NCBI GenBank assembly: GCA_030831585.1
Contig: JAURKV010000193.1
Location: 1-42,234 of the forward strand
Origin: Ramlibacter sp.
Lineage (GTDB): Bacteria > Pseudomonadota > Gammaproteobacteria > Burkholderiales > Burkholderiaceae_C
Reading direction: 5' to 3'
Length of the DNA stretch: 42,234 nt
The notes under the pieces were generated by a model. It was given only the letters and a program-made list of their open reading frames with translations. It was not told the origin of the DNA and searched no databases. Below are positions 1 through 42,234 of the stretch, piece after piece. The position numbers were made by a program, and so were the translations under genes. How positions within the stretch are numbered: the stretch's first letter is position 1; every line of letters begins with the position of its first letter.

Positions 1-128
1 CACGCCAGATCGCCAACCGGGCCCTGCACGAGATGCAGGACAAGGGCATTGTCCGTATTGGCTACGGCAGCATCGAGGTGCTCGATTTGCCGGCGCTCCA
101 GGCAATCGCTGCCGGGAACAACGAATAA
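1..128 (+). CDS. Crp/Fnr-type transcriptional regulator, C-terminal end only
   Basis: Only the last 41 complete codons are in the window (reading frame begins at base 3, stop TAA at 126-128). The translation (RQIANRALHEMQ, then IVRIGYGSIEVLDLPAL) resembles the recognition helix and wing of the winged helix-turn-helix of Crp/Fnr regulators, in which a TRE-x-VNRAL-like helix is followed by a short hairpin and an 'IEILD' strand. The gene converges on livF with only four bases between the stop codons. Its effector domain lies outside the window, so the signal cannot be told. It may regulate the neighbouring transport operon, but position is the only hint. Confidence 0.6.
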   Translation, partial: RQIANRALHEMQDKGIVRIGYGSIEVLDLPALQAIAAGNNE

Positions 129-132
129 AAGG

Positions 133-942
133 CTACGCCAGCCACCGCTTGCGGCGCTTGTAGCTCTTGACGTCGCGGAAGCTCTTGCGCTCGCCACCGC
201 CCACGCCGAGGTAGAACTCTTTCACGTCCTCGTTGCTGGCCAGGTCTTGCGCAGGGCCGTCCATCACGATGCGGCCGCTTTCCATGATGTAGCCGTAGTT
301 GGCGTAGCGCAGCGCCATGTTGGTGTTTTGCTCGGCGAGCAAGAAGGTGACCTTCTCCTTGTGGTTGAGGTCCTTCACGATCTCAAACACTTCTTCCACG
401 ATCTGCGGGGCCAGGCCCATGGAGGGCTCGTCCAGCAGAACCAGGTTGGGGCTGGCCATGATCGCGCGGCCGATGGCGCACATCTGCTGCTCGCCACCCG
501 AGGTATAGGCCGCCTGCGAAGTGCGGCGCGTCTTCAAGCGGGGGAAGTAGTTGTAGACCTTCTCCAGATTGGCGGCGACCTCAGCCTTATTCGTGCGGGT
601 GTAGGCGCCGGTGAGCAGGTTCTCCTCGATGGTCAGGTGGGCAAAGCAGTGGCGGCCCTCCATCACCTGCACCACACCGCGTTGCACCAGATCAGCCGGA
701 GAGAGGTTTTCGATGCGCTCACCACGCAATTCAATCGAGCCCTTGGTGACCTCGCCGCGCTCGCCCCTCAGCAGGTTGGACACCGCACGCAGGGTGGTGG
801 TCTTGCCCGCGCCATTGCCGCCGAGGATGGCGACGATGCTGCCCTCTGGCACCTGCAGGGACACGCCCTTGAGCACCAGGATCACGTGGTTGTAAATGAC
901 CTCAATGCCGTTGACGTTGAGGACGATGTTGGAGTTGGGCAT
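133..942 (-). CDS. livF: Branched-chain-type ABC transporter ATP-binding protein LivF
   Basis: 269 aa cytoplasmic ATPase of a Liv-type (HAAT family) importer. Walker A GGNGAGKT is at about residues 41-48. The signature motif is a variant, YTSGGEQQM, and Walker B is LVLLDEP followed by the H-loop region LLAEQNTN. The basic C-terminal tail (KSYKRRKRWLA) extends beyond the minimal LivF core. It is the last gene of a six-gene leftward operon and lies 161 bp after the binding-protein gene, behind several inverted repeats that may set its expression separately. With LivG it powers the LivHM permease. Cargo is uncertain: members of this family carry amino acids, but also amides, urea and aromatic or fatty acids, and the CoA ligase at the head of the operon argues for an acid. 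Confidence 0.93.
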   Translation of the reverse strand: MPNSNIVLNVNGIEVIYNHVILVLKGVSLQVPEGSIVAILGGNGAGKTTTLRAVSNLLRGERGEVTKGSIELRGERIENLSPADLVQRGVVQVMEGRHCFAHLTIEENLLTGAYTRTNKAEVAANLEKVYNYFPRLKTRRTSQAAYTSGGEQQMCAIGRAIMASPNLVLLDEPSMGLAPQIVEEVFEIVKDLNHKEKVTFLLAEQNTNMALRYANYGYIMESGRIVMDGPAQDLASNEDVKEFYLGVGGGERKSFRDVKSYKRRKRWLA

Positions 943-955
943 GATCTTCTCTTTA

Positions 956-1004
956 CCAATCGAAAGCGCTTTACGACAGTGCTTTCACCAGCGCTTTCGA
1001 TTGG
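956..1004. repeat. Perfect 15-bp inverted repeat between binding protein and livF
   Basis: CCAATCGAAAGCGCT (956-970) and its exact reverse complement AGCGCTTTCGATTGG (990-1004) flank a 19-base loop. In the transcript of the leftward operon this makes a long stem just before livF. Such stems downstream of a binding-protein gene usually protect the upstream message or damp the downstream gene. No T-run follows on the transcribed strand, so it is not a classical terminator. A protein-binding operator is the alternative. Confidence 0.7.
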
Positions 1005-1047
1005 CGGCTGCGCTGCAGCCGCTGCCCCTCCCGCATGGCGGGAGGGG
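1005..1047. repeat. Two further adjoining hairpins in the binding protein-livF gap
   Basis: CGGCTG-cgctg-CAGCCG occupies 1005-1021, and CCCCTCCCGC-atg-GCGGGAGGGG (perfect 10-bp arms, 3-base loop) occupies 1025-1047. Together with the 15-bp repeat next to it, nearly all of 956-1047 can fold. The 10-bp GC stem comes first after the binding-protein stop codon on the transcribed strand and could stall 3' exonucleases. There is no U-tract. Confidence 0.6.
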
Positions 1048-1103
1048 ATCGGGAAGCTACCGTCAGACCCGGCAGACTGCCGCGCCTGAGCGGCCGCAGC
1101 CGA

Positions 1104-2450
1104 TTACGACTGGCAGTCTTTCACGTCACGACGCGAAAGCTTCTTGTCGGCCAGGTACTTCTCGGAGCCAGCCTTGACCATCGGCTTGATGATCTGGTCG
1201 TCGGCTTGGTACCAGTCGCTCAGCTGGCCCCACTTGCTGCCGTCCCACACATGGACACGGGCCCAGGTGGATCCCATGTGGTCTGCGCAGCTGGTCGACA
1301 ACGGACGCAGCATCCCGGTAAAGCCCAGGGCAGCCAGGCGCTTGTCGTCGAGATTCAGGTTCTCCATGCCCCAACGCACTTGGTCGGGGGTCATCACCTT
1401 GCCCTTGCCGAAGCGCTCTTGCGCACGGCGCACCGCCTCCACACCCAGCATGGCCATCATGGCGCCGCGGTTGTAAAGCACGGAGCCCACTTCGTCTTTG
1501 GGTCCGGTGCCTTGACCCTTGCCGTGCACAAGGGTGAGAACGTCCTGAATCGCCTTGTAGCTGGTGCCGGTGCCGTTGAGGGCCAGCGCGTTATAGCCCT
1601 TGGCGCCATCGCCCACGTCCTTGGCATCAGGCTCGGCGCCCGCCCACCAAACGCCGTACATCTTGTCGCGCGGGTAGCCGGTGGCTTGGGCCTCTTTGAG
1701 GGCGGTGGAGTTCATCACACCCCAGCCCCACAACAGCACGTAGTCAGGCCGAGCCTGACGCACCTGCAGCCAAGCCGCCTTTTGTTCCAGACCCGGAGCG
1801 GTCACCGGAATCAGGGGCAGGTCGAAGCCGTGCATCTTGGCCCGCTCCTGCAGCAAGGGAATAGGCTCCTTGCCAAAGGGCGAATCGTGATAGACCAGAG
1901 CGATCTTCTTGCCCTTGAGCTTGTCCCAGCCGCCTTCCTTCTTGGCCAGGTGCTGAATCAGGATGTCGGCGCCCGTCCAGTAGCTCCCCATCAAAGGGAA
2001 GTTCCACTTGAATGCGAGGCCATCTTGGGCGACCGACAGGCCGTAGCCCAGGGTCATCAGCGGGATCTTGTCGTTGATGACCTTGTCGGTCAGGGCGAAA
2101 GTGATGCCGGTGGACTGCGGCTCGAACAGGGTCACACCAGGACGGCTCTTGAGGCGCTCATAACACTCGACGCCGCGCGCAGTGTCGTAGCCGGTTTCAC
2201 ACTCTTCGAAGGTGATCTTGACGCCATTGATGCCGCCATCGCGGGCGTTGACCATCTTCAGGTAATCCTGCTTGCCGTTGGCCCAGGGCGTGCCGTTGGG
2301 GCCATAGGCGCCAGTCCGATAGGACAGCAGCGGGAAGAACTGCTCCTTGGCTGCCGCGGCAGCGGCGGGCTTGGCCTGAGCCAGGGCCAGGCTGCTGCCC
2401 AGGGCAGCCGCGGCCATCAAGGCGGCTGTGGCGAGCGTGCGAAGTTTCAT
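1104..2450 (-). CDS. Periplasmic substrate-binding protein of the Liv-type transporter
   Basis: 448 aa. I place the start at the ATG at 2450 rather than the ORF-track start at 2618, because it is preceded by GGAGAC and opens a clean signal peptide (MKLRTLATAALMAAAALGSSLALAQA, cleavage near residue 26). The mature protein resembles type I periplasmic binding proteins (Peripla_BP_6). It is longer than E. coli LivJ/LivK, and two Cys close together (EECETGY and VECYER) could form a disulfide. It would capture the substrate in the periplasm for LivHMGF. It lies fifth in the operon, 94 bp after livM. Its divergence from the amino-acid-binding LivJ type fits a carboxylic acid ligand, which is inference from the operon's CoA ligase. 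Confidence 0.88.
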   Translation of the reverse strand: MKLRTLATAALMAAAALGSSLALAQAKPAAAAAAKEQFFPLLSYRTGAYGPNGTPWANGKQDYLKMVNARDGGINGVKITFEECETGYDTARGVECYERLKSRPGVTLFEPQSTGITFALTDKVINDKIPLMTLGYGLSVAQDGLAFKWNFPLMGSYWTGADILIQHLAKKEGGWDKLKGKKIALVYHDSPFGKEPIPLLQERAKMHGFDLPLIPVTAPGLEQKAAWLQVRQARPDYVLLWGWGVMNSTALKEAQATGYPRDKMYGVWWAGAEPDAKDVGDGAKGYNALALNGTGTSYKAIQDVLTLVHGKGQGTGPKDEVGSVLYNRGAMMAMLGVEAVRRAQERFGKGKVMTPDQVRWGMENLNLDDKRLAALGFTGMLRPLSTSCADHMGSTWARVHVWDGSKWGQLSDWYQADDQIIKPMVKAGSEKYLADKKLSRRDVKDCQS

Positions 2451-2544
2451 GGTTGTCTCCTCGGTTTGGATGAAAGGCCGGTGGTCCGGTCGTGGGTTGC
2501 GGGTCGGAAATCGGAAATCAGAGATAGAGCCTAGCGAAAGGAAC

Positions 2545-3627
2545 TCAGTGCGGGAAGGGCCAGAGGCGAAGCTTTTGCTTGCCCGTCGCCCACAGGCGCG
2601 CCAGGCCATGCGGCTCAACGATCAGGAACCAGGCAATCAGCGCACCAAAAATCATGAACTCGGCATGCGACAGGCCCGCGGTGGAAATCTCCAGGCCCAC
2701 CAGGCCGGCCAGCAGCGGCAGCACCTGGCTCAGCACGATAGGCAGGATGATGATGAAGGCGGCGCCAAAGAAGCTGCCCATGATGGAGCCCATGCCGCCA
2801 ATGATCACCATGAACAGCAGCCGGAAGGACATGTCCACCGAAAAGGCGGCTGGCTCCCAGGTGCCCAGATAGACAAAGGCCCACAGGCCTCCGGCCACGC
2901 CGATGATGAACGAGCTCACCGCAAAGGCCGACAGCTTGGCGTACATGGGCCGAATGCCGATCACCGCTGCAGCCACGTCCATGTCGCGAATGGCCATCCA
3001 CTCGCGACCGACCGCGCCACGCACCAGGTTCTTGGCTAGCAGGGCCATCACCGAGACGAAGGCCAGGCACAGCCAATATTTGCTCTCGGCGCTCTCGATC
3101 GGAATGCCAAACACCTGCAGCCCAGCGGCCGACACTGAACCAGAGTCGGAATTGTTGGTGAGCCACTTGATCCGCAGGAACATCCAGTCGGCGAAGAACT
3201 GCGCTGCCAGTGTGGCCACCGCCAGGTACAGGCCCTTGACCCGCAGGGAGGGCAGGCCAAAGACGATGCCGAACAAGGTAGCGCACACGCCACCCAGCAA
3301 CAGTGCCGGAATCAGGGGCAGGCCGTCAATGCGCGCGAAGAAGTTGAAGGCGCCGTAGGCACCCACGGCCATGAAGGCGGCCGAGCCCAGGGAGATCTGG
3401 CCGCAATAGCCCACCAGGATGTTCACCCCCAGCGCGGCCAGCGACATGATCAGGAAGGGGATCAAGATGGCGCGGTAGAAGTAGTCGGTGACCAGCCCGG
3501 GAACCAGGGGCACCAGAAATGCCGCCAACACCAGCGCCAGAACGAGAACACGGTCCTGGGTAATGGCGAAGATCTGCTGGTCGGCCTGGTAAGAGGTCTT
3601 GAACTGGCCGTTTTCGCGGTAAAGCAT
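2545..3627 (-). CDS. livM: Branched-chain-type ABC transporter permease LivM
   Basis: 360 aa inner-membrane permease. After a hydrophilic N-terminus (about 25 residues) come hydrophobic segments beginning with VLVLALVLAAFLVPLVPGLV, consistent with the multi-span LivM fold. The stretches NILVGYCGQISLGSAAFMAVGAY and GGMGSIMGSFFGAAF are typical of this family, and REWMAIRDMDVAAAVIGI corresponds to the cytoplasmic loop that contacts the ATPases. It starts 10 bp after the livH stop, so the two are probably co-translated. It pairs with LivH to form the translocation channel. Confidence 0.92.
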   Translation of the reverse strand: MLYRENGQFKTSYQADQQIFAITQDRVLVLALVLAAFLVPLVPGLVTDYFYRAILIPFLIMSLAALGVNILVGYCGQISLGSAAFMAVGAYGAFNFFARIDGLPLIPALLLGGVCATLFGIVFGLPSLRVKGLYLAVATLAAQFFADWMFLRIKWLTNNSDSGSVSAAGLQVFGIPIESAESKYWLCLAFVSVMALLAKNLVRGAVGREWMAIRDMDVAAAVIGIRPMYAKLSAFAVSSFIIGVAGGLWAFVYLGTWEPAAFSVDMSFRLLFMVIIGGMGSIMGSFFGAAFIIILPIVLSQVLPLLAGLVGLEISTAGLSHAEFMIFGALIAWFLIVEPHGLARLWATGKQKLRLWPFPH

Positions 3628-3637
3628 GGTTTTTTCC

Positions 3638-4567
3638 TCAGACCCGGTCGATGATTTTCTCTCCGAAGAGACCTTGCGGCCTGATCAGAAGAAAGCCGAG
3701 CGCCAGCACATACGCGAACCAGATTTCAATACCGCCGCCCACCAGGGGGCCGATGTAAATCTCGGAGAGCTTCTCGCCCACGCCAATGATCAGGCCGCCG
3801 ATGATGGCGCCAGGTACCGAGGTGAGCCCCCCCAAAATCACCACCGGCAAGGCGCGAAGGGCCACCGTCGCCAGCGTGAACTGCACACCGAGCTTGCTAC
3901 CCCAGATCATGCCGGCCACGAGAGCCACCACACCGGCCACGCACCAGACAATGACCCAGATACGATTGAGCGGAATGCCAATGGACTGCGCTGCCTGGTG
4001 GTCGTCGGCCACCGCACGCAGGGCCCGGCCGGTGCTGGTCTTTTGGAAGAACAGGGTGAGCAAGGCGACCATCACTGCAGCAATCGCGGCAGCAATCAAG
4101 TCCTCCTGGTTGACCATCACGCCGCCGTCGAAGACGCCCTCAAGCACCAACACCGGGTCTTTGGGCATGCCGATATTGATGGTGTAGATGCTCGAGCCGA
4201 ACAGGGTCTGGCCCAGGCCCTCGAGAAAGTAGGCAATGCCCAGGGTGGCCATGAGCAGCGTTGCGCCCTCCTGATTGACCAGGTGGCGCAGCACCAGGGC
4301 TTCGACCAGCCAGGCCACCACGAACATGATGGCCCCGGCAATGATGAAGGCCGCCAGATTGGCCAGCACCTTGCTGTCCAGGCCGGTCCACTCGGGAATC
4401 CACTCGGCAAAGCGCGCCATCGCGAGCGCGCCGAACAGCACCATCGCCCCTTGGGCAAAGTTGAACACGCCCGAGGCCTTGAAGATCAGGACAAAGCCCA
4501 GGGCCACCAGCGAATAAAGCATGCCGGCCATCAGGCCGCCGAGCAGGGTTTCAAGAAAAAATGCCAT
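3638..4567 (-). CDS. livH: Branched-chain-type ABC transporter permease LivH
   Basis: 309 aa inner-membrane permease. The N-terminus ETLLGGLMAGMLYSLVALG and the following FNFAQGAMVLFGA are hallmark LivH sequences. The cytoplasmic coupling loop reads GRALRAVADDHQAAQSIGI, and the C-terminal part has GGLTSVPGAIIGGLIIG. Length is normal for LivH. It lies 12 bp after livG and 10 bp before livM in the leftward operon, so it should be expressed as a unit with both. Confidence 0.93.
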   Translation of the reverse strand: MAFFLETLLGGLMAGMLYSLVALGFVLIFKASGVFNFAQGAMVLFGALAMARFAEWIPEWTGLDSKVLANLAAFIIAGAIMFVVAWLVEALVLRHLVNQEGATLLMATLGIAYFLEGLGQTLFGSSIYTINIGMPKDPVLVLEGVFDGGVMVNQEDLIAAAIAAVMVALLTLFFQKTSTGRALRAVADDHQAAQSIGIPLNRIWVIVWCVAGVVALVAGMIWGSKLGVQFTLATVALRALPVVILGGLTSVPGAIIGGLIIGVGEKLSEIYIGPLVGGGIEIWFAYVLALGFLLIRPQGLFGEKIIDRV

Positions 4568-4579
4568 GGTGCTTGTTCC

Positions 4580-5413
4580 TCAGTGCGATGTGCCGAGGTA
4601 CGCGCGGATCACATCCTCGTTGTTGCGCACTTCCTCGGGCGATCCGTCGCCGATTTTCTTGCCGTAGTCGAGCACCACCACCCGGTCGGAGATGTCCATC
4701 ACCACGCCCATGTCGTGCTCGATCAGGACGACAGTGGTTCCGAACTCCTCGTTCACGTCGAGAATGAAGCGGCACATGTCCTGCTTCTCTTCGACGTTCA
4801 TACCGGCCATCGGCTCGTCGAGCAGCAGAACCTGCGGCTCCATCGCCAGGGCACGGCCCAGGTCCACGCGCCTTTGTAGGCCGTCGGGCAGCTGGCCGAC
4901 CGGCGTCTTGCGATAAGCCTGGATCTCGAGAAAGTCGATGATGCGCTCGACATGCTCGCGATGGGCAATCTCCTCGCGCAGGGCCGGGCCGATGCGCAAG
5001 GCCTGCAGAAACAGGTTGCTCTTGATGCGCAGGTTACGGCCGGACATGATGTTGTCCAGCACGCTCATGCCCTTGAACAAGGCCAGGTTCTGGAAGGTGC
5101 GGGCCACACCCATCTCGGCGACCTGGCGCGAGTTCATGTCCCGGAACTGCTGGCCGCGGAAGGTGATGGTCCCCTGCTGCGGGTGGTAGACCCCGTTGAT
5201 GCAATTGAGCATCGACGATTTACCAGCGCCATTGGGACCGATGATCGCGCGGATTTCGTGCTCGCGGACATTGAAGCTGATGTCGGTCAGCGCCTTCACG
5301 CCGCCGAAGGCCAGCGAGATATTCTGCACGTCAAGGATCACGTCGCCGATCTGGCGGCCAGCGGTGGCGTTTGCCGTCGCGTCGGTAGCGGGGGTGGAGT
5401 GGTCTAGGGTCAT
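4580..5413 (-). CDS. livG: Branched-chain-type ABC transporter ATP-binding protein LivG
   Basis: 277 aa cytoplasmic ATPase. Walker A GPNGAGKS is at about residues 59-66 and Walker B is VLLLDEPMAGM. The signature motif is a non-canonical QLPDGLQRRVDLGRAL in place of LSGGQ. This degenerate signature is, as far as I recall, common in LivG proteins encoded beside CoA ligases. An Ala/Thr-rich N-terminal tail of about 20 residues precedes the domain. The start overlaps the stop of the upstream CoA-ligase gene (ATGA at 5410-5413), so translation of the ATPase is coupled to the ligase, which strengthens the idea that import and activation go together. Confidence 0.93.
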   Translation of the reverse strand: MTLDHSTPATDATANATAGRQIGDVILDVQNISLAFGGVKALTDISFNVREHEIRAIIGPNGAGKSSMLNCINGVYHPQQGTITFRGQQFRDMNSRQVAEMGVARTFQNLALFKGMSVLDNIMSGRNLRIKSNLFLQALRIGPALREEIAHREHVERIIDFLEIQAYRKTPVGQLPDGLQRRVDLGRALAMEPQVLLLDEPMAGMNVEEKQDMCRFILDVNEEFGTTVVLIEHDMGVVMDISDRVVVLDYGKKIGDGSPEEVRNNEDVIRAYLGTSH

Positions 5414-7347
5414 GCGGCCGCCTTCATCGGCTGGAAGGTCTTGGCGTCGGTGATCTTCAGGTCGGCGCTCACCTTGCCGGTACGGCCGTCCTCGAACTTC
5501 ACCTGGGTCTCGATGAACTGCTCGGTCTTGCCGCCATAGAGCGCGTCGATCAGTACGCCGTACTTGTCGGCAATGAAACCGCGGCGGACCTTGTTGGTGC
5601 GAGTCAGCTCGCCGTCGTCGGCGTCAAGTTCCTTGTGCAGCACCAGGAAGCGGTGAATCTGTGAGCCCGCCAGGCGCTCGTCGGCGGCCAGGTCGGCGTT
5701 GACCTTTTCCACACAATCGCGAATCAGCTCATAGACCTCGGGCTTACCCGCCAGGTCGGGGTAGCCGGCGTAGGGCAGGTTGCGCTTCTCGGCCCAGTTA
5801 CCCACCGCGTCGAAGTCGATGTTGATCATGGCGCAGACCTTGTCGCGCTTGTCGCCCAGGGCCACGGCTTCCTTGATGTGCGGGAAGAACTTGAGCTTGT
5901 TCTCGATGTACTTGGGCGCGAACATAGCGCCGTTGGCCAGTGCCCCCACGTCCTTGGCGCGGTCGATGATCTTGAGGTGACCCTGGGCGTCGAGAAAGCC
6001 TGCGTCTCCGGTGCGGTACCAGCCGTCGGCCGTCTTGACCTCGGCGGTTGCCTCGGGGTTTTTGTAGTACTCGCGCAGCAGGCCGGAGGAGCGCACCAAG
6101 ATCTCGCCATTGTCGGCCACCTGGATCTCCACGCCGCGGCAGGGCACGCCCACCGTGTCGGCCTTCACCTCGTGGTCAGGTTGCATGCAGACGAAAACCG
6201 CGGTCTCGGTGGACCCGTACAACTGCTTGAGGTTGATGCCGATGGCGCGGTAGAAGGTGAACAGGTCAGGGCCGATCGCCTCGCCCGCGGTGTAGGCCAC
6301 CCGCACCCTGGAAAAGCCCAGGTTGTTGCGCAGCGGTCCGTAGACCAGCAGGTCGCCCAGGGCGTACTTGAGCCGGTCGATGAGGCCCACCGATTTGCCG
6401 TCGCGCAGTTGCGGTCCGACGCGGCGCGCCAGATCCATGCAGGCGTGGAACATGCCGCGCTTGATCGCGCCGGCGTCTTCCATGCGGATCATCACGCTGG
6501 TGAGAAGCCCCTCGAACACCCGGGGCGGCGCGAAGTAATAGGTGGGACCGATCTCCTTGAGGTCGATGGTCACCGTGGCGGCCGACTCGGGGCAGTTCAC
6601 CACATAGCCGCAGGCCAGCCACTGAGCGTAGCTGAAGATGTTTTGCCCGATCCAGGCTGGCGGCAGGTAGGCCAGCACCTCCTCCTCGGCGGTCAGCTTG
6701 TCGAACTCGGCGCCAGCGCGAGCGCGATCGAGCAGCGACGCGTGCGTATGCACCACACCCTTGGGCGTGCCGGTGGTGCCGGAAGTGAAGAACATGGCCG
6801 CTGGCTCGTCAGCCTGGCCGCGGGCCACTTCTGCCTCGATGAACCGGGGATGCTGCTGCGCAAAAACCTGGCCGGCAGCGATCAGCTCGTCGAGCGAGGC
6901 GAGGCCCGGCTCGTCGTACTTGCGCAGGCCACGCGGGTCGTCGAAATAAAGCTGCGCCAACTGCGGGCACTGAGGGCGGATTTCGAGGAGCTTGTCGATT
7001 TGCTCCTGGTCCTCCGCGAAGGCAAAGCGCACCTCGGCGTTGTTGATCGGGAACACGCACTCGGCAGCTGCCGCGTCCTGGTACAGGGGGACGGGAATGG
7101 CGCCCAGCGACTGCGCGGCCAGCATGGTGGCGTAGAGGCGCGGCCGGTTGGCACCCAGCACCACCATGTGCTCGCCACGGCGCAGGCCGGCCTGGTGGAG
7201 GCCACAGGCAATTTGCTCGACGAGTTGCGCCAGGTGGGCCCAGGTGAGGGTCTGCCAGATGCCGTATTCCTTCTCGCGCATGGCGGCACTGTCACCGCGC
7301 TCGCGGGCATGCTGGGAAAGCAGCTGGGGGAAGGTCTCCAGGGTCAT
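5410..7347 (-). CDS. AMP-dependent acyl-CoA ligase (long-chain or aromatic acid type)
   Basis: 645 aa cytoplasmic ANL-superfamily ligase, which would turn an imported carboxylic acid, ATP and CoA into acyl-CoA, AMP and PPi. The P-loop is FFTSGTTGTPKGVVHTHAS, the adenine-binding motif YGSTETA, and the hinge region WYRTGDAGFLD followed by the DRAKDVGALANG segment. The C-terminal domain lacks an obvious PTRSGK-type ending but includes TRTNKVRRGF, which carries the likely catalytic Lys, as in long-chain FadD-like enzymes. It heads the operon and overlaps livG by ATGA. The start (MTLETFPQLL) has no strong ribosome site in front of it. Substrate class is inferred, not shown. Confidence 0.88.
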   Translation of the reverse strand: MTLETFPQLLSQHARERGDSAAMREKEYGIWQTLTWAHLAQLVEQIACGLHQAGLRRGEHMVVLGANRPRLYATMLAAQSLGAIPVPLYQDAAAAECVFPINNAEVRFAFAEDQEQIDKLLEIRPQCPQLAQLYFDDPRGLRKYDEPGLASLDELIAAGQVFAQQHPRFIEAEVARGQADEPAAMFFTSGTTGTPKGVVHTHASLLDRARAGAEFDKLTAEEEVLAYLPPAWIGQNIFSYAQWLACGYVVNCPESAATVTIDLKEIGPTYYFAPPRVFEGLLTSVMIRMEDAGAIKRGMFHACMDLARRVGPQLRDGKSVGLIDRLKYALGDLLVYGPLRNNLGFSRVRVAYTAGEAIGPDLFTFYRAIGINLKQLYGSTETAVFVCMQPDHEVKADTVGVPCRGVEIQVADNGEILVRSSGLLREYYKNPEATAEVKTADGWYRTGDAGFLDAQGHLKIIDRAKDVGALANGAMFAPKYIENKLKFFPHIKEAVALGDKRDKVCAMINIDFDAVGNWAEKRNLPYAGYPDLAGKPEVYELIRDCVEKVNADLAADERLAGSQIHRFLVLHKELDADDGELTRTNKVRRGFIADKYGVLIDALYGGKTEQFIETQVKFEDGRTGKVSADLKITDAKTFQPMKAAA

Positions 7348-7519
7348 GGCTGTGTGTGTCCGTCATCCCGCCTGCGCAGGTGCGCCAACGGGTCGGACTG
7401 ATTCTTTCCCCGCTGCGTCCTGAAAACTGTTCGTGGCAGGACAGTGTCGGCTAGGGTTAACCCGAACTCGCGGCAAGCGCCGACGCCCCTTCACCCGCTG
7501 CTTGGGCTAGCGTGGATCG
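7348..7519. promoter_or_regulatory. Divergent control region, transporter operon and glycoside hydrolase
   Basis: 172 bp between two divergent genes. Two perfect 10-bp palindromes are visible: CCTGCGCAGG at 7371-7380 and GGGTTAACCC at 7454-7463. The second sits inside a wider GTCGGC...GCCGAC pair. Either could be an operator. I could not pick out convincing -35/-10 boxes on either strand. Confidence 0.35.
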
Positions 7520-8671
7520 ATGCAAAACCGACACTTCTTTCGCAATCGGCGCGCGAGCGACGGGGGGCAGGCGGCCATCGCGGTCGGGCTGGCCATGAGC
7601 CTGAGCTTCACCCTGGCACTCGGTCAACCCGGCCCGCCTGCGCGCCCGAACGCCGGGCAGGCCTGTCACGCAGTCAGCCGCCAGGCCTGCGAGGTGGCCC
7701 ACGCGCTGGGCCGCGGGGTGAACCTGGGCAATGCGCTGGACGCGCCGCGCGAAGGCGACTGGGGCCTCCGGCTGGAGCCTGCGCTACTCGACCGGGCCAC
7801 CCGCCACTTTCAGACGGTGCGCCTGCCGGTGCGCTGGAGCAACCACGCCTCACCAGACGCGCAGGCGCGACTCGACGAGACCTTCGCCCGCCGGGTGGAT
7901 GCGGTGATCGACCGGCTGCTGGCTGGCGGCGGCTTTGTCATCCTGGACATGCACCACTACAAGCAGTTGACCGGCGGTCCAAGGCACCCGAACGAATTCG
8001 CAGTAGACCCGGCGGTGGTCGAGGCACGGCTGGTGAACCTGTGGCGGCAGATCGCCGCACGCTACCGAGACCGGTCGCCGAGATTGCTGTTCGAATTGCT
8101 CAACGAGCCGCAAGGGGAGGCAGGGGGCGCAGGGGGAAGCGCGCTCGGCGGCGCGCGCTGGAACCGGCTGGCGGCGCGGGCCCTGGCCGCGGTGCGCGAG
8201 ACCAACCCCGAACGGGTGGTGTTGATCGGCCCCGACGACTGGAACCACCCGCGCGGCCTCACCCGGTTGCGGCTGCCGTCGGACCGGCACCTGATCGTGG
8301 CCATTCACAGCTACGACCCCTTCGACTTCACCCACCAGGGCGTGCCCTGGCGCCAACCAGTGCTGCCCTTGGGCCGTCCCTGCTGCGACGCTGCCCAGCG
8401 CCAGACGCTGCGCGAGGCCCTGGACACCGCCACCGCCTGGAGCCGAACGGCCGGCGTGCCGCTTCATCTGGGCGAGTTCGGCGCCTATCGCGAGGCCCCC
8501 ATGGAATCGCGCGCGGCCTACGCCCGCATGGTGCGCGAGGAAGCCGAGGCCCGCGGCATCGGCTGGGCATGGTGGGAGTTCGCCTCGGACTTTTCGCCGG
8601 TGTGGGATGCGGGCAAGGGGGGGTGGGTGGAGCCGATCAGACGGGCCCTGGGTGTAGAGACCCCACGCTAG
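7520..8671 (+). CDS. Secreted glycoside hydrolase family 5 (endoglucanase-like)
   Basis: 383 aa. A basic N-terminus and a hydrophobic stretch (AAIAVGLAMSLSFTLALG, about residues 18-35) form an export signal. The (beta/alpha)8 domain follows. GVNLGNALD opens it, LDMHHYKQL is the conserved His region, LLFELLNEP carries the acid/base Glu196, AIHSYDP the conserved His/Tyr, and PLHLGEFGAY the nucleophile Glu319. Length fits a single-domain GH5 without a carbohydrate-binding module. It should cut beta-1,4-glucans or similar polysaccharides outside the cytoplasm. It is a lone gene, divergent from the transport operon and convergent with the lacI remnant. The ribosome site before ATG 7520 is weak, so the start could lie further in. 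Confidence 0.87.
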   Translation: MQNRHFFRNRRASDGGQAAIAVGLAMSLSFTLALGQPGPPARPNAGQACHAVSRQACEVAHALGRGVNLGNALDAPREGDWGLRLEPALLDRATRHFQTVRLPVRWSNHASPDAQARLDETFARRVDAVIDRLLAGGGFVILDMHHYKQLTGGPRHPNEFAVDPAVVEARLVNLWRQIAARYRDRSPRLLFELLNEPQGEAGGAGGSALGGARWNRLAARALAAVRETNPERVVLIGPDDWNHPRGLTRLRLPSDRHLIVAIHSYDPFDFTHQGVPWRQPVLPLGRPCCDAAQRQTLREALDTATAWSRTAGVPLHLGEFGAYREAPMESRAAYARMVREEAEARGIGWAWWEFASDFSPVWDAGKGGWVEPIRRALGVETPR

Positions 8672-8950
8672 TCAGCTACTGCCACGAACAATCAACTCGA
8701 AGCCGACATCGCAGCTGGGCACTTCAATAGGCTCTGCGCGCATCAATTGCAGCAGCATGTTGGCCGCCTGTTGCCCGATCAGCGAGCGGGGCGTTCGCAC
8801 CGTGGTCAGCGGAGGCACCAGTTGTTCGCCGCCAGACAAAGGGCCATGGTCAGGCCCAAGCCGCGCAGCACCAAAGCGGCCACCTCCCGGACGCAGTTTG
8901 TTGAAGAGATGAAGGCCAGCTGCGTTGCGGCCGAGGCGCTTGAACGCCAA
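8672..8950 (-). pseudogene. LacI-type regulator remnant (C-terminal end only)
   Basis: About 90 codons remain. The end (VPPLTTVRTPRSLIGQQAAN, then VPSCDVGFELIVRGSS) is typical of the C-terminal effector domain of LacI/GalR repressors. Homology can be followed up to roughly LHLFNKL and then fades near 8930. The helix-turn-helix domain and most of the ligand-binding domain (some 230 residues) are absent, and the lysR gene begins its 3' end five bases further on. The apparent ATG at 8950 is therefore not a real start. The loss coincides with the left edge of the lower-G+C block, suggesting the gene was cut by an insertion or deletion. Confidence 0.72.
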
Positions 8951-8955
8951 TGCAT

Positions 8956-9873
8956 TCAGGATGCGTCCTGCTGTAGTAATGCTGCCTGCAGCAATTCTTC
9001 GGCGATACGCCCGGTTAACTTCAAAAGTTGGCGGTTCGCTTGTGATGACGACCCCCGACTGGGTACGACCAAACAGACCTCGGTTCTTAGGGTGGGGCTC
9101 AGGGGCAATGGAACGATATCGACCTTCCGGTCTGAAAGATTGCGGGCCATCTTTGACAGAACCGCAAACCCCTGATCTCTAGAGACCATATCGACAATCG
9201 TCTCGAGGTTATCGATCTCCATGGCGAATGCCGGGATCTTGTTGACACGTCGCATCGCCTCTTCGAGGGTATTGCGAATCGAGTTCGGCCGAGTAGGGGC
9301 AATGAGCGGGAGCTCGCCGAGGCTCTCGAGGGAAATTGGCGAGTGCCGCGAAAGAGATCTAGCGGCGCGGGGGGACGCCATCAAAAATAAATCCTCGTAG
9401 ACCAAGTGCGTCACGTTGACTAAGGGGCTTGGTGTCGGCTTGAAAACAATGGCCGCGTCCAACGACCCTGCGCACAGCTGCTCCATGAGAAATTTCGAGC
9501 GCCCCTGAATCACGCTGAAGTTGGCGCTGGGGTTAACGGCCCGAAGTTTGGCGATGAGCTGGCTGCCTATAGTCGCAGCAATGATGAACGGGAGCCCAAT
9601 CGCGAACCTGCCAGCTCCGCTCTCCTTGACTTCACTTTCAGCGACCTCAACCATCTCCAGAATACGCTGCGCGTGCTTTAACAAGTTCTGACCTGCTTCC
9701 GTCAAGGTGGCGCCGCGCCCATTTCGCACCAACAGGCGTTTGCCAAGGTGGTCCTCAAGGCCACTGATTTGCTTGCTCAGCGCAGGCTGGCTCACGTTCA
9801 GCACACCGGCGGCGCGGCTGAAGCTGCCGAGGTGGGCAACCATTGAAAAGTACCTGAGCTGGCGAAGGTCCAT
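8956..9873 (-). CDS. LysR-family transcriptional regulator
   Basis: 305 aa, normal LysR length. The winged helix-turn-helix occupies about residues 1-60 (LRQLRYFSMVAHLGSFSRAA, then VSQPALSKQISGLE). The effector-binding domain follows, with the family-like GRFAIGLPF strand. The start has AGGAA about eight bases upstream. It is divergent from the capA-like gene and the peptide-type transporter, which is the classical layout for a LysR activator of the adjacent operon and of itself. The shared 217-bp gap holds an ATAT-N9-ATAT element containing a T-N11-A core. G+C is lower than in the genes to the left of 8671. The inducer is unknown, though a substrate of the imported class is the natural guess. 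Confidence 0.92.
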   Translation of the reverse strand: MDLRQLRYFSMVAHLGSFSRAAGVLNVSQPALSKQISGLEDHLGKRLLVRNGRGATLTEAGQNLLKHAQRILEMVEVAESEVKESGAGRFAIGLPFIIAATIGSQLIAKLRAVNPSANFSVIQGRSKFLMEQLCAGSLDAAIVFKPTPSPLVNVTHLVYEDLFLMASPRAARSLSRHSPISLESLGELPLIAPTRPNSIRNTLEEAMRRVNKIPAFAMEIDNLETIVDMVSRDQGFAVLSKMARNLSDRKVDIVPLPLSPTLRTEVCLVVPSRGSSSQANRQLLKLTGRIAEELLQAALLQQDAS

Positions 9874-10090
9874 GATGGATTCCTAGCGGTGCAGGATCAT
9901 CTTGCGATATTTCTTTTTCATATAACTGGCATAACCAAATCCAGCGCTCTGGCAGAGACAGGCGCTCAATAATTTCGCCACCCTGATAGCGCACTTTCAG
10001 AGAAGAAATGGGCGAATGTGTGCTAACCGGAATGAAAATTCAAGATACCTCAATCGGGCACCTCGTTGCTAGAAGCGAAAGGAATTGGTT
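9874..10090. promoter_or_regulatory. Divergent LysR/capA control region with T-N11-A element
   Basis: A/T-rich gap. ATAT at 9907-9910 and ATAT at 9920-9923 are separated by nine bases and contain a T-N11-A core, the minimal LysR box. ATAAC-tggc-ATAAC follows directly at 9923-9936. For the rightward gene, AAAGGA at about 10078-10083 lies seven bases before GTG 10091. That spacing is why I use GTG rather than the TTG at 10085 in the ORF track. Confidence 0.45.
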
Positions 10091-11470
10091 GTGGCCTCCC
10101 CTAAGTTGAACTGGAATGTAACCCTCGTCGGCGAATGCATGGTTTCGAGGCCCTTTGCAGTACATGACGATCCGGAGTCCACCCGCGTCTATGAACTGAT
10201 GCGCAACGCCGACCTCACCTACGGCCATCTGGAAATGAACTTCGCCGACGAGTCGGAGGTCACCTATCCGAACCGTGGCGACTGGCTCGGCAGCTTCATG
10301 TTGTCTGAACCTGTGATCGCCAAGGACTTGAAGTGGGCCGGCATCGACATGATGTCGCTCGCACATAACCACAGCCTAGACTTTGGGCCCGAGGGTCTGC
10401 TGGCCACTGCAAAGCATTGCCGGGCAGCGGGTCTGACCGTCGCGGGCACGGGCGTCGACCTAGAGGCAGCCAGAGCCCCTTCGTATCGCGAGACCAAGCA
10501 CGGCCGCGTCGCCTTAATCTCTATGTCGTCCGGCAACAAGCCCAACGAGTGGGCCAGCCTGGCAAAGGGCGGCTTCGCCGGCCGTCCTGGCATCAATCCC
10601 CTGCGCGCTAGCTTCAAGTACATGCTGACGGCCGAGGCTGCGGAACAAATGAAAGCCATCGCACGCGAATTGGACGTGCTTCGCGAAAGCGATGGGAGCA
10701 CCATGGGAACTGGGCTCCAGGCTGGTCAATTCGGTTTTCAAATGCCGGGCGACCAATCGACCCGGGCCTCCAATGCCTTTGTCGTCGGGGATCGATTCGA
10801 GATCCAGAGCAGCTGCCACCGGCGCGATCTCGAGGGCAACGTCCGATCAATTGACGAGGCGCGCAAGATGGCCGACTTCGTGATCGTTGCACACCACTTT
10901 AATATCGCGGACGGGAAGCGTCGCGAGAAGGTGCCCGCGTTCGTGCGTGAATTTGCCCACGCCGCGATCGATGCCGGCGCAGATGTCTATGTCGCCCATG
11001 GCTGGCATTGGTGCCTGGGCATCGAGATCTACAAGGGAAAGCCCATCATCTACGGAACTGGCAACTTCTTTGCGCAGTCTGAATTTATCCGTCGCGTCCC
11101 CTACGACAGCTATGAAAGCTGGGGCCACGACATGGACCGACTGCCGCAATTGAACCCGGCGGATCATCCGCTCCACCCGGGCATGGACAAGCACGTCGAG
11201 GGCTGGTGGAACTCCGCCCTGATGTCACTGGAGATGCAGGACGGCAAGTTCGTGCAGATGAAACTGCACCCTGTGGAGATGGGTCGCGTCGCCAAGGATG
11301 GCGAAATCATGCGTGGCACAGGCCAAGGCGAGCACGCGCTGACCGAAGGCCGGCCTTTGATCGCCAAGGGTGAATCCGCACAGCGGACACTCGAGCGCAT
11401 TCAGCGCCTGTCGTCCAACTTCGGCACCAAGGTCGCCATTGAGGGCGAAGTCGGCATCATCCGCTTCTGA
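10091..11470 (+). CDS. CapA-like protein (PGA_cap, calcineurin-like metallophosphoesterase fold)
   Basis: 459 aa from the GTG at 10091. It carries the family's three blocks: an N-terminal strand VTLVGECMVSRPF (CapA usually has GDVM, so Glu replaces the metal Asp here), the central SLAHNHSLDFGPEGL with the N-H-x3-D type pattern, and the C-terminal VYVAHGWHWCLGIEIYKGKPIIYGTGNFF. No signal peptide or membrane anchor is visible, unlike poly-gamma-glutamate synthesis CapA, so it is probably cytoplasmic and a hydrolase rather than a capsule protein. It is the first gene of a rightward run with a peptide-type ABC importer, which suggests it acts on the imported compound. Substrate unknown. Confidence 0.78.
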   Translation: MASPKLNWNVTLVGECMVSRPFAVHDDPESTRVYELMRNADLTYGHLEMNFADESEVTYPNRGDWLGSFMLSEPVIAKDLKWAGIDMMSLAHNHSLDFGPEGLLATAKHCRAAGLTVAGTGVDLEAARAPSYRETKHGRVALISMSSGNKPNEWASLAKGGFAGRPGINPLRASFKYMLTAEAAEQMKAIARELDVLRESDGSTMGTGLQAGQFGFQMPGDQSTRASNAFVVGDRFEIQSSCHRRDLEGNVRSIDEARKMADFVIVAHHFNIADGKRREKVPAFVREFAHAAIDAGADVYVAHGWHWCLGIEIYKGKPIIYGTGNFFAQSEFIRRVPYDSYESWGHDMDRLPQLNPADHPLHPGMDKHVEGWWNSALMSLEMQDGKFVQMKLHPVEMGRVAKDGEIMRGTGQGEHALTEGRPLIAKGESAQRTLERIQRLSSNFGTKVAIEGEVGIIRF

Positions 11471-11503
11471 GCGGCAGCCGCCCCCCAGTTCAGTCGCGAA
11501 TCC

Positions 11504-12505
11504 ATGACCGAGCAAATTGAGCTGACGCAGCCGAATTCATCCACGGCTAAGGCGCTCGAAGTCACCGGCCTAACGGTGATTGCCCGCCGCGACGGCACCA
11601 CTACCGAGATCGTGTCGGACATCTCCTATGCAATCGACCGAGGCCGAACGCTCGGCGTAGTGGGCGAAAGCGGCTGCGGCAAAACGGTGACTTCACTTTC
11701 AGTCATGGGATTGCTTCCGGCCAATCTCTCAAGCGCTGGATCCATAAAGATTGCAGGCCATGAGATGGCCGGGGCCTCTGAACGGACATGGGAAAACACG
11801 CGAGGTAATCAGGTCGCCATGGTCTTCCAGGAGCCCATGAGCGCGCTCAACCCGGTCATGAAGATTGGGACGCAGGTCGCCGAGGTGATCGTTCGCCACC
11901 GCGGGACAAGCCCGCGGATCGCGCACAAAGAAGCGATTGAATTGCTCGCCGCCGTCGGGATACCCTCCCCCGAGGTACGTGCAAATGACTACCCCCACCA
12001 GCTATCTGGCGGGATGCGGCAGCGTGCAATGATTGCCATCGCGTTGGCATGCCAGCCTGTGCTTCTTGTCGCCGATGAGCCAACCACGGCCCTCGATGTC
12101 ACCATCCAGGCGCAAATCCTCGATCTCATGGTCGAATTGCAGGATCGCACTGGCACGGCCATTCAGTTCATTAGCCACAATCTGGCGGTGGTTTCGCAGA
12201 TCGCCCACGACATCATGGTGATGTACGCTGGCCGCGTTGTCGAAAAGGCCACTGCCCAAGAGATGTTCAGTGCGCCATTGCATCCCTACACGCGAGGTCT
12301 GATCGAAACGCTTCCTGATCCTGACCGTCCGGTCAAGCGTCTGCCAGTCATACCTGGCGCCGTCCAAAGCATGGCAGCGGGGGCTGCCGGCTGCCGTTTT
12401 GCCAAGCGCTGCAGTCTCGCTGATGGCCATTGCGCCCAAGTGACGCCAGCTCTCGAATTGCATGGCAGCGACCACTGGGTGGCTTGCCACAAGGTGCCAG
12501 CATGA
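11504..12505 (+). CDS. Dipeptide/oligopeptide-type ABC transporter ATPase (DppD/OppD)
   Basis: 333 aa. Walker A GESGCGKT, Q-loop FQEPMSALNP, signature LSGGMRQRAMIAIAL and Walker B LLVADEPTTALDVT are all intact. The C-terminal oligopeptide-transporter extension carries the cysteines of the family's probable iron-sulfur site (GCRFAKRCSLADGHC, then WVACHK). It is followed with ATGA overlap by the second ATPase, and together they drive the DppBC-type permease. It starts 33 bp after the capA-like gene, so it is very likely in the same operon. Confidence 0.93.
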   Translation: MTEQIELTQPNSSTAKALEVTGLTVIARRDGTTTEIVSDISYAIDRGRTLGVVGESGCGKTVTSLSVMGLLPANLSSAGSIKIAGHEMAGASERTWENTRGNQVAMVFQEPMSALNPVMKIGTQVAEVIVRHRGTSPRIAHKEAIELLAAVGIPSPEVRANDYPHQLSGGMRQRAMIAIALACQPVLLVADEPTTALDVTIQAQILDLMVELQDRTGTAIQFISHNLAVVSQIAHDIMVMYAGRVVEKATAQEMFSAPLHPYTRGLIETLPDPDRPVKRLPVIPGAVQSMAAGAAGCRFAKRCSLADGHCAQVTPALELHGSDHWVACHKVPA

Positions 12506-13443
12506 CGGCTCTTCTCGAAATTGACGCAATGAGCGTCCACTTTCAGGTCGGCTCCGGCATGCTGAGGAGGGGGAAGACGCTCAAGGCAGTTGACAACGTC
12601 ACCCTCCAAATCAATGAGAACGAGACGGTCGCCTTAGTTGGCGAGAGCGGCAGTGGCAAGACCACGCTGGGCCGGGTCGTTGCCGGGTTAGGCTCAACCA
12701 CCGCTGGCTCAGTACGGTTCCGAGGAGCACCCCTAGAGGCCTCGGGGAAAATTCAAATGATTTTCCAGGATCCGTTCTCAGCCCTCGATCCGCGGATGCT
12801 AGTGGGCGACGTAGTCGCGGAGCCTCTGCGCTTACTTGGGCGCGGCAAAGCCAGGGATCGGCGAGATCGTGCCCGTGAGATGCTTGATCAAGTGCGCTTG
12901 CCCAAAGATGCTGCAGAGCGATTCCCGCACGAGTTCTCGGGTGGACAGCGCCAGCGCATTGCGATCGCCCGGGCGCTTGTTGCAGATCCTGAATTAATCG
13001 TCGCCGACGAACCTCTGTCGGCACTTGATGTGTCTATTCAGAGCCAGGTCCTGAATCTTCTGATGGACTTGAAGGAAAGCCGCCAACTGGCCCTGCTGTT
13101 CATCAGCCATGATCTTGCCGTTGTTCATCATCTTGCTGATCGAGTCGCCGTGCTGTACTTGGGCAGGATCGTGGAGGTCGCCTCACGCGACGGGTTGTTC
13201 AAGAATCCGAGCCATCCCTATACCCAGGCACTGCTCCAGGCAGCCCCCAAAATCGGCATGCGCCGATCAAGCCAGACAACCATGCTCCGGGGCGAAATCC
13301 CCAGCCCCCTCAATCCCCCTCCCGGCTGCAGTTTCCATCCCCGCTGTCCCAAGGCCAGGGATATTTGTCGCCAGGTAGCGCCTGCGCTCGAGTCCGCGCC
13401 AGGCCGGACTGGACAACTTGCCGCCTGTCACTTCAAGGACTAA
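12502..13443 (+). CDS. Dipeptide/oligopeptide-type ABC transporter ATPase (DppF/OppF)
   Basis: 313 aa. I start it at ATG 12502, which overlaps the preceding TGA (ATGA), not at 12430 as in the ORF track. Walker A GESGSGKT, Q-loop FQDPFSALDPR, signature FSGGQRQRIAIARAL and Walker B LIVADEPLSALDVS are intact. The C-terminal part has the paired-cysteine pattern GCSFHPRCPKARDIC with a later AACH, as in the partner ATPase. The permease gene begins three bases after the stop. Confidence 0.93.
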   Translation: MTALLEIDAMSVHFQVGSGMLRRGKTLKAVDNVTLQINENETVALVGESGSGKTTLGRVVAGLGSTTAGSVRFRGAPLEASGKIQMIFQDPFSALDPRMLVGDVVAEPLRLLGRGKARDRRDRAREMLDQVRLPKDAAERFPHEFSGGQRQRIAIARALVADPELIVADEPLSALDVSIQSQVLNLLMDLKESRQLALLFISHDLAVVHHLADRVAVLYLGRIVEVASRDGLFKNPSHPYTQALLQAAPKIGMRRSSQTTMLRGEIPSPLNPPPGCSFHPRCPKARDICRQVAPALESAPGRTGQLAACHFKD

Positions 13444-13446
13444 GTC

Positions 13447-14400
13447 ATGGGTCGCTATAGCCTGCGTCGTATTGCAGAGGCCGCCCTTGTGGCGCTGATC
13501 ATGTCCTTTCTCCTCTACAACTTGATATCGCTACTGCCAGGCGATCCGGTTGATTTGATGTTGGAAGGGAATCCATCGGTCACGCCGGAGTTGGTGGCGC
13601 AGATGCGCGCGCTCTATGGCGACAACCAGCCTCTCGTACAAAGATACTGGCACTGGCTGGGAAATCTTGCCTCTGGCGACCTCGGTTATTCGTCTTCACA
13701 GTTCAAGCCAGTGATGGAGGTCCTCGGACCGGCGCTGCTCCAGACTTCGAAGCTGATGATCTGGACTTTTGTCATCAGCATTTTGACCTCTATCGTGCTT
13801 GGCAGCCTAGCAGCATTCAAGCCGGGAGGCTGGATAGATAACGTCATCAGCTTCTTCGCCTTTGCCTGCGTTTCATCGCCAGCCTATTGGGTGGCGCTTC
13901 TCTTCTTGATCGTCTTTTCAGTCAAGCTGCAGTGGTTTCCCGCGACCGCGACGGCTATCGACCCCGACATGGGCCTGCTAAAGCAGATGAGCTACTTCGT
14001 CTTGCCTATTTTGACACTGACTCTCTTCAGCGTAGGGCAATATGTCCGGTATGTGCGCGCATCAATGATCGAAACACTGGCCTCGGACTACATCCGGACG
14101 GCACGGGCAAAAGGTCTTAGCCGCATCACGATCGTGCGGCGGCATGCACTTCGGAACGCGCTCGTCCCCGTGGTGACCTTGATGGCCTTGAGCTTTGGCA
14201 GCCTGATGTCGGGCGCACTGGTCGTGGAAACCATGTTTGGCGTGCAAGGCATGGGCAAAGCCATCTATGACGCGGTCATGATGAAAGATTTCAACGTTGC
14301 GATGATCGGTATGCTCTTTGCAACCTTGGTCACCCTGTTCGCGAGCCTGGTGGCCGACTTGGCCTATGGCTGGCTCGATCCGCGGATCTCACTGAAATGA
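13447..14400 (+). CDS. Dipeptide/oligopeptide-type ABC transporter permease (DppB-like)
   Basis: 317 aa inner-membrane protein. The first span is AALVALIMSFLLYNLISLLPG, followed by the family's periplasmic GDP-VDLML and YGDNQPLVQRYWHWLGNLASGDLG. The EAA loop that docks the ATPase reads SDYIRTARAKGLSRITIVRRHALRNALVP split over a cytoplasmic turn. About six spans are expected. It sits 3 bp after one ATPase gene and overlaps the next permease gene by ATGA, so the five genes 11504-17097 clearly form one unit. G+C at third positions looks low compared with the genes left of 8671. Confidence 0.93.
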   Translation: MGRYSLRRIAEAALVALIMSFLLYNLISLLPGDPVDLMLEGNPSVTPELVAQMRALYGDNQPLVQRYWHWLGNLASGDLGYSSSQFKPVMEVLGPALLQTSKLMIWTFVISILTSIVLGSLAAFKPGGWIDNVISFFAFACVSSPAYWVALLFLIVFSVKLQWFPATATAIDPDMGLLKQMSYFVLPILTLTLFSVGQYVRYVRASMIETLASDYIRTARAKGLSRITIVRRHALRNALVPVVTLMALSFGSLMSGALVVETMFGVQGMGKAIYDAVMMKDFNVAMIGMLFATLVTLFASLVADLAYGWLDPRISLK

Positions 14401-15332
14401 CTGTCCCCGCCCTCCCAACCCAAGGCGGTCATCGCTCGCGTTCGATCTGGATCGACCGCTGGAGTGTCCTCAGGAGACACCGTCCAGCGATGGTGTCTTT
14501 AATGGTGCTCGTGCTGATGGCAGTCTTCTGCTTCAGCGCCTCTGCCTATGCTTCTTGGATGGGGCTGGATGTCAATGCGACCGATTTAATGGCTCGCTTC
14601 AATCCCCCCTCCGAAACCAACCTCCTGGGCACCGATGAAATCGGTCGAGACGTCCTTTTACGACTGATGTACGGTGGGCAGGTTTCATTGACAATCGGCG
14701 TATTGGCGACAGCCTTCGGCTGCGCCATTGGTGTGACTGTTGGTGTTCTTGCGGGCTACCTCGGAGGCCGTGCCGATTCCTTCCTGATGCGGGCGACGGA
14801 CTGCATGATCGCCTTGCCTCTGGTGCCTTTGCTAGTAATCCTGGCAGCCATCGATCTGGGCAAATTGGGCCTCCCGCCTGAAATCGTTCAAAGCCCCAGC
14901 GTTTCATTCTGGCGCATCGTCATCATCATTTCGCTTGTCGACTGGACCACGATCGCCCGAGTCGTCCGGGCGGGGACCCTAACCATCGCTCACCAGGACT
15001 ATGTGCTGGCGGCCCGAGTCAGCGGTGGCAGAGCGCCCTACATGATTGGCATTCATGTCCTGCCTAACGTAGCCACACCAATCATCGTGGCTGCCACATT
15101 GACGATCGGCCGGGTCATCTTGCTCGAATCGACCCTCAGTTTCCTCGGTGTCGGCGTGATGCCGCCAACGCCGACCTGGGGAAACATGCTCAATAATGCC
15201 CAGGAGCTTGCATCGACCGCCCCCATGCTGGCGGTCTACCCAGGCCTACTGATTTTTCTCACGGTCATCACCTTCAACTTCCTGGGGGATGGTCTGCGCG
15301 TGGCCTTTGATCCACGTTCTCAGCAACGTTGA
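14397..15332 (+). CDS. Dipeptide/oligopeptide-type ABC transporter permease (DppC-like)
   Basis: 311 aa inner-membrane protein. The N-terminal cytoplasmic segment leads into MVSLMVLVLMAVFCFSASAYA, and the NLLGTDEIGRDVLLRLMYGG stretch is diagnostic for DppC/OppC. The docking loop is QDYVLAARVSGGRAPYMI followed by HVLPNVATPIIV. Near the C-terminus are SFLGVGVMPPTPTWG and LGDGLRVAFDPR, also typical. It starts within the stop of the DppB-like gene (ATGA). Together they make the channel for the binding protein encoded 73 bp further on. Confidence 0.93.
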   Translation: MTVPALPTQGGHRSRSIWIDRWSVLRRHRPAMVSLMVLVLMAVFCFSASAYASWMGLDVNATDLMARFNPPSETNLLGTDEIGRDVLLRLMYGGQVSLTIGVLATAFGCAIGVTVGVLAGYLGGRADSFLMRATDCMIALPLVPLLVILAAIDLGKLGLPPEIVQSPSVSFWRIVIIISLVDWTTIARVVRAGTLTIAHQDYVLAARVSGGRAPYMIGIHVLPNVATPIIVAATLTIGRVILLESTLSFLGVGVMPPTPTWGNMLNNAQELASTAPMLAVYPGLLIFLTVITFNFLGDGLRVAFDPRSQQR

Positions 15333-15405
15333 ACATCCAAGCCACCCCGCCGCTGCGAGTTGGCAGTAAAGCAGGCGCCAAGCGCCACAGAAGGAGTGAG
15401 GAGAC

Positions 15406-17097
15406 ATGAAGATCAAAACTATCAGCAGAGCGTCCTGCAGCGCACTGATGACCTTGGTATTGACGACCGCAGGTGTAATTTCGGCGCCGGCCACCGCGGC
15501 TTCCGACCCCACCAAACTAGTCATCGGGCAACTGCAGTTTGTGCCCAATTCCCACCCGCTGATTCAGGTCAATAACACCAAGCTTTTCCTGATGGGGTTC
15601 ATTCAAAGGCCGGTCACAGCCTTTGACGCCAGGGGCCAGAGTGTCTGTCTGCTCTGCGAGAAAAAGCCCTCGCTGGAAAACGGCCTGGCCAAGATCGTGG
15701 ATCTCCCTGGTGGCAAGACAGGAATGCAAGTCACGCTGAAGCTGCGGGCCGATGCAAAGTGGGGGGATGGGACACCGGTCAGTTCGCAAGACATTGCTCT
15801 AACCTGGAAGATGGCTCAGGAAGGTGCCCTGGGCTTCTCCAACTACAACGCATGGACTCGCGCCACCAAGGTCGACATCGTCAACCCCACGACTGCCGTT
15901 CTTCACCTCGATTCGGTCGAGACCGGTTATGACAGCTGGGATCAGGTGCTCCCGTCACATATTGAGGGGCCAATCTATGCGAAGTACAAGACCGCCGAGG
16001 AGTATGTCAAGCAAAGCGCTTACAACCGTGAGCCAACCAATCCGGGGCTTTGGAACGGCGCCTACACCCTGACGTCCATGCAGATGGGGGCGCAGATCAC
16101 ATTAGCACCCAACAAATTCTGGCCCACCGCCCCCCAACTCAAGACCATTGTTTTGAGCTACCGCAGTAACGCCGCCGCCCTCATCCAGAACCTTCTGTCC
16201 GGCGACCTTGACGCGCTGCCGGTGAGTCCTGGCGGCATTAGCTTCTCCCAGATGCTTACCCTACGCAAGCAGCAGGCGAGTCGCTTCGACTTCCCGGTCC
16301 AGCCAGGCTACAACCTGGAGCGGCTTGTCTTCCAGACGCAGAATCCGGCGCTTTCGGATGTTCGCGTACGCCGAGCCATTGCTCATGCGATCAATAGGGA
16401 AGCGATCAGCACCCAACTTTTTGAGAAGCTTCAGCCCGTTGCTACGAGCATCCTTGCAGAAAACAGCAGCAACCATTCCAACACGGTCACCCGCTACAAA
16501 TTCGACCCGGCACGTGCAAAAGCGCTTCTGACGGAGGCTGGGTGGAAGCCGGGGTCTGATGGTATTTGTATCAACCCAGCCGGACAGAAGCTTTCTATTG
16601 AGCTCGTAACAACGGCAGGCAATCAGACACGCGTGCAAATTGCGCAGGTTATTCAAAACCAGCTGAAGTCTGTTTGCATCGATGCCCCTGTGAAGCAGGT
16701 ACAGATCGGCGTCTACAACGGTGAAGAAATGCGCAAGCGAAAATTCACCGGTATGGGTCTCTCGTCCATCCAGTTCCCGCCTTCGACCTCTCCGGAGATC
16801 TACCTCGCGACCAACGGAATCCCCACCGAGAAAAATGGATTCACTGGGAACAACTTCTCGGGATACTCCAGTCCGGCGATGGATGCAGCCGTCCAAGAAG
16901 CCGAGAGGGCGCTGCAGCCAGCCGCAGCCAAGGCGGCCTGGGCGAAGGTCCAGCAGATCGCATTGGATGACCTCCCTATCCTGCCGCTCTACTACTACGC
17001 CTCCTCCTGGGTGGTTCCTAAGGGCATGAAGGGCCTGGATGCCCCTCGTTATGACCAGCCGACCAATTGGGCGGAGTACTGGAAGCGGGCGCCTTGA
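15406..17097 (+). CDS. Extracellular solute-binding protein family 5 (peptide-type)
   Basis: 563 aa. The N-terminus (KIKTISRASCSALMTLVLTTAGVISAPATAA) is an export signal with cleavage near residue 33. The mature part is an SBP_bac_5 domain, seen in LKLRADAKWGDGTPVSSQDIALTWK and in DVRVRRAIAHAINREAI. The start has a strong AAGGAGTGAGGAG ribosome site. Members bind di- or oligopeptides, but also nickel, opines, glutathione and sugars, so the ligand cannot be read from family alone. The adjacent CapA-like, cupin-like and 2-hydroxyacid dehydrogenase genes argue against plain peptide scavenging. Confidence 0.92.
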   Translation: MKIKTISRASCSALMTLVLTTAGVISAPATAASDPTKLVIGQLQFVPNSHPLIQVNNTKLFLMGFIQRPVTAFDARGQSVCLLCEKKPSLENGLAKIVDLPGGKTGMQVTLKLRADAKWGDGTPVSSQDIALTWKMAQEGALGFSNYNAWTRATKVDIVNPTTAVLHLDSVETGYDSWDQVLPSHIEGPIYAKYKTAEEYVKQSAYNREPTNPGLWNGAYTLTSMQMGAQITLAPNKFWPTAPQLKTIVLSYRSNAAALIQNLLSGDLDALPVSPGGISFSQMLTLRKQQASRFDFPVQPGYNLERLVFQTQNPALSDVRVRRAIAHAINREAISTQLFEKLQPVATSILAENSSNHSNTVTRYKFDPARAKALLTEAGWKPGSDGICINPAGQKLSIELVTTAGNQTRVQIAQVIQNQLKSVCIDAPVKQVQIGVYNGEEMRKRKFTGMGLSSIQFPPSTSPEIYLATNGIPTEKNGFTGNNFSGYSSPAMDAAVQEAERALQPAAAKAAWAKVQQIALDDLPILPLYYYASSWVVPKGMKGLDAPRYDQPTNWAEYWKRAP

Positions 17098-17102
17098 GCA
17101 TA

Positions 17103-17134
17103 GAAGGGTGGGGGAAGCCCTTCAGCCACTTTTT
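17103..17134 (+). terminator. Hairpin with short T-run after the binding-protein gene
   Basis: GAAGGG (17103-17108) pairs with CCCTTC (17118-17123) across a nine-base loop, and five T's follow at 17130-17134. The T-run begins six bases after the stem, so it is a weak terminator or attenuator at best. It may lower expression of the two metabolic genes downstream relative to the transporter. Confidence 0.4.
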
Positions 17135-17151
17135 CCCGGAGAAGAATAAAT

Positions 17152-17913
17152 ATGGTTACCGCCGTCTCGGCTGAAAAGGCGTTCCTCAAACGATGGAGCC
17201 CTCATTCGAACACCAACTTCCGAACGCAGTTCATGGGAGAGGACCGGCACAAAGGCGAAAGACCTGACCCCAGCCGACCATCGCCGATCGCCTATCTGGT
17301 CGAACAAGGACCACACACGCAACTGCGCGCGCACTTTCACGAGGCAGATCAGTTTCAAGTCTTCGTCACTGGGGCAGGTCGGATCGGCGCACACAGTGCC
17401 TCGCCTGGCCTAAGTCATTTCGTTGGGCCTTACTCCGGCTACGGACCGATCGTCGCGGGCGACTCGGGACTCGCATATATGACCCTGCGCAACGCCTACG
17501 ATCCAGGCGCGCAATGGCTCCCCGAGAACGTTGAGAAGATGCGGCCCCATCGAGAAAGCCGACGGGAAGTCACCTTTCAAATGCCACAGCCAACAGCTGA
17601 TTCCGAGCTGGGGCAAATCAGCAGTGCAAGTCTCTCGCAACTCGTGAACACTCAAGCAGATGGTTTGGCAGCTTGGTCTTGCCTTATTCCTGCCAACAGT
17701 AGCTATAGCGGCCCATCCGCAGCGGACAGCGGTGGACAGTTCTGGCTGGTCATGGCAGGCCAACTGATTGATGACGAGCTAGGCGCATTAGATCGACTGT
17801 CAATGGCCTTCGTCAGGCCGGAAGATGGCGCCTACCTCGCCCGTGCCGGTGCCGCGGGGCTTCATATTCTGGTCCTGCAATTTCCGCGATATCGCAAAGC
17901 TGAGGTAGCTTGA
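17152..17913 (+). CDS. Cupin-like (probable bicupin) protein of unknown function
   Basis: 253 aa, with no firm family recognised. The first half contains HFHEADQFQVFVTGAGRIG, which resembles cupin motif 1 with His-x-His present and Gln where the metal-binding Glu usually stands. The second half (WSCLIPANSSYSG, then GQFWLVMAGQLIDDEL and LHILVLQFPR) resembles a second beta-barrel without the histidines. So at most one barrel should bind metal. It lies 54 bp after the binding protein and overlaps the dehydrogenase gene, so all are probably transcribed together. A role as isomerase, lyase or dioxygenase on the imported compound is possible but unproven. Confidence 0.6.
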   Translation: MVTAVSAEKAFLKRWSPHSNTNFRTQFMGEDRHKGERPDPSRPSPIAYLVEQGPHTQLRAHFHEADQFQVFVTGAGRIGAHSASPGLSHFVGPYSGYGPIVAGDSGLAYMTLRNAYDPGAQWLPENVEKMRPHRESRREVTFQMPQPTADSELGQISSASLSQLVNTQADGLAAWSCLIPANSSYSGPSAADSGGQFWLVMAGQLIDDELGALDRLSMAFVRPEDGAYLARAGAAGLHILVLQFPRYRKAEVA

Positions 17914-18902
17914 TCCGCGTCGCTATCCTAGACGACTACATCGATGTAGCACGGACACTGGTTGATTGGAGTCCTGTCGACGCACTCGCAGAAGTTGTCG
18001 TTTTCACGCATAAGCTCACGGGCGAAGATGAGTTTGTCCAAGCACTGGCAGACTTCGACATCATCTGCACACTTCGTGAGCGATCGGCATTCAGTGCTGC
18101 ATTGCTCGCTCGCCTACCCCGCCTTAAGTACATCGCGGTCACGGGAATGCGTTATGACGCGATCGATGTCGATGCCGCCACGCAGCTGGGCATTGTGGTC
18201 TCTAACTCAGAGGTCACGCGTGGCGGTGGGGGAGTATCGGAGCTTGCATGGGGGCTCGTTATCGCAACTGCGCGCAACATCGCGCATGAGGACGCCAGCA
18301 TCCGCAGTGGTGGTTGGCAAACCCGACTTGGATTCACTCTACGCGGGAAAACAATCGGAATCTTGGGGCTGGGACGGCTCGGTAGCCGGATGGCCGCATA
18401 TGCCAGAGCTTTTGAAATGAAAGTCCTGGCCTGGAGCCCCAACATGACCTCGGAGCGCGCCGCCGTCCATGGCGCGCAGGCCGTTTCGCTCACGACATTG
18501 CTTGCCAACAGCGATGTGGTCACCCTGCACATGCCCTTGAGCGAAACCACGCGTGGTCTTATCGGGGCAGCTGAACTGAGCAAAATGAAGAAGACAGCCG
18601 TTCTCATCAATACCTCCAGGGCTGGACTCGTCGACCAAGGTGCACTGGCACATGCCCTGACTGATGGTGTTATTGCTGGCGCGGGACTCGATGTCTTCGA
18701 AGTTGAACCCATGCCCACTGCTGATGTCTTTCGGCAGCTACCCAATACCGTCCTAACCCCCCATATCGGGTACTTCACATCCGAAATGCTGAAGGTTTAT
18801 TACGAGGATGCCGTTGAGGCCATCGTCGCATTTATCCAAGGGCGGCCAATCCGCGTCGTCAATGCTCAGGTTGTTGACGCCAGCAGAAAACCGACCAAAT
18901 AA
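17910..18902 (+). CDS. D-isomer-specific 2-hydroxyacid dehydrogenase
   Basis: 330 aa. The start is a TTG that overlaps the preceding TGA (TTGA), with GAGG four bases upstream. The Rossmann domain has GILGLGRLGSRMA (G-x-G-x2-G). The catalytic set is present: Arg in INTSRAGLVDQGAL, Glu in DVFEVEPMP and His in TPHIGYFT. It should reduce a 2-oxo acid to the D-2-hydroxy acid with NAD(P)H, or the reverse. Length is normal. It is the last gene of the lower-G+C cassette, and its co-translation with the cupin-like gene suggests consecutive steps. Substrate unknown. Confidence 0.9.
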   Translation: MIRVAILDDYIDVARTLVDWSPVDALAEVVVFTHKLTGEDEFVQALADFDIICTLRERSAFSAALLARLPRLKYIAVTGMRYDAIDVDAATQLGIVVSNSEVTRGGGGVSELAWGLVIATARNIAHEDASIRSGGWQTRLGFTLRGKTIGILGLGRLGSRMAAYARAFEMKVLAWSPNMTSERAAVHGAQAVSLTTLLANSDVVTLHMPLSETTRGLIGAAELSKMKKTAVLINTSRAGLVDQGALAHALTDGVIAGAGLDVFEVEPMPTADVFRQLPNTVLTPHIGYFTSEMLKVYYEDAVEAIVAFIQGRPIRVVNAQVVDASRKPTK

Positions 18903-18970
18903 ACAGGAATTGCCGACCAAGCACCGCCTATGCGGGGCCAAGGACAGCAGCGATCGACTGATCGGTACCT

Positions 18971-19903
18971 TCAGCCCTTTCTACTATTGAACCCGCCAAC
19001 CGCGCTTCGGCGTCGGCCCCGCCCCTTGGCAAAGCCACGCATCCGCTCGATCAGCACGTCCAATCCCGGCGGCCTGCGCTCGGCCTTCCAGGCAAAGTAC
19101 CAGTGCCGGTCCGCCGGCCGCTTGTCGACTGGCACAAACGCCAGACCGGCAATGCCGGCATCGGCCAGCGACTGCGGCAGCAGGCTGACCCCGAGGCCGC
19201 GGGCCACCAGACGCGCCGCGCTCAGGGCATGGTCGGGTTCGCACACCACCTGGGGGTGAAAACCGGCCTGGGCACAGAACCCCATCAGCTGGTCGTAGGT
19301 GACCGGCGCACGGTCCCGGGCCAGAAAGACGAAGGGCTCGCTGCGCAGCTCCTCGGCCCTCAGCGTTCGCCTTGTGGCGAGGCGGTGCCCCGCAGGCAGA
19401 CAGGCCACGAAGCGGTCAGCCAGCAGGGGGATGTACGCCAGCCCCTGGGGCGGCTGCGGCAGGCTCAGCAGGCCAGCGTCGAGCCGCCCAGCGGCCAGCA
19501 TCTCGACCTGTTTTTGCGAGGTGACCTCGCGCATGTGAATTTCGATCGCCGGGTGCTCCTGTCGGCAGCGCAAGATCACCGCGTCGAGTCCGGGAGAAAA
19601 CAGAATGCCCGAGAAGCCGATCTCGACGCGCCCGGTGCGCCCTTCGGCCAGGGCGTTGGACAGGTCTCGCGTGCGCTCGACCTGATTGAGCACCTCTCGG
19701 GTGTAGCGCAGCATCAATTCCCCCACAGGGGTAATGCGCACCGTGCGCGTGTCGCGGTCGAACAGGCGTACCCCGAACACCTCCTCCAGCTTCTGCAGGC
19801 TGGCACTGAGCGCCGGCTGCGAGATGAACAGGCGCTGGGCGGCGCGCCCGAAATGCATCTCCTGCGCGAGGACATCGAACTGCTTCAGTTGCTTGAGTTC
19901 CAT
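18971..19903 (-). CDS. LysR-family transcriptional regulator
   Basis: 310 aa from ATG 19903. The ORF-track extension to a TTG at 19942 adds 13 residues that do not belong to the LysR domain. The helix-turn-helix is MELKQLKQFDVLAQEMHFGRAAQRL then ISQPALSASLQKLE. The effector domain follows, with GRVEIGFSGILFSPGLD. High G+C and codon choice match the genes to its right, not the cassette on its left. It is divergent from the carboxymuconolactone-decarboxylase-like gene across 116 bp containing a 7-bp inverted repeat, so it probably activates that operon. Confidence 0.92.
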   Translation of the reverse strand: MELKQLKQFDVLAQEMHFGRAAQRLFISQPALSASLQKLEEVFGVRLFDRDTRTVRITPVGELMLRYTREVLNQVERTRDLSNALAEGRTGRVEIGFSGILFSPGLDAVILRCRQEHPAIEIHMREVTSQKQVEMLAAGRLDAGLLSLPQPPQGLAYIPLLADRFVACLPAGHRLATRRTLRAEELRSEPFVFLARDRAPVTYDQLMGFCAQAGFHPQVVCEPDHALSAARLVARGLGVSLLPQSLADAGIAGLAFVPVDKRPADRHWYFAWKAERRPPGLDVLIERMRGFAKGRGRRRSAVGGFNSRKG

Positions 19904-19933
19904 GGTGGTCCGGGACTCCAATTCATCGACAGA

Positions 19934-19974
19934 ACTGATCAAACAAGCGGAAAAAACGATTAGACCAGATCAGT
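19934..19974. promoter_or_regulatory. Candidate LysR operator between lysR and the CMD-family gene
   Basis: ACTGATC (19934-19940) and its exact complement GATCAGT (19968-19974) flank 27 bases that include an A-rich run (GGAAAAAACGATTAG). It is the clearest dyad in the divergent gap and has the width expected of a LysR tetramer footprint. No convincing -10 was found. Confidence 0.4.
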
Positions 19975-20019
19975 CACGCGACCCAGAATCCCGGCGAAAG
20001 TCAAACGCAGAAGGACCCC

Positions 20020-20352
20020 ATGCAAGACAAGCCCCCGATGAATGCCGCCCGCCAGGCCCTGGGTGAAATCGCTCCCGCTCTCGCCGACTTGAGCGACAAC
20101 ATGCTGTTCGGACAGATCTGGGAGCGGCCCCAGCTGTCTAAACGAGACCGCAGTCTGATCACCTGCACCGCCCTCGTAGCCCTGGGCTGGACAGAGCAGA
20201 TGAAAACCCACTTCCCACGCGCGATCCGCAATGGCGTGAAGAAGGAGGAGCTGATCGAAATGATCACCCACATGGCCTTCTATTCGGGCTGGCCCAGCGC
20301 TGTCACGGCCGCCCTCAACGCCAAGGAAATCTTCGAGAAGGAATCCGCATGA
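20020..20352 (+). CDS. Carboxymuconolactone decarboxylase (CMD) family protein
   Basis: 110 aa, a single CMD domain. The sequence LFGQIWERPQLSKRDRSLITCTALVALG followed by GVKKEELIEMITHMAFYSGWPSA is typical of the PcaC-like subgroup without the CxxC of AhpD peroxidases. PcaC itself decarboxylates 4-carboxymuconolactone, but many short CMD proteins have other or unknown roles. The gene is first in a rightward operon and overlaps the dehydrogenase gene by ATGA. With the amidohydrolase downstream it suggests handling of a lactone or ring-cleavage product, which is inference. Confidence 0.88.
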   Translation: MQDKPPMNAARQALGEIAPALADLSDNMLFGQIWERPQLSKRDRSLITCTALVALGWTEQMKTHFPRAIRNGVKKEELIEMITHMAFYSGWPSAVTAALNAKEIFEKESA

Positions 20353-21254
20353 CCATCGGCTACGTCGGACTGGGAAGCATGGGTGGCGCCCTCGCCCGCC
20401 GCCTGCAGCTAACCCACCCGCTGCGGGTGTATGACCTGAACCCGCAGGCTGTTGCGCGCATGGTCGAGGCAGGGGCTACCGCCTGCGCCAGCCTGGGCGA
20501 GCTGGCCACCAGCTGCGACACTATCTTCCTGTGCCTGCCCAAATCGGAGCATGTCCGCACGGCCATCTTCGGCCCTGGGGGACTGGCCAGCGCGCTCCAG
20601 CCCGGCACCCTACTGGTGGACCAGACCACCGGCGACCCACGGGCGACGCAGGCCATGGCTGCGGAGCTGGCAACGCAAGGCGTGACGCTGATCGACGCGC
20701 CCGTCAGCGGCGGCGCCGCTGGGGCGCAGGCAGGCACCATTGCCATCATGCTGGGCGCCGAGGAGCCCGAGCGCGCGCGTATCGCGCCGGTGCTGGCGGC
20801 GATCAGCCCCAACGTCTTCCATGCCGGAGGCGTTGGTACCGGCCAGGCGATGAAGCTGGTGAACAACCTGGTCTCGGGCGCCCAGCGCCTGCTGTCGATG
20901 GAGGGCCTGGCCCTGGCAGCGAAGAACGGCATCGACCCGGAGCGGGCGCTGCAAATCCTATCGGCGGGCGGCGCGCGCAACGCCTTCTTCGAGAAGCAGG
21001 CCGCGCCTATCCTGAAGGGGCAGATGGATGTTGGCTTCACCCTGGGCCTGATGGCCAAGGACATGCGCCTGGCCTGCGAGTTCAGCGCCGACTCCGGCGT
21101 GCCGGTGTTCTTTGGTAGCGTGGCCCACGAGGTCTACAAGATGTGCATCAGCCAGATGGGCGCCGAGGCGCAGGTGACCACTGCCGCCATCGTGATGGAC
21201 CAGCTCGCGGGTACGCAGGTGGTGCCCGCAAAGGCGATCACCACCTCAAAATAG
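20349..21254 (+). CDS. NAD(P)-dependent oxidoreductase, 3-hydroxyisobutyrate dehydrogenase family
   Basis: 301 aa beta-hydroxyacid dehydrogenase. The N-terminal Rossmann motif is IGYVGLGSMGGALA, the substrate-binding motif is DAPVSGGAAGAQAGT, and the catalytic Lys lies in GQAMKLVNNLV. It should oxidise a 3-hydroxy acid such as 3-hydroxyisobutyrate, tartronate semialdehyde or a homologue. The family motifs do not fix which. The gene overlaps the CMD-family gene (ATGA), so the two are co-translated. A gap of 150 bp separates it from the amidohydrolase. Confidence 0.92.
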   Translation: MTIGYVGLGSMGGALARRLQLTHPLRVYDLNPQAVARMVEAGATACASLGELATSCDTIFLCLPKSEHVRTAIFGPGGLASALQPGTLLVDQTTGDPRATQAMAAELATQGVTLIDAPVSGGAAGAQAGTIAIMLGAEEPERARIAPVLAAISPNVFHAGGVGTGQAMKLVNNLVSGAQRLLSMEGLALAAKNGIDPERALQILSAGGARNAFFEKQAAPILKGQMDVGFTLGLMAKDMRLACEFSADSGVPVFFGSVAHEVYKMCISQMGAEAQVTTAAIVMDQLAGTQVVPAKAITTSK

Positions 21255-21404
21255 CACTGGTGCGCTCTCCCAACAAAACCGCCAAGAGCGGCTCTGCTAG
21301 GTAAGCCCGGCAAGGGGCTCAAGAATTCCGGGCGTCGTGCGTGAGAAAATCTTCGCAACATAAGGCAGTCTTTTGCACACTCAGGTCAAGATGAGGAGCA
21401 TCCC

Positions 21405-22487
21405 ATGAGTCAGGCGGCACCCGATGACAGCGACACCGAAAAACCCGTCTACGGCCGCCAAATGAAGGCCGGGCGCGACGAACCGATTCTTGAGCCAGAC
21501 CTGCCGATCGTCGACGCCCACCACCACTTGTTCGACCGGCCCGCCAAGGCTGGCATGGCGCCCATACGCTACCTGCTGGACGACTACCTGGAAGACGCGA
21601 ATGCGGGCCACCGCATCGTGGCCTCGGTCTATGTCGAGACGCTGGCCTACGCACGCGCTGATGGACCGGAGGTGATGCGCGCCGTGGGCGAAGTAGAGTT
21701 TGCCAATGGGGTAGCGGCGGTGGCGGCCAGCGGCCGCTACGGCCCCTGCCGCGTGGCTGCGGGGATCGTGGGCTATGCCGACCTGCGCCTGGGCGATGCG
21801 ATCGCCCCGTTGCTGGACCGCTGTCTCGAGGCAGCGCCCGACCGCTACCGCGGCATCCGCCAGGTGACGATGGTTCATTACACCGAGGCGCCCTATAAGT
21901 TCATCCCAGTGCGCCCGCCCAAGGATGTGATGACCAGCCCGGGCTTTCGCCCGGCCTTCGAGCACTTGATCAAGCGCAATCTGAGCTTCGACGCCGCGGT
22001 GTTCCACCACCAGATCCCGGAAATCATCGCCCTGGCCGACGCCTTTCCCCAGGCCACCATCATCCTCAACCACTGCGGCAGCGCCATCCTGATGGACGAG
22101 ACCGACGAAGCCGGCCGGCAGCGGGTGTTCGAGCACTGGCGCACGTTGATGCGCGAGCTGGCGCGACGGCCCAACGTCTATTGCAAGGTCGGCGGCATGG
22201 GCCTGATTCCCTGGCACTTCGGCCTGGAGGCGCGGCGCGACCCGATCGGCTACCAGGAGCTGGCGCGCCTGTGGGGCCCGTGGGTGACGGAGAGCATCGA
22301 GGCCTTCGGCGCCGAGCGCTGCATGATGGAAAGTGACTACCCGCCCGATAGCCGCTCGGCCGGCTTCGTGCCGCTTTGGAATGCGCTCAAGCACATCGTG
22401 CGGTCGGCGTCGGCCTCGGAGAAGGCTGCCCTCTTTCACGGCACCGCCTCCCGGGTGTACCGCCTGACCGTCCCCGGGCTGGCCTGA
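21405..22487 (+). CDS. Amidohydrolase (amidohydro-related, TIM-barrel metal hydrolase)
   Basis: 360 aa cytoplasmic hydrolase of the Amidohydro_2 group (ACMSD, LigI, LigJ and relatives). The metal motif is IVDAHHHLFD near residue 35, later histidines occur in FHHQIPEI and ILNHCGSA, and the conserved Asp is in MMESDYPPD near the C-terminus. Relatives hydrolyse lactones such as 2-pyrone-4,6-dicarboxylate, hydrate ring-cleavage products, or decarboxylate. Beside a CMD-family protein a lactonase role is attractive but unproven. The start is supported by GATGAGGAGCATCCC upstream. The MFS gene starts 13 bp after its stop. Confidence 0.9.
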   Translation: MSQAAPDDSDTEKPVYGRQMKAGRDEPILEPDLPIVDAHHHLFDRPAKAGMAPIRYLLDDYLEDANAGHRIVASVYVETLAYARADGPEVMRAVGEVEFANGVAAVAASGRYGPCRVAAGIVGYADLRLGDAIAPLLDRCLEAAPDRYRGIRQVTMVHYTEAPYKFIPVRPPKDVMTSPGFRPAFEHLIKRNLSFDAAVFHHQIPEIIALADAFPQATIILNHCGSAILMDETDEAGRQRVFEHWRTLMRELARRPNVYCKVGGMGLIPWHFGLEARRDPIGYQELARLWGPWVTESIEAFGAERCMMESDYPPDSRSAGFVPLWNALKHIVRSASASEKAALFHGTASRVYRLTVPGLA

Positions 22488-22500
22488 ACTGACCGCGTCT

Positions 22501-23673
22501 TTGCCCCGCCCCCCACTCTGGCTGCTTACCGTCATCACCATCGGTGCCAGCGTCGGCATGCACCTGATGGTGCCGGCCCTGCCCGTGGCGGCGGCGGACC
22601 TGGGTGTCTCTGCCGGTCAGATGCAGCTGGCGATATCCGTCTACCTGCTCTCGCTCGCCCTGGGGCAGCTGCTATGGGGACCGGTGTCCGACAGCGTCGG
22701 CCGTCGTCGGGCCTTGGTGGTGGGCACAACGCTCTTTGCCCTGGGAGGCCTGGCCGCCGCCTGCGCACCCAGCCTGGAGCTACTGCTGGTCGCGCGGGTG
22801 GTTCAAGCGCTGGGCGCAGCCTGCGGCATGTCGCTGGGCCGGGCCATCATCCGTGACACCAGCGAGGGCGTGGAGATGGTGCGCCAGTTGGCCCTTCTGG
22901 CCCTGGTGGTCCTGCTGTCCCCCGGGCTGGCACCGATGCTCGGCGGCGCCCTCGCCCATACGTTCGGCTGGCGCGCGATGCTCGGTCTGCTGGGAGCGCT
23001 GGGCCTGTTCAGCCTCTGGATGACGGTGCAACGCCTGCCCGAGACCTGCCCCTCCATCAAGCCCTTCGATGCCCGGCGTATTGCGACCGACTATGGCGAC
23101 CTGGTGCGTGACCTGCGCTTCACGGGGCTGGCCCTGGGGACCGCCGGCCTCAACACCGCGGCCTTCGCCTTTCTGGCCGTGGCCCCGGTGCTTCTCACGC
23201 GGCAGATGGGCCTCAGCCTGGCCGAGGTCGGCCTGTGCTCGGGGCTGGTGATGATGGGCCTGGCCTTGGGCAATGCGCTCACCAGCCTTCTCGTCCGCCG
23301 TATTGCGCCGCACCGCCTGGCGGCGGCCGGCTTGTTGCTGGCGCTCGCGGGCGCGCTGGCCCTGCTCGCTCTGGAGATGGGGCAACAGTTGAATCTGACC
23401 AACATGCTCATTGCACTGGTCACCATGAACTGCGGTGCCGGAATGGTCTCTCCGGTGATGACGGCCCGCGCCTACACCTTCCGACCCACCCAGGCCGGCA
23501 CCGCGGCGGGTGTGCAAGGCTGCACGCTCATGGTGATGGCCGCCGTTTCAGGCAGCCTGGTGAGTCCGGACTCCGACCCGGCACACAGTTGCGCCGTGGT
23601 GATGCTTTGTGTGGTGGTCGTGTCCTGCGGCTGCATCGCATTAGCGACCCATCTCGCGCGGCGCAGGGCCTGA
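22501..23673 (+). CDS. MFS transporter, Bcr/CflA drug-resistance type
   Basis: 390 aa, about 12 membrane spans. Motif A reads LWGPVSDSVGRRRALV between spans 2 and 3, and RVVQALGAACGMSLGRAIIRD in span 4 is diagnostic of the Bcr/CflA group of proton-driven exporters. The start is a TTG at 22501 without a clear ribosome site. Translation may depend on the amidohydrolase gene ending 13 bp earlier. In this setting it may move the pathway's substrate or a toxic intermediate, although the family mostly exports drugs. It converges on the epimerase gene with 28 bp between the stops. Confidence 0.88.
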   Translation: MPRPPLWLLTVITIGASVGMHLMVPALPVAAADLGVSAGQMQLAISVYLLSLALGQLLWGPVSDSVGRRRALVVGTTLFALGGLAAACAPSLELLLVARVVQALGAACGMSLGRAIIRDTSEGVEMVRQLALLALVVLLSPGLAPMLGGALAHTFGWRAMLGLLGALGLFSLWMTVQRLPETCPSIKPFDARRIATDYGDLVRDLRFTGLALGTAGLNTAAFAFLAVAPVLLTRQMGLSLAEVGLCSGLVMMGLALGNALTSLLVRRIAPHRLAAAGLLLALAGALALLALEMGQQLNLTNMLIALVTMNCGAGMVSPVMTARAYTFRPTQAGTAAGVQGCTLMVMAAVSGSLVSPDSDPAHSCAVVMLCVVVVSCGCIALATHLARRRA

Positions 23674-23701
23674 AAGCGGACCTGCGAAGGCGCCATCAGG
23701 G

Positions 23702-24706
23702 TCAGGGCGTCGTGGCCAGCGTGTCGCACCAACGCAGAAGCCGGGCAACGCCTTCCTCCAGCGAGACGCGGGGCTCCCAACCCAAAAGGCGCTGTGCACG
23801 TTCACGGCTATAGTTCTGGCGCGGGGTGACCGGCATGCTCGCGCCGGCACGCACACTGCCTGGGGCATCTGCCTGCACCGGCCGCAGCGCGCTACCCGCG
23901 AGCCGCAACACCATTTCGATCGCGTCCTTGCGCGAGATGTCCGTGCCGCTGCAAATGTTGAGGGCCTCGCCGGAGAGGTCGCTCTCCATCGCCATCACAT
24001 TGGCACGTGCCACGTCCTCGACATGGATGTAGTCATGCCGCTGCTCGCCGCTGCCCTCCACCTCAGGTGGCAGACCCTGGCGCACACGCAGGCAGGCCGC
24101 TGCCAAGCCGCCGCCCACCAGCGCACGCCGGTGCTGGCGGTTGCCATAGACCGCGGTGTAGCGCAGGGCCACATAGTCCACCTGATGCCGCTCGCGATAG
24201 AGGCGCAGCATCGACTCGCCAATGGCCTTGGACGCGCCATACAGTGCCATTGCGGCGGGCACCTCCTGCCATCGCAGGGGGAAGTCCTCGGTAATCGGGT
24301 CTCCCTCCGGCACGCCATACACGCCGGCGGAGGAACTGAACACCACCTTGCCGACGCCACGTATCCGGCAGGCCTCGGCCGTGTTGTAGAGGCCGCGCAT
24401 ATTGACATCCATCCCCAGCCACGGGTCCTGGCCGATGGTGCTGGCCATGAGGCCAACGACATGGAAGGCGCCGTCGGCCCCTTCCAGGGCGGCAACCACC
24501 TGCTCCAGACGCAGGATGTCTGCGCGCACCAGGCGGCAGCGCGGATCGGCCAGCAAGTCGCGGACTCCGTCTTCGCTGCCGAGTGAGAGGTTATCCACCA
24601 GAACCACTTCCCGGGCGCCCGCGAGCAGCAGTTGGTCGGCGATATGCGAGCCGACCTGGCTCGCGCCGCCAAGCACGACGAAGTGTCCGTTCTGGATCTG
24701 GGGCAT
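23702..24706 (-). CDS. NAD-dependent epimerase/dehydratase (extended SDR)
   Basis: 334 aa. The NAD motif GGASQVGSHIADQLL is near residue 13, the catalytic Ser region is VVFSSSAGVYG, and the YxxxK pair is in YGASKAIGE. In the C-terminal substrate lobe HDYIHVEDVARAN matches nucleotide-sugar epimerases, so a UDP-sugar 4-epimerase or sugar-acid dehydrogenase activity is possible. Its neighbours are catabolic rather than cell-envelope genes, so the true substrate may be a small acid or sugar. It is first in a leftward trio with shikimate-dehydrogenase-like and F420-type genes only if those have their own promoters, since they lie upstream of it; 62 bp separate it from the next. Confidence 0.87.
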   Translation of the reverse strand: MPQIQNGHFVVLGGASQVGSHIADQLLLAGAREVVLVDNLSLGSEDGVRDLLADPRCRLVRADILRLEQVVAALEGADGAFHVVGLMASTIGQDPWLGMDVNMRGLYNTAEACRIRGVGKVVFSSSAGVYGVPEGDPITEDFPLRWQEVPAAMALYGASKAIGESMLRLYRERHQVDYVALRYTAVYGNRQHRRALVGGGLAAACLRVRQGLPPEVEGSGEQRHDYIHVEDVARANVMAMESDLSGEALNICSGTDISRKDAIEMVLRLAGSALRPVQADAPGSVRAGASMPVTPRQNYSRERAQRLLGWEPRVSLEEGVARLLRWCDTLATTP

Positions 24707-24768
24707 GGTCGTTTCCTTTTACTCGAGAGGCCCGCGCGGGGGATCCGCAACCAGGCCGCAGGCAGTGC

Positions 24769-25569
24769 CTACTTCCAGGCCTCCTGCACGAAGTCGCACA
24801 TCACGTCGAGCACGGCTACCACCATCGCGTCGCCGTCGGCGGTGCGGCATCCGGCGGCCCGCGCCGCCTTGATCAGTTCGGTCTCGCCGTGACCAGCCAC
24901 CACATCGCCGACAAACATGCGGGCCGTCAGCCGGGCCGGGTCGAGCGGCAGGGGGTCGCCCTCGGCCATACCCATGGGCGTGGCATTGCTGACCACGTCA
25001 AACCCGGTCGGATCGCCTGAGCCGACGTGCACCCGCGCCCCGGCCTTGGGTTGCAGCATGGCGACCAGTTTCTGGGCCCGCGCCGTGTCAACATCGTGCA
25101 CCGCCACCTCGGCCGCGCCGGCCTCGAGCATCGAGATAACGATGGCGCTGCCCGCACCGCCGGCGCCCAAGACCAGCACCCGTGCACCCTGAATGGTCGC
25201 GCCGTTGTCGATCTGCGCCTTGACGAAGGCATCGCCGTCAGTCGTGTGGCCATGCCAAGAGCCGTCCTTGTTGCGGCGGATGGCGGCAACGACCCCCAGC
25301 ATGCGTGAGGTCTCGGAGACCGTGGCGCAGTAGGCATAGCCGGCTGTCTTGTGAGGCATCGTCAGGCTAAAGCCGTCGACGTTGCGGGTGGCGGCCAGGC
25401 CGGCGATCACGGTTTCCAGCGCGCCCTCGGGCACCTCGAGCGGCAGCGAGATCATGTTCATTCCGCGCTTGGCCATGTGCTTGCTGAGCCAGTCCGGCGA
25501 GCGCGCATAGATGATGGGGTCGCCGAGAAGCGGATAAAGCCGGGTACGGCCGTTGAGATTGACGGTCAT
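24769..25569 (-). CDS. Shikimate dehydrogenase-like oxidoreductase
   Basis: 266 aa, the AroE/YdiB fold. The substrate domain begins RLYPLLGDPIIYARSPDWLSKHM, where AroE usually has G-x-P-x2-HSxSP. The catalytic Lys is in FSLTMPHKTAGY, the nucleotide motif is VLGAGGAGSAI, and the C-terminal part has SNATPMGMAEGDPLP. The altered first motif and the catabolic setting suggest a peripheral quinate/shikimate-type or other enzyme, not the housekeeping AroE. It lies 30 bp downstream of the F420-type oxidoreductase gene, so the two are likely co-transcribed. Confidence 0.88.
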   Translation of the reverse strand: MTVNLNGRTRLYPLLGDPIIYARSPDWLSKHMAKRGMNMISLPLEVPEGALETVIAGLAATRNVDGFSLTMPHKTAGYAYCATVSETSRMLGVVAAIRRNKDGSWHGHTTDGDAFVKAQIDNGATIQGARVLVLGAGGAGSAIVISMLEAGAAEVAVHDVDTARAQKLVAMLQPKAGARVHVGSGDPTGFDVVSNATPMGMAEGDPLPLDPARLTARMFVGDVVAGHGETELIKAARAAGCRTADGDAMVVAVLDVMCDFVQEAWK

Positions 25570-25599
25570 GGGTATATCAGGGGTGGTGGTGAAGCAGGG

Positions 25600-26310
25600 T
25601 CAGGCCAATTCCCTCGGGCCGCGCCAGGATCCGTCTGGGACCCGCTGGCCCTTCTGGGCTGCCTGCAGGGCGCGCGCCATCGAGGCAGCACGAAGCGGGA
25701 TGCAATAGCCTGGCATGCCGCGCTCGAAACGCCAGCTCTCGGCCAGCGGCCCGGCGTCGACCGCGTCGTAGCCGATCTCGTCCAGAAAGGCCGCCACCTG
25801 CCGGCGGGCAGCAGCGTCGTCACCCGCGATCGGCAGGGCCCGACGGTCCGTTGCGCCACTTGCGCTGCTTGCGCTGCTTGCGCTGCTGGCGCTGCTGGCG
25901 CGGGCATGGGGCACGATGTCGCGCGCCATGATGGCGTTGAAGACCTTCACCACCCTGGCGCCAGGCAGCTGGCGCGCCAGCACCTGGCCGCTGGTGTCCG
26001 TCATGGCGTCGAGCGCCGCGTCGGCGCCATCGCGGCCGGGGTAGTGGTTGCAGGCGTCCATGACCACCTTTCCTGCGAGCGATGCGCCGGACAGCGTGCG
26101 GCAGGCATGAAAGGGGATCGCCACCAGCACCATGTCGCCAAACACAGCGGCCTCTTCGGCGGTGCCGGCCTGGCAGCCCAATGACGCAGCCAAGTCCCCG
26201 AGCGTTTGCGGGCCGCGCGAGTTGCTCACCATCACCTCGTGGCCATTTTTCAGCGCCAAAGTTGCGACGGCCTGCGCGATCAAGCCAGCGCCCAAGATGC
26301 CTAATTTCAT
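25600..26310 (-). CDS. F420-type NADP oxidoreductase-like protein
   Basis: 236 aa from ATG 26310. The ORF-track start at 26409 adds 33 residues before the MKLGILGAGLIAQAVATLAL dinucleotide motif that normally opens the protein. NGHEVMVSNSRGPQ and MVLVAIPFHA match the NADP_oxidored F420 family, whose bacterial members mostly use NADP(H) with unknown partners. It is unusual in carrying an Ala-Ser-Ser repeat of about 15 residues (RASSASSASSASSASGA) in the middle, encoded by a 9-bp tandem repeat. The repeat probably forms a surface loop. It leads the leftward trio, and a palindromic element lies 23 bp upstream of the start. Confidence 0.85.
   Translation of the reverse strand: MKLGILGAGLIAQAVATLALKNGHEVMVSNSRGPQTLGDLAASLGCQAGTAEEAAVFGDMVLVAIPFHACRTLSGASLAGKVVMDACNHYPGRDGADAALDAMTDTSGQVLARQLPGARVVKVFNAIMARDIVPHARASSASSASSASSASGATDRRALPIAGDDAAARRQVAAFLDEIGYDAVDAGPLAESWRFERGMPGYCIPLRAASMARALQAAQKGQRVPDGSWRGPRELA
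25852..25896. repeat. 9-bp tandem repeat inside the F420-type gene
   Basis: Three exact copies of TGCGCTGCT (25861-25887) are followed by one copy with a single change (GGCGCTGCT) and preceded by a degenerate copy (TGCGCCACT). The unit is a multiple of three, so copy number changes would lengthen or shorten the Ala-Ser-Ser run without breaking the frame. Confidence 0.85.
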
Positions 26311-26333
26311 TGCGTCCCCGCTTTCAAATACTA

Positions 26334-26344
26334 TGCATGATGCA
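26334..26344. promoter_or_regulatory. Candidate operator TGCATGATGCA
   Basis: An 11-bp odd-length palindrome, perfect apart from its central base, 23 bp upstream of the F420-type gene on the minus strand. It overlaps a possible -10 (TAGTAT on the minus strand). A one-mismatch copy, TGCAGGATGCA, lies at 30210-30220, upstream of the leftward MFS gene. A looser version, TGCATTATGTT, is at 26478-26488. Confidence 0.45.
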
Positions 26345-26449
26345 GGATTAGAGGCGGGCTCGGCAACGATGGCACACCTTCGGCCAGGCCCCGCCGGCCG
26401 TTTTGTCACCCCAGTCCGAAATGGAACCCATCAGTTATCGCAGAGCCTA

Positions 26450-26478
26450 TTGACGAGCGAAGCCAATTAATCGATTAT
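26450..26478 (+). promoter_or_regulatory. Predicted sigma-70 promoter of the Bug/TctC gene
   Basis: TTGACG (26450-26455) is followed after exactly 17 bases by GATTAT (26473-26478), which gives 5/6 and 4/6 matches to the -35 and -10 consensus. Transcription would start near 26485, about 60 bases before ATG 26547. A perfect TAATCGATTA palindrome (26468-26477) overlaps the -10. Confidence 0.55.
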
Positions 26479-26483
26479 GCATT

Positions 26484-26501
26484 ATGTTCTTTATCGAACA
26501 T
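26484..26501. promoter_or_regulatory. Inverted repeat ATGTTC-N6-GAACAT at the predicted start of transcription
   Basis: Perfect 6-bp arms separated by TTTATC, lying directly over the predicted +1 of the Bug/TctC promoter. A dyad in this place usually binds a repressor. The GTTC...GAAC form recalls operators of several regulator families, including IclR, two of which are encoded at 34.5-36.1 kb, but the protein is not known. Confidence 0.45.
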
Positions 26502-26546
26502 CGCCCAAACCGAGCGCAACAACCGAAGAGACATCTGGAGACAAGC

Positions 26547-27554
26547 ATGAACACCCGACCCAAAGCGACGAACACGCGCGGTCTGTCACGACGTGACTTT
26601 TCATTGGCCTTGCTGGCCGGCGCAGCCGCTCCCGGATGGGCCCAAGGCAATGCCGCCCCAACCTACCCCAACAAGGCCATCCGCATCGTGGTGCCGATCT
26701 CGCCGGGCTCGGCGACCGACGGCACGGCCCGCTTCGTCGCCAGCGCACTGGGCACAGCCTGGAATACCTCGGTCGTGGTCGAGAACCGCCCCGGGGCGGG
26801 CATCATCCAGGGCACCGAGGTTGTCGCCAAGGCACCGGCCGACGGCTACACGCTGCTGTTCACCTACGCTGCCCACTATTCCCAGTCTTGGGTACAAGCC
26901 ACCCCCTATGACCCCGTCAAAGACTTTGAACCTATCGCGCAGCTGATCGACACCCAGCTGATCCTCGCAGTCCGCACCGATTCACCGTTCAAGAACGTAG
27001 CCGACGTGATTGCCGCTGCCAAGCAAAAGCCGGGGGTCTTGTCCTACGGAACCGCCGGGATCGGCACCACCGGTCATATGTGCGGCGCCATGTTTGAGCT
27101 GCTGGCGAAGGTCAAGCTCAATCACGTGCCCTACAAGGCAGCCAGCCAGGTGCCGATCGACGCCGCCAGCGGTCAGACCGACATGATGTTCGGCGGCACC
27201 TCCTCGGCCATGCCCCTGATTCGTGCCGGCAGGCTGCGAGCCCTGGCAGTGACCGGCACCACCCGGTCATCAAGCTTCCCCGATGTACCGACCCTGGCCG
27301 AGCTGGGTCTGACCGGCTACGACGTGTCCTCACCCGTCTGGATGATGGCGCCGCGCGGCACGCCGCAGCCCATCATCGCCAAGCTGTCCGCCGAACTCGT
27401 GCGGATTGCCAACTCGGCAGATTTCAAGGAGTACGTGATGAAGTTCGCGGGCGACCCCCTGCCGCTGACGTCCACCGTACTGGCCGCGAACGCCCCGAAG
27501 GAAAACGCGAAGTGGAAGCAGTTGGTCGAGATGACCAAGCCCGCCGCTCAGTGA
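26547..27554 (+). CDS. Tat-exported Bug/TctC-type solute-binding protein
   Basis: 335 aa from ATG 26547 (CTGGAGACA upstream), not from 26484 in the ORF track. The N-terminus has a twin-arginine signal (GLSRRDFSLALLAGAAAPGWAQG), and the mature protein is a complete Bug receptor. It opens with YPNKAIRIVVPISPGSATDGTARF, has APADGYTLLFTY, and later IDAASGQTDMMFGGTSSAMPLIRAGRLRALAVTG followed by DVPTLAELGL. Bug proteins catch carboxylates in the periplasm for TctAB, but no tctA or tctB is in the window, as is usual for orphan Bug genes of Burkholderiales. It may serve another permease or act in sensing. Confidence 0.92.
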   Translation: MNTRPKATNTRGLSRRDFSLALLAGAAAPGWAQGNAAPTYPNKAIRIVVPISPGSATDGTARFVASALGTAWNTSVVVENRPGAGIIQGTEVVAKAPADGYTLLFTYAAHYSQSWVQATPYDPVKDFEPIAQLIDTQLILAVRTDSPFKNVADVIAAAKQKPGVLSYGTAGIGTTGHMCGAMFELLAKVKLNHVPYKAASQVPIDAASGQTDMMFGGTSSAMPLIRAGRLRALAVTGTTRSSSFPDVPTLAELGLTGYDVSSPVWMMAPRGTPQPIIAKLSAELVRIANSADFKEYVMKFAGDPLPLTSTVLAANAPKENAKWKQLVEMTKPAAQ

Positions 27555-27632
27555 GTCCCCACTCGCGTAGGGACACCGGTAGGCGCTCGCGTCTTCCCGG
27601 GCGTCCTCGCGGGCGTCTTCCATCCAATCCGG

Positions 27633-27656
27633 GGAGCCCCCCCGGGGGTAGGCTCC
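27633..27656. terminator. Very GC-rich hairpin after the Bug gene
   Basis: GGAGCC-CCCCC-GGGGG-TA-GGCTCC: outer 6-bp arms are perfect and the inner C5/G5 also pair. No T-run follows. It lies between the Bug stop and the GTG of the MFS gene, and may end or slow transcription of the Bug gene. Confidence 0.4.
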
Positions 27657-27666
27657 ACCCCGGGCG

Positions 27667-28908
27667 GTGAGCGCTGTCTCTCCCCCGCCGGCGGGGCCCC
27701 AAGGCGGGCCTTGGTCGCCGCTTGGCAACCGACGCTTCAGCGTGCTGTGGAGCATTTGGCTGGGCGCCAACATCTGCGTCTGGATGACGGAGGTAGCGGC
27801 CGCTTGGCTGATGACCTCTTTGACCAGCAGCGCGCTGATGGTGTCTTTGGTGCAGACAGCGGTGACGCTGCCGGTATTCCTGCTCGCACTGCCAGGCGGG
27901 GCGCTGGCCGACGTCATCAACCGGCGCCTGGGCCTGGTGCTATCTCAGGCCTGGCTTGCGGTGGTTGCAGGGCTGGTGACCGCGCAGATGATGACTGGCA
28001 GCCTGACCCCGTGGTCCCTTCTGGCGCTGATGTTCGCTTCTGGCATGGCCACTGCGCTGCGCTGGCCAGTGTTCAATGCCATCGTGCCGGAGATTGTGGT
28101 CCGTGAGCAGTTGGCCTCGGCGCTGACACTGCACGCGATGGCGATGAACGGCGCGCGCGTTTTCGGGCCCATGTTCGCAGGGTTCGTGGTGGCGGCCTGG
28201 GGCACCACCTGGGTGTTCGCCATCGTGTGCGTGCTTTCGCTCGGGGCGGTACTCGTGCTGATGCGTTGGCCGTATCGGGCGGGACCTGCGCCCGAACACA
28301 AGCGTCACTTGCTGCCGGCCATCAAGGATGGACTTCACTACATCCTCCGTCATCCAGACCGGCGCGCCGTCATCCTGCAATGCGGCTTGGTCTACATGGC
28401 GGTGACCTCGCTGTTGGCCCTGCTGCCACTGGTGGCGAATTCGCTGCGCCCGGGAGACGCCGGGCTGTATGCCAGCCTGGCGGCGTCGGGAGCCGTCGGC
28501 GCGATCTGCGTGGGCCCTCTCCTTCACCGCGCCCGGCAGCGATACAGCAGCCAGACCCTCGTCACCTGCGGCGCGCTCGTCATGGCGGCGGGCGTTCTGG
28601 GTGTGTCGGCTGTCGATCACGTGGGCGCTACAGTCGTGCTCCTTTTTATCAGCGGCGCCGGATGGCTCAGCGCGGGCAACACACTCAGCGTCACCTTGCA
28701 GAGCAGGCTCTCGGACACCTTTCGCGCCCGAGGTATGTCGGTTTTTCTCATGAGCATGATGGTGGGTGGGGCCCTGGGGTCCGCCAGCTTCGGTGCGTTG
28801 GCGGACCTCATCGGCCCGCGTGGCTCCCTGGCCAGCATGGCTGGTGTGCTGGCTTGCCTGGCTATCTTGATGCGCCTGTTTGCCTCGGTCGATCCGAAGG
28901 CAGACTGA
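27667..28908 (+). CDS. MFS transporter, MFS_3 (enterobactin-exporter-like) type
   Basis: 413 aa from GTG 27667, about 12 spans. The start region PLGNRRFSVLWSIWLGANICVWMTEVAAAWLM is characteristic of the MFS_3/DUF894 group, and motif A reads LPGGALADVINRRLGLV. It also has RWPVFNAIVPEIVVREQLASALTLHAMAMN, another group hallmark. Relatives export siderophores or macrolides, and the substrate here is unknown. It has no clear ribosome site and lies 112 bp after the Bug gene behind a GC-rich hairpin. It converges on another MFS gene. Confidence 0.88.
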   Translation: MSAVSPPPAGPQGGPWSPLGNRRFSVLWSIWLGANICVWMTEVAAAWLMTSLTSSALMVSLVQTAVTLPVFLLALPGGALADVINRRLGLVLSQAWLAVVAGLVTAQMMTGSLTPWSLLALMFASGMATALRWPVFNAIVPEIVVREQLASALTLHAMAMNGARVFGPMFAGFVVAAWGTTWVFAIVCVLSLGAVLVLMRWPYRAGPAPEHKRHLLPAIKDGLHYILRHPDRRAVILQCGLVYMAVTSLLALLPLVANSLRPGDAGLYASLAASGAVGAICVGPLLHRARQRYSSQTLVTCGALVMAAGVLGVSAVDHVGATVVLLFISGAGWLSAGNTLSVTLQSRLSDTFRARGMSVFLMSMMVGGALGSASFGALADLIGPRGSLASMAGVLACLAILMRLFASVDPKAD

Positions 28909-28961
28909 GCGCCTGGCGTTGCCCCAGTAGTTGCGCCGGTCGTTGCGCCTGGTCGATTCGG

Positions 28962-30197
28962 CTAATCCTTCGCGCCAGCGCCCCTACCGTCCGCTCGCGA
29001 TGCCCTCAGCGCCAGCAGGGTGCGGATCGACATCAAAAAGCCATGCACCCCCAGCAGCACCAGCAGCCAGAGGGTAGCCGGGTAACTTTTCATGACCTGG
29101 TAGCCGACGATGAACAGCAGCACCCCGAGTTGTGCACCGCCGAAGGCGAAAAAATAACCGGCGCCGATCGCGCGGGCGGCCTCACCCGCGGGTGCCAGCC
29201 GCACCACCTCGCTCACAAAGACACCGGGCGAGCCCATGATGACGGACCCCAGCAAAAAGCTCAGAGCGCAAATGATGGCCAAAGGCCAGTCTGCGGTCAT
29301 GAAGGGAAAGGCCAGCAGGCCCAGCACGCCAATGCCGTACATCAGCGTGAGCACCGCCGACCCCGAACCCAGGGCCTGGGTCGCCGCCCCCCAGGCCACC
29401 CGACCCAGCACACCGCCGATGTTCAGGCTGGCCAGGGCAATGCCAGCCGCTACCAGGCTGATGCCCACATGCTGCACCAGCAGTGTCACCAGATAGGTGG
29501 TCAAGGTGAGTTGCACGCCGGAGATGGTCAGCACCGCCAGGCAGGTGTTGCGCAAGGGGGGCGAGCTCCAGATGATGCCGATGTCACCCCAGGCCTGGCG
29601 GCCGCCGGGCTCGGGTGCGCGGGCATCCGTCGGGAACCAGCGGCGCGGCACCTCGAGTATTGCGGCCCCCAGCAGGGAGGCCAGCGCCGCCAGCAACAAG
29701 GTGCCTTGCCAGCCCAGCGCCAGCGCCAGGCCGGGGGCGGCGAGGCCAGCAAGCACCCCACCCAGGGGCAAGGCCGACTGCTTGAGCGAAAAGGCAAAGG
29801 CCCGGCGCTCGGGCGACACCGCGGCCTCCAGCATCTGGCCAGTAGCCGGGTTGATGAGACCATAACCCAGCCCCAGCACCACAGAGGCCACTGCGATCGC
29901 TGGTAGCGAGGGAACCGCTGAGAGCGCCAGACCCGCAGCACCGGTGGCGATGCTCAATTGGGTGGCGCGCACCGCCCCCAGACGTACCACCAGCGAGCCG
30001 GCGAACAGCGAGGCAATCGTGGCTGTGACGTAGACCAATATCACCTGCACCCCGACCAGCGACTCAGTGACGCCCAGCCCCGCGGCCATGGCCGGCGCAA
30101 TGGCGGGGACCACAAAAACCTGCAACATCGACAGCGCATGCTGGCTGGTGGACCAGGCCAGCACCGGCACCAGCGGGGGGCGGTCAGCGGTGTTCAT
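28962..30197 (-). CDS. MFS transporter, possible organic-acid or cyanate-type permease
   Basis: 411 aa, about 12 spans. SLFAGSLVVRLGAVRATQLS marks the loop between spans 2 and 3, and GLGYGLINPATGQMLEA and LNIGGVLGRVAWGAATQALG are typical of the CynX/OFA-like MFS_1 proteins that often take up carboxylates in Burkholderiales. It is divergent from the aldehyde dehydrogenase gene, with a TGCAGGATGCA element 12 bp upstream of its ATG. Likely an importer linked to the catabolic genes on either side, but that is by position only. Confidence 0.88.
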   Translation of the reverse strand: MNTADRPPLVPVLAWSTSQHALSMLQVFVVPAIAPAMAAGLGVTESLVGVQVILVYVTATIASLFAGSLVVRLGAVRATQLSIATGAAGLALSAVPSLPAIAVASVVLGLGYGLINPATGQMLEAAVSPERRAFAFSLKQSALPLGGVLAGLAAPGLALALGWQGTLLLAALASLLGAAILEVPRRWFPTDARAPEPGGRQAWGDIGIIWSSPPLRNTCLAVLTISGVQLTLTTYLVTLLVQHVGISLVAAGIALASLNIGGVLGRVAWGAATQALGSGSAVLTLMYGIGVLGLLAFPFMTADWPLAIICALSFLLGSVIMGSPGVFVSEVVRLAPAGEAARAIGAGYFFAFGGAQLGVLLFIVGYQVMKSYPATLWLLVLLGVHGFLMSIRTLLALRASRADGRGAGAKD

Positions 30198-30209
30198 TGA
30201 CGGGCTTCA

Positions 30210-30220
30210 TGCAGGATGCA
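30210..30220. promoter_or_regulatory. Candidate operator TGCAGGATGCA
   Basis: It differs in one base from the palindrome TGCATGATGCA at 26334-26344. Both lie 12-23 bp upstream of a leftward gene, and both are followed or preceded by ATGCAGGAT. The closeness to the start codon suggests repression of the MFS gene. Confidence 0.4.
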
Positions 30221-30295
30221 TTATCAAACCTATCCGACAGTTCGGCCTTCAGCCGGAGCTTCCGCCCAGGACAGCCCGCCACATCACTGCGCCAA

Positions 30296-30326
30296 AGTAC
30301 GGAACATCTGCCGGCCATCGCTTGCG
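30296..30326 (+). promoter_or_regulatory. Composite element AGTACGGAACA-N15-TTGCG, site 1 (aldehyde dehydrogenase)
   Basis: AGTACGGAACA at 30296-30306, then 15 bases, then TTGCG at 30322-30326. The 11-mer is identical in four control regions of the window and oriented with transcription in each. This is the only one whose second box is not TTGAC, and the start codon is farthest away here (ATG 30425). Confidence 0.7.
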
Positions 30327-30424
30327 GGTCTGGCCGGACCATGGACCAATCGGGTAGCCGCCCGGGGTCGATCGCGTGCACCCGCCTCGGCCCCATCGCC
30401 CCATCGCACACAAGAAGTACCGCC

Positions 30425-31900
30425 ATGACCACCGCACGTGCCATCACTCTCGACCACCCGAACGCCCTCTACATCGGTGGGCAGTGGGTGGCACCCGCGT
30501 CCCCCGGCCACTTCGACGTTCTCGACTGCAGCACCGAGCAGGTGGTAGCCCGAGTGGCCCGCGCCGAATCCGCCGACGCAGCGCGCGCAGTGGCCGCGGC
30601 CCGCCAAGCCTTTGACCAAGGCCCATGGCCCCGTCTTTCGCCGCAGGAGCGCGGCGTCTGGCTGGACAAACTCGCAGTGAAGCTCGAAGCACTCAACGAC
30701 GAGTTTGCACGTATCTGGTCGCTGGAATCGGGCATTGTCTACAAGGTCGCCAAGCCGCGCCTGGGACTGTTCATCGGCGCGGCCTTCCGCCAATACGCCG
30801 CCCTGGCAAACACCTTCCCCTTCACCGAGCCGCGCAAGGCGGTGACCGGTCATCAGGCCTACTGCGTGCGCGAGCCAGTCGGTGTGGTACTGGCCATCGT
30901 GCCCTGGAACGGACCGGCAGGCCTGCTGGCCTACAAGGTGGCGCCAGCGCTGCTGGCGGGCTGCCCGGTGATCATCAAGTGCTCGCCCGAGGCCCCCTGC
31001 TCGGGCTACCTTTTTGCCCAGGCCTGCGAGGCGATCGGCCTGCCGCCGGGCGTGGTCAACGTGATCACCGCCGACCGGGACGTTTCAGAAGAACTGGTGC
31101 GCCACCCGGGGGTGGACAAGATCACCTTCACCGGCTCCACCGCGGCGGGGCGCAAGATCTCGGCCGCCGCATCCGAGCGGGTCGCCCGGGTCACGCTCGA
31201 ACTCGGTGGCAAGTCGCCCGCCCTCGTGCTGGACGACTACGACGTCACCGCCGCCGCGCAGGTGATCGGCGGAGGCTTCTTCGGCTACCTTTCGGGCCAG
31301 GTCTGTCACAGCCTGACCCGCATCCTGGTGCCGCGCGCCAAGCAGGCGGCCATGGTCGACGCGCTCAAGGCAGTGGCTGCCAAAATGGTGTTGGGCGATC
31401 CCTTCGACGAGGCCACTACCACTGGCCCACTGGCCAATGCCCGGCAGCGCGAGACGGTGGAGCGCTACGTGGCGCGCGGTCTCGCGGAAGGGGCCGAGCT
31501 CGCCTGTGGCGGCCGGCGTCCACCGCAAATGGTGGCGGGGTTTTTCTACGAGCCTACCGTCTTCTTCAACGTGGACAACCGCTCGACCATCGCGCAGGAG
31601 GAGATTTTCGGGCCGGTGCTGTGCGTGATCCCCTACGACAGCCTCGAGCAGGCGATCGAGATGGCCAACGACACCATCTTCGGTCTCAACGCCGCAGTCT
31701 TCACCCACGACACGGCCCAGGCACTGTCGGTGGCCCGCCGCATCCGCGCTGGCTCGGTCGGCCACAACGCCTCGCGAACCGACTTTTCCATCGGCTTTGG
31801 CGGCTTCAAGCAATCGGGCATTGGCCGTGAAGGTGGCGAGGAAGGGCTGATGGCCTTCCTTGAGTCCAAAACCATCGTGGTCGACGCGCCCCACCCCTGA
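30425..31900 (+). CDS. NAD(P)-dependent aldehyde dehydrogenase
   Basis: 491 aa, standard ALDH length. I use ATG 30425 because the protein then opens in the usual way (NALYIGGQWVAPASPGHFDV). Substrate and cofactor motifs are IVPWNGPAGLLAYKVAPALLAG and FTGSTAAGRKI, the general base Glu is in TLELGGKSPALV, and the catalytic Cys is in GYLSGQVCHSLTR. It would oxidise an aldehyde to the acid that the acyl-CoA synthetase at 36.1 kb could activate. Its upstream region carries the composite element shared with the MmgE/PrpD, MaoC and acyl-CoA dehydrogenase genes, which ties it to the same pathway. Aldehyde identity unknown. Confidence 0.94.
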   Translation: MTTARAITLDHPNALYIGGQWVAPASPGHFDVLDCSTEQVVARVARAESADAARAVAAARQAFDQGPWPRLSPQERGVWLDKLAVKLEALNDEFARIWSLESGIVYKVAKPRLGLFIGAAFRQYAALANTFPFTEPRKAVTGHQAYCVREPVGVVLAIVPWNGPAGLLAYKVAPALLAGCPVIIKCSPEAPCSGYLFAQACEAIGLPPGVVNVITADRDVSEELVRHPGVDKITFTGSTAAGRKISAAASERVARVTLELGGKSPALVLDDYDVTAAAQVIGGGFFGYLSGQVCHSLTRILVPRAKQAAMVDALKAVAAKMVLGDPFDEATTTGPLANARQRETVERYVARGLAEGAELACGGRRPPQMVAGFFYEPTVFFNVDNRSTIAQEEIFGPVLCVIPYDSLEQAIEMANDTIFGLNAAVFTHDTAQALSVARRIRAGSVGHNASRTDFSIGFGGFKQSGIGREGGEEGLMAFLESKTIVVDAPHP

Positions 31901-31921
31901 GCCTGCTGGTTCGGGGCGGCG

Positions 31922-31963
31922 CGTACTTTCAGAGTACGGAACAAAGCAGCGCCTTAGGTTGAC
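31922..31963 (+). promoter_or_regulatory. Composite element AGTACGGAACA-N15-TTGAC, site 2 (MmgE/PrpD)
   Basis: AGTACGGAACA at 31933-31943, 15 bases, TTGAC at 31959-31963. Here a true inverted repeat adjoins it: CGTACT (31922-31927), five bases, AGTACG (31933-31938). The start codon (ATG 31986 or 31995) follows closely. Confidence 0.72.
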
Positions 31964-31985
31964 CGTCCTGAGCGGGGCGCTGACC

Positions 31986-33422
31986 ATGACGACCATGCCA
32001 TCGACCCTCGTCCAGCAATTAGCCCATTTCACCGAGCAGACCGCCTTTGCCGACCTGCCGCCCGAGGTGGTCCGCGAGTGCAAACGCCTCCTGCTCGATT
32101 CCATCGGCTGCGCGGTCGCCGCCACCGAGGAGATGAAGGGGCGCGCCGGCATCCTCTACGGCCAGCAGCTGGCCGCCGTGGGGCCGCAGGCCACCATATT
32201 CGGCACCGCGCACCGGGTATCGCCGCTGGGCGCGGCCTATGCCAATGGTGAATTGATTAACACCCTGGACATGGACGCGGTACTGCCGCCGGGCCATGTA
32301 TCGCCCTACGTGCTGCCCGGCGCCGTGGCAGTAGCGGAGTCGCTGGGCGCCAGCGGCCGGCGACTGATCGAGGCCGTGGCGCTGTCCCACGAGATGTCCA
32401 ACCGTATCGGCAAGGCGATGGACTATCTGCGCGACACCAAGGACGGCAAGGTCAATCCGCCCAAAATCTTCGGTTACTCCAGTACCGTGTTCGGCGCTAC
32501 CGCCGCAATCGGCAAGGTCAAGGGTTTCAGCGCCGCGACACTGGCTGACGCACTGGGCATTGCCGGCTGCGTGGCCCCAGTGAACTCGCAGGTCGCGTGG
32601 TTCCAGCACGCGCCGAGTTCGACCATCAAGTATCTTCACGCGGGCGTGCTGGTGCAGTCGGCCTTCACATCGGCGCTGATGGCTGAATTCGGCCACCGCG
32701 GCGACGTGCAGGTACTCGACGATCGCGAGTACGGCTTCCCGCGCTTCATCGGGACGGTGAAGTGGGAGCCCGAGCACATCACCTCCGGGCTTGGCCAGGA
32801 GTGGCGCTTTCCGGCCGAGGCCTCCTACAAACCCTACCCGCACTGCCGCATCCTGCACGCGCTGCTGGACGTGCTCGGTGAAATCATCGACACCCACCGC
32901 ATCCGGCCCGACGAGATCGACGGCATCAAAGTCTACGTCGAAGGCATGGTCGAACAACCGGTTTGGCTCAACCGCCGGATCGAGCATGTGCATGACGCCC
33001 AATTCAGCATCGCCCACGGCATTGCCCTGGGCGCGCACCGGGTGCCGGCAGGCAAGGCCTGGATGGACCCGGCGCTGGTGTTCGGCGAGTCGGTCATGGG
33101 CCTGATGGACAGGGTCACCCACGAGGTCCACCCCGACTACGTGAAGCTGCTCACCTCCCAGGGCGCCAGCCGCCCGGCCAAGCTGGAGCTGCGCGCGCGC
33201 GGCCAGACCTTTGTCGGCGAGAAGCGCTTCCCCAAAGGCAGCCCCTCGCCCGACCCCGACACCGCGCTGACCGACGACGAGCTGATCGCCAAGTTCCGGC
33301 ACAACGCCGAGGGCGTACTGACCTCTGCCCAGGCCGACCAGCTGGTCGAGATGACCATGAACCTGGAGCGCGTGGACAACGTGGCCGATCTGGTGAGGCA
33401 GGCCGCGCGCGTTCCGGCCTGA
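31986..33422 (+). CDS. MmgE/PrpD family protein (first copy)
   Basis: 478 aa from ATG 31986; ATG 31995 is an alternative. The all-helical N-terminal domain includes VVRECKRLLLDSIGCAVAA and GAAYANGELINTLDMDAV, and the C-terminal domain SYKPYPHCRILHALLDVL and then SIAHGIALG, as in 2-methylcitrate dehydratase PrpD. Relatives dehydrate, decarboxylate or epimerise tri- and dicarboxylic acids, so the reaction is open. A close paralogue is transcribed leftwards at the right edge of the window, on the far side of the acyl-CoA genes. The upstream composite element links it to those genes. A Bug-type gene remnant follows directly after its stop. Confidence 0.92.
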   Translation: MTTMPSTLVQQLAHFTEQTAFADLPPEVVRECKRLLLDSIGCAVAATEEMKGRAGILYGQQLAAVGPQATIFGTAHRVSPLGAAYANGELINTLDMDAVLPPGHVSPYVLPGAVAVAESLGASGRRLIEAVALSHEMSNRIGKAMDYLRDTKDGKVNPPKIFGYSSTVFGATAAIGKVKGFSAATLADALGIAGCVAPVNSQVAWFQHAPSSTIKYLHAGVLVQSAFTSALMAEFGHRGDVQVLDDREYGFPRFIGTVKWEPEHITSGLGQEWRFPAEASYKPYPHCRILHALLDVLGEIIDTHRIRPDEIDGIKVYVEGMVEQPVWLNRRIEHVHDAQFSIAHGIALGAHRVPAGKAWMDPALVFGESVMGLMDRVTHEVHPDYVKLLTSQGASRPAKLELRARGQTFVGEKRFPKGSPSPDPDTALTDDELIAKFRHNAEGVLTSAQADQLVEMTMNLERVDNVADLVRQAARVPA

Positions 33423-33423
33423 C

Positions 33424-33600
33424 GCAGTCACACGCCTCAAGGTTGCCGGCCAGCGCCAGCTGCCTCCCATGGCCAACATTCCCACCACCGCCGAGGCCGG
33501 CTTGCCAGGCTTTACCGTCCAGCCCTGGTTAGGGATCTACATGTCCGGTAAGACCCCAGCGGCCCTGCAGCGCCAGGTGATCGATGCGGTGGCCCCCTTT
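33424..33600 (+). pseudogene. Bug/TctC solute-binding protein remnant
   Basis: In the frame of the 68-codon ORF at 33469, and continuing upstream of its Met, the translation gives VTRLKVAGQRQLPPMANIPT and then TAEAGLPGFTVQPWLGIYMS. This is the C-terminal third of a Bug receptor (compare DVPTLAELGLTGYDV in the intact gene at 26547). The homology starts within a few codons of the MmgE/PrpD stop and ends near VIDAV, after which the frame runs into unrelated sequence. Both ends are therefore missing. Bug genes often accompany MmgE/PrpD genes, so this may be the relic of the partner once encoded here. Confidence 0.7.
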
Positions 33601-33652
33601 TGGCCCCCTTGGCCCGCGTCACCGGCTAACGACCGCTGCGTGACGCGCCGCG

Positions 33653-34432
33653 CTAGACCGATCGCTTGGAGGTAATGCCGCCGTCGACAGTAAAGATGGC
33701 GCCGCTGCTGTAGGCCGAGCGGTCCGAGGCGAGGTAGACGAAAAGGTCAGCCACCTCGGGCACGGTGGCGGGCCGACCCAGCGGGTACTTGGCCATCAAC
33801 TCGCCGAAGCGCTCGGCGTCTCCCAGCAGCTTTGCCGCGTGGCCGCGCATCACCTTGACGATACGGTCGGTGGCCACCGGCCCGGCGTTGACGCCCACGA
33901 CACGGATGCCATCTTCCAGGCTGCGCCCGCCCAGAGCTCGGGTGAACGCCATCAAGGCGGCGTTGCCAGTGGAGCCAGCGATGTAGTTGAAGTCTGGGTT
34001 CTCGCCGCCGTTGCCAATGTTGTTCAGGATGACTCCAGCGCCACGCGCCTTCATCGCGGGGTACATGGCTCGGCACAGGTTGATATAGCCAAAGACCTTG
34101 AGCTCCCAGCCTTCGCGCCAGCGGGTCTCGTCCACTTCCCAGAGCGTGCCGCCCGGAATGCTCCCGGCGTTGTTGACGAGAACATCCACATGTCCCCCGA
34201 AAGCCATGACCTGGTCAATTGAGCCTGGCGCGGTAATGTCCAGCGGCAGCAGGTGCACTGGCACACCGTGGGCTTGGCGAATGGCGTCGGCCACCGCGCC
34301 GAGCTTGTCCGCCGAGCGAGCCACGAGGTACAGCTCGCAGCCTTCCGCGGCAAAGGCCTCGGCCAGGCCGGCACCGATGCCCTGCGAGGCACCGGTGATC
34401 AGAATCTTCTTTGCACGTAGCCCAAGTTCCAT
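33653..34432 (-). CDS. SDR-family protein with altered catalytic residues
   Basis: 259 aa classical-length short-chain dehydrogenase. The cofactor motif ITGASQGIGAGLAEAF and the VLVNNAG motif are intact, and the end VDGGITSKRSV is normal. The active site is not. Where the catalytic Ser is expected the sequence is LNNIGNGGEN, and the YxxxK region reads NYIAGSTGNAALMAF, so Tyr is present but the Lys is replaced by Ser or Asn depending on the alignment. It may bind NAD(P) yet use another mechanism or another reaction. It is the last gene after the two IclR genes (73 bp gap) and could supply the 3-hydroxyacyl-CoA oxidation step that is otherwise missing from the set. Confidence 0.87.
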   Translation of the reverse strand: MELGLRAKKILITGASQGIGAGLAEAFAAEGCELYLVARSADKLGAVADAIRQAHGVPVHLLPLDITAPGSIDQVMAFGGHVDVLVNNAGSIPGGTLWEVDETRWREGWELKVFGYINLCRAMYPAMKARGAGVILNNIGNGGENPDFNYIAGSTGNAALMAFTRALGGRSLEDGIRVVGVNAGPVATDRIVKVMRGHAAKLLGDAERFGELMAKYPLGRPATVPEVADLFVYLASDRSAYSSGAIFTVDGGITSKRSV

Positions 34433-34505
34433 GAGAGGTCTCCTGTGTGTCGAAAGGGGTGAACGGACGCGCCGTGATGACGCAGGCCACCATCGGTCGT
34501 CACGT

Positions 34506-35306
34506 TCATGGCTGCCCGTCGATATCAGCGACCAGGGCCTCGAAGCGTGCCGCGGTCTCCATCAGAACCGGCGCCATGCGCTTGCGCTCGGCGGCCAGGT
34601 TCGGGCCGATGGCCGCCTTGCCGCAGCTCAGGGCCATAGGCAGTTGCTGACGGCCCACACGCACAGGCAGGGCGACAGCGTAGGCGTCTCGCTGATATCC
34701 GCCTAGGACCGCACAGGTGCCAGTGGTGGCCAGTTCGTCGAAGCTGCTCTGAATCCCCGCCTCCAGCCGCGGCCATTGGGGCCCCAAGCCGCGCCGCAGA
34801 GTGCCCAGCAGGCGCTGGCGCTCTGGCACCGCTAGGCCCCAGAGATAGGCGCGCCCGATGGCGGTGCTGGCCATGGGCAGTACCGACCCCAGGCCCAGCC
34901 GCAAGGTGGCCACATGGTGACTCACGCGATAGGCGACATACAGCATGTCCAGGCCGTCACGAACGCCGAGCGCCACCGAGACACCGAGGCGATCGGCCAA
35001 GGTCTGCAACAAGGGCGCGGCACGATCCAGCAGCTCGCTCGAGGCGACGAAGGCGTGGCCCATGCCCAGTGCAGCCGCGCCCAGTTCAAACTGCCGCCCT
35101 CCGGCCGCCAGGCGAAGGTAGCCAAGCTGAACCAGGGTACTGGTCAAGCGCGAGACCGTGGCCTTGGACAGGCCGGTGCGCCGGACCAGTTCGGCGTTGC
35201 TCACAGGTGAGCGGTCCGATCGGAAGGCGCGCAGCACCTGAATGCCACGCTCGACGGTTTGCAGGCTGCCGGTGCTCGGGGCGGCTGGCGCCTGTGGCGC
35301 GTTCAT
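34506..35306 (-). CDS. IclR-family transcriptional regulator (second of tandem pair)
   Basis: 266 aa from ATG 35306, which overlaps the stop of the upstream IclR gene (ATGA). ATG 35315 is possible but has no spaced ribosome site. The N-terminal winged helix is LQTVERGIQVLRAFRSDRSPVSNAELVRRTGLSKATVSRLTSTL in consecutive pieces, and the C-terminal IclR effector domain has MASTAIGRAYLWGL and SFDELATTGTCAVLGGYQRDAYAVALPV. The two IclR genes are translationally coupled and follow the acyl-CoA synthetase gene in one operon. This makes one or both the prime candidates for the regulator that reads the AGTACGGAACA elements. Confidence 0.92.
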   Translation of the reverse strand: MNAPQAPAAPSTGSLQTVERGIQVLRAFRSDRSPVSNAELVRRTGLSKATVSRLTSTLVQLGYLRLAAGGRQFELGAAALGMGHAFVASSELLDRAAPLLQTLADRLGVSVALGVRDGLDMLYVAYRVSHHVATLRLGLGSVLPMASTAIGRAYLWGLAVPERQRLLGTLRRGLGPQWPRLEAGIQSSFDELATTGTCAVLGGYQRDAYAVALPVRVGRQQLPMALSCGKAAIGPNLAAERKRMAPVLMETAARFEALVADIDGQP

Positions 35307-36127
35307 GCCAGGCATCCCGCTTGAATTTGTGCGGCGAGCGCCAGCAGCCGCGGGCCCAGTTCACGGTCAACGCGGGCACGGGCCAACTGCTGGCTGGCAC
35401 CGACACAGGCCAACACCATGGGCGCATGCCCCTCGACCTGCAGGGGCGCAGCGAGCATGGCGATTTCTGGATTGCCATCGCCGGGTGTCGTACACCAGCC
35501 AGTCTGATAGACCTGGGCCACCGCCTCGCTACAGCGCCGGCGGATGCGAGCCCAGTCACGCGGCATGCGCCGCTGAACTCCGTCCAGCAGGTAGTAACGC
35601 TCCAGTTCCGGCAAGGCCGCCAGCAGGGCCCAGCCCAAAACCGAGGTCGCAATGCCCATGCGGACACCAGCGTGCAAATCGATATCGATCGGTGACAGCG
35701 GGCTGCTGGCGCTTTCAAGCACGATCACATCCAGGCGGTCGCGGCTCCCGAGCAGGACATGCAGGCGATGCTCGTGGGCAAACCCACGCATCGCACTGCG
35801 CGCCACGCGCTGCGCGTCGGCATTGAAGATAGCCCCGTAGCCCAGAGCAAGAACAGCAGCAGCCAGGCGGTAGTGACGCTGCGCGGGATCGTGGACCAGC
35901 AGCTCGAGCTGCACCAGCGTGCGCGTGATCCGCGCCACCGTCGAGGGTGGAAGGCCAGTGCGCTCGGCCAGCTCACGATTACCAAGCCAGCGCTCCTGCG
36001 GACTGAAAACTCCCAGCAGCTCCAGGGCGCGGGCAAAGGGCACGACCATCGCGCTGCCACCCGACGCCCCAACACGCCCGGGCCGCGATGCGGCGGCGGG
36101 CGGTGCGGAGGGCGAGGTAGCGGGCAT
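35303..36127 (-). CDS. IclR-family transcriptional regulator (first of tandem pair)
   Basis: 274 aa from ATG 36127, 13 bp after the acyl-CoA synthetase stop. The ORF-track start at 36205 lies inside that gene. A flexible Ala/Pro/Ser-rich stretch of about 25 residues leads into the winged helix (VVPFARALELLGVFSPQERWLGNRELAERTGLPPSTVARITRTL in consecutive pieces). The effector domain ends with GDGNPEIAMLAAPLQVEGHAPMVLACVGAS. Its effector domain is clearly diverged from its neighbour's, so the pair may sense different ligands or form mixed dimers. Confidence 0.91.
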   Translation of the reverse strand: MPATSPSAPPAAASRPGRVGASGGSAMVVPFARALELLGVFSPQERWLGNRELAERTGLPPSTVARITRTLVQLELLVHDPAQRHYRLAAAVLALGYGAIFNADAQRVARSAMRGFAHEHRLHVLLGSRDRLDVIVLESASSPLSPIDIDLHAGVRMGIATSVLGWALLAALPELERYYLLDGVQRRMPRDWARIRRRCSEAVAQVYQTGWCTTPGDGNPEIAMLAAPLQVEGHAPMVLACVGASQQLARARVDRELGPRLLALAAQIQAGCLA

Positions 36128-36140
36128 GGCGCGCTCGCTT

Positions 36141-38096
36141 TCAGTGGGGGGCGTGCGCCCGGATTTCATCCAACGCCGACGGGTTGTCCAGCGAAGACAG
36201 ATCACCGGGCGGTGCGCCGGTGTAGACGCTGCGAATCACACGTCGCATGATTTTGGAACTGCGGGTCTTGGGCAGCTGCGTCACGGCGTGAACCGCAGCC
36301 GGGCGGAAGGGCCGGCCGAGCTTGTCGGCCACCCGCTGCGCGACCTCGGCCAGCAGCGCATCGCCGGCCACATGCCCAGGGCTTGGCACCACGAAGACCA
36401 CCAGCTTCTGGCCCTTCTCGGCGTCGTGCACGCCGATGGCGGCGGCCTCGGCCACGGCCGACATTTCCAGCGCCAACTCCTCAACCTCGGCCGGCCCCAA
36501 ACGCTTGCCAGCCACCTTGAGGGTGTCGTCCGAGCGGCCCATGATGAAGAAGTCACCACCTTCCGTCCGCAAGGCAAGGTCGCCATGCACCCACAGGCCA
36601 GGCAGGGTGCGCCAGTATGTTTCGAGGTAGCGCTCGTCGTCCTGCCAGAAGGACTGGGTCATGCCGATGTAGGCGCCGCGGATCGCCAACTCACCGACCT
36701 CGCCGGTCACCGACTCCCCCTGAGCGTTGACCACATCGACATCGACCCCCGGGGAGATGGTGTTGAAGCCGGCCGGCGGGATGGGCCGGATCGGCACGCT
36801 GGCCAGCAAGCCGCCCGAGGCCTCGGTGCCGCCGGTGTAGTTCATGAGCGGGTGCTCGCCGCCGCCAAAACGGCGCTGGAACCAAGCAAAGTGCTCAGGG
36901 TCAATGGCTTCGCCCGCGGTGACCAGCAGCCGTACGCTGCTACGGTCACCCGCCAGCGCCTGGGCCTCGTGCGCCGCCATCCCGCGGATCAGGGTGGGCG
37001 CCGAGCCGAAATGGGTGATGCGGTGCCGCTCGACGAGGCGGGACATACGGGACCAGTCGGGGAAATCCGGCGCGCCGTCGTAGCACACCAACGTGGCGCC
37101 TCGCATGAGCGAGGAGCACATCACCAAGCTGCCGGCGATCCAGCCCATGTCGGCTGGCCAGCAAAAGCGGTCGCCAGGCTGAATGTCGAAATGCACCAGG
37201 GCATCGTGTGCGATCTTGACCGGGAAGCTGCCATGCGTGTGCACCACGCCCTTGGGCTTGCCGGTGGTGCCGGAGGTGTAGATCACCATGAAGGGGTCGT
37301 TCGGGTCCATGGCCAGCGGCGCGCGTCCGCGCCCGGCGCCCGCGCGTGCGACCGCCAGCCAGTCGCTGTTGAACGGGTCTGCTTCGGCATCGGCTGCGGG
37401 CGATGCATCCGGGTCACCCTTCCACACCACCCGCTTGACCGAAGGCAGCCTCTTCAGCGCATCGCGCATCGGGGCTTGGACATCAATACGGCGGCCCCGC
37501 CGCCAAAAGCCGGTGGTGGCCAGTACCACGCTGGCCTCGGCCGCAGCGAGGCGAGAGACGATCGCATCGGCGCCGAAGCCGCTGAACAGGGGCACCACAA
37601 TGGCGCCGAGACTGGCCACCGCCATGAAGGAGATGCTGGCCTCGACCCCGTTTTCCATCAGCAGCCCCACGCGGTCACCGGGGCCCACGCCCAGGTTGGC
37701 CAGGCCGGCGGCGAAGGCGCGTACCCGGGGCCCGAGCTCGGACCAAGCCACGGTCTTAACGCTGCCGTCTTCCCGCTCAGCGAGGATGGCCGGTTGGCCG
37801 GCGGTGACCGGGCGATCAGCCCAGGCCAGGATGGTGTCGACCCAGTTGAGGCGCCCGCCTGGAAACCAGCGCGGGAAGGCTGGGCCACGTGTGTCGTCTA
37901 GGTAAGCAGCGGGTGGCGTGGTCCACTGGACCTCGCAATGCGCCATCACCGCGCGCCAGTAGTGTTCAGGCTTGCGCAGCGCCAGGGCCTGCAGGTCTTC
38001 GTAGCGGGCCGTGCCCAGGCGGGCCATTAACTGCGCAATGCCAGACTGCGTGAGGTGCCGCTCACGCGGGTGCCAGGTGTCGGATGCGTGGCTCAC
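36141..38096 (-). CDS. AMP-dependent acyl-CoA synthetase (acetyl/acetoacetyl-CoA synthetase-like)
   Basis: 651 aa from GTG 38096, which lies directly after the thiolase TGA, with GAGAGGG eight bases upstream. The ACAS-type N-terminal segment (HYWRAVMAHCEVQWTTPPA and FPRWFPGGRLNWVD) precedes the ANL core. The core has the P-loop VIYTSGTTGKPKGVVHTHGS, MNYTGGTEASGG, and WVHGDLALRTEGGDFFIMGRSDDTLKVAGKRLGP in consecutive pieces. The C-terminal LPKTRSSKIMRRVIR holds the catalytic Lys. It forms an acyl-CoA from a short to medium acid and would be the entry step of the pathway encoded around it. The acid cannot be told from sequence. Confidence 0.92.
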   Translation of the reverse strand: MSHASDTWHPRERHLTQSGIAQLMARLGTARYEDLQALALRKPEHYWRAVMAHCEVQWTTPPAAYLDDTRGPAFPRWFPGGRLNWVDTILAWADRPVTAGQPAILAEREDGSVKTVAWSELGPRVRAFAAGLANLGVGPGDRVGLLMENGVEASISFMAVASLGAIVVPLFSGFGADAIVSRLAAAEASVVLATTGFWRRGRRIDVQAPMRDALKRLPSVKRVVWKGDPDASPAADAEADPFNSDWLAVARAGAGRGRAPLAMDPNDPFMVIYTSGTTGKPKGVVHTHGSFPVKIAHDALVHFDIQPGDRFCWPADMGWIAGSLVMCSSLMRGATLVCYDGAPDFPDWSRMSRLVERHRITHFGSAPTLIRGMAAHEAQALAGDRSSVRLLVTAGEAIDPEHFAWFQRRFGGGEHPLMNYTGGTEASGGLLASVPIRPIPPAGFNTISPGVDVDVVNAQGESVTGEVGELAIRGAYIGMTQSFWQDDERYLETYWRTLPGLWVHGDLALRTEGGDFFIMGRSDDTLKVAGKRLGPAEVEELALEMSAVAEAAAIGVHDAEKGQKLVVFVVPSPGHVAGDALLAEVAQRVADKLGRPFRPAAVHAVTQLPKTRSSKIMRRVIRSVYTGAPPGDLSSLDNPSALDEIRAHAPH

Positions 38097-38098
38097 AC

Positions 38099-39304
38099 TC
38101 AGGCCCTCTCGAAAATCGCGGCGACACCCTGGCCGCCGCCGATGCACATGGTCTCGAGCCCGTAACGACCCTTGCGCCGTTGCAACTCGTGCAGCAAGGT
38201 AGCCAGGATGCGCGCGCCGGTAGCGCCGACCGGGTGGCCCAGTGAGATGCCCGAGCCGTTAACGTTGAGCCGGTCCTCCAGGGCGTCCATCGACAGACCC
38301 CAGCCCTTGACGCAGGCCAGCACCTGGCAGGCAAAGGCCTCGTTCAACTCGATCAGGTCCATCTGGTCCAGGCGCAGCCCGGTGCGGGCCAGCACCTTGT
38401 GCACGGCGGGCACCGGGCCGATGCCCATGTGCGAGGGCTCGCAGCCGGCCGCGGCCCAGCCGACCAGCCAAGCACTGGGCTCGAGGCCGAGTTCGGCCAG
38501 CTTATCTTCGGCCACCACCAGGCAGGCGGCGGCGGCATCGTTCTGCTGGCAGGCGTTACCCGCGGTGACGATACCGTCCTTCATCACCGCGCGCAATTTG
38601 GCCATGGCCTCGCGGCTGGCGTCGGCGCGAACGCCCTCGTCACGATCAACCACCAGGGCGTCGCCCTTGCGCTGCGGCACTGAGACCGGGACGATCTCGC
38701 TGGCGAACCGCCCCTGCTCCCAGGCGGCCGCCGCACGCTGGTGGCTGCGGGCGGCGTAAGCGTCGGCCGCCTCGCGCGAGATGGCGTAGTCGCGGGCGAG
38801 GTTCTCAGCGGTTTCGATCATGCCGCTGATGCGGCCAAAGCGGCCCTCCGGCTGCGAGCGCTCGCGACCGCGGTCGAGGCGGTCATGCATCGTGACCGAG
38901 CCGGCGCGGCTGCCCCAGCGCATGCCGGTGGTGTAGTACTCCACATTGCTCATGCTCTCGACGCCTCCGGCCATGACCACATCGGCCGCACCGGTCTGCA
39001 CCATCATCGCGGCGGTGGCAATGGCCTGCAGGCCACCGCCGCAGCGGCGATCGAGCTGCATGCCCGCGACCTCGATCGGAAAGCCCGCCTGCAGCGCCAC
39101 CCAGCGGCCGGTGCAGGGTGTCTCGCCGTTGGTGTAGCTTTGGGCAAAGACGACATCGTCAATACGGGCCGGATCCAGCCCGGTTCGCTGGACGATGGCA
39201 CGGGCCACGGTGGCACCAAGCTCCTCGACCGGCACCGGGCGCAAGGCCCCACCAAAGGCGCCAACCGGCGTTCGCAGGGGGGAAACGATGGCAGCTCTTT
39301 TCAT
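38099..39304 (-). CDS. Thiolase (acetyl-CoA C-acyltransferase family)
   Basis: 401 aa from ATG 39304, which overlaps the MaoC gene stop (ATGA). The nucleophile Cys lies in GMQLDRRCGGGLQAI, the two His regions are NEAFACQVLACVKG (where the N-E-A-F box stands) and NGSGISLGHPVGATGARI, and the second Cys is in MCIGGGQGVAAIFER. All residues needed for thiolytic cleavage of a 3-oxoacyl-CoA are present. The variant GETPCTGRWVALQAG replaces the usual GQNPARQAAL-type segment, suggesting a substrate other than simple fatty acyl chains. Second gene of the leftward MaoC operon. Confidence 0.93.
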   Translation of the reverse strand: MKRAAIVSPLRTPVGAFGGALRPVPVEELGATVARAIVQRTGLDPARIDDVVFAQSYTNGETPCTGRWVALQAGFPIEVAGMQLDRRCGGGLQAIATAAMMVQTGAADVVMAGGVESMSNVEYYTTGMRWGSRAGSVTMHDRLDRGRERSQPEGRFGRISGMIETAENLARDYAISREAADAYAARSHQRAAAAWEQGRFASEIVPVSVPQRKGDALVVDRDEGVRADASREAMAKLRAVMKDGIVTAGNACQQNDAAAACLVVAEDKLAELGLEPSAWLVGWAAAGCEPSHMGIGPVPAVHKVLARTGLRLDQMDLIELNEAFACQVLACVKGWGLSMDALEDRLNVNGSGISLGHPVGATGARILATLLHELQRRKGRYGLETMCIGGGQGVAAIFERA

Positions 39305-40212
39305 GCGCGATTCCTTCGGGGATTTGATGAGGGGCGCAGGTCGACGCGCCCGTGATTGAGGACCACCGCGCCGCGCTCGAGGGCGGTAGTGCGCAGCGAC
39401 ACCTGGTCGCCGTCTACCCACAGCTCGGTGCGCAGGGTGTCGCCCGGCAAGGCCGGCGCGGTAAAGCGCACACGCATCGCGGCAAAGCGCGATGCGTCGT
39501 AGTCAAGCAGCGCACGCATCACCGCGTGAGCGGCAATCCCCATGGTGGCGAGGCCGTGCAGGATAGGGCGGGAAAAGCCCGCGCGGGCTGCCACCGCCGG
39601 ATCGGCGTGCAGCGGATTGAGGTCACCGCAGAGGCGGTACAAGAGCGCCGCCTGCGGCGAAGTGGCCAGGTCGCAGACCGCGTCGGGCGCGCGCTCGGGG
39701 ATGGGGTGCGGCGGCGGCGGGCTGCCTTCGGACGCGCCGGGACCCAGGCCACCATCGCCGCGCAGGAAATTGAGCTGACGCACGGTGGCAATCAGCTTCC
39801 CTGAGGTCACGTCGCGGATCTCGCGAACCTGCTGCAAAAAGGCGCCACGACCCTCGCCTCGGTCCCACAGCGCGGTCACCCGGGTGTGGCCGGTGGCATG
39901 ACCTGTTGCCGGGATCGGGGTGTGCAAAGTCAGTTCATGCTCGGCATGGACCACCTGCTCCCAGGCAATGCCGGTGTCGGGCTCGCGCGCCCAGAAGCCG
40001 GGGTAAGCCAGCACATTGGCCAGGGTCGGCATGGCGACTAGCGTATCGCCGGTCAGGCCCTCGTAGACATATCGCAAAGGCCCGGGGTCGAGCGGGTCAC
40101 TGCCCAGGCCCAGGGAGAGCGCATAGAACTGGGTGTCGCGCGCGGTCCAGGCGTGCTCGATCGTGGGAAAAGCCCGCTGTAGCAGGCGTGGTGGGTCGAT
40201 TCGGCTGGGCAT
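39301..40212 (-). CDS. MaoC-like bi-domain enoyl-CoA hydratase
   Basis: 303 aa with two hot-dog domains. The N-terminal one (about residues 10-150) resembles the MaoC_dehydrat_N half, with MPTLANVLAYPGFW and VVHAEHELTLHTPIP. The C-terminal one carries the hydratase-2 motif LYRLCGDLNPLHADPAVAARAGF, with Asp and His at the right spacing, followed by PILHGLATMG. It should hydrate a 2-enoyl-CoA, the second step of beta-oxidation, with the (R)-stereochemistry usual for this type. It is the first gene of the leftward operon with thiolase, synthetase and two IclR genes. Its promoter region shares the composite element, in inverted orientation, with the divergent acyl-CoA dehydrogenase. Confidence 0.9.
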   Translation of the reverse strand: MPSRIDPPRLLQRAFPTIEHAWTARDTQFYALSLGLGSDPLDPGPLRYVYEGLTGDTLVAMPTLANVLAYPGFWAREPDTGIAWEQVVHAEHELTLHTPIPATGHATGHTRVTALWDRGEGRGAFLQQVREIRDVTSGKLIATVRQLNFLRGDGGLGPGASEGSPPPPHPIPERAPDAVCDLATSPQAALLYRLCGDLNPLHADPAVAARAGFSRPILHGLATMGIAAHAVMRALLDYDASRFAAMRVRFTAPALPGDTLRTELWVDGDQVSLRTTALERGAVVLNHGRVDLRPSSNPRRNRA

Positions 40213-40247
40213 TGCGAAACAAACGATACGGCCCCGGCCTGTTCGGG

Positions 40248-40278
40248 GTCAACCGGTGTCACCCTGATGTTCCGTACT
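40248..40278 (-). promoter_or_regulatory. Composite element AGTACGGAACA-N15-TTGAC, site 3 (MaoC operon)
   Basis: Read on the minus strand: AGTACGGAACA at 40278-40268, 15 bases, TTGAC at 40252-40248, then 35 bases to ATG 40212. A degenerate left half (ATTCTGAA before G-TACGGAAC) makes it a partial dyad. It mirrors site 4 on the other strand of the same gap. Confidence 0.72.
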
Positions 40279-40338
40279 TCAGAATCAGCATCCGCGGGCG
40301 GTGGCGATGCCCTTTGCGACTTCGCGGCCAGATCCCAC

Positions 40339-40369
40339 AGTACGGAACAGAGACGCGCCCTGGCTTGAC
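40339..40369 (+). promoter_or_regulatory. Composite element AGTACGGAACA-N15-TTGAC, site 4 (acyl-CoA dehydrogenase)
   Basis: AGTACGGAACA at 40339-40349, 15 bases, TTGAC at 40365-40369, then 31 bases to ATG 40401. The spacer shares GCGCC with that of site 2. The facing copy 60 bp to the left serves the divergent MaoC operon, so one regulator could control both directions. Confidence 0.72.
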
Positions 40370-40400
40370 GGGCCCAAGGGTTCGCCCCGAACATGACGCC

Positions 40401-41552
40401 ATGATCAGAGACCGCGAAACCCTGGACCTGCTGCTGCAGAACATCGCCCGATTCGTCCGCGAGCGCCTCGTGCCCCATGAAGAGCTGGTCGCCGAGACCG
40501 ACGAGATTCCCCCCGAACTGGTGGACGAAATGCGGCAGATGGGCCTGTTCGGCCTCTCAGTGCCGGAGGCGTATGGGGGGCTGGAGCTGACGATGGAGGA
40601 GGAGGCCCTGGCCGTGCTGGAGTTATGTCGCACCTCGCCGGCGTTTCGCTCCATCATCGGCACCACGGTGGGCATCGGCTCCCAGGGCATTGTCTTTGAC
40701 GGCACCGAGGAACAAAAGCGCCGCTACTTGCCGGGCATGGCCACTGGCGAGATCATCGCCTCCTTCGCGCTGACCGAGCCTGAGTCCGGCTCGGACGCAG
40801 CTTCCCTGCGCACCACCGCCATCCGCGACGGCGACCACTATGTGGTCAACGGCACCAAGCGCTACATCACCAACGCGCCGCATGCGGGCGTGTTCACCCT
40901 CATGGCGCGGACCAATCCGCAGGACAAGGGCGCCTCGGGCATCTCGGCCTTCATCGTCGACGCCAAGAGCCCGGGCATCAGCTTCGGCCGGCGGGACAAG
41001 AAGATGGGCCAGCGCGGCGCGCATACCTGCGACGTCATTTTCGAGAACTGCCGGGTGCCAGCCGAGAACCTGATCGGCGGAAAGGAGGGCGTGGGCTTCA
41101 AGACCGCGATGAAGGTGCTGGACAAGGGCCGTATCCACATTGCCGCAGTCTGCGTGGGCGTGGCCGAGCGCATGCTGGCCGACGCGCTTCGCTACGCGAT
41201 GGAGCGCAAGCAGTTCGGCCAGCGCATTGGCGACTTCCAGCTTGTGCAGGCGCTGCTGGCCGACAGCAAGGCTGAGATCTACGCGGCCCGCAGCATGATG
41301 ATCGACGCCGCCCGTCGGCGTGACGAGGGCCTGCCCCACACCACCGAGGCCTCCTGCGCCAAGATGTTCGCCTCCGAGATGTGCGGCCGGGTCGCAGACC
41401 GCGCGGTGCAGGTTTTCGGAGGGGCCGGCTACATGAGCGAATACGGCATCGAGCGCTTTTACCGCGACGTGCGCCTGTTCCGCATCTACGAGGGCACGAC
41501 CCAGATCCAGCAGATTTTGATCGCGCGCAACATGATGCGGGAAGCGGCCTGA
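40401..41552 (+). CDS. Acyl-CoA dehydrogenase
   Basis: 383 aa from ATG 40401. The ORF-track frame runs further upstream only because no stop intervenes. The FAD-binding and substrate signature reads ASFALTEPESGSDAASLRTTA, with RYITNAPHAGVFTLMART after it. The C-terminal helical domain has RKQFGQRIGDFQLVQALLAD and ends RIYEGTTQIQQILIARNMM, where the family's second signature lies. It makes the alpha,beta double bond of an acyl-CoA and passes electrons to ETF. It is divergent from the MaoC-thiolase-synthetase operon and shares its control element, so together they supply steps one, two and four of a beta-oxidation round. Confidence 0.94.
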   Translation: MIRDRETLDLLLQNIARFVRERLVPHEELVAETDEIPPELVDEMRQMGLFGLSVPEAYGGLELTMEEEALAVLELCRTSPAFRSIIGTTVGIGSQGIVFDGTEEQKRRYLPGMATGEIIASFALTEPESGSDAASLRTTAIRDGDHYVVNGTKRYITNAPHAGVFTLMARTNPQDKGASGISAFIVDAKSPGISFGRRDKKMGQRGAHTCDVIFENCRVPAENLIGGKEGVGFKTAMKVLDKGRIHIAAVCVGVAERMLADALRYAMERKQFGQRIGDFQLVQALLADSKAEIYAARSMMIDAARRRDEGLPHTTEASCAKMFASEMCGRVADRAVQVFGGAGYMSEYGIERFYRDVRLFRIYEGTTQIQQILIARNMMREAA

Positions 41553-41600
41553 GCGACGGCGCTGAGACGCCGCACCGAGGCACCCAGGGTCGGCTCAGGC

Positions 41601-42234
41601 CTAGCGGCGACCTGCCAGGAGGGCCATGAGACCGCGCAGGTCTGACGCCTGGTCGAGGCGCCAGACTCGGTCCACCACCGCCGCTGTGGCCGCCGCGTCG
41701 AGTACGCCTTCAGCATTGCGCTCGAATTTAGCCACCAACTCCTCGTCTGTCATGCGGGTGCTCGGGTCGGGCGAGGGACTGCCCTTGGGGTAACGGCGCT
41801 CGCCGACAAAGGTCTGTCCTCGGGCACGCACCTCGATGCGGGTGGGCCGGCTGGCGGAATTGCCCGTCACCAGCTTTTCGTAGTCGGGGTGCACGCCGAA
41901 CTTCACCTTGTCCATCAGTGCCAGCACGGAAGGGTCGTAGACCACCTCGGGCGACTGCCACTGCTTGCCCGGCGGGATCCGGTGCGCACCCACGCTCAGG
42001 CCATGGGCTATGGAGAACTGGCCCTGGGTCTCGTGGGTGATGTCCCGATTGAGCCAGAGTGGCTGCATCACGAAGCCCTCCACCCAGGCGCGGATCTCTT
42101 CAATCTCGTCGACCCGGATCTCGTTCGTCTCCAGCACCTCGGTCAGCGCGTCCAGTGGCGCGTGCAGGATGCGGCAGTGGGGATAAGGTTTGTACGACTG
42201 TGCGTCGGGGAACCACCAGGCCTGCCCCAGGTCC
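41601..42234 (-). CDS. MmgE/PrpD family protein (second copy, cut by window edge)
   Basis: Only the C-terminal 210 or so codons are present. The frame stays open to base 42234, so the Met at 42137 in the ORF track is internal. The sequence (SYKPYPHCRILHAPLDAL, PLWLNRDITHETQGQFSIAH, RGQTFVGERRYPKGSPSPDP) matches the first MmgE/PrpD copy closely. They share SYKPYPHCRILHA, QFSIAHG and the RARGQTFVGE-KGSPSPDP block, the marks of an in-window duplication or of two divergent members of one pathway. It converges on the acyl-CoA dehydrogenase gene with 48 bp between the stops. Confidence 0.9.
   Translation of the reverse strand, partial: DLGQAWWFPDAQSYKPYPHCRILHAPLDALTEVLETNEIRVDEIEEIRAWVEGFVMQPLWLNRDITHETQGQFSIAHGLSVGAHRIPPGKQWQSPEVVYDPSVLALMDKVKFGVHPDYEKLVTGNSASRPTRIEVRARGQTFVGERRYPKGSPSPDPSTRMTDEELVAKFERNAEGVLDAAATAAVVDRVWRLDQASDLRGLMALLAGRR

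Follow-up and report, generated by a model that had tools for sequence, protein, structure and literature searches.

Class I activators of transcription act from a position near −61 of the promoter, as CRP does at −61.5. For IclR-family regulators of group 1, the operator consensus GKTYCRYW3-4RYGRAMC has been given, and the survey that gives it assigns the sites of PobR and PcaU to that broad motif group as well (Suvorova and Gelfand 2021, PMC8222616). The same source gives, for GenR of Corynebacterium glutamicum, a site of the form ATTCC-N7(5)-GGAAT (PMC8222616). Here, we describe a composite element that resembles these sites in its dyad and couples the dyad at a fixed distance to a promoter. 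It was found in a contig of Ramlibacter sp., and "the window" below means the whole stretch of DNA that was analysed, 42,234 nucleotides in length.

RESULTS

A preliminary description of the window had reported four copies of an 11-mer, AGTACGGAACA, confined to control regions, each aimed at its own gene and each followed after exactly 15 bases by TTGAC or, in one case, TTGCG. All of this was reproduced. Exact matches lie at 30296, 31933, and 40339 on the plus strand and at 40278-40268 on the minus strand, and there are no others in the window; the next-best matches there carry two mismatches and fall at other places. The 15-base gap holds in four of four copies, leading to TTGCG at 30322 and to TTGAC at 31959, 40365, and 40252 (minus strand). 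Every copy is upstream of a gene and directed toward it, and domain hits agreed with the downstream genes that had been named, encoding an aldehyde dehydrogenase, an MmgE/PrpD protein, an acyl-CoA dehydrogenase, and a MaoC-thiolase-synthetase-IclR-IclR operon. The sites, promoters, targets, and regulators are as follows.

30290-30304, plus strand: IclR-type operator dyad CGCC-N7-GGAA of the aldehyde dehydrogenase promoter (core AGTACGGAACA at 30296-30306)
30322-30350, plus strand: weak −35 TTGCG (30322-30326) and candidate −10 ACCAAT (30345-30350) of the aldehyde dehydrogenase promoter
30425-31900, plus strand: target, aldehyde dehydrogenase (PF00171)
31927-31941, plus strand: IclR-type operator dyad TTTC-N7-GGAA of the MmgE/PrpD promoter (core 31933-31943)
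31959-31987, plus strand: −35 TTGAC (31959-31963) and −10 GACCAT (31982-31987) of the MmgE/PrpD promoter, predicted start near 31994
31986-33422, plus strand: target, MmgE/PrpD family protein (PF03972/PF19305), start possibly ATG 31995
34506-35315, minus strand: IclR1 (P0001), IclR-family regulator (PF09339/PF01614) whose orthologues co-occur with the element
35303-36205, minus strand: IclR2 (P0002), second IclR-family regulator (PF09339/PF01614), its gene adjoining that of IclR1
36141-40212, minus strand: target operon with MaoC dehydratase (39301-40212), thiolase (38099-39421), and acyl-CoA synthetase (36141-38147)
40223-40252, minus strand: −35 TTGAC (40252-40248) and −10 TATCGT (40228-40223) of the MaoC-operon promoter, predicted start near 40216
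40270-40284, minus strand: IclR-type operator dyad TTCT-N7-GGAA of the MaoC-operon promoter (core 40278-40268)
40333-40347, plus strand: IclR-type operator dyad TCCC-N7-GGAA of the acyl-CoA dehydrogenase promoter (core 40339-40349)
40365-40394, plus strand: −35 TTGAC (40365-40369) and −10 GAACAT (40389-40394) of the acyl-CoA dehydrogenase promoter, predicted start 40401, at the ATG
40401-41552, plus strand: target, acyl-CoA dehydrogenase (PF00441/PF02770/PF02771)

In the divergent region between the acyl-CoA dehydrogenase and MaoC genes, two operators stand back to back about 63 bp apart. The MaoC operon continues into IclR2, IclR1, and probably an SDR gene (33653-34432). Both regulators belong to the IclR family, scoring above the Pfam cut-offs of 22 and 24 bits for HTH_IclR and IclR_C (61.2 and 52.0 bits for IclR1, 50.8 and 28.2 bits for IclR2).

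The four sites were also recovered by a weight matrix trained exclusively on other species, where the 11-mer ends in either A or G. They ranked first in the window, with scores of 35.5, 35.4, 33.1, and 18.1, the aldehyde dehydrogenase site being the weakest, compared with −1.1 for the next-best window position and 12.8 for the best over 30 shuffled windows. The draft genome, 81% complete, amounts to 3.54 Mb on 295 contigs, and a scan of all of it was in keeping with the preliminary picture: there are five exact copies of AGTACGGAACA, four of them inside the window. The composite GTACGGAAC-N16-TTGAC, in which N16 after GTACGGAAC is equivalent to an offset of 15 after the 11-mer, likewise occurs five times in exact form, three times in the window and once on each of two other contigs; a rough estimate from base composition gives an expected count of about 0.02. 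The two composites outside the window lie upstream of a TctC receptor gene (contig C63) and of a gene of the carboxymuconolactone decarboxylase family (contig C196), and on C63 a second TctC gene is also preceded by a site, its core carrying one mismatch. Chance repetition was ruled out by these whole-genome counts together with the matrix trained on other species.

Among 301 genomes of the family, the exact element was found in five. Two of these (G149 and G297) have several copies each within about 50 kb, and two (G045 and G107) have one copy each. IclR1 is present in all three of the five that have at least two copies; the orthologues in G149 and G297 are 62 to 63% identical to it, and a search at an E value of 1e-25 found none in G045 or G107. 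IclR1 is rare, occurring in 2 of 399 sampled genomes of the order, and one further orthologue came from that sample (G455). Altogether, orthologues were seen in 14 other genomes or plasmids from Burkholderiales and Pseudomonas, nearly all with clusters of the element, and we count about 10 to 15 independent lineages. A scan of named genomes yielded orthologues from a Comamonadaceae metagenome-assembled genome (93% identity), Burkholderia sp. Ax-1719, Caballeronia pedi, Variovorax sp. KK3, Xylophilus sp. ASV27, Pseudomonas citronellolis, and Cupriavidus numazuensis; those of Cupriavidus pinatubonensis, Cupriavidus sp. P-10, Burkholderia arboris, Paraburkholderia hospita, and B. pseudomultivorans are plasmid borne. 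Horizontal transfer is likely, several of the loci being on plasmids. An IclR2-type gene is near IclR1 in every locus examined, usually immediately adjacent, and in several relatives the MaoC, thiolase, synthetase, and acyl-CoA dehydrogenase genes adjoin the regulators, with about 60 to 83% identity.

Individual loci differ in detail. Caballeronia pedi appeared from its 20-kb locus to be a counter-example and was dropped as such when its genome, once scanned, proved to have four exact composites, all on a single contig. No exact composite was found by scanning the whole Cupriavidus P-10 plasmid. In the 93% identical relative (L051), a core of AGTACGGAACG and a TTGCA at spacing 15 lie upstream of the aldehyde dehydrogenase gene; owing to indels, the cores of this promoter and that of the window are out of register when aligned, and we therefore relied on the direct match. 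On a plasmid of B. pseudomultivorans, the IclR1 orthologue is split over two annotated open reading frames (L065, 20013-20790) and so is probably broken, and a composite persists at 25355. Three loci (L027, L028, and L052) have two IclR2-type paralogues, one by IclR1 and one past the acyl-CoA synthetase gene, and the window and Variovorax KK3 have a single IclR2-type gene, which suggests duplication or loss inside the regulator set. In P. citronellolis (L056; 889, 13504, and 19544), the element lies upstream of the gene for a periplasmic branched-chain-type binding protein (13504) and of one for a protein that its sequence shows to be similar (889), and also precedes a gene for an FMO-like flavin monooxygenase. 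These targets hint at a ketone or alicyclic substrate.

The anatomy of the element was determined from pooled loci amounting to 0.69 Mb, in which the core was allowed at most one mismatch and TTGAC was sought from −5 to 60 bases from the core. Of the 41 TTGAC sequences so located, 36 stand at offset 15, and some cores near the IclR pair lack a TTGAC at that offset. When the gap was left free between N12 and N19, scans of whole genomes and plasmids gave 45 matches, 40 with N16 after GTACGGAAC and 3 with a gap of 15, and almost all of the 45 fall in a single island per genome or plasmid. The site thus keeps a fixed helical phase upstream of the −35, both in the islands and genome-wide.

Neither the left half of the dyad, nor the purine before TTGAC, nor the −10 had been used in picking the 36 sites, and all three appear in their sequence logo. 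The left half reads TTCC(A/G), making a TTCC-N7-GGAA dyad centred on the G of AGT; by position, its matches are T in 61%, T in 47%, C in 72%, and C in 89% of sites, followed by a purine in 100%. An A or G directly precedes TTGAC, and downstream are peaks of A and T that mark a −10 hexamer. Matches to TATAAT peak at N17/18 after the −35, with a score of 118 against 61.1 (standard deviation, 5.1) in shuffled sequence, a score reached in 0 of 2,000 shuffles; the separation of −35 and −10 falls within the 16 to 18 bp of a sigma-70 promoter. The dyad agrees with the group 1 layout GKTYCRY-W3-RYGRAMC, and 25 bp separate its centre from the first T of TTGAC.

The right half was then scored at this spacing for all 932 TTGAC sequences in the loci. 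Mismatches are bimodally distributed, with 30, 4, and 2 sites having zero, one, and two, respectively, and a chance mode at seven. Site selection therefore does not account for how nearly invariant the right half is. The left half matches on average at 2.6 of 4 positions where the right half is perfect, versus about 0.9 elsewhere. When the divergent acyl-CoA dehydrogenase/MaoC promoter was aligned across six species, GTACGGAAC, GTTG, and ATCGT were among the columns that do not vary, as was part of GTTCCG on the opposite strand.

A clear promoter is seen in P. citronellolis (TTGACG-N17-TCTAAT). Most promoters with the element have weak hexamers, and several −10 hexamers in the window match at 3 of 6 positions. 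A strict consensus promoter scan of 30200 to 32050 found nothing, as expected for weak, activator-dependent hexamers. Start sites predicted from such hexamers fall in the window 0 to 4 nucleotides from the start codons of the acyl-CoA dehydrogenase (40401), PrpD (if the start is ATG 31995), and MaoC (40212) genes, and these mRNAs may therefore be nearly leaderless here. Behind the same element in orthologous loci, the predicted leaders are 26, 26, 26, and 8 nucleotides for MaoC and 28 and 29 nucleotides for acyl-CoA dehydrogenase, and the alignment suggests shortening in the window lineage. The preliminary description had objected to TTGAC as a −35 that transcription would then start almost at the ATG. 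That holds for the window lineage and fails for the orthologues, mostly with leaders of 26 to 29 nucleotides, and the difficulty is thus a local peculiarity.

DISCUSSION

Two readings of the element had been put forward with no choice between them, namely, an IclR pseudo-palindrome with TTGAC as the −35, and a promoter of a group IV sigma factor. The first was borne out and the second was not, since a left half-site and a −10 hexamer at 17 to 18 bp are both enriched in sites that were not selected for either. The proposal of a previously unrecorded composite regulon is likewise supported by the genome scan, the relatives, and the co-occurrence with the IclR pair. With the dyad centre 25 bp before the −35 and the −10 at N17/18, the operator would lie near −61 of the predicted transcription start; given this position and the match of the dyad to the group 1 consensus, we read the element as an IclR activator site plus a weak sigma-70 promoter.

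In our judgment the element is quite probably a group 1 IclR operator near −61 joined to a sigma-70 promoter and activated in class I manner by a co-encoded IclR protein. Constant spacing and position suggest a class I activator, and the constant distance to the −35, together with weak −35 and −10 hexamers, would fit an activator better than a repressor. Counting against this model are the poor −35 of the aldehyde dehydrogenase site in the window, the cores near the IclR pair with no TTGAC at offset 15, the lack of an exact composite on the Cupriavidus P-10 plasmid, and the single copies in G045 and G107. Of the two co-encoded proteins, IclR1 is most likely the one that binds, and it is the best candidate in view of its co-occurrence with the element and of its recognition helix. 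Residues T53, S55, R56, L57, T58, T60, and L61 of this helix do not vary among 14 orthologues, the most distant of which are about 49% identical, and the helix, KATVSRLT, is nearly unchanged among them, whereas its IclR2 counterpart varies.

In such a mechanism, IclR1, alone or together with IclR2, its constant neighbour, would bind one fixed face of the DNA at the operator TTCC-N7-GGAA, in which the right half, GTACGGAAC, is nearly invariant and the left half, TTCC, is loose. The regulator would sense a pathway intermediate as inducer and, as a class I activator, recruit RNA polymerase to poor promoters. The island under its putative control resembles acyl-CoA metabolism or β-oxidation (aldehyde dehydrogenase, PrpD, acyl-CoA dehydrogenase, and MaoC-thiolase-ligase), and targets elsewhere would include TctC receptors, porins, ETF, and others. 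A more specific version, which we regard as possible and somewhat doubtful, is that the asymmetric operator is bound by an obligate IclR1/IclR2 hetero-oligomer, with IclR1 (probably) on GTACGGAAC beside RNA polymerase and IclR2 on TTCC. We know of no IclR system with an obligate hetero-oligomer on an asymmetric operator. If this were true, nearly leaderless mRNAs would be driven by an IclR pair in the window lineage.

The same operator and sigma-70 promoter might instead serve a repressor, or a dual regulator, acting at −61 through looping or tetramer contact. A repressor could sit near −61, and the back-to-back pair of operators between the acyl-CoA dehydrogenase and MaoC genes speaks for this reading; however, the operators are clear of the −35 and −10, they keep a constant distance to the −35 over promoters and species, the hexamers are weak at most promoters, and single unpaired sites are common, all of which makes repression unlikely. 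We give distinctly less credence to a different, unlinked regulator reading the site with the IclR pair as a bystander in the island. G045 and G107 do hold a copy without IclR1, and IclR paralogues are many per genome (33 HTH_IclR matches in G045), but the motif is of the group 1 IclR type, and IclR1, for all its rarity in the order, accompanies nearly every element cluster. The single copies in these two genomes do imply that another IclR protein may read the same site. On contig 77 of G045 (L031, 3232, minus strand), a lone complete composite with a good −10, CATCGT, lies upstream of an MmgE/PrpD gene, and some other IclR protein of that genome may read it.

GGAAC is a common −35 motif of group IV (ECF) sigma factors. 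A bipartite ECF promoter, GGAAC-N16-TTGAC, with GGAAC as −35 and TTGAC as −10, would account for the fixed spacing and yield leaders of 15 to 30 nucleotides at three window sites, but it is highly improbable, since it predicts neither the TTCC half-site nor the hexamer 17 to 18 bp past TTGAC, TTGAC is unusual as an ECF −10, and the element travels with IclR genes.

The regulon is a new one of a familiar type, with an unusual asymmetry and a constant regulator pair. The regulator pair, operator, and promoter are defined at base level and are conserved across two bacterial classes. With their help, the targets of a so far uncharacterised catabolic island of acyl-CoA type can be annotated and its substrate sought, and they offer a natural series of apparent class I IclR promoters with fixed geometry, as well as a test case for whether two IclR proteins act jointly on an asymmetric operator.

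Among described systems, the element is closest to the group 1 motifs: it shares the half-site ACGGAAC, the 3-base centre, and catabolic targets beside the regulator (PMC8222616). Its right half matches the consensus fully, and its left half, TTCC(A/G), departs from it at a single position and at the outermost G (PMC8222616); half of the 36 sites have A where the consensus has Y, and conservation does not extend to the outer G. Unlike group 1 motifs generally, the element has an almost invariant right half, a loose left half, and a fixed distance to the −35. The TTCC-N7-GGAA layout is common to the element and the GenR site as given there, whereas GenR belongs to another phylum and regulon, and its listing there describes no TTGAC phasing (PMC8222616).

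Searches of the literature, most of the subscription literature lying outside their reach, found no paper with the half-sites GTTCCGTA and TACGGAAC together with IclR and nothing useful on paired IclR regulators or IclR activator positions. Like the PcaR/PcaU/PobR activators, the window IclR proteins sit with catabolic genes. The model for that subfamily, TIGR02431, is the best NCBI subfamily model for both IclR1 and IclR2, with scores of 116.0 and 63.8 bits against a cut-off of 284.75, so that by this model they are not members, and the PobR motif, TTGTCCGATSATCGGACAR, differs from that of the window element. The regulator of the element comes from a protein family other than that of CRP, and its contact with polymerase is putative; like the operators of CRP class I promoters, its operator keeps a fixed phase with the −35 and is centred, relative to the predicted start, near −61.
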